The position numbers were made by a program, and so were the translations under genes. A stretch of DNA of 55,479 nucleotides from Nitrosospira sp. (GTDB taxonomy: Bacteria > Pseudomonadota > Gammaproteobacteria > Burkholderiales > Nitrosomonadaceae): positions 1 to 55,479 of the forward strand of contig JACDSH010000001.1 of assembly GCA_013450215.1 (NCBI GenBank). Direction: 5' to 3'. Shown here piece after piece: positions 1 through 55,479 of the stretch (position 1 is the stretch's first letter; each line of letters opens with the position of its first letter). The notes beneath the pieces were generated by a model. It did not search any database, was not told the origin of the DNA, and saw nothing but the letters and a program-made list of their open reading frames with translations.

Positions 1-87
1 TGGTGCCGGGAGGGGGAATCGAACCCCCATGACCTCACAGTCGCGGGATTTTGAGTCCCGTGCGTCTACCAATTCCGCCATCCCGGC
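1..87 (-). tRNA. tRNA-Leu (anticodon CAA)
   Basis: The minus strand folds as a class II tRNA: the acceptor arm starting GCCGGGA pairs with TCCCGGC, and an encoded CCA lies at the window edge. The anticodon loop CTCAAAA gives CAA, closed by a fully paired CGGGA/TCCCG stem. The T arm GGGGG-TTCGATT-CCCCC is intact. The extended variable arm fits leucine. It reads UUG codons. Confidence 0.96.
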
Positions 88-117
88 AAAGTTTCCCGCG
101 TGTCAGCGAGGAGCGCA

Positions 118-146
118 ATTATTACTGAAATCGACCCCTGCGGCAA
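118..146 (-). promoter_or_regulatory. probable promoter of tRNA-Leu(CAA)
   Basis: On the minus strand a TTGCCG -35 (141-146) is followed 17 bases later by an AATAAT -10 (118-123) and then by a GC-rich stretch before the tRNA. A GC-rich discriminator is typical of stable-RNA promoters. The -35 matches consensus at only four of six positions. Confidence 0.4.
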
Positions 147-187
147 CCGGCATGGGTTAATGAACGGCTCATCGGTATAATGTGCTG

Positions 188-2328
<2,141 letters not shown>

Positions 2329-2372
2329 AATCTACGTCTTTGCCCATTTTAAGTTAGTTCTTGGAGAATATC

Positions 2373-2708
2373 ATGTTGATTAGTGAAGCTTACGCTCAGG
2401 CTGCGGCTGCCCCACCAGGGGGGGACTTCCTGACGACACTGCCGATGATTGTTATTATCTTTGCCTTGTTCTACTTCATAGTAATCCGTCCCCAATCGAA
2501 GCGTGCAAAAGAGCAGAAGCTAATGATAGAAGCGCTTCAGAAGGGTGACGAAGTCGTGTCGAGCGGAGGGGTGCTGGGTCGAGTGGTTAAGATCAGCGGG
2601 AGCTACATAGTACTGGAGATTGCCACGAGTACTCAGGTCACTGTGCTCAAGTCATCCGTTCAGACACTCTTGCCAAAAGGCACACTAAAGACTGTCGAGA
2701 AGGATTAA
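2373..2708 (+). CDS. yajC: YajC, Sec translocon accessory subunit
   Basis: YajC is a small inner-membrane protein that associates with SecDF and SecYEG. The 111-residue product has a short periplasmic start, one membrane helix around residues 18-38 (PMIVIIFALFYFIVI), the hallmark RPQ turn after it, and a charged cytoplasmic domain with GDEVVSSGG. I chose the ATG at 2373 because a GGAG site precedes it at normal spacing; the in-frame TTG at 2361 lies upstream of that site. A strong hairpin separates it from secD. Confidence 0.94.
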   Translation: MLISEAYAQAAAAPPGGDFLTTLPMIVIIFALFYFIVIRPQSKRAKEQKLMIEALQKGDEVVSSGGVLGRVVKISGSYIVLEIATSTQVTVLKSSVQTLLPKGTLKTVEKD

Positions 2709-2715
2709 TCAATCC

Positions 2716-2766
2716 AAAAAAGATGATTTGTAGAGGTTATAAAATAACTCTGTAGTCATCTTTTTT
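2716..2766 (+). terminator. long hairpin with T-run between yajC and secD
   Basis: An AAAAAAGATGA arm (2716-2726) pairs perfectly with TCATCTTTTTT (2756-2766). Inside it a second pairing joins AGAGGTTAT (2732-2740) to ATAACTCT (2744-2751) with one bulge. The 3' arm ends in six T. The form fits an intrinsic terminator or a partial attenuator inside the sec operon; the A/T-rich base of the stem would also allow use from the other strand. Confidence 0.6.
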
Positions 2767-2787
2767 AATTCGTCTCTTATTCAAAAC

Positions 2788-4632
2788 ATGAACCGCTACC
2801 CCTTCTGGAAGTACCTGATTATTTTGGTCTCGGTCCTGCTTGGACTGCTCTACACTCTTCCCAATTTTTTTGGCGAATCACCCGCGGTACAGGTATCACC
2901 ACTGCGCTCTGCAGTGAAGGTCGATACCGTACTGTTGCAACGTGTTGAAGATGCCCTGAAGAAGGCTAACCTAGCCCCTAGTGGAATGTTTCTGGAAGCG
3001 GGAGGTATCAAGGCTCGTTTTGCTGACACAGATATGCAGCTCAAGGCGAAGGATGAGCTGCAGGCGGCATTGGGGACAAATTATGTGGTGGCACTGAATC
3101 TACTCCCAAACTCACCTCAATGGCTGACCAGCATCCGCGCATTACCGATGTATCTAGGACTCGATCTGCGTGGTGGGGTGCATTTTATGTTGCAGGTAGA
3201 CATGAAGGGTGCGCTCACCAAGGCACTTGATCGTCATAGTGCCGATATCCGTGGTAGTTTGCGCGAGCAAAAGATCCAGTACACCGGACTTGATAAGGAA
3301 GGCTCGCAGATCACTGTTAAATTTCGCGACACGGAATCACGCTCCAAAGCGGAAACTGAAATCAACAAAACTTATATCGACTTAACCTTGCGACAACGGG
3401 ATGAGGGTGGTGAGTTTCTTCTTACCGCCACTCTCAAGGAAGAAGCGCAGAAAAGGATTCAGGACTCTGCAGTACAACAAAACATTACTACCCTGCGTAA
3501 TCGCGTCAATGAACTGGGTGTAGCGGAACCTATCATTCAGCAAGCCGGAGCCGACCGTGTGTTGGTGCAGTTGCCAGGGGTGCAGGATACCGCCAAGGCC
3601 AAGGATATTCTGGGGCGTACCGCCACGTTGGAAGTCCGCATGGTTGATGAGGAGCGTGATGTCGAGTCTGCGCTACGTGGGCAGATTCCGTTTGGGGCGG
3701 AACTTCATACAGAACGCGGTGGTGGTCCGATACTGATTAAGAAGCAGGTGGTGCTGACCGGTGATCGTATCAATGATGCGAAAGCTGGTTTCGATAGTAA
3801 TAACCAGCCGGCAGTGCATATCGACCTCGATAACAACGGTTCACGAATTTTCAAACAGTTGACACGAGATAATGTCGGCAAGCGCATGGCCATTCTACTA
3901 ATCGAGAAAAACTTGGTGGAAGTTGTCACGGCACCGGTGATTCGAGAAGAGATTGGTGGCGGTAGAGTGCAGATCAGCGGGCGTATGACGAGCGAAGAGG
4001 CGCGTGATGTGGCGCTGCTATTACGTGCTGGTGCATTGGCTGCACCAATGGACATTATCGAGGAGCGTACCGTAGGACCTAGTCTCGGTGCTGATAACAT
4101 CTCCAGAGGATTCAATTCAACACTGTATGGATTCTTGGCCGTCGCTGTTTTTATGAGTATTTATTATCTGGCGTTTGGATGCATCTCGGTGGTGGCACTG
4201 GGTGTAAACCTACTGCTATTGATTGGACTATTGTCGATTCTACAGGCGTCCCTGACACTTCCCGGCATGGCTGCAATTGCGCTCACACTTGGTATGGCAA
4301 TCGATGCCAATGTACTAATCAACGAGCGTATTCGGGACGAGTTGCGCAATGGCATCTCACCACAGGCGGCGATCAATGCGGGTTATGAGCGTGCTTTCGG
4401 TACCATTCTGGATTCTAATATCACCACTTTGATATCTGGCCTCGCGTTATTTGCATTCGGCACGGGTCCGGTGAGGGGGTTCGCTGTGGTGCTATGTCTT
4501 GGAATTCTGACTTCAATGTTCAGCGCGGTGATGGTGTCTCGCGGGATGGTCAATTTAATGTATGGCAGTCGTCGCAAGTTGGACAAAGTTCCCATCGGTC
4601 AAGTGTGGAAGCCTGCAAATGATAAACGGTGA
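2788..4632 (+). CDS. secD: SecD, protein translocase subunit
   Basis: SecD, with SecF, uses the proton gradient to pull secreted proteins through the SecYEG channel on the periplasmic side. The 614-residue product matches bacterial SecD: an N-terminal membrane helix (about 8-26), a large periplasmic domain starting near DLRGGVHF, and a C-terminal bundle of membrane segments from about residue 440 including AIDANVLINERIRDE. The start ATG has no clear Shine-Dalgarno sequence, which together with the hairpin upstream suggests lower expression than yajC. secF follows after 56 bases. Confidence 0.97.
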   Translation: MNRYPFWKYLIILVSVLLGLLYTLPNFFGESPAVQVSPLRSAVKVDTVLLQRVEDALKKANLAPSGMFLEAGGIKARFADTDMQLKAKDELQAALGTNYVVALNLLPNSPQWLTSIRALPMYLGLDLRGGVHFMLQVDMKGALTKALDRHSADIRGSLREQKIQYTGLDKEGSQITVKFRDTESRSKAETEINKTYIDLTLRQRDEGGEFLLTATLKEEAQKRIQDSAVQQNITTLRNRVNELGVAEPIIQQAGADRVLVQLPGVQDTAKAKDILGRTATLEVRMVDEERDVESALRGQIPFGAELHTERGGGPILIKKQVVLTGDRINDAKAGFDSNNQPAVHIDLDNNGSRIFKQLTRDNVGKRMAILLIEKNLVEVVTAPVIREEIGGGRVQISGRMTSEEARDVALLLRAGALAAPMDIIEERTVGPSLGADNISRGFNSTLYGFLAVAVFMSIYYLAFGCISVVALGVNLLLLIGLLSILQASLTLPGMAAIALTLGMAIDANVLINERIRDELRNGISPQAAINAGYERAFGTILDSNITTLISGLALFAFGTGPVRGFAVVLCLGILTSMFSAVMVSRGMVNLMYGSRRKLDKVPIGQVWKPANDKR

Positions 4633-4688
4633 TGTCATGGATGGACAGATTGAACGTTTTTCACGCAGCTAGTAAATAAGGATTTTAC

Positions 4689-5624
4689 ATGGAATTTTTT
4701 AGAATTAAGCGTGACATCCCCTTCATGAGTTGGGGGAAATACACCACCACCATTTCACTGATCACTTTCATTCTGTCTGTATTTTTTCTTGCTAGCAAGG
4801 GACTGAACCTAGGTGTCGATTTTACCGGAGGGACGGTGATGGAGGTCGGCTATAGCCAGACTGCTGACCTGAACAGAGTACGGGATGTCGTTGTCAAGCT
4901 TGGGATGGGGGATGCCAGTGTACAGAATTTTGGCACCTCTCGAGATGTCTTGATACGTCTGCCGACTAAGCCAGAAATGTCTAGCGCGAGATTGTCCGAG
5001 ACGGTGTTGTCGGCATTGAAGCAGGACGACAGCACAGTCGAAATGCGACGGGTTGAGTTTGTCGGTCCACAAGTGGGTAAGGAGCTGGTTGAGAGTGGGG
5101 CCCTTGCATTGTTGTTCGTGTCATTTGGTATCGTCGCTTATCTAGCGATTCGTTTCGAGTGGAAGTTTGGCCTCGCCGGCATCATTGCCAACTTGCATGA
5201 CGTGGTTATCATTCTTGGTTTCTTTGCGTTTTTCCAGTGGGAGTTCTCACTTACCGTGTTGGCTGCAATACTTGCGATTCTGGGTTATTCAGTGAATGAA
5301 TCGGTGGTGATATTTGATCGAATACGAGAAAACTTCCGTAAGATGCGAAAGGCTACGGTTGCTCAGACCATAGATAATGCGATTACTAGGACCATGTCGC
5401 GAACCATCATCACTCATGGGAGTACTCAGATGGTAGTGGTCTCGATGCTACTGTTCGGTGGTGAGGCGCTTCATTATTTTGCATTGGCACTTACCATCGG
5501 AATCCTCTTTGGTATTTATTCTTCGGTGCTGGTAGCAAGCCCCATCATCATGCTGTTAGGTGTTACGCGTGAGGATCTAGTTAAGCCAGAGAAAAAGAAG
5601 GAAGAAACAGAAGCGCTGCCATAA
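4689..5624 (+). CDS. secF: SecF, protein translocase subunit
   Basis: Partner of SecD in the inner-membrane SecDF complex. The 311-residue protein has the expected first membrane helix, the SecF signature DFTGGTVMEV, and a C-terminal membrane bundle with GYSVNESVVIFDRIREN. An AAGGA site sits upstream of the ATG. It is the last clear sec gene, followed by a 102-base gap before the DedA gene, so dedA may have its own promoter. Confidence 0.97.
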   Translation: MEFFRIKRDIPFMSWGKYTTTISLITFILSVFFLASKGLNLGVDFTGGTVMEVGYSQTADLNRVRDVVVKLGMGDASVQNFGTSRDVLIRLPTKPEMSSARLSETVLSALKQDDSTVEMRRVEFVGPQVGKELVESGALALLFVSFGIVAYLAIRFEWKFGLAGIIANLHDVVIILGFFAFFQWEFSLTVLAAILAILGYSVNESVVIFDRIRENFRKMRKATVAQTIDNAITRTMSRTIITHGSTQMVVVSMLLFGGEALHYFALALTIGILFGIYSSVLVASPIIMLLGVTREDLVKPEKKKEETEALP

Positions 5625-5726
5625 TCGGATTGTTGCTTTCGCCCATCTTTCCAAAAGGGCATATTGTGCAATTGTACTGAGTCACTCGTAGAAAATGCGC
5701 TTGATGGCAAATTGAGGTGAAGCAGC

Positions 5727-6326
5727 TTGTACCAAATCATCGACTGGATTGTCCTCACCGTAAGTGGTCTCGGTTATCCAGGCATCATCATTATGATGTT
5801 TCTTGAGTCTAGTTTCATTCCTTTCCCCAGTGAAGTAGTCATGATCCCGGCCGGTTATCTTGCCTACAAGGGCGAGATGAGTCTGGTTCTGATAATTTTG
5901 GCAGGGACTTTTGGAAGTCTGATGGGCGCTCTACTGAACTATTACCTCGCCATTAAGCTGGGGCGTCCGTTCCTTCTGCGCTATGGAAAATATGTGATGT
6001 TCAATGAAGCTGGTCTGAAGAAGATGGAAGACTTCTTTGCCCGCCATGGTCATGTCTCCACCTTCACTGGTCGATTGATACCGGTGGTGCGTCAGTACAT
6101 CTCGTTACCAGCAGGTCTGGCGCGGATGAACCTGATGGTCTTTAGTTTCTATACTAGTCTTGGGGCGGGGATTTGGGTCGCTATCCTCGCATTGCTAGGG
6201 TATTACATTGGCGGCAACGAGTTACTCATCAAGGCGTATCTTCGAGACATCATCATAACTCTAGTCGTTAGCATCATTATCGGCATTGCCGGCTACCTGC
6301 GCTGGCAGCGCCACAAAGGTTGCTAG
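5727..6326 (+). CDS. DedA-family inner-membrane protein
   Basis: DedA proteins are polytopic inner-membrane proteins; some are linked to undecaprenyl-phosphate or phospholipid flipping and to membrane potential. This 199-residue member has the family hallmarks: an acidic [15 protein letters not shown] segment near the start, the [16 protein letters not shown] motif with conserved arginines, and a hydrophobic C-terminal helix. The start is a TTG at 5727 with GAGGTGA just upstream; no ATG is available in frame near it. Which flippase activity it has cannot be read from sequence. Confidence 0.88.
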
Positions 6327-6336
6327 CGTTCTACGT

Positions 6337-7431
6337 TCAGTCCTTTGAGCCCAATTGAAGCGCCCGTTGACGAGACTCTGCTAGCTCTTCTTTTGACTGC
6401 TCGAGCCCTAACCATCCTTGCAGATTGTTCAGTGCAATCTCGGCCAATACCTGTATCCAGTCGTCGCGCTCGTTCAGGCAAGGGATGTAATGAAATTCGT
6501 GGCCGCCAGCTTGCATGAAGAGGGCCTTACCTTCCATGCCAATCTCCTCCAATGTTTCAAGGCAGTCAGAAACAAAGCCCGGGCAGACCACGTCTACACG
6601 TCGGGTATTCTGTTGGCCGAGTTGTGTCAATATTTCCGTGGTGTAAGGTCGCAGCCATTCGGTTTTGCCGAAACGAGATTGGAAGCAGATCTGGTATTGG
6701 TCAGAACTTAGTTTCAATGCGTCGGCCAGTAATCGTCCTGTCTTCTGACATTCACAGTGATATGGGTCCCCCTTATCTAGGGTGAAACGTGGCACCCCAT
6801 GGAAACTCATCACCAGCTTGTCAGGTCTACCTTCACTGTGTGACCAGTAGTCACGGACATTCTGTGCCAATGCTGCAATATAGCCGGGATGGTCGTGATA
6901 GTGTTTTACTGTGCGGATGGCAGGAGCGTTACGCATCTTCCCTAGTTCCGAGAAGACTCCATCAAATGCCGATGCGGTACTGCTGGCTGCATACTGGGGG
7001 TAGAGTGGCAGTATTAGTATGCGCTCACACCCATTCTCTTTCATACGTTCTAATACCTCAGAAACCGAAGGGGTGCCAATACTCATGGTGTACTCCACCA
7101 TGGGAGCAGGATGGAGGCGTCTACCCAAGAGGTCACGCAGTAGATGAGTCTGGCGTTCGGTATGAACTTTCAGCGGAGAGCCTTCCGGCATCCATACTTG
7201 GGCATACTTTTTTGCGGACTCTTTGGGGCGAGTATTGAGGATGATAATGTTCAAAATTGGCCACCACAGCCAGCTTGGCATCTCCACTACACGTTGATTG
7301 CTGAGGAATTGCTTGAGGTAGGGGCGCAGTGCTTCGGCAGTAGGAGCTTCTGGGGTACCAAGGTTGATCAGTAGAATTCCAGTCTGATTGCGAGCGCCGT
7401 GGCAGTAAGCAGGTTCAGGTGACATTTGCAT
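6337..7431 (-). CDS. hemH: HemH, ferrochelatase
   Basis: HemH inserts ferrous iron into protoporphyrin IX, the last step of haem b synthesis, at the cytoplasmic membrane face. The 364-residue protein carries the N-terminal [10 protein letters not shown] motif, the metal-binding His in MSFHGVP (H211) and the C-terminal [12 protein letters not shown] segment with its acidic residue. It converges with dedA, with only ten bases between stop codons. The next gene upstream on the same strand is hrcA, 62 bases away. Start could be the third residue (ATG at 7425) instead of the first. Confidence 0.96.
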
Positions 7432-7493
7432 AGTATTGGGTATTGAGAAGATAGTCTGAGGGGGTATGGTAATGGTTACTCTGGATGGGTGGG

Positions 7494-8516
7494 CTAGTGT
7501 TTTGACAGCGCGCTGGAGAGTAGTCTGGCAGTGACATCTACGATTGGAATGACGCGCTCGTAGGCCATGCGAGTAGGGCCGATTACGCCAACGGTGCCGA
7601 CAATCTGACCATCTACCTCGTAGGGGGCAGTAACGACACTGAACTCGTCTAGGGCCACCAGATCGGACTCTCCGCCGATGAAGATTTGCATGCCCTGAGC
7701 CTGGCGACTGAGCTCTAGTAATTGGAGCAACGCGGTCTTACGTTCGAACAGGTCAAATAATTTTTTCAGGCTGGTCATATTGCCGGCCAGGTCATGCACA
7801 TTTAGCAGTTTGCGCTCTCCCGCCATCACCATAGCTTCGCCACTACTTTCCCTGATAGCTTCACCACCCACTTCAATGGCTGCAGTCATGAGATCGGTCA
7901 TATCATGGCGTAACTGTTTCATCTCACCTTGGAGGCGGGCGCGGATATCATCCAGATCGAAACCGGCGTAATTTTGATTGATGAAATTAGCCGCCTCTAT
8001 CAATTCAGATGGAGTATAGATTCTGTCGGTGAAGAGAACTCGGTTCTGCACATCACCTTCAGGTGTGACGATGATGAGGAGGATACGTTTCTCAGATAAG
8101 GCCATGAACTCAATATAGCGGAATGCCAAGCTGCTGCGCTTGGGAGTGACCACCACCCCTGCAAAATGAGTTAATTCTGATAGCAGCTGTGAGGCAGAAT
8201 TGATCAGACGTGACGGATTGTCCAGGTGTAGTTGGTCTTCCAGATGGTGGATCTCAACACTATCTAGTGGCTTAACCACCAACAAAGTATCCACGAAGAA
8301 ACGGTATCCGCGCGGAGTCGGTATACGTCCGGCAGAGGTATGCGGGCTGGTAACAAACCCCATCTCCTCAAGGTCAGCTATCACGTTCCGGATAGTGGCG
8401 GAACTCAGGTCCAACCCAGAAAATTTTGAGAGCGCGCGGGAGCCTACCGGTTGACCTTCGGTGATATAGCGTTCGACTAGGGTCTTCAGCAGGATTCGGG
8501 CGCGTTGGTTAAGCAT
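7494..8516 (-). CDS. hrcA: HrcA, heat-inducible transcription repressor
   Basis: HrcA binds CIRCE operators and represses chaperone genes; GroEL keeps it folded, giving feedback control. The 340-residue product has the N-terminal winged helix ([17 protein letters not shown], then [15 protein letters not shown]) and the conserved [17 protein letters not shown] stretch, followed by the HrcA core and a [18 protein letters not shown] ending. A perfect CIRCE lies in front of groES at 36279-36305 in this window, so repressor and target are both present. It is divergent from nadK; I saw no CIRCE in the 146-base gap, so autoregulation is not supported. Confidence 0.97.
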
Positions 8517-8662
8517 GAGCTTATTTTACACTAGGATTTAGGTAGGGCAGGGGTGGCTAACCATAATTCAGAATTTTTTGTCACCCCCCAGTCTGATATG
8601 GTTTAATCTCAAGCAATAATGGCTCGACTTGCCTGTATTCTATTAATTATTCATACCCAGAG

Positions 8663-9547
8663 ATGACCACCCTATTTAAGACTATAGCCCTGATTGGTAA
8701 GCAAAAGAATTCGGAGATTGTGTCTCCTCTTTTGCGTCTCGGACAGTATTTGCAAGACCGAGGTACTGAAGTGCTTCTGGACTGCGTTACCGCTTCAGAA
8801 GTGGTAGCAAAGAATTATCCTGTACTTGCGATTGAGGAGATTGGTGCACGTGCTGATCTTGCTATTGTTCTGGGTGGTGACGGCACCATGCTGAATATCG
8901 CGCGTAAGCTCGCACCCTTCGACGTGCCACTGGTAGGCATTAATCAGGGACATCTTGGTTTTCTCACCGATCTTTCCATCGAGACCATGCTGGAAAGCGT
9001 TGGGAACATGCTCGATGGAAGCTATGTTACTGAGAGACGGATGTTGCTGTCTGCTCAGGTCATACGAAGTGAGGTCAGTGTGTTCAGCGCAATTGCATTA
9101 AATGATGTGACTGTGAACAGAGGTAGCGGTGGCAACATGATCGAGTTCGAGGTGCGTATTAATGGCGAGTATGTTTACTCCCTTCGTGCTGATGGATTAA
9201 TCGTAGCGACACCCACGGGTTCTACAGCGTACGCCTTGTCATCGGGTGGGCCGATCCTGCACCCTAGCCTTGATCTTATAGCGTTGGTGCCGGTGAGCCC
9301 CCACACCTTAAGCAATCGCCCTATTGTTGTAGGGCCTGAAGCAGTCGTTGAGATTTTGATACACCGCACCGCAGATGCTCGAGTTCACTCCGACAGTCAT
9401 TTCCATTTTGATCTGCAGGAGAATGATAAGGTTGTCGTGACTCGTTCAAATCATACGGTAAGACTGTTACATTCCGCCGATCATAGTTATTACCGCATGC
9501 TGCGCGAGAAGCTTGGTTGGAGCGGATTCCCACAAAAAAAAGCGTGA
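8663..9547 (+). CDS. nadK: NadK, NAD kinase
   Basis: NadK phosphorylates NAD to NADP in the cytoplasm. The 294-residue protein has the GGDGTML motif at 71-77, the NQGHLGFLTD motif near 105-114 and the TPTGSTAYALSSGGPI loop, all in family order. The gene ends in a run of eight A (9534-9541), and recN starts ten bases after the stop, so the two form one transcription unit. This nadK-recN order beside hrcA is widespread in Betaproteobacteria. Confidence 0.97.
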   Translation: MTTLFKTIALIGKQKNSEIVSPLLRLGQYLQDRGTEVLLDCVTASEVVAKNYPVLAIEEIGARADLAIVLGGDGTMLNIARKLAPFDVPLVGINQGHLGFLTDLSIETMLESVGNMLDGSYVTERRMLLSAQVIRSEVSVFSAIALNDVTVNRGSGGNMIEFEVRINGEYVYSLRADGLIVATPTGSTAYALSSGGPILHPSLDLIALVPVSPHTLSNRPIVVGPEAVVEILIHRTADARVHSDSHFHFDLQENDKVVVTRSNHTVRLLHSADHSYYRMLREKLGWSGFPQKKA

Positions 9548-9557
9548 GCTCTTTACC

Positions 9558-11243
9558 ATGCTAAGGTTCTTGAGTATCCGAGATTTTGTCATCGTTGACC
9601 GGGCGGGACTTGAATTTTCACCGGGTTTCACCGTTCTCACGGGCGAAACTGGTGCAGGAAAATCGATTCTGATCGACGCGCTGTCACTTGCTTTAGGCGA
9701 ACGAGTCGAGGCGGGTCAGGTCCGAAACGGATGTGAGCGAGCCGAGATCAGCGCAGAATTCGACGTCGCTCGATTGGCGGGACTCACCGATTGGCTGCAG
9801 GAAAATGATCTTGAGAATCAAGGCGATGATAGCGGAACATGTCTGCTGCGCCGCGTGATAGATAGCAGTGGACGTTCGCGCAGCTTCATCAATGGGAGGG
9901 CTGCCACATTGCACCAACTAAGGGCGGCGGGGGAAAGGTTGATCGATATCCATGGTCAGCACGCACATCAGTCACTTCTTCGTAGTGACTCCCAGCGTGA
10001 TCTGCTTGATGCTTTTTCCGGTAGTCGCGAGTTGACTCAGGCAGTGGCTTTAACCTACCGACGCTGGCAGAACTTACTTCAGCAGCGTATCTCATGGGAA
10101 AAAGACTCAGCCACTTTTCTGCAGGAGCGCGAGCAATTGGAGTGGCAAGTTCGCGAACTTACTACGTTGAATTTTTCACCCGGGGAGTGGCAAACACTCC
10201 AGTCCGATCATAGTCGCTTATCGCATGCCGCAAGTCTGCTAGAGGCAACTCAGGTGGGTTTGGAGATTCTGTCGGAAGGAGAACTAGCCTCTCTGGCACA
10301 GGTCAACGCGGTCATCTCTCGACTCCAAGGCTTGCTGAGCTACGACAGCGACTTGAGATCTGTGCTCGATTTGCTAGAGTCTGCACAGATCCAGTTGCAG
10401 GAAGCGGTGTATGAACTCGGTCATTATCAACAACGTCTCGATTTAGATCCGCAACGACTGCAAGATATGGAACAACGCCTAACAGCGATTCATGCTGCGG
10501 CCAGGAAGAATCGTGTGACCTCAGACGAACTGCCAGATCTGTTGATGACATCAACTACTCGACTGGAAGAATTGATGCAGGGAGGGGACGGCGAGGCACT
10601 CGCAAGAGAGGAAATGACTGCCATGGAAGCATATCTAGAGCATGCCAAATCTTTAAGTGAGATCAGGGATAAAGCAGCCAAAACGCTATCCCAGCAAGTG
10701 AGTGATGCGATGCAGACCCTTGCGATGGCAGGTGGGGAGTTCTCGGTGGGGTTAATTCCTCTAGAACAGGGTAATGCCCATGGATTGGAGAAAATTGAAT
10801 TTCAAGTCTCTGCTCATCAGGGGTTGCCGCTGAGGCCTCTGACAAAGGTCGCATCGGGTGGTGAATTGTCACGCATCAGTCTGGCGATACAGGTTATTAC
10901 TAGCAAGGTTGGGACAGCGCCCACCCTAATATTCGATGAGGTTGATTCCGGTATCGGCGGGCGCGTGGCCGAAATAGTTGGCACCATGCTGAAAAAGCTT
11001 GGGGAAGAGCGCCAGGTGATGTGCGTCACCCACTTGGCGCAGGTCGCTTCGGCAGCAGATCAGCAATGGCAAGTTGCAAAGTCAGCTGACCATGCCAATG
11101 GCGGAAAAGTAACCAGCCATATCACTGTGCTCGATCAACGGCAGAGAGTCGAAGAAATTGCTCGCATGATAGGGGGTATGAAGATTACTGAGGCCACGCT
11201 TCAACATGCTGCCGAGATGTTACAGATGCAGAGTAAAGAGTAG
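9558..11243 (+). CDS. recN: RecN, DNA repair ATPase
   Basis: RecN is an SMC-like ATPase that acts early at DNA double-strand breaks. The 561-residue product begins with the ABC ATPase half (Walker A GETGAGKS at 29-36), has a central coiled-coil region rich in Leu, Gln and Glu, and ends with the signature segment VASGGELSRISLA and Walker B LIFDEVDSGIGG near residue 460. The ATG at 9558 is chosen because RecN starts at MLxxLxIRDFVIVD; an open frame runs further upstream into nadK but is probably not translated. No LexA-like box is evident in the short gap. Confidence 0.96.
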   Translation: MLRFLSIRDFVIVDRAGLEFSPGFTVLTGETGAGKSILIDALSLALGERVEAGQVRNGCERAEISAEFDVARLAGLTDWLQENDLENQGDDSGTCLLRRVIDSSGRSRSFINGRAATLHQLRAAGERLIDIHGQHAHQSLLRSDSQRDLLDAFSGSRELTQAVALTYRRWQNLLQQRISWEKDSATFLQEREQLEWQVRELTTLNFSPGEWQTLQSDHSRLSHAASLLEATQVGLEILSEGELASLAQVNAVISRLQGLLSYDSDLRSVLDLLESAQIQLQEAVYELGHYQQRLDLDPQRLQDMEQRLTAIHAAARKNRVTSDELPDLLMTSTTRLEELMQGGDGEALAREEMTAMEAYLEHAKSLSEIRDKAAKTLSQQVSDAMQTLAMAGGEFSVGLIPLEQGNAHGLEKIEFQVSAHQGLPLRPLTKVASGGELSRISLAIQVITSKVGTAPTLIFDEVDSGIGGRVAEIVGTMLKKLGEERQVMCVTHLAQVASAADQQWQVAKSADHANGGKVTSHITVLDQRQRVEEIARMIGGMKITEATLQHAAEMLQMQSKE

Positions 11244-11247
11244 CGCG

Positions 11248-11268
11248 CTCTTATTTTCTTGATAAGAG
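11248..11268 (+). terminator. small hairpin after recN
   Basis: CTCTTAT (11248-11254) pairs with ATAAGAG (11262-11268) five bases after the recN stop and just before the convergent carbonic anhydrase gene. There is no T-run, so termination is only a possibility. Confidence 0.3.
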
Positions 11269-11275
11269 ACACCCA

Positions 11276-12049
11276 TTAAGCTATCAGTTCGACCCTGCCG
11301 GTATCCAGATGATATAACCCGCCAACGACTCGAATTCTCTTCTGGTCGTGATAATAATCCAGTATGGGTGTTTTATTTCTCAGTCTCTCAACCGTCAGGA
11401 TGACATTCTTCTTGGTCACATTAATCAAGCGGCTGCTCGAGTTGTCACTGACCGCCCTGACCGCTGGTGCTATCGCACTGGATAGCAGCTGAATATGTCC
11501 TGGGAAGTCTTTATGATGATCAACGGCCTCAATCGCCGCCTTGACTGCACCACAACTTTCATGACCAAGCACCATGATCAGAGGTGTATTCAATACGGCG
11601 ACTGAATACTCGATTGTGGCCACATTGTCAGCGGTTAGATAATTGCCAGCACCCCGGGCTACAAACAGATCTCCATGGGACTCATCGAAGCAGTGCTCAG
11701 GACTGACCCTTGAATCGGAACAGCCTAGAATGGTAGCGTAGGGGTTTTGCCCATTGACCAGAGCATCCTGAACATCATGAAAGTTAAGTGGAATTGATTG
11801 GCCAGCAACATAACGTTCGTTACCTTTCATTAATCTTTCCAGAGCCTGGTCAGGTGTCAGCAAGTTTTCAGGTTTGGGCGGGATCTTGGAATGAGTCTTG
11901 GCCGATTGTTTCCCCTGCGCTGTTGCGATACCTGCACCCGTAAGACCTAAGCTGATGGCGGAGACCGCAGCCAGTTTTAGAAACGAACGTTTGCTTGGAT
12001 TCTGTTTGAGATCCTGTTGATCTATTTTTTGGTCACATCGATAACACAT
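11276..12049 (-). CDS. exported beta-class carbonic anhydrase
   Basis: Beta-carbonic anhydrases interconvert CO2 and bicarbonate with a zinc ion. The 257-residue product has the zinc ligands C110 and D112 (GCSDSRV), H163 and C166 (GHESCGAV). An N-terminal export signal runs to about residue 46: KRSFLK, then a long hydrophobic stretch and an Ala-rich end. This resembles a Tat signal with Lys-Arg in place of Arg-Arg, so a periplasmic site is likely. The ATG at 12049 is preferred over 12067 because AAAGGA precedes it by nine bases and a TATAAT at 12073-12078 would start transcription near 12066. A CxxC (CYRC) sits at residues 2-5. Converges with recN. Confidence 0.85.
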   Translation of the reverse strand: MCYRCDQKIDQQDLKQNPSKRSFLKLAAVSAISLGLTGAGIATAQGKQSAKTHSKIPPKPENLLTPDQALERLMKGNERYVAGQSIPLNFHDVQDALVNGQNPYATILGCSDSRVSPEHCFDESHGDLFVARGAGNYLTADNVATIEYSVAVLNTPLIMVLGHESCGAVKAAIEAVDHHKDFPGHIQLLSSAIAPAVRAVSDNSSSRLINVTKKNVILTVERLRNKTPILDYYHDQKRIRVVGGLYHLDTGRVELIA

Positions 12050-12072
12050 GCTGAGAGTTCCTTTCATTTCAC

Positions 12073-12078
12073 ATTATA
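12073..12078 (-). promoter_or_regulatory. -10 box of the carbonic anhydrase gene
   Basis: A perfect TATAAT on the minus strand lies upstream of the chosen start, placing the 5' end of the mRNA near the alternative upstream ATG. The best -35 candidate (TTGCCT, 12094-12099) is at 15-base spacing and weak. Confidence 0.4.
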
Positions 12079-12144
12079 AAAATTGGCGATTACAGGCAAG
12101 GAAGCCTTGAACGGAGCTTCCAGGGCGCCCATTTCAGAGTTTTC

Positions 12145-13623
12145 CTAGTGTAGCCATCGATTTAACAGGCCACGTGCCGCATCAGTGATCTCTGATGCAG
12201 TCATCCCGACTGGACCTCCATATCTTTCGAGCAGAGAATCAGCAGCGGCACCATGCAGATGAACCGCTAACAAGAGTGCATTTCCCGCATCTAAACCCTG
12301 CGCCAGAAAAGCACCAATGATGCCGGACAGTACGTCGCCTGTTCCTGCACTGCTTAGACCAGGGTTGCCGCTGGTATTGAGGTAGCTCCTACCATCGGGG
12401 AAGGTACAAATACTGCCGACACCTTTTAGCACTGTGTAGCAATTAAAACGCTTTGCCAATTCGGCTGCAGCAGCCATGCGGTCATGCTGTAGGTTCGACG
12501 AGTCGGTGCCGAGTAGCCGAGCAGCTTCCGCAACATGCGGGGTAAGGACAGAGGCTGCTGTACGTGCTCGTAGCAGGCTGGCAAGTTCTGGATGGACGGC
12601 GATCAAATTCAGTGCATCTGCGTCTAGCACTAGCGGCATTTCAGACTCTAGCGCGTTGCTGAGCCAGAAATGAGCATCTGGTTGCATACCCAGACCAGGT
12701 CCGACGATCAAACAGCTGAGATGAGCAAGTTTGAATAGCTCATGCACAGGTCGCAGCATCAATTCAGGTTGATCTGCACTTGTGACTGGTGGATCAACAG
12801 CCATTAGCCCGAGGTAAACGCGCCCTGCACCTAATTTTAGTGCCGCGGTTCCGGCTAGAAATGCTGCACCCACCATCCCGGTTGCGCCACCGATGACACC
12901 GACGCTACCGAACATGCCTTTATGACTGTCAGAGGGGCGCGGTGGCGGCAATAACTTCTGCGCATAAGGTCGATCCAGCTTCCAGGCGTGTGGGGTAACC
13001 AGGGAAGATGGGTCGAGATCAAGTTTGCATAGAATAATTTCCCCGCAATAGTCGGGGCCAAACCGAGTGAACAGGCCCGGTTTGAGCCCGATGAAGGTGA
13101 CTGTCATGGTGGCTCGGACCGTTGCGCCATGGCAATTCCCAGTGTCGCTTCCTAAGCCGCTTGGGACATCAAGTGCGAGTACCGGCAGGCGCATGAGATT
13201 GACCGTATTAACGAGAGCCAGATTCTTGCCGACTAGATCGCGGTCTAGACCGATGCCGAAGAGCCCATCTATAACCGCGCCCCATATTTTATTTTCCGGC
13301 ATCTCGGTTAGGATTTCACCGCCGGCAGAGAGCCACTTATCCAACGCATGCTTTGCATCATCGGGCAGGTTTTCACGTTCGCCACTGAATACCAGCGTGA
13401 CATTGAGCCACCAGGATTTTAGATAACGAGCAACAACGAAGGCATCCCCACCATTGTTGCCTGGGCCAGCCAGTACTAGTACTGCGTTGATTTCTTTGGT
13501 GAGCAACCGATCTCGCGCAATCTCAGCGGCAGCCAAACCAGCTCTTTCCATTAATGGCGACGCTGTAAGCCGCTCGATGGAGCGAATCTCAGTGTTATTG
13601 TAGATAGGGGTGGGGGTAGTCAT
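12145..13623 (-). CDS. nnr: bifunctional NAD(P)HX epimerase/dehydratase
   Basis: This repair enzyme rescues hydrated NADH and NADPH: the N-terminal half epimerises R- and S-NAD(P)HX, and the C-terminal half dehydrates the S form using ADP. The 492-residue length fits a fused protein. The first domain (about 1-215) shows LAGPGNNGGDAFVVARYL and LDVPSGLGSDTG; the second (about 225-490) shows the LKGVGSICTFPDG strand and the nucleotide-site motif NPGLSSAGTGDVLSG. It is divergent from purL across 116 bases. Confidence 0.95.
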   Translation of the reverse strand: MTTPTPIYNNTEIRSIERLTASPLMERAGLAAAEIARDRLLTKEINAVLVLAGPGNNGGDAFVVARYLKSWWLNVTLVFSGERENLPDDAKHALDKWLSAGGEILTEMPENKIWGAVIDGLFGIGLDRDLVGKNLALVNTVNLMRLPVLALDVPSGLGSDTGNCHGATVRATMTVTFIGLKPGLFTRFGPDYCGEIILCKLDLDPSSLVTPHAWKLDRPYAQKLLPPPRPSDSHKGMFGSVGVIGGATGMVGAAFLAGTAALKLGAGRVYLGLMAVDPPVTSADQPELMLRPVHELFKLAHLSCLIVGPGLGMQPDAHFWLSNALESEMPLVLDADALNLIAVHPELASLLRARTAASVLTPHVAEAARLLGTDSSNLQHDRMAAAAELAKRFNCYTVLKGVGSICTFPDGRSYLNTSGNPGLSSAGTGDVLSGIIGAFLAQGLDAGNALLLAVHLHGAAADSLLERYGGPVGMTASEITDAARGLLNRWLH

Positions 13624-13739
13624 ACCTTATAATCATGAGTTGATCGATCGGAACCACCAGCTAACAGGTTATCGGGCTGCGGGTAGATTGTCTTCTCGTG
13701 TAAAATTACGCTTTCCAATTCATCACCTCATCTCGCCTG

Positions 13740-16700
13740 ATGCTTCGACTCCGCGGCGGTAGCGCCCTTTCCCCATTCCGTCTTGAAAAATTAACGGCAG
13801 CACTCAAGACCGTTGTCCCACAAGTTTCCCACATTTATGCAGAGTATTGGCATTTTTGCACGGTGGGGCGTGAACTGAGACCGGAGGAGAGGGCGATACT
13901 TGCAAAGTTACTGAGTTATGGTGCTGCGCAACGGGGGGAAGAGCCTTTAGGTGAGTTTATTCTGGTCCTGCCACGTCCCGGCACCATCTCTCCATGGTCA
14001 TCCAAGGCTACCGATATTGCTCGTCATTGCGGGCTAGAAGCAGTCTTGCGTCTGGAACGAGGGTTAGCCTTTTACATTCAAACTACAAGTGGGACCTCTG
14101 CTCTAGATCGATCTGCACTCCTCCCACTGATACATGATCGCATGACCGAGGCGGTCTTCAATTCATTTGAAGATGCCGATAAATTATTCAGACATTATGC
14201 GCCCGTGTCGCTCGACACGGTAGACGTCCTGACCGGTGGATTGACGGCATTGAGACAGGCTAATGCTGAGATGGGGTTGGCTCTGTCGGCTGATGAGGTC
14301 GAATATCTGGTAACCAGTTTTATGCGCATTGGGCGCAATCCTACAGATGTTGAGCTGATGATGTTTGCACAGGCAAACTCAGAGCACTGTCGCCACAAGA
14401 TTTTCAATGCAGACTGGGTGATAGATGGAAGGCCACAGACGCACTCGTTATTTGCGATGATCCGTAATACCCATCAGCAGCATCCACATGGGACGGTGGT
14501 GGCTTATGAGGATAACTCTTCCATCATCGTGGGGGAAAGTATTGCGCGACTCTACCCCGGCAAGGACCATGCTTACAGCTATGTCCAGGAGCAGACACAT
14601 ATCCTGATGAAGGTGGAGACTCACAACCATCCGACTGCAATCTCCCCTCACTCTGGGGCCGCCACCGGTGCGGGTGGTGAAATTCGTGATGAGGGGGCTA
14701 CCGGTCGTGGTGCCAGACCCAAGGCTGGGCTCACGGGATTTTCAGTTTCCAATTTAAGCATCCCTGGTTTTATACAGCCGTGGGAGCAATACCAGAAAAC
14801 TGGTAGACATACTTATGGTAAGCCCACCCGTATCGCCTCGGCATTGCAGATCATGTTGGAGGGCCCAATTGGTGGGGCGGCATTCAACAACGAGTTTGGA
14901 CGACCCATTCTTGCGGGGTACTTCCGTACATTCGAGGAGCGGGTTGCAGGTGAGATGCGTGGTTACCACAAGCCGATCATGTTGGCAGGCGGTATAGGTC
15001 ATATCTGCGAGAGCCACTCGTTTAAGCAGGAAATCCCCTCTGGTTCACTGCTGATTCAATTAGGTGGACCGGGAATGCTGATTGGTCTTGGTGGTGGCGC
15101 CGCTTCCAGCATGGATACCGGATCAAATGTAGAAAATCTTGATTTTGATTCGGTCCAACGTGGCAATGCTGAAATGGAGAGGCGTGCACAGGAAGTAATC
15201 GACCGCTGCTGGCAGATGGAGAGGCAGGGTCAGCCTAACCCAATTCTTTCGATACACGATGTCGGAGCGGGTGGCCTATCCAATGCACTGCCTGAACTAG
15301 TGCATGGTTCAAGTCGCGGCGGGAGATTTAATTTGCGCGATATCCCCTCTGAAGAGTCGGGCATGTCGCCAATGCAAATCTGGAGCAACGAATCGCAAGA
15401 GCGGTATGTACTGGCCATTGATCCGGAGTCGTTGAACCTATTCAGAGAGGTTTGTGAGCGTGAGCGCTGTCCGTTTGCGGTAGTCGGTGTGGCGACTAAG
15501 CAACAACAACTCTCCGTGATTGACCCATTATTCGGTGACAAGCCGCTGCCGGTTGATATGGAGCTTGAGGTGTTACTCGGCAAGCCTCCAAAAATGACAC
15601 GTGAGGTTACCCACCTCACCAGATCGTTATCACCATTCGACCCAGCCGGATTGGAACTGAAGGAGGCGGCATACCGAGTGTTGCATTTGCCGTCAGTGGC
15701 GGACAAGACTTTTCTCATTAGTATCGGCGACCGTACGGTCGGCGGTATGACCGCTCGAGACCAGATGGTTGGACCATGGCAAGTTCCAGTGGCAGATGTG
15801 GCTGTGACCATGATGGGTTATCAGACATATCTGGGTGAGTCATTTGCCATGGGGGAACGCACGCCGCTGGCATTGATTAATCCTGCTGCCTCTGCGCGTA
15901 TGGCGGTGGGTGAGGCCATCACCAATATCGCTGCTGCACTGATTATAGATATCGGAGAGATCAAGCTTTCCGCCAACTGGATGGCGGCGGCTGGGCATCC
16001 AGGTGAGGATGCGGGTTTGTACGATGCAGTCCATGCAGTAGGGATAGAGTTATGTCCGCAACTGGGGATCAGTATTCCGGTAGGTAAGGACTCCATGTCG
16101 ATGAAGACGGTATGGACTGAAGAAGAGAATGATCAGAGTACGGCTGTCCATAAGGAAGTGACTGCACCTCTGTCCTTGATCATCTCAGCCTTTGCGCGAG
16201 TGATGGACGTGCGTAAGACACTCACGCCTCAATTACGTACCGACTGTGGAGAGACGGAACTGATCTTGATTGATCTGGGTGCAGGTAGAAACCGTCTAGG
16301 CGGATCGGCGTTAGCGCAAGTTTATAAGCAGGCAGGTGATATAGCCCCAGATCTGGATGATCCACAGAAGCTCAAGGGATTATTCGCCGGTTTGCAACGC
16401 TTGAATCGAGAAGGTAGAGTACTTGCTTATCATGACCGCTCTGACGGGGGCCTATTTGTGACATTGTGCGAGATGGCCTTTGCCAGTCATTCCGGTATTA
16501 CAGTCAATCTCGATCAGTTGTGTTTCGACGGGCTCGCTAATGATGTGGATGGTTATGAGCTGAGACCCGAAATAATGGACGGAAGGGCTCAGGGAAGAAC
16601 CCTTTCTGTCCTTTTTAATGAGGAGCTTGGTGGGGTGATCCAGATCAGAACAGAGCAGCGTCATGCCGTTCTGGAAGTTTTGGCAGAGGCTGGTTTGCGC

Positions 16701-17768
16701 GATATGAGTTTTGTCATCGGAAGTCTCAACGATAAGGATCAAGTACGTTTCTTGAGAAACAATAAACCGGTATTTTCCGAGCGGCGTGTAGATCTGCAGC
16801 GCGCTTGGTCAGAGACCACTCATCAAATGCAGAAGCTGCGGGATAATCCAGAGTGTGCGCAGCAGGAATATGATCGCATACTCGATATCACCGACCCTGG
16901 TCTGAATGTGCAGTTGAGTTTCGATGTGGACGATGATATTGCTGCTCCTTATATTCAGAGTGGAGCGAGGCCAAGAATTGCTATTCTGAGAGAGCAGGGT
17001 GTAAATGGCCATGTCGAGATGGCTGCAGCCTTTGACCGGGCTGGATTCGCTGCGACCGATGTGCACATGAGTGATATCATCGCTGGACGTGTTTCGCTGC
17101 AACATTATCAGGGCTTGGCTGCATGCGGTGGGTTCTCCTACGGAGATGTGCTGGGGGCAGGGGAAGGTTGGGCCAAGTCTATTCTGTTCAATCATCGCGC
17201 ACGTGATGAATTCAAAATTTTTTTCCAACGGACCGATACCTTCGCCCTAGGGATCTGTAACGGATGCCAGATGATGAGCAATCTGCAAGAAATAATTCCC
17301 GGTGCGGAGTACTGGCCTCACTTTGTGCGCAACAAGTCAGAGCAGTTTGAAGCCCGCTTCGTTATGACTGAGGTTCAGCAGAGCCCCTCAATGTTTTTCG
17401 ATGGAATGGTCGGTAGCCGTATGCCTATCGCTGTTGCTCATGGAGAGGGTTATGCGGAATTTGCCGATGAGAAAGCGCTATTGGCTGCATCATCTCTGAT
17501 CGCACTACGTTTTATCGACAATTACGGCAAGCCTACTGAGATTTATCCACTCAATCCTAATGGTTCTCCCCAGGGCATTGCCGGCATGACTACACCAGAT
17601 GGGCGTTTCAGTATACTCATGCCACACCCAGAACGGGTGTTCCGTGCCGCTCAACATTCATGGTATCCCACTGCGGAGTCGAGCATCAAGGGTGTGGGTG
17701 CGACAGAGTGGCATGAAGACGGGCCATGGATGAGGATGTTTAGGAATGCGAGAAGATGGGTGTGCTGA
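13740..17768 (+). CDS. purL: PurL, phosphoribosylformylglycinamidine synthase
   Basis: PurL converts FGAR plus glutamine and ATP to FGAM in purine synthesis. The 1342-residue protein is the large single-chain form of Proteobacteria: an N-terminal PurS-like part, two AIR-synthase-like halves (motif [19 protein letters not shown] near 300) and a C-terminal glutamine amidotransferase with nucleophile C1173 in [10 protein letters not shown] and the PHPERV histidine. No strong ribosome-binding site is seen before the ATG. It stands alone, as is usual for this gene in Betaproteobacteria; the next gene starts 27 bases on. Confidence 0.98.
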
Positions 17769-17795
17769 CATAACTTATGGTAAGGAGTATCCGGT

Positions 17796-19010
17796 ATGAT
17801 TATTTCTAAAAGTACGCTATATGTTGGATTTGTTGGTGCTGTTCTGCTTGTAGTTGGGGCAGACTTTAATATTGCATCGGCTCAATCGAAGTCTACGAAT
17901 AAGGAGGGCACGGACTGTGTTCCGGTGGCAAGTTGGGTAGTACCTGCTGGCAATAAGATAGCCAATAATAGGGTCATTGGGCGTGCGGCAAAACAGTCGG
18001 TAGTTTTGCTCGGTGAGATGCACGATAACCTAGAGCATCACCGCTGGCAGTTGCAGATGCTGGCTGCACTTTATGCCTCTCGTCCAGACATGGTGATAGG
18101 TTTCGAGATGTTTCCACGGCGGGTACAAAAAGCACTCGATCGATGGGTGGCTGGAGAGTTCACCGAGACTGAATTTCTTGCCGCTGCAGACTGGGACTCC
18201 GTTTGGGGTACGGACGCGAGTTACTATCTACCACTATTCCATTTCGCGCGTATGAACCGGATACCGATGGTGGCACTCAATATTGATACGCGTTTGAGGC
18301 GGGAGATCTCCGCGAAGGGTTTCGATGGAGTGCCGGAGAGTGAGCGCGAAGGGGTGACGCGACCTGCCAGTTCGAGTGTTGCATACCGTGATTACTTGCT
18401 GCCTATATATCGGGAACATGAGCGCGAGGGCAAGAAAAAAACCGAGATCGGCCATGACGATCCAGATTTTAAGCGGTTTGTCGAGAGCCAGCAGCTATGG
18501 GATCGAGCGATGGCGCAAGCGATACATCGATCGCTCGAGAGACCAGGACGCCCGCTGGTGGTTGGGATCATGGGTGCGGGACATATCAAGCATGGCTATG
18601 GGGTCCCTCACCAACTGAAAGACCTCAAGGTCCTAGATGTTGCCATGCTGCTTCCATGGGATAGTGGTAAGGCATGTGGTCAGCTCGTTGCAGGAATGGC
18701 CGATGCTGTGTTCGGTGTCGCACCATTCGTTTCGTCTGTCCAGCAGCAGCAGCGGCTTGGGATCCGATTTGAGATTGCTTCAGATGGTGGTGCGCGAGTG
18801 CTGCAGGTTGAGAAAGGCAGTATTGCTGAGATATCGGGTCTGCGTAGCGGTGATGTAATGCTGGAGGTTGCGGGCATGGTGGTTAAGCAGACTGGGGATG
18901 TCGTCGCAGCGGTCAAGCGTCATGCGCCGGGCACCTGGTTACCACTCAGGGTAAAACGAGGCAACGAGACAATCGAGGTCATCGCTAAATTCCCGGCAGA
19001 GGAACGGTGA
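17796..19010 (+). CDS. exported ChaN-like protein with C-terminal PDZ domain
   Basis: Residues 1-30 form a Sec signal peptide ending ASAQ. Residues about 55-290 match the ChaN/haem-uptake-like fold: VVLLGEMHDNLEHHRWQ carries the conserved Glu and His, and MVIGFEMFPRR, VALNIDTRLRREI and VVGIMGAGHIKHGYG follow in order. Residues about 310-400 form a PDZ domain (LGIRFEI, then VLQVEKGSIAEISGLRSGDVML). Known ChaN proteins bind haem and are surface or periplasmic; a substrate here cannot be read. Its last codons overlap the GTG start of the M1-type peptidase gene, so the two are translationally coupled and probably act together in the periplasm. Confidence 0.82.
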   Translation: MIISKSTLYVGFVGAVLLVVGADFNIASAQSKSTNKEGTDCVPVASWVVPAGNKIANNRVIGRAAKQSVVLLGEMHDNLEHHRWQLQMLAALYASRPDMVIGFEMFPRRVQKALDRWVAGEFTETEFLAAADWDSVWGTDASYYLPLFHFARMNRIPMVALNIDTRLRREISAKGFDGVPESEREGVTRPASSSVAYRDYLLPIYREHEREGKKKTEIGHDDPDFKRFVESQQLWDRAMAQAIHRSLERPGRPLVVGIMGAGHIKHGYGVPHQLKDLKVLDVAMLLPWDSGKACGQLVAGMADAVFGVAPFVSSVQQQQRLGIRFEIASDGGARVLQVEKGSIAEISGLRSGDVMLEVAGMVVKQTGDVVAAVKRHAPGTWLPLRVKRGNETIEVIAKFPAEER

Positions 19011-21052
19011 CTCTGATCGGAGCAAGATTGCAGATCATCAGGGGTATTACATGCCTCGTTCTCTCTGGTTTTATTGCAACAGCTGCATCTTCAGCACCAA
19101 GTGCAAAGACGGATGTCGGGTACGACATCACTGTGCGCATTGATCCGGCCTCGCGCCGGATTGAAGGGCGCAGCCTTATCACCGTATCAGCAGCCGGTGA
19201 GTTGACGCTGGTACTGGGTCGTCGTTTTGAAGTGACGCATGCCCTGGTCGATGGACTGCCTATGGGGAGATCTATTTCAGGCACTGTTAATACCCAAGCC
19301 TGGCGGATTCCACGCCGCCAGCACGGGCAGCGTCGAATTGAGATTCATTGGAGGGGTGAGCTTGCGCCAATGGACAGTTCACTCGAACATCGACAGACAC
19401 TCGGCAGGACTGAGCCGGCGAGCGGCTCAGCAGGTACATTCCTTCCTGATTCCAGTGGCTGGTATCCACACTTAGTAGGAACACTTCCACGATATCGAGT
19501 TAGCCTAGAATTGCCGTCAGGCCAGCGCGGTTTGGTTGCAGGACGTTTGATTGATGAGTCTGAAACAACCGAGGGCTATCGTGCGAGTTTCGAATTCCCT
19601 TTTCCTTCTGAAGGGATCGATCTTATGGCCGGCCCTTATGCGATCGGGACCGACACAATGCGTGGTGCGGGTGGTAAGCCGATCCAGATTCGTACTTATT
19701 TTCATCCGCAAATTGGGGATCTTGCCAAAAAATATCGTGAAGAGGTAAAGGGTTACATTGAATTTTACGAGACATGGATTGGCGAGTACCCATTTACTGA
19801 GTTCAGTGTGGTGTCGAGTCCGACACCGACCGGTTTTGGCATGCCGACGCTCACGTATCTCGGTATCGAGGTGCTGAGGCTGCCATTCATCCGCGCGACC
19901 TCGCTCGGGCATGAGGTACTACACAACTGGTGGGGAAATGGTGTTTATCCAGATTATGCCCATGGTAATTGGTCCGAGGGCCTAACCACCTTCATGGCGG
20001 ATTATGCTTACAAGGAGCGAGAGGGGTCGGAAGCTGCGAGAGAGATGCGGGTTGGGTGGTTGCGAGACTTTTCCGCACTAGCATCTGGCCAGGACATGCC
20101 ATTGACGAAGTTTACCTCGCGCACCCATGGGGCCTCTCAGATCGTCGGCTATAACAAGGCGGCGATGGTGTTTCTGATGATGCGTGACTTGCTCGGACAA
20201 GAGACGTTCGACCGCGCGTTGCAGTTGTTCTGGCATGAGCAGCGCTTTCGTGTCGCTTCTTGGACGGACTTACAGCGTGCATTTGAAACAGTATCGGGGC
20301 GAGATCTGAGGGTATTTTTTAGACAGTGGCTGACACGTTCGGGTGCACCGGTTGTGCGTATTGCAGAAGCGGCACGTACATATTCCGACTCAGGCCACAG
20401 GGTGAGCATCACGTTGGAGCAATCGGAACCTACCTACCAGTTACGTGTGCCGATTGGGCTACGTACTGAAGTGGGGGAGGAGGTCCGAATGCTCGATCTG
20501 GAGCAAAAGCGTCAGACCTTTACACTGGAAGTTCCGGCACGGCCGATCGAAGTTACGCTCGATCCAGGGCTGCGTTTATTCCGGCAATTAATGCCCCAAG
20601 AGGCCCCCCCTATTTTGCGTCAAATCATGGTAGACGAGACGGTGGTATCCGTCTTGCTACCAGAGACCGGTGAGGCATATGCCGCAGCCGAGTTACTTGC
20701 AACAAAACTACAGAACCGTTCCCCAAGAATAATTTCAGCGACGAATGCCCTGCCAACTGTGTCGGTACTGGTGATAGGTCTGCATGATCAGATCGATGCG
20801 TGGCTTGCTCGCCGGCAGTTACCCGTACGCCCAGGGGTTGTTCAGGGAAAGGGTTCGGCACAGGCTTGGACGGTAAGTCGCCCGGGAGGGGCGGCGGTCA
20901 CGCTCGTGTCTGCTCGCGATGTCACTGCGCTCACCGCTTTGGCGCGTCCGCTGCCGCATTACGGTCGACAGAGTTATGTTGTCTTCGAGGGTGCAAAGAT
21001 GATTGAGCGTGGCATCTGGCCGATGCGTATGCAAGTGATGAAGATTGACTAA
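19007..21052 (+). CDS. exported M1-type metallopeptidase
   Basis: The 681-residue product has a signal peptide (hydrophobic about 10-27, ending ASSA) and a gluzincin active site: H302, E303, H306 in GHEVLHNWWG and E324 in NWSEGLTTFMADY. The spacing between HEXXH and the third ligand is 17 residues rather than the 18 of PepN, and the usual GAMEN exopeptidase motif is replaced by GFGMPTLTYLG, so classical aminopeptidase activity is doubtful. A further domain of about 150 residues follows the catalytic part. The GTG start overlaps the preceding stop and has AGAGGA just upstream. An endopeptidase or processing role in the periplasm is inference. Confidence 0.82.
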   Translation: MTLIGARLQIIRGITCLVLSGFIATAASSAPSAKTDVGYDITVRIDPASRRIEGRSLITVSAAGELTLVLGRRFEVTHALVDGLPMGRSISGTVNTQAWRIPRRQHGQRRIEIHWRGELAPMDSSLEHRQTLGRTEPASGSAGTFLPDSSGWYPHLVGTLPRYRVSLELPSGQRGLVAGRLIDESETTEGYRASFEFPFPSEGIDLMAGPYAIGTDTMRGAGGKPIQIRTYFHPQIGDLAKKYREEVKGYIEFYETWIGEYPFTEFSVVSSPTPTGFGMPTLTYLGIEVLRLPFIRATSLGHEVLHNWWGNGVYPDYAHGNWSEGLTTFMADYAYKEREGSEAAREMRVGWLRDFSALASGQDMPLTKFTSRTHGASQIVGYNKAAMVFLMMRDLLGQETFDRALQLFWHEQRFRVASWTDLQRAFETVSGRDLRVFFRQWLTRSGAPVVRIAEAARTYSDSGHRVSITLEQSEPTYQLRVPIGLRTEVGEEVRMLDLEQKRQTFTLEVPARPIEVTLDPGLRLFRQLMPQEAPPILRQIMVDETVVSVLLPETGEAYAAAELLATKLQNRSPRIISATNALPTVSVLVIGLHDQIDAWLARRQLPVRPGVVQGKGSAQAWTVSRPGGAAVTLVSARDVTALTALARPLPHYGRQSYVVFEGAKMIERGIWPMRMQVMKID

Positions 21053-21191
21053 GGATGAAACAAAAAGAGGTAGAAGGGCTCGGATGGCCAAGCCTTCTGC
21101 CCGCCATATTTTGATGAATGGCTTTTTGCTTTTTCCGTTTCTGGGGTAGTTTTTTTGTTAAAATACGCTTTTAATTTAGCGGAGTATCTCG

Positions 21192-21620
21192 ATGGGTGTT
21201 GAAAGAACTTTATCTATTATCAAGCCGGATGCAGTTGCAAAGGGTGTGATCGGACAAATTTACTCTCGTTTTGAGAGTAATGGTCTGAAAATCATTGCCG
21301 CTCGTATGCTGCATCTCTCTCAAGCTGAGGCTGAGGGGTTTTACGCGGTACATCGCAGCCGTCCATTCTTTAATGATCTTGTGAAGTTCATGATTTCTGG
21401 ACCGGTAATGGTACAGGCGCTCGAGGGTGAGGATGCGATTAAAAAAAATCGTGATCTGATGGGTGCAACTGATCCAAAAAAAGCTGAGAAAGGAACCATT
21501 CGTTCAGATTTTGCCGATAGCATAGATGCCAATGCTGTACATGGATCCGATGCCCCGGAGGCCGCGGCGATCGAAATCGCTTACTTCTTCCCCGCGCTGA
21601 ACATTTATTCCGGCCGATAA
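21192..21620 (+). CDS. ndk: Ndk, nucleoside diphosphate kinase
   Basis: Ndk moves the gamma phosphate of ATP to other nucleoside diphosphates through a phospho-histidine. The 142-residue protein has the active His117 in [12 protein letters not shown] and the [11 protein letters not shown]-terminus. It opens the ndk-rlmN-rodZ-ispG-hisS-yfgM-bamB-der series; rlmN starts 20 bases later. An AT-rich stretch with TAAAAT at 21159-21164 is the likely -10 region, but no good -35 is visible. Confidence 0.98.
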
Positions 21621-21639
21621 TGAGCCGTGTCTCAACATC

Positions 21640-22788
21640 ATGACGGTCAATCTGCTTGATTTTGGTGCTGGAGGTCTTGCCGATTTCTGTGTAGAAATTG
21701 GAGAGAAGCCATTTCGCGCTAGGCAGTTGCTACGTTGGATTCATCAGTCTGGTGTGTCGGACTTTACGAGTATGAGTGATCTGGCGAAGGCTTTGCGGGA
21801 AAAGCTTGCCGCGACTTCGGTGATCGAACCGCCTCGAGTTATTAGTGATCATACCGCCAGCGACCAGACCCGTAAGTGGTTGTTATCAGTGGGTGCGGGT
21901 AATGGCATCGAGATGGTCTTTATCCCTGAAGCCAACCGAGGTACCTTGTGTATTTCTAGCCAGGTAGGTTGTGCCCTAGAATGCTCTTTCTGTTCCACCG
22001 GTAAGCAAGGTTTCAATCGTAATTTAACGGTGGCGGAAATTGTCGGCCAACTATGGTTGGCAAACAATGCGGTGAGGGAGAGTTCTTGTAGCGTAGAGGC
22101 ACAGACGGCTTTAGATGGGAATGAGGTAACTCAATCTAGCGCACGCAGTCGCGCCATCAGTAATGTGGTATTTATGGGGATGGGTGAGCCGCTGGCTAAT
22201 TTTGAGAATGTAGTTGCGGCCCTTGATCTGATGTTAGACGATAACGCATACGGGCTGTCGCGTCGACGTGTAACGGTGAGTACTTCCGGGCTCGTCCCTG
22301 CGATGGACCGGTTGGGTGAGAGATGCCCAGTTGCATTGGCGGTATCGTTACATGCCCCCAACAATGAGCTGCGCGATCAGTTGGTGCCAATTAATCGCAA
22401 ATACCCGCTCAAAGAGTTATTGGCGGCATGCCAACGTTATCTGCAGTTTGCTCCTAGGGATTTCATCACTTTTGAGTATGTCATGTTGCACGGGGTTAAT
22501 GACAGCATCAGCCATGCTCACGAGTTGGTTCAGTTGGTAAGAGATACACCCTGTAAATTCAATCTGATCCCATTCAATGCATTCCCGAACTCGGGCTACC
22601 AGCGTTCGTCGCCGGAGGCGGTAAGACTGTTTCGAGATGTGTTGATGCAGGCTGGACTGGTGACGACGGTGCGAAAGACCCGCGGCGATGATATTGCCGC
22701 TGCCTGTGGTCAGTTAGCGGGTCAGGTATTAGACAAGACGCGGCGGGTGAGTCGGATGGATCAAGAAACGATACACGCGGCAGGATGA
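21640..22788 (+). CDS. rlmN: RlmN, dual-specificity 23S rRNA/tRNA A-C2 methyltransferase
   Basis: RlmN is a radical SAM enzyme that methylates C2 of A2503 in 23S rRNA and A37 in some tRNAs. The 382-residue protein has the [4Fe-4S] cysteines C111, C115 and C118 (CALECSFC), the upstream conserved C104, and the C-terminal AACGQLAG cysteine that carries the methyl group. [11 protein letters not shown] and [14 protein letters not shown] are also present. A Ser/Ala-rich insertion around residues 148-172 lies between the cluster and FMGMGEP, as some RlmN proteins have. Confidence 0.97.
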
Positions 22789-22875
22789 GTGAATTCTGAT
22801 AGTTTTTGTTGATATTGACTAAGGCTGTGCAGATTCAAGTGTAGTAGCAGCGCTAGGCGGAGGTAGCTTCAAGTA

Positions 22876-23763
22876 ATGGAAACTAGCGATACTGATGACA
22901 ATGGCCTAACGGCAGGGGCAGCCGAAGCAGTACAGAGCGTAGGGCAACTGCTGCAGGAGGGGAGGCTGTCTCGTGGTTTGAGGGTTGAGGATGTGGCCCA
23001 ACATCTACGGCTGTCGGTACGACAGATTGTTGCATTGGAAGAGGGTGACTACGGCAAGCTTTCTGGGGGTACGTTTCTTCGCGGCTTTGTACGCAATTAT
23101 GCTAAGTTGGTGCGGATAGACTTTGCACCATTGCTGTTATTACTGCCACCACCACAGATTATTGCTCCCCTAGCTGAAAAAATTCCTTTCCAGGAGAGTC
23201 AGAAATCAGTATGGCGTAGATTGATCGTTGTAGGAGTGTCGGTGGCGGCACTGTTGCTACTGGTTTATGAGATTTATCAAGGGAATGAGACGGCTCAGCA
23301 GCCGGTAGCCCGGGCCACTGTTGCACCTGAAATCAAGGTTGAACCGGTGGCAGAGCAGTTGGAGTCTGAGCTACCAAACTTAAGTTTGTCTAGCGATCTT
23401 GCACCTGAGCCAGTGTTGCAAGAAGTCGCGGTGGTCGAGCAGGTAACGAGTAATCTGTCTGCGCAACAACGAGAAAAAATTGTACCTGTTGTTGCGGCTC
23501 CAGATCAAGTGAGTAAAGGAGAGGGGGTTCTCCGTTTCACGTTTGCAGGGGAGTCTTTGGTTGAGATCAATGATGGCGCTGGCAAGACGATCCTGTCTCA
23601 GCTTAATCCCCCAGACAGTCAACTGGTGATTCGCGACAAGGCGCCGTTCTATGTGGTAATTGGAAATGCCGCTAACGTTAAATTAGTTTACAACAATAAG
23701 CTGATAAATTTGGTGCAGCATACCAATACAAAAGGTGGGGTGGCGAGTTTGTCACTCGAATGA
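22876..23763 (+). CDS. rodZ: RodZ-like cytoskeletal membrane protein
   Basis: RodZ links the MreB cytoskeleton to the wall synthesis machinery and sets rod shape. The 295-residue product has a cytoplasmic HTH domain (about 20-85: LRVEDVAQHLRLSVRQIVALEEGDY), one membrane helix near 115-135 (LIVVGVSVAALLLLVY), a Pro/Glu-rich periplasmic linker and a C-terminal beta domain with LRFTFAGESLVEINDGAG. The HTH is used for protein contact rather than DNA binding in known RodZ. ispG follows after 38 bases. Confidence 0.92.
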   Translation: METSDTDDNGLTAGAAEAVQSVGQLLQEGRLSRGLRVEDVAQHLRLSVRQIVALEEGDYGKLSGGTFLRGFVRNYAKLVRIDFAPLLLLLPPPQIIAPLAEKIPFQESQKSVWRRLIVVGVSVAALLLLVYEIYQGNETAQQPVARATVAPEIKVEPVAEQLESELPNLSLSSDLAPEPVLQEVAVVEQVTSNLSAQQREKIVPVVAAPDQVSKGEGVLRFTFAGESLVEINDGAGKTILSQLNPPDSQLVIRDKAPFYVVIGNAANVKLVYNNKLINLVQHTNTKGGVASLSLE

Positions 23764-23801
23764 TATTTAACATTTTATAAAATTAACTAACGACCATAAT
23801 T

Positions 23802-25046
23802 ATGTCCCAGAATAATTTCACTAGACAGCGCCGTCAGAGTGTTGGTGTGCGGGTCGGTTCGGTCACTATTGGAGGCACTGCACCGGTGGTGGTGCAGTCA
23901 ATGACCAATACCGACACCGAGAATGAGATTGCCACCGCGGTACAGGTAGAGCAATTGGCTCGAGCAGGATCGGAGTTAGTACGTATTACTGTCAATACTG
24001 CGATAGCAGCGCAATCAGTGTCAGCCATCCGTGCTCGTCTCGATGACATGGGCTGTTATGTTCCGTTGGTGGGAGATTTCCACTTCAATGGACATAAGCT
24101 GCTGACGGAGTATCCGGACTGTGCTAAGGCGCTCGCAAAATACCGCATTAATCCTGGCAATGTTGGACATGGGAAAAAACGCGATGAGCAATTCTCTGCC
24201 ATGATCGAGACTGCCTGTAAGTATGATAAACCGGTACGCATCGGTGTTAATTGGGGTAGCTTAGACCCAGAGTTACTCGCGCGTGTAATGGATGAGAATG
24301 CATGCTCTCAAGATCCTAAGGATGCCGGTTATGTCATGCGTGAGGCCTTGATCACCTCTGCCCTCGAGAGCGCCGCCAAGGCAGAAGAGATTGGTTTGAG
24401 TCGCGATCATATCGTCCTATCGTGCAAAGTGAGCGGGGTTCAAGATCTGATCGCGGTTTATCGGGAGCTGGCGAGTCGATGCGACTATGCTTTGCACCTA
24501 GGATTGACCGAAGCGGGTATGGGTTCGAAGGGGATTGTCGCCTCCACTGCTGCACTAGCGGTACTGTTACAGGAAGGTATCGGCGATAGCATCCGCATAT
24601 CATTAACTCCAGAACCGGGTGGTGACCGTACCCGTGAAGTAATCGTTGGACAGGAAATTCTCCAGACCATGGGGTTGCGAGCATTTGTTCCTATGGTGGC
24701 GGCGTGCCCGGGATGTGGCCGTACTACCAGCACATACTTTCAGGAGTTAGCGGAGAGCATCCAGAGCTATGTACGAAGCCAGATGTTGGTGTGGCGAGAA
24801 CAGTACGATGGCGTAGAAAACATGACCCTGGCTGTGATGGGATGTGTGGTCAATGGGCCGGGAGAAAGTAAGCATGCCAATATCGGCATTAGCTTACCGG
24901 GGTCGGGAGAGAAGCCAGTTGCCCCAGTCTTCGTTGATGGACAGAAGACTGTCACACTGAAGGGTGACAATATTTCTGGAGAGTTTCGTCAGATCGTTGA
25001 TGATTACGTGAAGGCAAAATACCCGAAGAAGTTAGGCAATGGTTAG
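23802..25046 (+). CDS. ispG: IspG, HMB-PP synthase (MEP pathway)
   Basis: IspG (GcpE) reductively converts MEcPP to HMBPP, the penultimate step of the MEP isoprenoid route. The 414-residue protein has the TIM-barrel start [14 protein letters not shown] and the Fe-S part with CPGCGRT and [19 protein letters not shown]. Isoprenoids made here also feed the hopanoid enzyme HpnD encoded at 38638. Its end overlaps hisS by eight bases. Confidence 0.98.
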
Positions 25047-26301
25047 AACCATCCAGGCCATCCGCGGGATGAACGATATCCTGCCTGACCAGGCGCATCA
25101 TTGGGAATTTTTTGAGCAGACCGTGCGAGAGTGGATGGCTGCTTTTGGCTACCGCAGTATCCGCATGCCGATAGTTGAGCAGACAGATCTATTCGTACGC
25201 TCCATCGGTGCGGTAACCGACATTGTCGAGAAGGAGATGTACACCTTTTTAGACCATCTCAATGGAGAGAGTCTGACACTGCGACCGGAGGGCACGGCTT
25301 CATGTGTGCGTGCAGCGCTTGAGCATAACCTGCTCTATTCGGGACCGCAGAGACTTTATTATTCTGGTCCGATGTTCCGTCATGAGCGGCCACAGAAGGG
25401 ACGTTACCGGCAGTTTCACCAGGTCGGCGTGGAAGCTCTAGGATATACCGGCCCAGATATCGATGCCGAGCATATTGTCATGTGTGCGGCCTTATGGGGC
25501 AAGCTGGGTATCGCTGATGTGAGATTAGAGATTGGAACGTTGGGCAGTGTCGAATCGCGTAATCTCCATCGTGGGCGGTTGATTAACTATCTGGAACAGC
25601 ATCTGGGTGAACTTGACGAAGATGCTCATAGGCGCCTTCATAGCAACCCGCTGAGGATACTCGATAGTAAAAATCCGGAGATGCAGCAGATCATAGATGG
25701 TGCACCGAGACTGTTGGATGATCTGGATGAGGACTCTCTCAAACATTTCGAAGGGTTGCAGCGATCCTTGCGTGATCAACAGATTGATTTTGAGATTAAC
25801 CCAAGACTGGTGAGGGGGTTGGACTACTACAACCGCACCGTGTTCGAGTGGGTCACCGACAGACTGGGTGCACAGGGCACGGTATGTGCTGGCGGACGTT
25901 ATGATGGGCTGGTCGAACAGATTGGTGGCAAGTCTACGCCCGCCTGTGGTTTTGCCATGGGTGTTGAGAGACTGCTGGCGCTGATGCAGGAGTGCGGTAA
26001 GGAGATACCGCATGTCGGGCCAGATATATACGTAGTACATCAGGGTGAGAATGCGACCAGATTTGCTTGGGAGACTGTAAGGTACCTTCGTGATGAAGGC
26101 CTCAAGGCCATCCTCCACTGTGGGGATGGGGGCTTCAAGTCACAAATGAAAAAAGCTGACGCCAGCGGCGCACGTTTTGCAGTTATTATCGGGGATGATG
26201 AGGCGAATTCTACAGAGATCACCATTAAGCCATTACGTGAGGCGGTAGAGCAGGTCAGAGTTGGATTGGCGGAATCGGTGAATCTGCTTAAGCAGATTTA
26301 A
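25039..26301 (+). CDS. hisS: HisS, histidyl-tRNA synthetase
   Basis: Class II synthetase that charges tRNA-His. The 420-residue protein has the N-terminal [10 protein letters not shown], motif 2 around [16 protein letters not shown], the histidine-specific segments [15 protein letters not shown] and [12 protein letters not shown], motif 3 [12 protein letters not shown] and a C-terminal anticodon domain. The ATG at 25039 lies inside ispG with TTAGG upstream of it, so translation is coupled. Confidence 0.98.
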
Positions 26302-26336
26302 ATAGAAGGCGTACTTAAACTTATTCGGGAAGTTAA

Positions 26337-26975
26337 ATGGCGACATATGATCTGGAAGAACAGGAAAAGATAGATGGACTTAAGTCCTGGTGGGAGATGT
26401 ATGGGACGGTGGTGATCGTGGTAGTGGCAACACTTGTCGCCAGCGTTGTTGGTACGCAGGTGTGGAATCGCTACCAGAAACAGCAGGTTGAACAGGCAGC
26501 TGAACTGTATGCTTCGCTGCAACAGATTGATGAAAGCGATGACCCAAAGAAGATTTCTGATGCTGCTCACTTGCTGATAGAAGGGTTTCCCAGTAGTGGC
26601 TATGCTCCGCGTGCTGCAATGGCCTCCGCGCGCGCGAGTCTCGAGGCGGGAGATAAGCAGGCCGCTAGAACTCGATTGCAATGGGCGATGGACCATACCA
26701 AGGAGAATGAGCTGAAGGATCTCGTACGGCTGCGACTAGCGGGTCTGTTGCTAGACGAGAAGAAGTATGACGAGGCGCTGAAATTAGTGGAAAGTAAGCA
26801 TAGTGAATCCTTTAGCAGTCTCTATGCGGACCGCAAGGGGGATATCCTCACCGCCTCGGGTAAATTTCCTGAAGCCCGTGTAGCCTATCAATTGGCGCTC
26901 GACAGAATCAATGCTGAGAGTGCTTATCACAATATCATCCAGATGAAGCTTGATGCCTTAGCAGAGACCAAGTAG
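26337..26975 (+). CDS. yfgM: YfgM-like TPR protein, SecYEG ancillary subunit
   Basis: YfgM is anchored in the inner membrane and works with PpiD at the periplasmic exit of SecYEG. The 212-residue product has a short cytoplasmic start (LEEQEKIDGLKSWWEMYG), one membrane helix near residues 22-40 (TVVIVVVATLVASVVGTQVW), and a helical TPR-like periplasmic domain. It sits between hisS and bamB, its usual position. The bamB start follows the stop by five bases. Confidence 0.9.
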   Translation: MATYDLEEQEKIDGLKSWWEMYGTVVIVVVATLVASVVGTQVWNRYQKQQVEQAAELYASLQQIDESDDPKKISDAAHLLIEGFPSSGYAPRAAMASARASLEAGDKQAARTRLQWAMDHTKENELKDLVRLRLAGLLLDEKKYDEALKLVESKHSESFSSLYADRKGDILTASGKFPEARVAYQLALDRINAESAYHNIIQMKLDALAETK

Positions 26976-26980
26976 CTTAC

Positions 26981-28204
26981 GTGAGAAGATCCGCAACGAA
27001 GTATATCGGTAACATCCTGCGTCACCTCCTCCTACTGATGTTGAGCCTGGCGCTTTCTGGTTGCGCCAGTTTCTTTGAAAGAATTGCGAGTGTTACGGAT
27101 CTCGACGTATCGCCCATCGTAGATCTATTTAAAACGAAGGAGCCCGAGATCAGCGCTGAGCAGACTGCACGCCTGAAGCTGATCGCCGCACCGCGTCCGT
27201 TGTGGCAAAGCAGCATTTCTGAAAAGAATATGGTGGCGGTTCTTTCGCCAGCATTCGCAAATGATGCGGTCTATGCATCGAACTCAGAGGGTCGACTTAT
27301 GCGATTCGAACCCAGTACTGGTAAGCAGGTCTGGATTAAGGATACTCAGAATATGCTCTCTGGTGGAGTGGGTGTGGGTGAGGGGATGGTGCTGGTTGGG
27401 TCCTTCAAGGGGGAGGTGTTGGCATTTGATGAGACGGGCAAGTCCCTGTGGAAGGCACAGATCTCCAGCGAGGTATTGGGTCCGCCCCAAGTGGATAATG
27501 GGGTGGTAGTCGTCCGCACGGGTGATGGCAGAATCTTTGGATTGGATGCGACCAATGGGCAGCGTAGGTGGATGTACCAGGGCGCAACTCCGTCGCTGAC
27601 TGTGAGGAATTCCAGTCGTGTACTGATTAAACGTGACGTGGTATTTGCTGGATTTGCTGGCGGTAAATTGGTGGCATTAAATCTATCAGATGGTAATGTG
27701 AAGTGGGAATCGACCGTATCGCGTCCACGGGGTGCGACTGAGTTGGAACGCATTACCGATATCACTAGCCTGCCGGTGGCTGATGAATGGCAGATATGTG
27801 CTGTAGCCTATCAGGGTCGTATCGCCTGCTTTGAACTCAATAATGGCAACCAGATCTGGGCGAGGGAGGCATCCAGTAGCGCCGGACTTGCTATGGATGA
27901 TACTTATATTTATATGAGCGAGGCCCATGGTGCGGTGATCGCTTACACAAAGAGCAATGGAACTACCTCATGGAGGCAGGAGATACTTAACGGTCTCAGA
28001 CTAACGACTCCTGCTGTTCGAGAGGGGCGTGTGGTAGTGGGTGATTCTCAGGGGTATGTGAATTTTTTTAGGGTTGACGACGGCGCAATTGTTCTTCGCG
28101 CAGCGACCGATGAGAGTTCAATCTTCGCTCATCCGGAGCACTTACCAAATGGGATTTTGGTACAGACTCGGAAGGGCGGGCTCTATGCGTACGGAATACA
28201 GTAG
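26981..28204 (+). CDS. bamB: BamB, outer membrane assembly lipoprotein
   Basis: BamB is a periplasm-facing lipoprotein of the BAM complex that inserts beta-barrel proteins. The 407-residue protein starts with a lipoprotein signal ending in the lipobox LSGC (C28), then forms an eight-bladed propeller with repeated motifs such as GKQVWIKDT, GKSLWKAQI, GQRRWMYQG, GNVKWESTV and GTTSWRQEI. The start is a GTG at 26981; no better start precedes the signal sequence. Confidence 0.95.
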   Translation: MRRSATKYIGNILRHLLLLMLSLALSGCASFFERIASVTDLDVSPIVDLFKTKEPEISAEQTARLKLIAAPRPLWQSSISEKNMVAVLSPAFANDAVYASNSEGRLMRFEPSTGKQVWIKDTQNMLSGGVGVGEGMVLVGSFKGEVLAFDETGKSLWKAQISSEVLGPPQVDNGVVVVRTGDGRIFGLDATNGQRRWMYQGATPSLTVRNSSRVLIKRDVVFAGFAGGKLVALNLSDGNVKWESTVSRPRGATELERITDITSLPVADEWQICAVAYQGRIACFELNNGNQIWAREASSSAGLAMDDTYIYMSEAHGAVIAYTKSNGTTSWRQEILNGLRLTTPAVREGRVVVGDSQGYVNFFRVDDGAIVLRAATDESSIFAHPEHLPNGILVQTRKGGLYAYGIQ

Positions 28205-28216
28205 CCGAGTGTACCC

Positions 28217-29617
28217 ATGAAGCCCACCCTCGTTCTAGTTGGACGGCCGAATGTCGGCAAGTCAACGCTCTTCAACCGGTTGACTCGCAGTCGCGATGCG
28301 ATCGTTGCAGATATCCCAGGCCTAACGCGAGACCGTCATTATGGTCATGGAAGGCTGGGCGATAAGCCCCATCTAGTGGTAGATACCGGTGGTTTTGAGC
28401 CAGCTGCTAAAGATGGAATCCTGCATGAAATGGCCCGGCAAACTCTACAGGCGGTTGATGAGGCCGATGTCGTATTGTTCATTGTTGATGGCAGACAGGG
28501 TCTGGCAGCACATGACAAGATAATTGCCGAGCAGTTGCGTAAGACGGGCCGCAAGATTTTATTGGTAGTTAATAAGGCCGAGGGTATGGCGACCTCGGTC
28601 GTCACCGCCGAGTTTCACGAATTGGGACTGGGTGAGCCCTGTGCCGTTTCCGCCGTACATGGCGACAATGTGAATGAACTGATAGACCTAGCACTGGCAG
28701 ACTTCCCCGAGCAACAAGGTGAAGAGGAGAAAGACAAGCACCCCAAGATAGCGATCGTGGGACGTCCAAACGTGGGCAAGTCGACGCTGGTGAATACACT
28801 CCTCGGAGAGGAGCGTGTGATAGCCTTTGATCAGCCGGGCACGACTCGGGATAGCATCTATATTGATTTCGAAAGCAATGGTCGGCAGTATACCCTGATC
28901 GATACCGCCGGCCTGAGGCGCCGCGGGAAGATTCAGGAGCTCATCGAGAAGTTCTCGGTGGTGAAGACTCTGCAGGCAGTGGAAGATGCGAATGTGGTCG
29001 TGCTAGTGTTAGATGCGAGCAACGAAATTTCTGACCAGGATGCGCATATTGCTGGATTTATTCTGGAGGCGGGACGTGCTTTGGTCTTGGTGGTAAATAA
29101 GTGGGACGGTCTGGACGAGTATCAACGGGATAATATTAAGCGTGAGATTACCCGAAAACTTGCTTTTCTACTGAGCTTTTCCAAGCCTCAGTATATCTCT
29201 GCATTACAGGGTGCCGGCATGAAGGGATTGCTGCCATCAATCGATACTGCATATGCCGCTGCGATGGCAAAGCTGCCTACCCCTAAACTCACCCGCACGC
29301 TATTGGCGGCGGTAGAAAAACAAGCTCCTGCACATACCGGCGTATCGCGCCCTAAATTGCGTTATGCCCACCAAGGGGGCTCCAATCCGCCGCTAATCGT
29401 AATCCATGGGAGCGGCCTTGACCATGTTGCCGAGACCTATCGGCGCTACCTCGAGAACACCTTTCGATCGGCCTACCATCTCGAAGGTACACCACTCCGT
29501 GTTGAGTTCAGGTCGAGTAGTAATCCATATGCCGGCAAGAAGCCGGGCCCATTAAGCGAGGCCGAGGCAAGACAGGCTCATCGCCGTCGACGATTTGGCA
29601 GAAAGAAGTACGGTTAG
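28217..29617 (+). CDS. der: Der (EngA), tandem GTPase for 50S assembly
   Basis: Der has two GTPase domains in series and is needed for large-subunit maturation. The 466-residue protein has the first P-loop [14 protein letters not shown] near residue 8 and the second [14 protein letters not shown] near 185, each with its DTxG and NKxD motifs, and a C-terminal KH-like domain ending in a basic [10 protein letters not shown] tail. It closes the operon that starts at ndk. Confidence 0.98.
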
Positions 29618-29629
29618 GTGGAGAGGCTG

Positions 29630-29651
29630 AAAAAAAGATTACGTTTTTTTT
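29630..29651. terminator. A/T hairpin between convergent der and apaG
   Basis: Seven A (29630-29636) and a run of eight T (29644-29651) flank a short loop. It could act as a weak terminator in both directions between these convergent genes; the T end overlaps the apaG stop codon. The stem has no GC pairs. Confidence 0.4.
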
Positions 29652-30033
29652 AGTGTAATATCCGAGGTACGCTTAGAGTGAACTCTGGAATGGTCGCGTC
29701 GAAGTAGAGGCCATCTTCTGCCACCATCTGATAACTGCCTTTCATTGAACCCATTGGAGTAGATATTGCGGTCCCGCTAGTGTATTCAAAACTGTCGCCA
29801 GGCTTCAATAGTGGCTGCTCCCCTACCACGCCTAGCCCACGTACTTCCTGAACGCTACCGCCACCATCCGCGATGATCCAGTGGCGGCTGATGAGTTGTG
29901 CTGCGACCGATCCGGTATTGGCGATGGTGATGGTATAGGCGAATACATAGCGGTCAGAGACTTCATCCGATTGTTCTGGAAGGTAGGTGGTGTTAACCGT
30001 CACATTGAGCTCATATTTTTTATTTTCAACCAT
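29650..30033 (-). CDS. apaG: ApaG/CorD domain protein
   Basis: ApaG is a small immunoglobulin-like beta protein linked to CorD-type Co/Mg resistance; its molecular role is not settled. The 127-residue product has the family motif RHWIIADGGGSVQEVRGLGVVGEQP and GSMKGSYQMV. I set the start at the ATG at 30033 (MVENKKYELNV), the normal ApaG N-terminus. An open frame continues 85 codons further upstream across the rpe promoter region, but that part has no ApaG similarity and runs into rpe. Confidence 0.93.
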   Translation of the reverse strand: MVENKKYELNVTVNTTYLPEQSDEVSDRYVFAYTITIANTGSVAAQLISRHWIIADGGGSVQEVRGLGVVGEQPLLKPGDSFEYTSGTAISTPMGSMKGSYQMVAEDGLYFDATIPEFTLSVPRILH

Positions 30034-30165
30034 ACCCGCATTGCACACTATTTTTCGAATCAGGGCAAGGAGTGCTTGAAAAATATTCTGCGTTTGGGAT
30101 GAAGCCAGTGGCCCGTAGTACCCATTTCCGAGTAAAATAATGTTTTTATTATAGGGTAGTTTTCC

Positions 30166-30849
30166 ATGGCCAATTATCGCATTGCTCCGAGTATTCTTTC
30201 CGCGAACTTTGCCAAGCTGGGCGAGGAGATAACCGCTGTTGTTGATTCGGGTGCGGATATCATTCATTTTGATGTGATGGACAATCATTACGTCCCAAAC
30301 CTAACGATCGGTCCGCTGGTGTGTGAGGCGATTCGTCCCCTGACTAAGGCCATCATCGACGTGCACCTGATGGTGGAGCCGGTTGATCGGATTGTTCCTG
30401 ACTTCGCGAAGGCCGGGGCCAATATTATTTCTTTCCACCCCGAAGCGTCCAAGCATATCGACCGCACCATCGGACTGATCAAGGAGCAAGGGTGCAAGGC
30501 TGGTCTGGTGTTTAATCCAGCAACACCGCTGCATTATCTTGATCATGTTCTGGATAAGATTGATCTGATCCTGATCATGTCGGTCAACCCCGGTTTTGGC
30601 GGACAGAAGTTCATTCCAGAAGCATTGAACAAGCTGAGGGCGGTACGGGCTCTGATTGATGCTTGTGGTAGGGAGATCCTGCTTGAGATTGATGGCGGTG
30701 TGAAGGTAGACAACATCGCTGAGATCGCGCGTGCAGGTGCTGATACCTTTGTAGCTGGTTCAGCTATTTACAGTGCCGGCAAGGATAGCGATCCGCACCG
30801 TTATGACACGGTAGTGGGCGCACTGCGCGCCGAATTGGCGAAGGTCTAG
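30166..30849 (+). CDS. rpe: Rpe, ribulose-phosphate 3-epimerase
   Basis: Rpe interconverts ribulose-5-phosphate and xylulose-5-phosphate in the pentose phosphate and Calvin cycles. The 227-residue TIM barrel shows [10 protein letters not shown], the metal-site segments [14 protein letters not shown] and [20 protein letters not shown], and the phosphate-binding DGGV and VAGSAIY. It begins the rpe-gph-trpE run, nine bases before gph. A TATTAT at 30147-30152 is a candidate -10. Confidence 0.98.
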
Positions 30850-30857
30850 CCGCAATA

Positions 30858-31583
30858 ATGATCAAAGATTCCCAGAACGCTGCTGATTCAGCAGCGCAAA
30901 AGGGAGTGCTGCTGCCGGTCAAGGCGGTGATGATCGATCTGGACGGTACGCTGCTCGATACGGCTGGCGATCTTGCCGCTGCTGCGAATAGCATGTTACG
31001 GGAATTGGGAAGGGAGGAGCTGCCGGTTGAGACTATCCGCTCCTATATCGGTAAGGGTATTCAGAAGTTGGTAAAGCGGTCACTGACAGGCAGTCTCGAC
31101 GATGAGCCTGATACCACTTTGTTTGCCAAGGCGATGCCTATATATGAACGCGAATATGCCAACACTCTGTGTGTCAACACATTCCCCTACCCGGGGGTGA
31201 TCGATGGATTGAATGCTCTCCAGCGGCAGGGATTTCGCCTGGCTTGCATCACCAATAAGGCCGAGGCCTTTACCCAGCCACTGCTACGCGGTACTGGTCT
31301 GTTAGATTATTTTGAGATTGTCCTGTCCGGTGACAGTCTGCCGAGAAGGAAGCCTGATCCACTGCCTCTGCTGCATGCTTGCAAACATTTCGGCATCTTG
31401 CCGAATGAGATGCTACTGATTGGGGACTCGCTCAATGACACCGAGGCCGCGCGTGCGGCAGGATGCTATGTCTTCTGTGTACCCTATGGCTATAACGAAG
31501 GGCGGGATGTGCGTGAACTCGATTGTGATGCCATCGTCGCATCCATTGATGAGGCGAGTAGGCTGGTCTGCAAGTCACCATGA
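30858..31583 (+). CDS. gph: Gph, phosphoglycolate phosphatase (HAD family)
   Basis: Gph removes phosphate from 2-phosphoglycolate, a by-product of Rubisco oxygenation or DNA repair. The 241-residue HAD protein has the nucleophile and acid in [10 protein letters not shown] (D27, D29), [10 protein letters not shown] as motif II, and RRKPDPLPL and [17 protein letters not shown] as motifs III and IV. Its stop overlaps the trpE start (ATGA). Clustering with rpe is seen widely in Proteobacteria. Confidence 0.95.
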
Positions 31584-33052
31584 CCGAAACAGAGTTCAAT
31601 GATCTCGCAGGGCAAGGCTATAACCGTATTCCTATGGTACTAGAGACGCTTGCTGATCTTGACACACCGCTTTCAGTCTATCTCAAGCTTGCCAACCAGC
31701 CCTACTCATATCTGCTGGAATCTGTTCAGGGAGGTGAGCGTTTCGGGCGATACTCATTTATTGGACTGCCTGCCACGACACGTATAGAGGCGCGCGGCGA
31801 CGAACTTAGGGTTATCAGTGGTCAAGAGACGCAGGAAATAAAAACGGATGACCCATTGGCATTCGTTGAGTCCTATCTGGCGAACTTTAAGGCAGCAACC
31901 TCACCGGGTCTGCCACGTTTCTGTGGTGGTCTGGCGGGTTATTTTTCTTATGACGCGGTACGTTACATCGAACACAGGCTTACCGGCCAAGCGCGACCAG
32001 ATACACTTAATACCCCTGATATTTTATTGCTTTTATCCGAAGAGTTGGCGGTAGTAGATAATCTATCGGGTAAGCTTTATCTAATCGTTTATGCCGACCC
32101 GACAAAGGTGGGCGCATACCAAATAGTACAGTCACGCATGAAGGAGTTGCTCGGACTGTTACGTAGACCTCTGCAGATTCCGCTGGCAGCGCCATTCAAA
32201 GTGAGCGAGGCTGTGTCTGAATTCAGCGAGGCAGATTTCATCTCAGCAGTAGGACGTGCGAAGCGCTATATCTTCGATGGCGATATCATGCAGGTAGTGC
32301 TATCACAGCGAACCAGCAAGCCTTATGTGGCATCACCGATGGCACTGTATCGAGCTCTACGCAGCCTCAATCCATCCCCCTACATGTTTTATTATCACTT
32401 TGGCGAATTTCATGTGGTCGGTGCTTCACCTGAAATTCTGGTACGGCTGGAGGGCGATATGGTTACAGTACGACCCATCGCGGGGACTCGTCCACGCGGC
32501 AAAAATGCGCAGGAGGATGCAGCCCTTGCGGCTGATCTGCTGGCCGACCCGAAGGAGCGGGCAGAGCACGTGATGCTGATGGATCTGGGAAGGAACGATG
32601 TTGGGCGAGTTGCAGAGACCGGTACGGTAAAAGTGACCGAGAATATGAAGATCGAGAATTACTCGCATGTCATGCATATTGTTTCTAATGTGGATGCCAA
32701 GCTCAAGCTAGGTCTGAAAGCGATGGACGTGCTTAGAGCCACTTTTCCAGCGGGGACTGTGAGCGGTGCACCCAAGGTACGGGCGATGCAGATCATCGAC
32801 GAACTGGAGGTTTCCAAGAGAGGTATCTACGCCGGTGCGGTGGGTTATCTGGGGTTCAATGGTGACATGGATCTCGCTATCGCCATCCGTACCGGGGTGA
32901 TCAAGGATGGCATGCTGCATGTGCAGGCTGGTGCCGGCATCGTTGCCGACTCTGTCCCACAAAGCGAGTGGATTGAGACTCAGAATAAAGCCAAAGCACT
33001 ATTACGTGCGGCCGAAATCGCAGAGAGCGGACTCGACAGCAAGGTCGGGTAG
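31580..33052 (+). CDS. trpE: TrpE, anthranilate synthase component I
   Basis: TrpE makes anthranilate from chorismate, using ammonia supplied by TrpG. The 490-residue protein has the Trp feedback site [19 protein letters not shown] near the start and the catalytic segments [38 protein letters not shown] and [14 protein letters not shown]. It overlaps gph by four bases. The gene normally next in this order, trpG with trpD and trpC, is absent: convergent dacB follows after 20 bases. Confidence 0.97.
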
Positions 33053-33072
33053 TAGAACTCTAAAGAGATTTT

Positions 33073-34506
33073 TTACTTGTGAGAGGGGCGTATATAGACC
33101 CAGTGCAGCAAGGCATCCATCGCCAACTGCGCGCTAGCAGAGCTGGAATGATTAACGAAGAAGACCACGACCATCCTCCTGCCAGATTTATCGAGCACGT
33201 AACCCGCCATTGATTTCACGTTATCCAGCAAACCAGTCTTAATATGTGCTTGTCCGGCAACGGATGTTCCGTTAGAGCGTTTTTTCATGGTGCCATCCAC
33301 AGCTGCAATCGGTAGCGACGAGACGAACTCCGGCATGATTGGGCTCTGGAAGGCGGTGAGCAGAAGCTCGCCCAGGTGACCTGCGCTGATGCGCTCATTG
33401 CGCGACAGCCCGGAGCCATTTTCGATGACCAATTCCGGAAAATACAATTGTCTTGAAGTAAGCCACTGCCTGATGGCAGTGTTGGATTTGCTAAGAGTGG
33501 CCGGTCCCTCACCATTCGCCACCCCCAAGGCGAGGTATAACTGCCTCGCGGTGACATTGTTGCTGAACTTGTTAATGTCTCGAACGATTTCAGCCAGTGG
33601 GGGGGAATGATGAGTTTCCAATGGTGCCGTTCTTTCCGATACGCTATCGCTTCGAACCTTTCCCCGTAGGACCCCACCCTGTTGCATCCATAACTGTTTA
33701 AAAAGGCTAAAGGTATAGAGTGGACTATCGTGCAGGCTCAGATACAGCGTCTTCTCGCCGCAATCTGTTGGATAGTTACCGTTAAGGGTAATTGTGACGC
33801 GGCCATTGTCCTTGATGTCTGTGCTGAATAGATCACGCCAATCGTTACACTTGCTGCTGCTGAGTTTAAGGTTATTGTTCAGATCAAGTGATTCTGGAAT
33901 TGGATCAACCACCACCCGGACGGTCTTGCTTCCTAGTTGTGGGATCAGTCTTAGCGCGAGTATGCGATGATTCACCAGTAACGCCTCGGGGGGGACATTG
34001 TATGCGCGGTGGGGCTTGCCATCGAAAGCTCCTGGATCTCCTCCGGGTGCGTCGAAGTAGCTACTGTCGAGTATCAGGTCACCCGTGATTTCCCTAAGCC
34101 CAGTCTGACGCAAGCGGCGGGTCAGCAACCAGAAATTCTCAAGATTGAGTCTCGGGTCACCGTATCCTTTAATCACTAGATCGCCGTGTAAAGTGTCACC
34201 CTCTACAATACCGTTAGCGTATAACTCGGTCTTCCATGTATATGCCGGTCCCAACAGCTCAAGTCCAGCGAAGGTGGTAACAAGCTTCATCGCAGATGCG
34301 GGATTCATCGCCGTATTGGCATTGATAGTAATAAGCGGTTGAGCTGCTCCGATTTCATGCACGTAGATAGCAGTGGAAGACGCGGGGATGCCCGCCTGCT
34401 TGAGTATCTGGATGATAGGGCCTGGCAAATTTTGTGCGGCAGCAGACACTGGCCCAACAGAAAATACAAAGAAATAGAGGACTGCAGCTAGAGTAGGCCT
34501 GACCAT
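33073..34506 (-). CDS. dacB: DacB (PBP4-type) D-alanyl-D-alanine carboxypeptidase/endopeptidase
   Basis: A periplasmic class C penicillin-binding protein that trims peptidoglycan peptides or cross-links. The 477-residue protein has a signal peptide (LAAVLYFFVFSVGPVSAAA), the nucleophile in SAMK (S71, K74), an inserted domain typical of PBP4, the SNN motif in KFSNNVTAR and KTG in HIKTGLLD. The ATG at 34506 is chosen since it begins the signal peptide directly; 16 further codons upstream are open. Converges with trpE. Confidence 0.94.
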   Translation of the reverse strand: MVRPTLAAVLYFFVFSVGPVSAAAQNLPGPIIQILKQAGIPASSTAIYVHEIGAAQPLITINANTAMNPASAMKLVTTFAGLELLGPAYTWKTELYANGIVEGDTLHGDLVIKGYGDPRLNLENFWLLTRRLRQTGLREITGDLILDSSYFDAPGGDPGAFDGKPHRAYNVPPEALLVNHRILALRLIPQLGSKTVRVVVDPIPESLDLNNNLKLSSSKCNDWRDLFSTDIKDNGRVTITLNGNYPTDCGEKTLYLSLHDSPLYTFSLFKQLWMQQGGVLRGKVRSDSVSERTAPLETHHSPPLAEIVRDINKFSNNVTARQLYLALGVANGEGPATLSKSNTAIRQWLTSRQLYFPELVIENGSGLSRNERISAGHLGELLLTAFQSPIMPEFVSSLPIAAVDGTMKKRSNGTSVAGQAHIKTGLLDNVKSMAGYVLDKSGRRMVVVFFVNHSSSASAQLAMDALLHWVYIRPSHK

Positions 34507-34508
34507 AT

Positions 34509-34910
34509 TCAGAATGTAACCGATGTCAGTTGTGCAGGAACGCTCACCTGCCAATGCAATTGTTGTTGGATCACCTCAGCCAGGGCGGCAGCATTGCTCG
34601 ATTCACCATGCACCACAAAGGTCTGATCTGGGGGGGCGACAAAATGCCCCCGCCAGGTCATCAAGCCTGCCTGATCGGCATGAGCCGAGAGGCCCCCGAT
34701 GGTGTATATATGGGTCCGTACGGGTATATCTTGCCCAAAAATTTTCACGTGCTTGACACGATCAACCAGTCTCCGCCATAACGCCCCTTCTGCCTGGAAT
34801 CCAGTAATGAGGATGCTGCACTCAGGTCTGCCCAGATTGTATTTAAGGTGATACTTGATGCGGCCAGCATCACACATACCGCCGGCTGGGCCGAGAAAAG
34901 TTAGTCTCAT
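34509..34910 (-). pseudogene. beta-CASP metallo-hydrolase remnant with an internal deletion
   Basis: The 133-residue frame begins MRLTFLG, which is how beta-CASP RNA metallo-hydrolases start (next expected: AAGxVTGS). It then passes at once into GPAGGMCDAGRIKYHL, which belongs to the C-terminal third of the same family. The C-terminal part is intact, with GGLSAHADQAG and FVVHGE, two of the beta-CASP metal motifs. The catalytic HxHxDH core and roughly 300 residues of a usual 450 are missing. The frame is kept, so a short product may be made, but it cannot be a working nuclease. It is squeezed between bioA (7 bases) and dacB (2 bases). Confidence 0.8.
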
Positions 34911-34935
34911 GAGCATGCACCATCGCAATTGATAG

Positions 34936-36246
34936 TCAGCATGAGTCTAGCGCTCGTAAAGTTCCTGTCACGAGCATGTCCATCTCCTGCTCGTTAATTA
35001 CATATGGCGGCATGAAGTAGACGGTATTCTCCAGTGGCCGCAATAGCAATCCTTGCTTGAGTGCCGCCTGGAAAAATTTCCCAGAAAATGCTGGATCGCT
35101 GGTTTCTACTTCAAATGCCCAGACCATGCCGCAGTTACGAAAGTTTTTTACCTTGGGATGAGATGTGATTGGCTCTGACACTCGGTTGAGATACTGAGCT
35201 TTGATGAGGTTTGCAGCGATGACTCCATCCTGTTCGAAAATGTCCAGCGTGGCGAGCGCAGCGCGACAGGCGAGGGCATTACCGGAATGGGTATGCGAGT
35301 GCAGAAAGGCGCGGGCAGTCTCATCATGATAGAAAGCCTGGTAAACACTATCCGTGGTCATGACCACGGATAGTGGCAAATAACCGCCGCTCAGACCTTT
35401 TGCAAGGCATAAAAAATCCGGTGCAATATCGGCCTGTTCACAGGCAAAGAGGGTTCCTGTTCTGCCGAAACCAACCGCGATTTCATCGGCAATTAGGTGT
35501 ACCTGGTACCGGTCGCAGATCTCACGTGCGTGTTTGAGGTAATCGGAGTGATACATACCCATGCCTGCGGCTCCCTGAATTAAGGGCTCGAGGATCAGTG
35601 CTGCAGTTTTAGTATGGTGTCGCACCAAGAAGTCTTCAAGTTGGGCAGCAGCGCGTAGCGCGTAAACTCTGGGGGATTCTCCTTGATCCGCATATCGCCA
35701 GTCGGGGGTGCGGACATGGTTGCTATGGCGCAGTAGCGGTGAGTAGGTCTCCCTGAATAGTGCCACATCGGTGACTGATAACGCACCCAGCGTCTCCCCA
35801 TGGTACCCATTTTGGAGACTAATGAAGTTATTTTTCCCGGGGTGACCCATGTTGTGCCAGTAATGGAAGCTCATCTTTAGTGCGACTTCTGTCGCAGATG
35901 CGCCATCGCTTCCATAGAAACAATGACCAAGCCGACCCGGTACGATCTGGATCAGTCGCTCCGATAGTTGCACCACCGGTTCGTGCGTGAAACCTGCCAG
36001 CATGACATGCTCTAGCCTATCCAGTTGATCCCGGATGGCAGCATTGATGCGGGGATTGGAGTGACCAAATAAATTGACCCACCATGAGCTAATGGCATCT
36101 AGGTAGCGGCTGCCATCGAAATCGTGTAGCCATACCCCCTCTCCCCGGGAGATAGGGACGAGCGGCAGCGTCTCATGCTGTTTCATCTGAGTACAGGGGT
36201 GCCAGACCGAATTCAGGCTGCGTTCTAATAAGTTTTTGTTGCTCAT
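34936..36246 (-). CDS. bioA: BioA, DAPA aminotransferase
   Basis: BioA is a PLP enzyme that turns KAPA into DAPA in biotin synthesis, with SAM as amino donor. The 436-residue protein shows WHPCTQM near the start, YGSDGASATEVALKM, the PLP-contact LIADEIAVGFGRTG (D254) and the Schiff-base lysine in LAKGLSGGY (K283). No bioB, bioF, bioD or bioC lies beside it. Its start codon is only four bases from the -35 of the divergent groES promoter. Confidence 0.97.
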   Translation of the reverse strand: MSNKNLLERSLNSVWHPCTQMKQHETLPLVPISRGEGVWLHDFDGSRYLDAISSWWVNLFGHSNPRINAAIRDQLDRLEHVMLAGFTHEPVVQLSERLIQIVPGRLGHCFYGSDGASATEVALKMSFHYWHNMGHPGKNNFISLQNGYHGETLGALSVTDVALFRETYSPLLRHSNHVRTPDWRYADQGESPRVYALRAAAQLEDFLVRHHTKTAALILEPLIQGAAGMGMYHSDYLKHAREICDRYQVHLIADEIAVGFGRTGTLFACEQADIAPDFLCLAKGLSGGYLPLSVVMTTDSVYQAFYHDETARAFLHSHTHSGNALACRAALATLDIFEQDGVIAANLIKAQYLNRVSEPITSHPKVKNFRNCGMVWAFEVETSDPAFSGKFFQAALKQGLLLRPLENTVYFMPPYVINEQEMDMLVTGTLRALDSC

Positions 36247-36250
36247 CTAC

Positions 36251-36279
36251 TTGAAATTCCCGGTGTTAAGCACTATTAT
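36251..36279 (+). promoter_or_regulatory. groES promoter, sigma-70 type
   Basis: TTGAAA (36251-36256), a 17-base spacer and TATTAT (36274-36279) form a good vegetative promoter. The transcript would begin near 36286, inside the CIRCE element. The -35 also reads CTTGAAA, as in sigma-32 promoters, but no CCCCAT-like -10 is present. Confidence 0.7.
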
Positions 36280-36305
36280 TAGCACTCATAGGCAGTGAGT
36301 GCTAA
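36279..36305 (+). promoter_or_regulatory. CIRCE operator for HrcA
   Basis: TTAGCACTC (36279-36287), nine spacer bases and GAGTGCTAA (36297-36305) make a perfect CIRCE inverted repeat. It starts at the last base of the -10 and covers the predicted transcription start, the right place for HrcA repression. The repressor gene is at 7494-8516. Confidence 0.96.
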
Positions 36306-36396
36306 TTCGTTTTTGCAACAGTCTCTCAGAAGGCTGCAAATAGCATATTGGTTTTCTGAGATTTTTCATGATGTTAATTTTAAACAGGAGAGGAAT

Positions 36397-36687
36397 ATGA
36401 AAATTCGTCCGTTACATGACCGCGTTATTGTCAAGCGGCTGGAAGAAGAACGCAAGACTGCATCCGGTATTGTTATCCCAGACAGCGCTGCGGAAAAGCC
36501 CGATCAAGGCGAAATTGTTGCTGTGGGTAAGGGCAAAGTTGGCGACGATGGTAAGATTCGTGTGTTGGATGTTAAAGTCGGCGACAAAGTACTATTTGGG
36601 AAATACTCAGGTCAGACGGTTAAGGTCGACGGGGTAGAGCTCTTGGTGATGCGTGAAGAAGACATTATGGGCGTGGTTGAAGGCTAA
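36397..36687 (+). CDS. groES: GroES co-chaperonin
   Basis: GroES forms the lid of the GroEL folding cage. The 96-residue protein has the standard start [14 protein letters not shown], the mobile loop [14 protein letters not shown] and the ending [14 protein letters not shown]. An AGGAGAGGA site lies just before the ATG at 36397. A longer open frame begins inside the CIRCE element but has no GroES similarity. groEL follows 51 bases downstream. Confidence 0.98.
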
Positions 36688-36708
36688 TTCTGTCATTGAC
36701 CACCATAA

Positions 36709-38391
<1,683 letters not shown>

Positions 38392-38421
38392 AGCACGCCA
38401 CTTGGCTCACGCTAGGTATGC

Positions 38422-38454
38422 AAAAAGAACCCCGCCGAGGCGGGGTTCTTTTTT
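38422..38454 (+). terminator. intrinsic terminator of groESL
   Basis: AAAAAGAACCCCGCC (38422-38436) and GCGGGGTTCTTTTTT (38440-38454) pair perfectly around a GAG loop and end in six T. It lies 30 bases after groEL and is the best terminator in the window. The A-run on the 5' side would let it work in both directions. Confidence 0.95.
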
Positions 38455-38637
38455 GGGTGAACAAGTCAATGAGCAAGAATTCATTTACACATCCCGTATA
38501 ATTTCCTGTAAATTGTTCGCCGTTTAGAGATTCGTTGATGGGGGGCATAGATGCGTGTCAGTCACTACAGAATCTTTCGAAGGTCTTGCGGTTGCCCCGA
38601 TCGTTTGACAACAGTCCTTTCTCCAGAATAATTCTAT

Positions 38638-39483
38638 ATGACCCCTGACCAGTATTGCCAGCAGAAAGCTGTTCAGAGCGGATCCAGCTTCTATTACAGC
38701 TTTCTTTATCTCCCTCTCGAGAAACGTCGTGCCATTACTGCACTCTATGCCTTTTGCAGAGAGGTAGATGATGTAGTGGATGAATGCACCGATCCGGCTG
38801 TGGCGACTGCAAAGCTCGCATGGTGGAGGCAGGAGGTCGCTTCTATCTTCAGTAAAGAGCGGGGCATTAATCCCAGTCACCCGGTAACAAAGGCACTAGC
38901 GGGCGTTGCCCAATCGTTTAATCTCACTGCTGAACGATTGAATGAAATTATCGACGGTATGGAGATGGATCTAAACTATAACCGTTATGCTGATTTCGAG
39001 ACCCTGCGTCGATATTGTTATCATGTGGCGAGTGTGGTGGGGCTCTGTTCGGTCGAGATTTTTGGCTATCGTAATGCAAATACCCTGAAGTATGCGCAAG
39101 ATCTGGGTCTTGCTTTCCAGCTTACCAATATCATCCGTGATGTAGGCGAGGATGCGCGCCGTGATCGCATTTACCTTCCTCAAGACGAGCTTGTCCGTTT
39201 CGGTGTGTCTGAGGAGGACATACTGCAGTCGCGTGAGAGTGACAATTTTAGGCGTTTGATGGAGTTTCAGATTGAACGTGCGGAGAGCTACTATGACAGT
39301 GCATCTGCGGCGTTGTCAGCGGAAGACCGAAAGAATCAACTCTCTAGCATCATCATGGCTGCGATATACCGAACCCTGCTACAGGAAATCAAGAGCGATG
39401 GATACCATGTCATGCAGCATCGCGTCAGCCTCACACCGGTTCGTAAGTTGTGGCTGGCATGGAAGACTTGGATCAAGGGATAG
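38638..39483 (+). CDS. hpnD: HpnD-like presqualene diphosphate synthase
   Basis: HpnD joins two farnesyl diphosphates into presqualene diphosphate, the first step of the HpnCDE route to squalene and hopanoids. The 281-residue protein has both Asp-rich metal sites, REVDDVVDE (D44, D45, D48) and NIIRDVGEDARRDR (D168, D172), and the HpnD-type start SGSSFYYSFLYLP. A phytoene or other squalene synthase is possible but less likely. No hpnC, hpnE or shc is adjacent. A TATAAT at 38497-38502 lies upstream without a good -35. Confidence 0.87.
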   Translation: MTPDQYCQQKAVQSGSSFYYSFLYLPLEKRRAITALYAFCREVDDVVDECTDPAVATAKLAWWRQEVASIFSKERGINPSHPVTKALAGVAQSFNLTAERLNEIIDGMEMDLNYNRYADFETLRRYCYHVASVVGLCSVEIFGYRNANTLKYAQDLGLAFQLTNIIRDVGEDARRDRIYLPQDELVRFGVSEEDILQSRESDNFRRLMEFQIERAESYYDSASAALSAEDRKNQLSSIIMAAIYRTLLQEIKSDGYHVMQHRVSLTPVRKLWLAWKTWIKG

Positions 39484-39531
39484 CGTCAGAGCTCTCCCAA
39501 TTAAAAACCCTTTCTCACCGTGGCGGATTCC

Positions 39532-40299
39532 ATGACGATGAGTAACTTAACAAAATACCAAGCACCTAAAGACCTGCTCAAGGACCGTGTCATTCTCATC
39601 ACGGGTGCGGGGCAGGGAATGGGTCGCGCCGCAGCTCTGACCTATGCAGCTCATGGCGCCACTGTCATCTTGCACGGACGCAAGGTTGAAAAGTTAGAAA
39701 GCGTCTATGATGAGATCGAGGCACTAGGAGGGGCGCAGGCCGCAATTTTCCCGCTTGATCTTGAAAAGGCCACGGATCAGGATTTTGCCGAGCTTGCTCA
39801 GTCAATCAAGCTGCATTTAGGGAGGCTGGATGGAATACTGCACAATGCAGCAATGGTTTTTGGCCTGGCTCCACTGGCGAACCAAACGTTGGAACAATGG
39901 TTGACCATGTTGCGAGTCAATCTGGCCGCCCCTTTCTCGCTGACGAGAGCATGCTTGCCGCTATTGAAAATGGCTCCTGATGCCAGTGTCATTATGACTT
40001 CAGATATTCATGGGCATGTTCCTGTTGCGTATTGGGGTGGTTTTGCAGTAGCCAAGGCGGGGGTGGAGGCGCTGGTAAAAATTCAGGCGCAGGAGTGGGA
40101 AATATTGCCGAGTCTGCGCATCAATACCTTGATCCCTGGGCCGGCACACACGCCTCAACGCACCAAGACCCATCCCGGAGAGGTTAAGCATAGCCTACCC
40201 CAACCACAAGATCTGATGGCACGTTACCTGTATCTGATAGGGCCAGATAGCAAGGGGATTAGTGGAGAGACGTTCTTCTGTCAGGACTCGACCGGGTAA
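39532..40299 (+). CDS. YciK-like SDR protein with altered active site
   Basis: This short-chain dehydrogenase/reductase resembles YciK: LLKDRVILITGAGQGMGR is an intact nucleotide-binding motif, LHNAAMV and RVNLAAPF follow, and GISGETFFCQDSTG ends it. At the catalytic site, where the family has YxxxK, it reads FAVAK: Phe at codon 40042-40044 replaces Tyr, while Lys is kept. The upstream Ser position reads TSDIHG, with Asp or Ile where catalytic Ser is expected. It may bind a nicotinamide cofactor without normal reductase chemistry. The start could be 39520 (GTG), 39532 or 39538; a GGCGGA site favours the ATGs. Confidence 0.83.
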   Translation: MTMSNLTKYQAPKDLLKDRVILITGAGQGMGRAAALTYAAHGATVILHGRKVEKLESVYDEIEALGGAQAAIFPLDLEKATDQDFAELAQSIKLHLGRLDGILHNAAMVFGLAPLANQTLEQWLTMLRVNLAAPFSLTRACLPLLKMAPDASVIMTSDIHGHVPVAYWGGFAVAKAGVEALVKIQAQEWEILPSLRINTLIPGPAHTPQRTKTHPGEVKHSLPQPQDLMARYLYLIGPDSKGISGETFFCQDSTG

Positions 40300-40324
40300 G
40301 GCTGCGATGAAGGAGATAAGAAGG

Positions 40325-40330
40325 TATAAT
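40325..40330 (+). promoter_or_regulatory. -10 box of tRNA-Leu(UAG)
   Basis: A perfect TATAAT ends 13 bases before the tRNA 5' end, the usual distance for a short leader. No consensus -35 is visible at 16-18 bases upstream. Confidence 0.5.
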
Positions 40331-40343
40331 TAATCAATGTCGC

Positions 40344-40428
<85 letters not shown>

Positions 40429-40530
40429 GGGAGCTGCAGCTTGTAAAGCGGTATTGCGCGCAATAAATTGTCGCGCCCTTCTCTGGTTGTTGTGACGTTG
40501 CATGAGTGCATCAATCAGTTGGAAAATATA

Positions 40531-41835
40531 ATGCAATCGAATGTAGAAAATATAGGTGGATTGGAGCGCCGTCTGAGTGTTTCAGTTTCCCATGAAGCAA
40601 TCGAGACGGAGATGGAAAGTCGCTTGAAACGCTTGGCGCGTACGGCGAAAGTGCCAGGCTTTCGTCCTGGTAAGGTACCGCTACATATTGTCCAGCAGCA
40701 GTATGGTCCGCAGGTGCGTCAGGAGGTGCTTGGCGATGTGTTACAGAAGAGTTTTAGCGAGGCTGTACGAGAGCAGAAGCTGCGGTTGGTCGGACCCCCC
40801 CATTTCGAGCCGGAAACGACCCCAGGGAGCGCTTCCGAATTTGGATTCAGCGCAACCTTCGAGGTCTATCCTGATGTGGTGTTGGGAGATTTGAGTGGGG
40901 TCAGTATCGAGCAACCTATGGTTAAGGTTATTCCTGCTGATATCGATAAGACTCTTGAGGTGGTGCGTAAGCAGCGGGTTCAGTATCAGTCGGTAGAGCG
41001 CCCAGCGAGTGAGGGTGATCGAGTCAATATCGATTATCGTGGAACGATTGATGGCGTGGAATTCGCTGGGGGTAAGGCCGAGGGCTTTACTCTAGTGTTG
41101 GGAGAGGGTCGACTGTTAAAAGACTTCGAGGGACCAGTGATCGGCATGATCGCCGATCAGAGCAAAACATTTGAACTAACCTTTCCGGCAGACTATCATG
41201 GCAAGGATGTGGCAGGAAAGATTGCGACCTTCGAGGTGAAGCTTAACTCAGTAGAAGAACCTGAATTACCTGAAGTAAATGCCGAATTTGCTAAGTCATT
41301 AGGTGTCATCGATGGTGATGTTGAAAAAATGCGCGGTGAGATTCAGATCAATCTTGAGAGGGAGATCGCCAAGCGGAAAAAGGCAAGAATTAAATCACAG
41401 GTGATGCAGGCATTACTTGATACCACTAAGATTGATGCACCTAAGGTACTAGTGGAGCAGGAGATGTCCCGGTTGATGCAGGATGCGCGTAGGGATCTAG
41501 AGGCTCGGGGTATGAGGACTGCAGATATTTCCCTGCCATCGGAGCTATTCCAAGAGCAAGCGCAACGCCGAGTGAATCTAGGATTGATACTAGCAGAATT
41601 AGTAAAGGTCCAAGACTTGAAGGCCAGCCCTGAGCAAGTGCGTGGGGTGGTTGAGGATTTAGCTCAGAGTTACGAGAATCCGGGTGAGGTGGTCAAGTGG
41701 CATTACTCTTCACCGGATCGGCTCAATGAAATTGAATCAGCAGTTTTAGAAGACAATGTGGTGGCATGGGTGATGGAAAAAGTTACGTCAGTAGACAGGA
41801 CGGTAACTTTCGACGAATTGATGGGAAAATCTTAA
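40531..41835 (+). CDS. tig: Tig, trigger factor chaperone
   Basis: Trigger factor binds nascent chains at the ribosome exit and has prolyl isomerase activity. The 434-residue protein, close to the E. coli length, has the ribosome-docking GFRPGK at 43-48, a PPIase domain about 155-240 ([20 protein letters not shown]) and a helical C-terminal domain. The ATG at 40531 begins at the family N-terminus; 21 upstream codons are open but lack similarity. clpP follows after a single intervening base. Confidence 0.97.
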
Positions 41836-41836
41836 T

Positions 41837-42481
41837 ATGATACAGCAGCTTGATTGGGGGCAACGTAACCAAGAGCCGAAGAACTTGGGCCTGATCCCGA
41901 TGGTGATTGAGACCAGCGGACGGGGCGAGCGTGCTTACGATATCTATTCTCGCTTGTTGAAAGAGAGGGTGATATTTTTAGTGGGGCCGGTTACCGAGAC
42001 CTCTGCTAATCTGATTGTGGCGCAACTGCTATTCTTAGAATCGGAAAATTCTGATAAGGATATCCACCTTTATATCAATTCTCCCGGCGGGGTGGTGTCA
42101 GCCGGGATGGCGATTTACGATACCATGCAATATATTAAGCCTGATGTCAGCACGCTATGCATCGGTCAGGCGGCGAGTATGGGATCACTGTTATTGGCGG
42201 CAGGAGCAAATGGAAAGAGGTTTTGTCTACCTAATTCTCGAGTCATGATTCATCAGCCCATGGGTGGTTTTCAAGGACAGGCCTCTGACATCGAGATCCA
42301 CGCCAGGGAAATTCTATTTCTCAAGAGCCGGTTGAATGAAATTCTGGCCAAGCACACGGGTCAAACAATAGAAACAATCGGGAAAGATACTGATCGTGAT
42401 AACTTTCTCAGCGCGGAAGAGTCGGTTAAGTATGGATTGATAGACTCGGTCTTGGTCAATAGAGAAACGAACCCAGTCTGA
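41837..42481 (+). CDS. clpP: ClpP, ATP-dependent protease proteolytic subunit
   Basis: ClpP forms the 14-mer serine protease chamber fed by ClpX or ClpA. The 214-residue protein has the catalytic triad S114 (GQAASMGS), H139 (MIHQP) and D188 (DTDRDNF), each three positions after the E. coli precursor numbers. Residues 1-17 are a probable self-cleaved propeptide. It starts directly after tig and precedes clpX by 100 bases. Confidence 0.98.
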
Positions 42482-42581
42482 AACTGAATAGAGCCGGGAC
42501 CGGTAGACTTAACTAATTTGATTTTCGGCAGGCTTCTAACGAGTTACGGGCGCTCTGGCCCGGATAAGACGGAATAAAATT

Positions 42582-43859
42582 ATGTCAGATAAAATTGGTG
42601 GCGAGAAACTTCTTTATTGCTCCTTCTGTGGCAAGAGCCAGCACGAAGTAAAGAAGCTCATTGCTGGTCCGTCAGTATTCATCTGCGACGAATGTATCGA
42701 ACTCTGTAACGATATCATCCGTGAGGAGATACAGGGTCCTGAGGCCGTTAAACTGACCAAGTCTGACCTGCCGGTTCCGCATGAAATCTGCCAGATTCTG
42801 GATCAATATGTAATCGGTCAGGAACCCGCGAAAAAGATCCTCTCGGTAGCCGTATACAATCACTACAAACGACTGCGTAATCTAAACAAGGCGGGGGATA
42901 CCGACGACATCGAACTGTCGAAAAGTAACATCCTACTGATCGGCCCAACCGGTTCTGGCAAGACATTATTAGCACAGACGCTGGCACGCTTGCTAAATGT
43001 ACCCTTTGTGATGGCCGATGCGACCACCCTGACCGAAGCGGGCTATGTCGGCGAGGACGTTGAGAACATCATCCAGAAATTGCTTCAGAAGTGTGATTAT
43101 GATGCTGATAAGGCTCAGCAAGGTATCGTCTATATCGATGAGATCGATAAAATCTCACGCAAGTCGGATAACCCGTCGATAACCCGTGATGTCTCTGGCG
43201 AGGGGGTGCAGCAGGCACTATTGAAGTTGATTGAGGGAACTGTTGCGTCGGTGCCACCACAGGGTGGACGTAAGCACCCCAATCAGGAATTTGTGCAGGT
43301 AGATACCACAAATATCCTGTTTATTTGTGGAGGTGCATTCGATGGCCTCGATAAATTAATACGCGCTCGCACCGAGAAGGGCGGTATAGGTTTTGGTGCG
43401 AATGTGAAGAGCCAAGACGATCGTAAGGGAATCGGAGCAGTGCTACGAGGGGTTGAGCCAGAAGATCTCATCAAGTATGGTCTGATTCCAGAGTTTGTCG
43501 GACGCTTGCCGGTGGTCGCAACACTGAATGAGTTGGATGAGTCTGCCCTGATTCAGATTCTGACTGAGCCGAAGAACGCACTCACGAAGCAGTACCAGAA
43601 AATGTTTAGCATGGAGGGCGGCGTTGATCTGGAGTTTCGAGAGCAGGCGCTAAAGGCCATCGCTAAGAAAGCGCTTGCACGCAAGACGGGTGCACGTGGT
43701 CTGCGCTCAATTCTAGAGAATACCCTGCTGGACACGATGTATGATCTTCCGTCACTGGATAATGTCGTCAAGGTAGTGATTGACCACGGGTCGGTTGGTG
43801 GTGATATCAAGCCAATTCTAATTTATTCGGATCAGCCCAAGGTCGCTAAGAGTTCTTAA
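42582..43859 (+). CDS. clpX: ClpX, AAA+ unfoldase of ClpXP
   Basis: ClpX recognises tagged substrates, unfolds them and passes them to ClpP. The 425-residue protein has the N-terminal zinc domain (C13, C16, C35, C38), Walker A GPTGSGKT near 123, the pore loop GYVGED, Walker [11 protein letters not shown] and sensor motifs. The 100-base gap after clpP contains a short GC hairpin (CGGGC...GCCCG, about 42546-42561) but no clear promoter. Confidence 0.98.
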
Positions 43860-43889
43860 CTGCGGTATTGATTCCGTCTGTTGCACCCG

Positions 43890-43917
43890 CTTGAATTTTT
43901 ATATGGCACCCCCATAA
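43890..43917 (+). promoter_or_regulatory. sigma-32-type heat-shock promoter of lon
   Basis: CTTGAAT (43890-43896), a 13-base spacer and CCCCATAA (43910-43917) match the RpoH consensus CTTGAAA-N(11-16)-CCCCATNT at all but two positions. Transcription would begin about 25 bases before the lon ATG. Confidence 0.75.
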
Positions 43918-43949
43918 CGTTTTTATCAGACTCTTATAGGTGAGCCGAT

Positions 43950-46358
43950 ATGTCTAACTCCGTTAGCAATCCCAACCAAGTTTTACTGCCATTATTACCA
44001 CTGAGGGATGTAGTGGTATTCCCGCATATGGTGATGCCGCTGTTTGTTGGGCGGCCAAAATCAATCCAGGCATTAGAGACTGCGATGGAATCCGGCAAGG
44101 GTATCCTGCTGGTGGCTCAGAGGTCTGCTGCTAAGGATGACCCGTCTCCAGAAGACCTTTACAGCGTATGTAGTGTCGCTAATCTGCTGCAGATGCTCAA
44201 ACTTCCAGATGGTACCGTCAAGGTGCTCGTGGAGGGTAATCGGCGCGCCCGCATCTTGAATGTAATCGATGCGGATACGCATTTTACTGGACAGGCTGTA
44301 TTACTTCCGCCGGATGAGATTGATGGTCATGAGGTTGAAGCGATGCGTCGTGCCATGCTGGCGCAGTTCGATCAGTATGTGAAACTCAACAAGAAAATCC
44401 CACCTGAAATTCTGACCTCGCTGAGCGGCATTGATGAGGCTGGTCGCCTAGCCGATACCATCGCCGCACATCTACCACTCAAGCTTGAGCAGAAGCAGGA
44501 GGTGCTGGAGATATTCGATGTGCCGAAGCGATTGGAGCATCTTCTGGGGCTACTTGAGACTGAGCTCGACATACTCCAGGTGGAAAAACGCATCCGTGGC
44601 AGAGTCAAGCGTCAGATGGAGAAGAGCCAGCGTGATTACTATCTGAATGAGCAGGTAAAGGCTATTCAGAAGGAGTTGGGTGAGGGTGAGGATGGCGCTG
44701 ATCTTGAAGAGATCGACAAGAAGATTAAGTCCGCTCAGATGTCCAAAGAGGGTCGTACTAAGGCGGAAGCAGAGCTAAAGAAGCTTCGTTTGATGTCCCC
44801 AATGTCGGCCGAAGCTACGGTGGTCCGTAACTACATCGACTCTTTGGTAGCGTTGCCGTGGAAGAAGAAAAGTAAAATTAGTAAGGATCTACACGCCGCC
44901 GAGACAGTACTCGAGAAGGATCATTATGGTCTGGATAAGGTCAAGGAGCGCATCGTTGAGTATCTTGCAGTACAGCAACGTGTGGATAAACTGAAGGCGC
45001 CGATTCTATGTCTGGTCGGCCCACCTGGTGTGGGTAAGACCTCATTGGGGCAATCCATTGCACGGGCTACCAACCGCAAGTTCGTTCGTATGTCTCTGGG
45101 AGGGGTACGCGACGAAGCGGAGATACGGGGTCACCGTCGCACTTATATCGGTTCGATGCCGGGTAAGATTTTACAGAACATGACTAAGGTGGGTGTTAAG
45201 AACCCACTCTTCCTGCTGGATGAAGTGGACAAAATAGGAATGGACTTCCGTGGCGACCCATCCTCCGCATTATTAGAGGTGCTTGATCCCGAGCAGAATG
45301 ATTCATTTGTGGATCATTACATCGAGGTTGAGTATGACTTATCCGATGTGATGTTTGTTGCGACTGCGAATACATTGAATATACCTGCAGCACTATTGGA
45401 CCGGATGGAAGTAATCCGGCTGTCAGGGTATACCGAGGACGAGAAACTCAATATTGCGACTCGTTACCTACTGCCTAAGCTGATGAAAAGCCATGGCTTG
45501 AAGGAGGACGAGCTGACGGTAAACAGTGCTGCGCTTCGAGATATCACCCGTTATTACACCCGCGAGGCTGGGGTTCGGGCGATGGAGCGAGAAGTTTCTA
45601 AAATTTGTCGTAAGGTTGTAAAGGCGCTACTGCTCAAGGGTGATCAGAAAAAGATTATGGTCACTTCGCGTAACCTAGAAAAATACCTAGGGGTTCGGCG
45701 TTATACATACGGGGTTGCCGAGGAAAAGAATCAGGTTGGACAGGTTACCGGCTTGGCCTGGACCGAGGTTGGGGGGGAGTTGCTGACCATCGAGGCGGTG
45801 GTACTGCCGGGTAAGGGAAATATCCTGCGCACCGGTTCCCTCGGCGATGTGATGAAGGAATCAGTGGAGGCGGCCCGCTCAGTCGTGCGCGCACGCGCTG
45901 GTCGGCTTGGAATCAAGGATGACGCCTTCGAGAAGACCGATATACACGTACATGTACCAGAAGGAGCGACGCCGAAGGATGGACCTTCAGCTGGCGTTGC
46001 CATGACCACAGCACTTGTCTCTGCATTAACTGGGATTCCAGTGCGTGCCGATGTGGCGATGACCGGAGAGATTACCCTGCGCGGCGAAGTATTGGCCATT
46101 GGTGGGCTCAAGGAGAAATTGCTGGCAGCACACCGCGGCGGAATCAAGGTCGTATTGATCCCAGAAGAGAACGTTAAAGATCTTGCCGAGATACCTGAGA
46201 ACATCAAGAACCGGTTGGACATCCAGCCTGTAAAGTGGATAGACCAAGTGCTCGATCTAGCTCTTGAACGGAAACCTGAGGCGCTTCCTGATGTCAATGC
46301 CACCGCGCCACTGCCTGCGGTGGATGACAAAGTTGCCGGTGCCGTAATTAAGCATTAA
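43950..46358 (+). CDS. lon: Lon, ATP-dependent serine protease
   Basis: Lon degrades misfolded and regulatory proteins. The 802-residue LonA protein has the N-terminal substrate domain (LPLLPLRDVVVFPHMVMPL), a coiled-coil section, Walker A GPPGVGKTSLGQ near 355, Walker B FLLDEVDKIG, and the catalytic dyad S680 (KDGPSAGVAM) and K723 (GGLKEKLLAAH). A sigma-32-type promoter lies upstream and a hairpin terminator downstream, so lon can be expressed apart from clpPX. Confidence 0.98.
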   Translation: MSNSVSNPNQVLLPLLPLRDVVVFPHMVMPLFVGRPKSIQALETAMESGKGILLVAQRSAAKDDPSPEDLYSVCSVANLLQMLKLPDGTVKVLVEGNRRARILNVIDADTHFTGQAVLLPPDEIDGHEVEAMRRAMLAQFDQYVKLNKKIPPEILTSLSGIDEAGRLADTIAAHLPLKLEQKQEVLEIFDVPKRLEHLLGLLETELDILQVEKRIRGRVKRQMEKSQRDYYLNEQVKAIQKELGEGEDGADLEEIDKKIKSAQMSKEGRTKAEAELKKLRLMSPMSAEATVVRNYIDSLVALPWKKKSKISKDLHAAETVLEKDHYGLDKVKERIVEYLAVQQRVDKLKAPILCLVGPPGVGKTSLGQSIARATNRKFVRMSLGGVRDEAEIRGHRRTYIGSMPGKILQNMTKVGVKNPLFLLDEVDKIGMDFRGDPSSALLEVLDPEQNDSFVDHYIEVEYDLSDVMFVATANTLNIPAALLDRMEVIRLSGYTEDEKLNIATRYLLPKLMKSHGLKEDELTVNSAALRDITRYYTREAGVRAMEREVSKICRKVVKALLLKGDQKKIMVTSRNLEKYLGVRRYTYGVAEEKNQVGQVTGLAWTEVGGELLTIEAVVLPGKGNILRTGSLGDVMKESVEAARSVVRARAGRLGIKDDAFEKTDIHVHVPEGATPKDGPSAGVAMTTALVSALTGIPVRADVAMTGEITLRGEVLAIGGLKEKLLAAHRGGIKVVLIPEENVKDLAEIPENIKNRLDIQPVKWIDQVLDLALERKPEALPDVNATAPLPAVDDKVAGAVIKH

Positions 46359-46367
46359 CTCTCCTCC

Positions 46368-46398
46368 CTCCCTGTAGCAATGAGTTACAGGGAGTTTC
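46368..46398 (+). terminator. hairpin terminator of lon
   Basis: CTCCCTGTA (46368-46376) pairs perfectly with TACAGGGAG (46386-46394) ten bases after the lon stop, followed by TTTC. The stem is strong and the T tract short. Confidence 0.7.
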
Positions 46399-46605
46399 AA
46401 AATCTGCAGTGAGTGCTTGCTCTCATTTTATATCGTCAGAAATGGGGGGCTAATCGCCTATAACTGCCAATTTAGCACCCGCTCTATCAAGACCTGGAAA
46501 ACAGATGTTGACGATCGAGCTTTGCAAACATTGCGTATACAATGATAGGCGATGGCTTGGATTCTTAGCCTGCATTGCATCCAATACAGATCAAATAGAG
46601 TGACT

Positions 46606-47217
46606 ATGAATCAACCGCTAACCATTACTCTGGCATACACCGGTGCATCAGGCATGCCGTATGGCATCCGCCTACTAGAGATGCTGCTGAAAAGCGGTAA
46701 CCGCGTTTATCTACTGTATTCTCAAGTGGCTCAGATCGTCGCGCAGCAGGAGATGAATTTGGCACTGCCGTCGCGTACGAAGGAAGTGGAGCAATTATTC
46801 AATCAACGATTCAATGCTACTGAAGGGCAGCTTCGAGTATTCGGACGTGAGGAGTGGTTTGCGCCGGTGGCCTCCGGATCGAACCCTGCGGATGCGATGG
46901 TGGTCTGCCCCTGCACGATGGGGACAATGGCTGCTATTGCTGCAGGATTGAGTCAGAACCTGATCGAGCGTGCAGCCGACGTGATGCTGAAAGAAAATCG
47001 CAAGCTCATCCTAGTGCCACGCGAGACGCCATTTTCCGTGATTCATCTAGAAAATATGTTGAAACTTGCACGTAGTGGCGCAGTTATTCTGCCGGCAAAT
47101 CCTGGCTTTTATCATCATCCAGAGACTGTTCAGGAGGTAGTGGATTTTATCGTGGCCCGCACCCTTGATCATTTAGGCATTCCTCATACGCTGATGCCAC
47201 GCTGGGGTGAAGAGTAG
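46606..47217 (+). CDS. ubiX: UbiX, flavin prenyltransferase
   Basis: UbiX attaches a dimethylallyl group to FMN to make the cofactor of the UbiD decarboxylase in ubiquinone synthesis. The 203-residue protein has the start TLAYTGASGMPYGIRLLE, VASGSNPADAMVVCPCTMGT and the ending LPANPGFYHHPETVQEVVDFI. The ATG at 46606 is preferred over an open frame 18 codons longer because it begins at the Rossmann-like strand. ubiD is not in the window. Upstream, 46399-46605 holds no gene. Confidence 0.95.
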   Translation: MNQPLTITLAYTGASGMPYGIRLLEMLLKSGNRVYLLYSQVAQIVAQQEMNLALPSRTKEVEQLFNQRFNATEGQLRVFGREEWFAPVASGSNPADAMVVCPCTMGTMAAIAAGLSQNLIERAADVMLKENRKLILVPRETPFSVIHLENMLKLARSGAVILPANPGFYHHPETVQEVVDFIVARTLDHLGIPHTLMPRWGEE

Positions 47218-47223
47218 TCGTGC

Positions 47224-47883
47224 TTATTTTAGGGGATGCTCTGCCGCACATTCGTCATTAGAAATTGCAACTAACCCAAGATCGGTGACTCGGTAGATCC
47301 CCGCTTCAGTCACAATAAAATTCATCGCAATGTCATGCGGTTGTGGATGTACACTGTCAAGTCTCAAAATCTCAAATGCGACACCAATAGTCAAAGGACG
47401 TGGAGTTGCAGATGCCAGCATGCGGTCGAAATACCCCCCCCCATAACCAAGCCGATATCCCTGCTGATCGAAGCCAACCAGTGGAATGATGAGTGCGTCG
47501 ACTGTCAATAACTCGGTATTGTCTGGAACGGGGATGGCATAAGGACCAACTCTCATGGGAGCTTCCGGCCACCATCGCCGAAACTGCAGTAATCCAAGAT
47601 CTTCGGGGATTTCAGGTAGTCCGAGTGTTGCCCCCTTCGCGCATAGGAAGTTCATCGCAGGCCGTGGGTCATACTCGCCGCGGTATGGCCAACAAAAGCC
47701 CACAATGCATCTCTGTAGCTGCGGGAAAGCTTGTTCAAGCGAGGCGGTGATACCTTTACTCCAATTGCGATGATCTTCTGCAGCAATTGATTCTCTGTGC
47801 TGTATCAAATCAGCGCGCTTAAGCTTTCTCCATTCTTGCCAGTTTTCCATTTTCCTGAGGATAACAGGGATATTGTCTGCCAT
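47224..47883 (-). CDS. 5-formyltetrahydrofolate cyclo-ligase family protein
   Basis: The enzyme uses ATP to convert 5-formyl-THF to 5,10-methenyl-THF. The 219-residue product has the N-terminal substrate segment WRKLKRADLIQHR, YRGEYDPRPAM and the hallmark LGYGGGYFDRML near 145-156, followed by GVAFEILRLDSVHPQPHD. The start may be residue 12 (MENWQEW), where an AGGA site also fits. It converges with ubiX (six bases) and lies 46 bases downstream of mutY on the same strand. Confidence 0.92.
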   Translation of the reverse strand: MADNIPVILRKMENWQEWRKLKRADLIQHRESIAAEDHRNWSKGITASLEQAFPQLQRCIVGFCWPYRGEYDPRPAMNFLCAKGATLGLPEIPEDLGLLQFRRWWPEAPMRVGPYAIPVPDNTELLTVDALIIPLVGFDQQGYRLGYGGGYFDRMLASATPRPLTIGVAFEILRLDSVHPQPHDIAMNFIVTEAGIYRVTDLGLVAISNDECAAEHPLK

Positions 47884-47929
47884 CCACTCCCAATCAAATA
47901 ATCATTTTAAGGTGGTGAGCGGCTACGGT

Positions 47930-48985
47930 TTAAGAAGTTAATTTTGGTGCCATCAGCAGGAGTCGTCGCACCGCTGTGGGAATGGCGGCACCCAATGCAT
48001 CCTCGAATGAGAAGCGAGTTAATCCATAATTTTTGTGAGCGATGACAGGTGAAATAATATGCAGAGGGCGCGGGTAAATACGTAGTTTGAAATGAGTAAA
48101 GCTGTGATCTAAAGGTGGAAGTTCTGCCATCACTCGTACGTTAAGACCGAACTGTTGTTGGCAATAGGAATTGGTATCTTCAGTGAGGGATATTTCGGGC
48201 AGACACCATAACCCACCCCAGATGCCGGTGAGGGGACGTTTTTGAAGCAAGACCCAGTTTTGTTGTAGCATCATCAGCATCACAGTTTCTTTCTGTGGCA
48301 ATAGCTTGCGCGGCCTGGCGGTGGGTAGCTTGTCGACACGATTCTCTCTGAGAGCAATGCAGTCAATCCGGAGTGGACAGACTGAGCACTGGGGTCTGCT
48401 CCGGGTGCAGATGGTGGCACCGAGATCCATCAATGCTTGTGTGTAGGTTTGGATCTGGCCGACAATATCCTTCCTTGGGATCAGTTCTTCTGCTTTCTGC
48501 CACAGAAGAGTCTCGGTATCCTTTGCCCCAGGGTAGCCGTTGATACCGAAGTAGCGTGCAAAGACGCGCTTAACATTTCCATCAAGAATCGCATATTCTT
48601 CACCATAAGCGAACACGGCGATGGCAGCGGCGGTGGATCGGCCAACCCCTGGGAGCTGTTGAATTAGTTTAAGGTCGTGTGGAAATATACCATTGTATTG
48701 GTCAACGATTATCTGTGCAGCCCGATGCAGATTCCTTCCCCGGGCATAGTATCCGAGACCGCTCCATAGTGAGAGAACGGCATCTAGCGATGCTAGCGCG
48801 AGACTATTGATATCGGGGAATTGTTGAAGGAATCGCAGGTAATAAGGTACAACCGTTGCGACTTGGGTCTGTTGAAGCATGATCTCAGACAACCAAATGG
48901 CATATGGATCTTGCGTGTTCTGCCAGGGTAGTTGGTGACGACCGTGGAGGTGTTGCCAGCGGATCAGGTTAGTGGCAAATTTCAC
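47930..48985 (-). CDS. mutY: MutY, adenine DNA glycosylase
   Basis: MutY removes A mispaired with 8-oxoguanine. The 351-residue protein has the catalytic E34 (LSEIMLQQTQV), the HhH motif LPGVGRSTAAAI with D135 (ILDGNVKRV), the Fe-S cysteines C193, C200, C203 and C209 in the C-X6-C-X2-C-X5-C pattern, and a C-terminal NUDIX-like 8-oxoG recognition domain (TGIWGGLWCLPE). The tRNA-Gly gene lies 26 bases upstream on the same strand. Confidence 0.97.
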   Translation of the reverse strand: MKFATNLIRWQHLHGRHQLPWQNTQDPYAIWLSEIMLQQTQVATVVPYYLRFLQQFPDINSLALASLDAVLSLWSGLGYYARGRNLHRAAQIIVDQYNGIFPHDLKLIQQLPGVGRSTAAAIAVFAYGEEYAILDGNVKRVFARYFGINGYPGAKDTETLLWQKAEELIPRKDIVGQIQTYTQALMDLGATICTRSRPQCSVCPLRIDCIALRENRVDKLPTARPRKLLPQKETVMLMMLQQNWVLLQKRPLTGIWGGLWCLPEISLTEDTNSYCQQQFGLNVRVMAELPPLDHSFTHFKLRIYPRPLHIISPVIAHKNYGLTRFSFEDALGAAIPTAVRRLLLMAPKLTS

Positions 48986-49011
48986 ACGTAGCGCGCTGAA
49001 CAGGATAGAAA

Positions 49012-49085
49012 TGGAGCGGGTGAAGGGAATCGAACCCTCGTCGTAAGCTTGGGAAGCTTCTGCTCTGCCATTGAGCTACACCCGC
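49012..49085 (-). tRNA. tRNA-Gly (anticodon CCC)
   Basis: The minus strand gives acceptor GCGGGTG/CACCCGC with encoded CCA, a D arm GCTC/GAGC, anticodon loop TTCCCAA (CCC) and T arm GAGGG-TTCGATT-CCCTT. It reads GGG codons. Position 27-43 is a G.A mismatch. Its promoter lies at 49096-49124. Confidence 0.95.
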
Positions 49086-49095
49086 AATTGTCCTG

Positions 49096-49124
49096 ATTCT
49101 ACTTGCGTTAGAGGGATTACTCAA
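49096..49124 (-). promoter_or_regulatory. promoter of tRNA-Gly in the left arm
   Basis: On the minus strand TTGAGT (49119-49124), a 17-base spacer and TAGAAT (49096-49101) form a sigma-70 promoter whose start point would be near 49088, just before the tRNA 5' end at 49085. Confidence 0.65.
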
Positions 49125-49251
49125 TTGTTTGCCGATCGACTCAGGCTAGCAAGAAATATAATAGTGTTCGTAGATATTTTTCTAATTTCTTATGTGACTG
49201 TGAGGTTAGCTTTTTGTATGCTCGGATTATCGTTTGTCTCTAATACTGTCA

Positions 49252-49280
49252 TTGAGTAATACGGGCAACGCAAGTAGAAT
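49252..49280 (+). promoter_or_regulatory. promoter of thiS-thiG-trmB in the right arm
   Basis: TTGAGT (49252-49257), a 17-base spacer and TAGAAT (49275-49280) repeat the tRNA-Gly promoter in the opposite direction. A start near 49287 would give a leader of about 58 bases before thiS. No TPP riboswitch is visible in that leader. Confidence 0.6.
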
Positions 49281-49344
49281 CCCTAATTCTGTGTATTTAA
49301 ATTGTGCAGATGTTAAAAGCCCACACAAGTCCCAATGCATTCAG

Positions 49345-49545
49345 ATGCAAGTGATACTCAACGGACAGCCACAACGTTTTGATACCCCGCTAAATGTTGT
49401 TCAATTGCTTGAGTATATGGCCTTGCAGGGTAAGCGAATTGCGGTCGAGCGCAATGGAGAGATTGTTCCTCGCAGTCAATTTGGAGAGCAGGTGCTGGCA
49501 GATGGCGACCGACTTGAGATCGTCGTGGCAGTGGGTGGTGGTTAA
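49345..49545 (+). CDS. thiS: ThiS, sulfur carrier protein
   Basis: ThiS is a ubiquitin-like carrier whose C-terminal thiocarboxylate donates sulfur to the thiazole ring of thiamine. The 66-residue protein has MQVILNGQPQRF, NVVQLLEYM, RIAVERNGEIVPRSQF and the required C-terminal Gly-Gly. The start at 49345 matches the family; the open frame extends 37 codons upstream into the inverted-repeat element without similarity. No clear ribosome-binding site is seen. thiG follows after 29 bases. Confidence 0.95.
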   Translation: MQVILNGQPQRFDTPLNVVQLLEYMALQGKRIAVERNGEIVPRSQFGEQVLADGDRLEIVVAVGGG

Positions 49546-49574
49546 ATTCCTCTCAGTAAAAAATCTAGGATTTC

Positions 49575-50378
49575 ATGGATAACCTGATTATCGCCGGCAA
49601 GACGTATTCCTCTCGACTGCTGGTCGGTACCGGAAAATACAAAGACTTTGATGAGACGCGTGCGTCGATAGACGCGAGTGGGGCACAAATCATTACCATA
49701 GCAATCCGTCGCACTAATATCGGCCAGAATCCCGGTGAGCCAAACCTGTTGGATATACTGCCCCCCTCTCAATACACATTATTACCTAATACCGCCGGCT
49801 GCTTCACAGTCGACGATGCGGTCCGTACGTTAAGGCTTGCACGTGAATTACTCGATGGCCATAGCTTAGTGAAGTTGGAAGTGCTCGGGGATCCGAAGAC
49901 ACTCTTCCCTAACATGGTTGAAACCCTTAAGGCTGCAGAAATCCTGGTGAAGGAAAATTTCCAGGTGATGGTTTATACCTCTGATGATCCAATCCTGGCT
50001 CGGCAACTAGAGGAGATTGGCTGCGTTGCCGTGATGCCGCTGGCATCGTTGATTGGTTCGGGCATGGGCATTTTAAATCCATGGAATCTACAGATCATCA
50101 TAGATAATGCTAAGGTACCGGTGATCGTGGATGCGGGTGTAGGTACGGCTTCGGATGCGGCCATCGCCATGGAGATTGGCTGCGACGGGGTGCTGATGAA
50201 CACCGCCATTGCTGCTGCTCAGAGGCCCATACTGATGGCTTCTGCCATGAAAAAAGGGGTGGAGGCCGGGCGGGAGGCTTATCTGGCCGGTCGTATGGCG
50301 AAGAAGCTCTACAGCGCGAGCCCGAGTTCACCCGTCACTGGCGTCATCAGCAGCAGCAGCAAAGATCAATCGGCCTAA
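49575..50378 (+). CDS. thiG: ThiG, thiazole synthase
   Basis: ThiG condenses deoxyxylulose phosphate, ThiS thiocarboxylate and dehydroglycine into the thiazole phosphate. The 267-residue TIM barrel has [21 protein letters not shown], the Schiff-base K100 in LVKLEVLGD, and [13 protein letters not shown] and [13 protein letters not shown] Ser-rich tail ends it. The partner genes thiC, thiE, thiO/thiH and thiF are not in the window. Confidence 0.98.
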
Positions 50379-50411
50379 TTTTAGGCTGCCGCACAGTATC
50401 ATCCCTCCCGC

Positions 50412-51083
50412 ATGCCAGAACATCGTCCTATCCGCAGTTTTGTTCTTCGACAGGGCCGTATCTCGAACGCGCAGCGACACGCGTATGAGATCTTGCTCCC
50501 GCAGCATGGTATTCCATTTGAGGGTAACCTGATCAATCTTGACCAGGTCTTTGGCAGGAGCTCACCCAAGTTTCTTGAGATCGGTTTTGGTATGGGAGAG
50601 ACGACTGTTTCTATCGCCCGGATGCATCTGCAGAATGATTACCTCGCTATTGATGTTCACACACCCGGCGTTGGGAGTCTGCTGAAGCAGATCGGTGAGA
50701 CGGGCCTGAGCAATCTGCGCATCATTCAGCATGATGCGGTTGAGGTATTGAAGTGCATGCTGCCACCCGAGTGTCTCGACGGAACGCACATTTTTTTCCC
50801 AGATCCCTGGCCTAAAGGACGTCACCATAAGCGACGTCTAATTCAGCCTCAATTCATTACGCTGTTGAGCGAGCGGTTAAAGCATGGCGGATATCTACAC
50901 GTGGCTACGGATTGGGAGGAATATGCCCAACAGATTCTGCAAGTGCTGAGTAGTGAGCCGCAACTTATTAATACGGTTACAGACTATGCACCCCGTCCAG
51001 CATACCGTCCCTTGACTAAGTTTGAGCAGCGCGGATTGAAGTTAGGACATGGAGTGTGGGACCTGGTATTCCAGAAAAAGTGA
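50412..51083 (+). CDS. trmB: TrmB, tRNA (guanine-N7)-methyltransferase
   Basis: TrmB makes m7G46 in the variable loop of many tRNAs using SAM. The 223-residue protein has the SAM site [14 protein letters not shown], the substrate motif [16 protein letters not shown] and the C-terminal [21 protein letters not shown] segment. It is the third gene of thiS-thiG-trmB, 33 bases after thiG, an order seen in Betaproteobacteria. Confidence 0.97.
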
Positions 51084-51091
51084 ATCTTACT

Positions 51092-51112
51092 CTATTCCAC
51101 TCTTTGGAATAG
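51092..51112. terminator. hairpin between convergent trmB and hemW
   Basis: CTATTCCA (51092-51099) pairs perfectly with TGGAATAG (51105-51112) around five bases, eight bases after trmB. There is no T-run, so its terminator role between these convergent genes is tentative. Confidence 0.4.
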
Positions 51113-51136
51113 GGGCCGGGATAGAGACCGACCTAT

Positions 51137-52345
51137 TTATAGTTCACTCTTCTCAGGCAGGAAAATCTGCAGCAAATCATTGAGAAAGCGTCGTCCCACA
51201 GGAGTGGGGGTGACGCGGAGGTGATCACGCACGATTAACCCACGCTGTTCAGCTTCGTTGAGTTGCTGCTGGATCGCGGTGATCGGTAGGCCGGTCCGTT
51301 GCTGGAACATTTCGCTGGAAAATCCTGCTGTGAGGCGCAGCGCATTCATCATGAACTCGAAGCCACGCTCATCTCTCCCCACTTCGTGTTGATCTTGTAG
51401 CGGGGTATCCAATGCCGACTGGGAAAGATATTCTTTGGGCTGCTTGTAACGCATCTGACGAACGATTCTGTCAGCAAAACTGATTTTGCTATGTGCCCCT
51501 GCACCAATACCAAGATAATCACCGAACAGCCAGTAATTCAGATTGTGGCGTGACTCAAGCCCCGGTTGCGAGAATGCTGAAGTTTCGTAATTGGTGTACC
51601 CATTGCTGGCGAGGGTTTGCTCGATCATTATCTGCATCTCTGCTGCTAAATCATCATCAGGTAATGATGGTGGGTAACGATGGAATAGTGTATTGGGCTC
51701 CAGCGTGAGGTGGTAGGCGGAAATATGTGCGATACCGAGAGTGCATGCATGCTGGATATCTTCATTGGCTTCCGCCAGTGTCTGCCCAGGCAGGGCATAC
51801 ATCAGATCGAGATTCACGTTGTCAAAATTTCTCTGGGCGATCTCCACCGCATGATGTGATTCATTGCCATCATGAATTCGGCCTAGTGCTTTTAGGTGCA
51901 GGGAGTTGAAGCTCTGGATGCCGAGCGAGAGGCGGTTGATCCCTGCAGAACGGAAGTCGGCAAATTTCTGTGCTTCAACCGTGCCAGGATTAGCTTCGAG
52001 CGTAACCTCGGCTAGATGCTCCATCGGAAGCAGGGTGCGTACTGCAGTTAAGATCGCATCAATCGAGTGAGCGCTGAAGAGACTGGGCGTACCCCCCCCA
52101 AAAAATATACTGACTACCTTTCGCCCCCAGATTTGTGGCAATGCATTTTCTAAGTCACGGATCAGGGCTGCAACATAGTCATTCTCTGGAATATTTCCAT
52201 TGTGGGTTTCATGTGAATTGAAGTCGCAATAGGGACATTTTTTAACGCACCACGGCAGATGAATGTAGAGACTCAGCGGTGGGAGTGTCGTCAAGCGTGG
52301 TGCCTGTGAGCCGAGGATTGAGGAGAAGGAGATGATTGAGGTCAT
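51137..52345 (-). CDS. hemW: HemW, radical SAM haem chaperone
   Basis: HemW is related to coproporphyrinogen dehydrogenase HemN but binds haem and delivers it. The 402-residue protein has the radical SAM cysteines C33, C37 and C40 followed by Phe42 (CPYCDF), where HemN has a fourth Cys; this favours HemW. FFGGGTPSLF, EANPGTVE and LSLGIQSF follow. It lies downstream of rdgB and rph on the minus strand, a common order. Confidence 0.95.
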   Translation of the reverse strand: MTSIISFSSILGSQAPRLTTLPPLSLYIHLPWCVKKCPYCDFNSHETHNGNIPENDYVAALIRDLENALPQIWGRKVVSIFFGGGTPSLFSAHSIDAILTAVRTLLPMEHLAEVTLEANPGTVEAQKFADFRSAGINRLSLGIQSFNSLHLKALGRIHDGNESHHAVEIAQRNFDNVNLDLMYALPGQTLAEANEDIQHACTLGIAHISAYHLTLEPNTLFHRYPPSLPDDDLAAEMQIMIEQTLASNGYTNYETSAFSQPGLESRHNLNYWLFGDYLGIGAGAHSKISFADRIVRQMRYKQPKEYLSQSALDTPLQDQHEVGRDERGFEFMMNALRLTAGFSSEMFQQRTGLPITAIQQQLNEAEQRGLIVRDHLRVTPTPVGRRFLNDLLQIFLPEKSEL

Positions 52346-52392
52346 GATGGGCTTAGGAATCGGATCGCAGATGCAACGTGCGATGTATCCGA

Positions 52393-52989
52393 TTACTTGA
52401 CCATTTCCTGTCTAATACTTTCAACTAACCGGATCAGCGCCTGACTACGATGGCTGATCTTATTCTTTTGTTCGAGTGGGAGTTCAGCTGAGGTCACCCC
52501 TAGTTCAGGAAGATAGAAATGGGGATCATAGCCAAAACCACCGTTGCCGCGTGGTTGTGGAATGATTTGCCCATGCCAGGAACCATCGGCAATGATCGGT
52601 TGTGGATCGTCGACATGGCGCACTAGCGTCATCACACAGTAATAATGGGCATTATGGTCCGACTGATGGGTCAGTGCTTCGATCAGTTTCTGATTATTGC
52701 GTTCATCCGACTTCGGCTCTCCCGCGTAGCGCGCCGAATGGATGCCAGGCTGGCCGTTCAGGGCGTTCACGCAAATACCGGAATCATCTGCTAGCGCAGG
52801 CAAACCGGAGCAACGACTGGCATGACGCGCTTTGGCTAATGCATTTTCGATGAACGTACAATAAGGTTCATCTACTTCCGAGATATCAAATACCGACTGC
52901 GGCAGCACCTCAAGCCCGAGGGGCTCAAGTAGGTGACCTATCTCATGCAGCTTGCCAGGGTTGTTGCTGGCGATAACGAGCTTTCTCAT
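52393..52989 (-). CDS. rdgB: RdgB, dITP/XTP pyrophosphatase
   Basis: RdgB hydrolyses non-canonical purine nucleoside triphosphates to keep them out of DNA. The 198-residue Ham1-family protein has VIASNNPGKLHEI, the ALADDSGICVNAL catalytic segment, SARYAGE and GGFGYDPHFYLPE. It starts 14 bases after the rph stop, so rph-rdgB-hemW is probably one transcript. Confidence 0.97.
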   Translation of the reverse strand: MRKLVIASNNPGKLHEIGHLLEPLGLEVLPQSVFDISEVDEPYCTFIENALAKARHASRCSGLPALADDSGICVNALNGQPGIHSARYAGEPKSDERNNQKLIEALTHQSDHNAHYYCVMTLVRHVDDPQPIIADGSWHGQIIPQPRGNGGFGYDPHFYLPELGVTSAELPLEQKNKISHRSQALIRLVESIRQEMVK

Positions 52990-53003
52990 TTTCTTAGATC
53001 AAC

Positions 53004-53723
53004 TCATTTCTCTGCAAGTGCCGCTTTTTGAAATGCGATTAGCTGTTGAATTCCTTGTTGCGCCAAGTCCAGCATAGCGTTTAATTCTTGCCGATCAAAT
53101 GTGATCCCTTCGGCGGTTCCCTGCACTTCTACCAGGCCGAGATGGCCGGTCATGACTACATTCATGTCGGTATCGCAGGAAGAGTCTTCTGGATAATCTA
53201 GGTCGAGCACCGGCACCCCTTGATAAATCCCAACCGAGACAGCGGCGACTTGATCGAGTATAGGTGTTGACCCCAGTAATTTTCGTTGCAGTAGTCTTTC
53301 TACCGCGTCATGCAGTGCGACGTATGCACCGGTGATGCTGGCGGTGCGAGTGCCACCATCAGCTTGGATCACATCGCAATCAATCTGGATGGTTCGCTCG
53401 CCTAGTTTCCCCAGATCGACCACTGAGCGAAGTGCTCTCCCAATTAATCGTTGAATCTCCATAGTGCGTCCAGACTGCTTGCCCTTGGCCGCCTCACGTT
53501 GCATCCGCTCACCGGTGGAGCATGGAAGCATGCCGTACTCTGCTGTAAGCCAGCCTTGTCCCTTGCCACGGAGGAAGGGGGGTACCTTCTCGTCCACGCT
53601 GGCGGTGCATAAGACTTTGGTATCGCCACACTCGATCAGTACCGCACCATCGGCATGTTTGGTGTAGTGGCGTGTAATCTTAACGGGGCGAAGTTGAAGT
53701 GGCGTACGGTTGCTGGGGCGCAT
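53004..53723 (-). CDS. rph: RNase PH
   Basis: RNase PH trims tRNA 3' ends by phosphorolysis. The 239-residue protein has [28 protein letters not shown], the [14 protein letters not shown] phosphate site and the catalytic [24 protein letters not shown] stretch. It leads the minus-strand group and is divergent from yicC over 132 bases, which hold no gene. Confidence 0.98.
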
Positions 53724-53855
53724 GATTGTGATATCTCTCGGCTATAAGGTATATGAGTTTACTGAGTTTTTCCCGGCATGCGTTGTGGCATAATCAGGAC
53801 TGATACAGCACATGGTGTTGCATGCTTGTCATTTTAACGTATTGAGGATCTATCA

Positions 53856-54737
53856 GTGGATAAGTTGGCACTGATCTACAGCATGACCGGTTATGCAGCG
53901 GTGACACGCGATGTCCCAACCGGTACTCTTAACTTGGAATTGCGCTCAGTTAATAATCGCTATCTAGACATTCACTTCCGTCTGCCGGATGAGTTTCGTT
54001 CTCTAGAGTCTGTGATGCGAGAGGCTCTGACAGCTCGCTTGAGCCGTGGCAAAGTAGAGTTTCGTCTTGGCTTCTCTAGGCTCTTAGGTGCGGAAGACCT
54101 TCAGCAACTCAATGGTGAGTTAATGCAGAGGCTATTGGAACTGAATAATACAGTTAAAGCAGTTCTACCGGATACGCGCAGCTTAGGGGTGGCTGATATT
54201 TTACGCTGGCCCGGTATGCTTGGTGTCGATACGCTACCTGCCGAAGATTTACGTGAGCCCTGTTTGGAGTTGATGCATGCTGCTATGGATGATTTTGTGG
54301 CAGCGCGCGCGCGCGAAGGCGAGAAACTGAAGGACTTGTTACTCGATCGCTTGAGCACGATGCGCCAACTGACGATTGAAGTAGCGCCACGCATTCCCAT
54401 ATCACTGGTAGCGTTTCAAGAGAAACTCACGGTTCGGTTACGGGAGGCCATGGTGAATTGTGACGATGATCGGATTCGGCAGGAGCTTGTATTGTTCGCT
54501 GGGAAAGTTGATGTGGATGAGGAGTTGTCACGTTTGCAGACGCACATGGATGAAGTAGAGAGAACTCTGATGAAGGGCGGGCCGGTTGGAAAACGTCTAG
54601 ATTTTTTGATGCAAGAGCTCAACCGTGAAGCGAATACGCTCGGTTCTAAATCTGCAGATGCGGAAGTATCGAAGGTCGCCATGGAACTTAAAGTGCTGAT
54701 TGAACAGATGCGTGAACAGGTGCAAAATCTTGAATAG
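53856..54737 (+). CDS. yicC: YicC-family endoribonuclease-like protein
   Basis: YicC proteins are conserved RNA-degrading or RNA-decay-promoting proteins near gmk or rph. The 293-residue product has IYSMTGYAAV, LNLELRSVNNRYLD, and the C-terminal GKRLDFLMQELNREANTLGSKS signature. The start is a GTG at 53856 with GAGGA seven bases upstream; the next ATG (53883) would cut into the conserved SMTGYA motif. Confidence 0.93.
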   Translation: MDKLALIYSMTGYAAVTRDVPTGTLNLELRSVNNRYLDIHFRLPDEFRSLESVMREALTARLSRGKVEFRLGFSRLLGAEDLQQLNGELMQRLLELNNTVKAVLPDTRSLGVADILRWPGMLGVDTLPAEDLREPCLELMHAAMDDFVAARAREGEKLKDLLLDRLSTMRQLTIEVAPRIPISLVAFQEKLTVRLREAMVNCDDDRIRQELVLFAGKVDVDEELSRLQTHMDEVERTLMKGGPVGKRLDFLMQELNREANTLGSKSADAEVSKVAMELKVLIEQMREQVQNLE

Positions 54738-54793
54738 GCAAGCGCTAATTTCGGCGTAAGAGTCAACAAAGTGATATAAAGAATCTATGGTTC

Positions 54794-54815
54794 CGTTCTT
54801 CTTAGGTGAAGAACG
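54794..54815 (+). other. hairpin upstream of gmk
   Basis: CGTTCTTC (54794-54801) pairs perfectly with GAAGAACG (54808-54815) around a six-base loop, in the 112-base gap between yicC and gmk. No T-run follows. It may be an mRNA processing or stability element in the gmk leader; function is unknown. Confidence 0.45.
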
Positions 54816-54849
54816 ATTGGAATAGGTAATAAATGCAAATGGTTTTAAT

Positions 54850-55467
54850 ATGACAGCAACATCTGGGAGTCTGTTCATCATCAGTGCGCCCTCCGGCACT
54901 GGAAAGACCAGTCTAGTAAGAGCACTGCTGCGGACAAATGTTGGGTTGAATTTATCTATTTCATATACCTCACGCTTACCGAGGGCTGAAGAAATAAATG
55001 GGCGTGATTACCATTTTGTTACTCGAGAAGTTTTTGAACAGATGCTCGAGTGCGGTGAATTTCAGGAAAGCGCAGAAGTTTATGGAAATTACTATGGCAC
55101 CTCTCGGAAATGGATTAATGAGGCAACAGCGTCGGGGCAGGATATTTTATTAGAAATTGATAGCCAAGGTGCGCAACAGGTTCGCCGAGCTTTCCCAAGT
55201 GCGGTGGGGATTTTCATCATGCCACCGTCACTTTCGATGTTGGAGACGCGTTTACGAAACCGTGGCCAAGATAGTTCAGAGATAATCGCGCGGCGCGTCG
55301 CTGCTGCGCGCGAAGAGATCAGTCATGTGAGTGAATATGATTATGTTATCATCAACGAGGAGTTGGACGCCGCGATCAGTGACTTCTTCTGTATTGTCCG
55401 GGCCGAACGGATGAGAATGGCGAAGCAGCTTATTCGTTATCATCATCTGTTAACTCAACTCAAATAG
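54850..55467 (+). CDS. gmk: Gmk, guanylate kinase
   Basis: Gmk phosphorylates GMP and dGMP with ATP. The 205-residue protein has the P-loop FIISAPSGTGKTSLVRAL near residues 9-26, the GMP-binding SYTSRLPRAEEINGRDYHFV segment and the ILLEIDSQGAQQVR Walker B region. The gene is complete, ending 12 bases before the window edge; rpoZ and spoT usually follow. Confidence 0.97.
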   Translation: MTATSGSLFIISAPSGTGKTSLVRALLRTNVGLNLSISYTSRLPRAEEINGRDYHFVTREVFEQMLECGEFQESAEVYGNYYGTSRKWINEATASGQDILLEIDSQGAQQVRRAFPSAVGIFIMPPSLSMLETRLRNRGQDSSEIIARRVAAAREEISHVSEYDYVIINEELDAAISDFFCIVRAERMRMAKQLIRYHHLLTQLK

Positions 55468-55479
55468 ATCGCTATATCA

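What the first reader, a model, noticed from the sequence alone, without database searches (positions are those of the whole stretch)
49095..49281. Twin inverted promoters between tRNA-Gly(CCC) and thiS, or a MITE with outward promoters
Two 31-base inverted arms match at 25 positions. Both contain TTGAGT-N17-TAGAAT; the left copy faces tRNA-Gly and the right copy faces thiS-thiG-trmB. All six mismatches fall together in the spacer between -35 and -10, where promoters tolerate change. The AT-rich interior has no gene, and CCT flanks both ends like a 3-base target duplication. Either a small mobile element supplied promoters to a tRNA and a vitamin operon, or a promoter was copied in reverse.
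Basis: partly seen in the sequence, partly recalled or inferred. Interest (0 to 1): 0.65.

Follow-up and report, generated by a model that had tools for sequence, protein, structure and literature searches.

The report
Copied tRNA promoter beside variable slot
Two mirror-image promoters between a tRNA gene and a vitamin gene look like one tRNA promoter that was copied in reverse long ago; relatives keep both copies but carry different accessory genes, some defence-like, between them.

Summary
The inverted arms are real: 26 of 31 matches (not 25); 0 of 1000 shuffles reach this. They are not a dispersed MITE. In the 9 held genomes of the genus (Nitrosomonadaceae MAGs) full arms sit only here, two per genome in 8; in the ninth the contig ends inside the locus. 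The 3-base 'target duplication' holds in 1 of 8 genomes.

The better reading is 'a promoter was copied in reverse'. The tRNA-facing arm is of a tRNA-Gly(CCC) promoter type found in 9 of 249 other order genomes. The thiS-facing arm is its inverted copy. In relative G007 it is still followed, at the tRNA's 9-nt spacing, by a decayed tRNA-Gly 5' half; in the others this is weak. The thiS promoter element common outside, TGnTARAAT, is absent.

The 125 bp between the arms is an accessory-gene slot, empty here. Five relatives carry different cargo (NYN, SIR2-like, DUF2971/PDC-S31, unknowns), all on one strand; it differs between species with 94% identical mutY. Arms are no more alike within genomes than between, so selection rather than recombination probably keeps them. 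Promoter activity is inferred.

The parts
49012..49085 (-). tRNA-Gly(CCC) gene
   Evidence: ARAGORN; Rfam RF00005
49095..49125 (-). tRNA-side arm = tRNA-Gly promoter; -35 TTGAGT 49124-49119, -10 TAGAAT 49101-49096; ends 9 nt before the tRNA
   Evidence: same promoter type before tRNA-Gly(CCC) in 9 further genomes of the order
49126..49250 (.). interior between the arms: the accessory-gene slot, without cargo in this genome
   Evidence: No cargo gene recognised; a 62-aa TTG-start ORF at 49071-49259 overlaps it and runs into the tRNA. The orthologous slot holds cargo in 5 of 9 genus genomes
49251..49281 (+). thiS-side arm = inverted copy of the tRNA-Gly promoter; -35 TTGAGT 49252-49257, -10 TAGAAT 49275-49280
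   Evidence: present in 8 of 8 genus genomes whose contig reaches thiS
49291..49343 (+). putative decayed remnant of the copied tRNA-Gly, now thiS 5' leader (weak here, 0.0765 of shuffles reach its score; clear in relative G007)
49345..49545 (+). thiS (66 aa, sulfur carrier of thiazole synthesis). The open frame extends upstream to a TTG at 49234, across the right arm; the ATG start is taken because relatives match from there
49575..50378 (+). thiG, downstream of thiS
   Evidence: ORF; name recalled, not searched

Best explanation
At the base of this Nitrosomonadaceae genus the tRNA-Gly(CCC) gene with its promoter was duplicated in inverted orientation between itself and thiS. The copied tRNA decayed. 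Its sigma-70-type promoter was kept and most likely now drives thiS-thiG, in place of the thiS promoter type seen in other families. The stretch between the two outward-facing promoters became a slot in which accessory, partly defence-like, genes are gained, swapped and lost; in the window's species it is empty. SHOWN by sequence: the arms, their orthology and uniqueness, their constraint, the tRNA remnant in G007, the cargo differences. INFERRED: promoter activity of both arms, transcription of thiS from the copy, that the duplication predates the genus, and the route by which cargo changes (most likely recombination in the shared flanks, since no recombinase is recognised among the cargo proteins scanned).
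For: Full arms occur only at this locus, in 9 of 9 genus genomes and 0 of 52 others. 24 of 31 positions are invariant over 17 arms, while 640 bp of adjacent mutY DNA are 74-76% identical between the two clades. Identity is left-left 0.900, right-right 0.950, left-right within genome 0.871, left-right between genomes 0.885: each arm evolves on its own. The tRNA-side promoter type recurs before tRNA-Gly(CCC) in 9 genomes of 5 other families; spacer letters that the pattern left open are shared by most, so the tRNA side is taken as the source. In G007 the thiS-side arm runs on into 41 nt that align to tRNA-Gly bases 1-43, at the same 9-nt spacing: 0 of 2000 shuffles and 0 of 300 over the whole intergenic region on both strands. 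A TGnTARAAT type element lies before thiS in 15 of 20 genomes outside genera g1 and g2, 0 of 8 in g1 and 0 of 10 in g2. Slot cargo: NYN, unknown 469 aa, DUF2971 plus a 136-aa protein, three unknowns, SIR2-like, without significant similarity to one another (best E 0.27); PADLOC hits for three of the five loci; the two cargo proteins tested are each in 1 of 9 genus genomes.
Against: The tRNA remnant is strong only in G007. In the other 7 genomes with a thiS side, 0.0035 to 0.099 of shuffles reach the score under lenient scoring, and none stands out under stricter scoring over the whole region (44 to 264 of 300 shuffles reach it, and the best match lies elsewhere); G007 alone could have received it later. 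The remnant is inverted, whereas tRNA fragments in G023 and G050 are direct, so the duplication route is unclear. Genus g2 also lacks the TGnTARAAT element without having a tRNA-promoter copy, so its absence does not by itself point to the copy; no shuffle control was run for that motif. The reversed-pattern control gave 4 hits in 250 genomes against 10, and the genus differs from most of the nine at two further spacer positions where they agree. No transcript data exist. The window's own slot has no cargo.
Confidence: 0.72

Rival explanations
1. Two promoters that were never copies of each other converged because both are bound by the same regulator or need the same strong sigma-70 sequence.
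For: All 17 arms are under strong constraint, and the same tRNA-Gly promoter type is found in other families, so this sequence is clearly favoured.
Against: The shared letters include spacer positions in all genomes, bases just inside the arms (CAAACG) in G001, G003, G006 and G007, and 8 of 9 leader bases in G008, though the small-genome clade shares neither of the last two. Twin similarity exceeds all 200 shuffles in 8 of 8 genus loci with both arms and in none of the non-genus loci tested (0 of 15, 0 of 8; G050 is in both). G007 keeps tRNA sequence after the thiS-side arm.
Confidence: 0.13
2. The arms are terminal inverted repeats of a MITE or small transposon that brought outward promoters.
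For: Inverted arms, AT-rich interior, CCT on both sides in the window; variable content between the arms in relatives.
Against: One locus per genome and no second full copy (exact-match scans); flanking triplet shared in 1 of 8 genomes; no transposase recognised in the 8 cargo proteins scanned; in several genomes conserved sequence continues about 70-110 bp inside the arms, so content does not change at the arm edges.
Confidence: 0.05
3. The arms are recombination sites (inversion or cassette exchange by a recombinase acting from elsewhere).
For: Different cargo lies between the same two repeats.
Against: All 8 cargo genes counted face the same way; arms keep side-specific letters (TAAAAT on the tRNA side, TAGAAT on the thiS side in 5 of 5 large-genome species with both arms), so inversion through them is not seen; exchange edges lie inside the arms and on the tRNA side differ between G007 and G002, G003, G006.
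Confidence: 0.06

Closest known systems
Core-gene-flanked defence hotspots (cDHS1 and cDHS2 of Pseudomonas aeruginosa; PMC10250203, passages seen)
   Same: Core genes and a tRNA or tmRNA flank a slot with accessory genes, several defence-like, not tied to one mobile element; exchange through conserved flanks is proposed there too.
   Different: Here the slot is tiny (125 bp to about 2 kb, none to three genes counted), bounded by two inverted copies of a tRNA promoter, with a shared leader of about 110 bp before the cargo in 4 genomes.
tRNA-gene integration sites with tRNA fragments at the far end (recalled; a Williams 2002 title was seen only as a reference line)
   Same: A partial tRNA-Gly lies at the far end of inserted DNA (G007, G050).
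   Different: In G007 the partial tRNA is the 5' half, inverted, with its promoter, and no integrase is recognised among the cargo proteins scanned. Direct 5' fragments occur in G023 and G050.
Paired divergent sigma-70 promoters (recalled)
   Same: Two outward promoters serve two divergent genes.
   Different: The two are copies of one promoter with a gene slot between them.

Membership tests
MITE / terminal-inverted-repeat element | several copies in the genome or in relatives | tested here: not met
   One locus per genome; exact-match scans of two collections show no other locus
MITE / terminal-inverted-repeat element | target-site duplication | tested here: not met
   Flanking triplets equal in 1 of 8 genomes, the window's own (outer bases)
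MITE / terminal-inverted-repeat element | empty sites in close relatives | tested here: not met
   9 of 9 genus genomes have an arm at the locus, 8 of them both
sigma-70 promoter pair | -35 and -10 hexamers at 16-18 nt, conserved | tested here: met
   TTGAGT-N17-TARAAT in 17 of 17 arms; 9 of 12 consensus letters
sigma-70 promoter pair | transcription starts downstream of each arm | not testable with these tools
   No transcript data
Core defence hotspot | conserved core genes on both sides | tested here: met
   tRNA-Gly and thiS bound the slot in 8 of 9 genus genomes; the G002 contig ends before thiS. The gene before tRNA-Gly is called mutY from recalled knowledge
Core defence hotspot | different defence genes in different genomes | tested here: inconclusive
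   3 of 5 cargo loci hit PADLOC models, but as single proteins; no function tested
tRNA-derived duplicate | recognisable tRNA sequence in register behind the copied promoter | tested here: inconclusive
   Clear in G007; weak in the 7 others with a thiS side

The most novel reading that the evidence does not exclude
A tRNA promoter duplication turned a tight tRNA/thiS divergent pair into a lasting docking slot: each housekeeping gene got its own near-identical outward promoter, so foreign defence-like genes can be swapped in between, behind a shared leader, without harming either neighbour. The twin promoters are kept because they insulate the slot.
Probability: 0.25. Interest if true: 0.68.

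Novelty: new variant of a known kind. Interest (0 to 1): 0.5.

Why it matters
If true, it shows how a biosynthetic operon can take over the promoter of a dying tRNA duplicate, and how the same event can open a small, stable gene-exchange slot in freshwater ammonia oxidisers; related streamlined genomes are reported to carry few transposases (PMC9239080, passage). It gives a compact place to look for single-gene defence systems in these mostly uncultured bacteria. That thiS might follow tRNA-like growth control becomes testable.

Tried and rejected
MITE/TIR reading: rejected on copy number, orthology and flanking triplets. Rfam element or riboswitch between the arms or before thiS: none; in the window only the tRNA and a sub-threshold match on its antisense strand, in eight relatives only tRNAs. 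Plasmid copies of the 205-bp region: none. Concerted evolution of the arms: not seen. Other copies of the promoter in the window genome: the 15-base core AACGCAAGTARAATC has 4 further places with 1-2 mismatches, as many as its reversed control (4); TTGAGT-N17-TARAATC has 9 further places, each with one mismatch, control 0. ARAGORN finds no tRNA in the 3-kb loci of these 13 places, so the motif is no general tRNA promoter here. A T-arm-like hairpin in the leader was looked at by eye and dropped. Promoter scan of G007's slot region: 2 sites, both arms, against 1.9 expected. Weak further matches to leader and tail (17-38 bases, E 0.006-0.09, in 7 and 2 genomes outside the genus) were taken as chance. 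Paper searches: one search listed 2 unrelated papers, none, one search listed 10 of 265, none by title on a tRNA promoter copied to a neighbouring operon; one search is uninformative because 'thiS' matched the word 'this'. Searches gave context papers.

Rows dropped or not tested: two ORFs of 50-51 aa in the G006 slot, one on each strand, are left out of the cargo count; 8 non-genus loci with under 170 bp between tRNA and thiS were not given the twin-promoter test; G002 has no thiS side in its contig, so g1 thiS-side counts are of 8, not 9; the start of a further G002 gene at the contig end was not scanned. In one search the outgroup G033 did not align (0.38-0.41), so I use identities only, not the tree. 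The 7 loci added had been selected by their tRNA promoter, all 7 have TGnTARAAT; of the 13 not so selected 8 do. Shuffles keep base composition only; the inverted-repeat test keeps dinucleotides.

Full report
Observation. It has 26 matches, not 25, and the five mismatches lie together in the spacer. 1000 dinucleotide shuffles of 49086-49344 reached at most 23 matches. Both arms carry TTGAGT-N17-TAGAAT, facing tRNA-Gly(CCC) and thiS. The hexamers match the sigma-70 consensus at 9 of 12 positions; a count of such sites alone is not far above shuffles (3 against 1.0, sd 0.9; in G007 2 against 1.9).

Where else it occurs. A pattern for the arm with up to 3 mismatches was found in 9 of 61 genomes (the window genome, 8 of the same genus, 52 others): all 9 of the genus and none of the 52; a second form gave the same 9 of 9. 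Each genus genome has two copies facing outward at this locus, except G002, with one, whose contig ends inside the slot. An exact-pattern scan of GTDB species genomes gave 9 stretches from 8 records, titled Nitrosomonadaceae, Nitrosospira, Nitrosovibrio, Nitrosomonadales or uncultured proteobacterium; their contig lengths equal those of G001-G008 at this locus, so they name the same eight genomes rather than add new ones. IMG/VR had no exact match, PLSDB none by blastn. The window genome (1.61 Mb, completeness 99.82%) falls in the size range of the streamlined Great Lakes Nitrosospira of PMC9239080 (1.45-1.68 Mb, passages seen); that it belongs to that group is inference.

Not a mobile element. 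The three bases outside the arms agree in 1 of 8 genomes (outer bases). The 205-bp region has no second copy in its genome beyond a 14-base match at E 3.5. No transposase is recognised among eight cargo proteins from relatives. The 9 genus genomes have the arm or arms at the same place.

The tRNA side as source. TTGAGT-N17-TARAATC-N9-GCGGGTG, with up to 2 mismatches, was found in 10 of 250 genomes drawn from the order, in 6 of 121 genera, the window genome being one; the reversed pattern gave 4 hits. In the other nine, all of other families (5 families), the hit precedes a tRNA-Gly(CCC) gene, and thiS lies within the fetched 3 kb in eight. Spacer letters that the pattern left open are shared by most of the nine: A at position 1 in 8, T at 3 in 7, A, A, C at 10-12 in 9, 9 and 8. 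The genus has these letters too, but differs at positions 13 and 16, where 8 of the nine have C. One of the nine (G237) is a poor match apart from the -10 box. In 0 of 8 of these loci with thiS does the region before thiS resemble the tRNA promoter more than every shuffle does, and in 0 of 15 non-genus loci tested (ties with the best shuffle in two and one), while 8 of 8 genus loci with both arms exceed every shuffle.

A decayed tRNA behind the thiS-side arm. In G007 the thiS-side arm is followed, after the same 9 bases as at the real tRNA, by 41 nt that align to tRNA-Gly bases 1-43 (GCGAGTGTAGCTCAATATTAG...): 0 of 2000 shuffles of the downstream stretch reach the lenient score, and 0 of 300 the stricter score over the whole intergenic region on both strands. 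Under the lenient scoring the shares of shuffles reaching the score in the other 7 genomes are 0.0035 (G004), 0.0085 (G001), 0.0085 (G008), 0.0235 (G005), 0.0665 (G003), 0.0765 (G000, the window) and 0.099 (G006); these genomes are related, so the values do not add up freely. Under the strict scoring none of them stands out, and their best match lies elsewhere in the gap. I read this as one duplication at the base of the genus, best preserved in G007; a later event in G007 alone is not excluded. Direct-orientation tRNA-Gly 5' fragments sit before thiS in G023 (another genus of the family) and G050 (another family), each 0 of 300 shuffles (G050 1 of 200).

What thiS has elsewhere. An extended -10 type element (TG, none or one base, TARAAT) lies 42-63 nt upstream of thiS in 15 of 20 genomes outside genera g1 and g2; in 0 of 10 of g2 and 0 of 8 of g1 (no shuffle control). 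By eye, most g2 genomes show a TATAAT-type box before thiS instead. So in g1 the copied tRNA promoter is the obvious candidate for driving thiS, but g2 shows that this element can be missing for other reasons. That the element is ancestral is inference.

Constraint without conversion. Over 17 arms, 24 of 31 positions are invariant; mean identity is 0.900 among tRNA-side arms, 0.950 among thiS-side arms, 0.871 between the two arms of one genome, 0.885 between arms of different genomes. If the arms were being recombined with each other, the within-genome value should be the higher. The adjacent 640 bp, read as mutY, are only 74-76% identical between the small-genome clade (G000, G004, G005) and the other six, so the arms are strongly constrained.

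The slot. Between the arms: G000, G004, G005 125 bp; G008 184; G001 755; G007 1305; G003 1342; G006 1994; G002 at least 1.7 kb. Five genomes carry genes there: G001 NYN domain (Pfam E 2.9e-25), G002 a 469-aa protein without Pfam match, G003 DUF2971 (E 2e-07) plus a 136-aa protein with a sub-threshold zinc-ribbon match, G006 three proteins without Pfam match, G007 a SIR2-like protein (E 0.00078, below Pfam's cut-off). No two of the eight are similar (best blastp E between different proteins 0.27). PADLOC models match three of these five loci: HEC-09 and NYN, PDC-S31 (E 6.5e-35) and SIR2 (E 3.1e-12). All eight genes counted lie on the strand of tRNA-Gly; two ORFs of 50-51 aa in G006, one on each strand, were not counted. 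The slot is AT-richer than the mutY side in these five (0.44-0.50 against 0.57-0.63 G+C), but so is the cargo-free slot of G008 (0.45 against 0.57). The 469-aa and SIR2-like proteins are each found in 1 of 9 genus genomes, several of which are incomplete; the other six were not searched. Plasmid relatives are distant: 42% in Cohnella, 48% over 72% of the length in Pseudomonas, 33% in Gemmatirosa. G002 and G008 are 94% identical in the mutY stretch, yet only G002 has cargo.

How cargo changes. A leader of about 110 bp next to the thiS-side arm is shared by G001, G003, G006 and G007 (80-84% identity to G006) and ends close to the different cargo start codons, 112-131 bp from the arm; the other five genus genomes have no match to it. 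On the tRNA side 65-100 bp are shared by G002, G003, G006, G007 and G008, the last two over a shorter stretch; G001 and the small-genome clade have no match. Each matching genome has one match. The edges of variation thus lie inside the arms and are not the same everywhere, which fits recombination in shared flanks better than a site-specific enzyme. This is inference.

Known relatives of the idea. Core defence hotspots in P. aeruginosa are likewise bounded by core genes and a tRNA or tmRNA, and exchange through conserved flanks is proposed there (PMC10250203, passages). The twin tRNA-promoter frame, the tRNA remnant and the small size are what differ. Searches for prior reports of such a promoter copy showed none among the titles listed, in an open-access library only.

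Noticed in passing
L105 (G050), L095 (G023): Direct-orientation tRNA-Gly 5' fragments lie just before thiS, in another family and another genus; they suggest that this tRNA/thiS junction has been opened more than once.
   Followed up: partly
L097 (G027), L098 (G030), L103 (G041), L105 (G050), L106 (G051), L107 (G057): Outside the genus the tRNA-Gly/thiS gap also holds about 1.3-6 kb of different DNA with ORFs in these genomes; one ORF in L106 begins like a TIR domain with WD repeats (recognised by eye, not searched).
   Followed up: partly
L165, L167-L174: A tRNA-Gly(CCC) promoter type with 9 nt to the tRNA and shared spacer letters recurs across families of the order (the 9 nt were part of the pattern); why spacer letters are shared is unexplained.
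   Followed up: partly
L034 1490-1600 and relatives: A conserved leader of about 110 bp precedes unlike cargo genes in four genomes; its promoter or RNA role is unknown.
   Followed up: partly
L032 (G002), contig end: The contig ends inside the slot after the 469-aa gene, so the full cargo of this species is unknown.
   Followed up: no
window 49155-49184, minus strand: A third promoter-like site (TAGAAA-N18-TATATT) lies inside the cargo-free slot; it may be a relic of a lost cargo promoter or chance.
   Followed up: no
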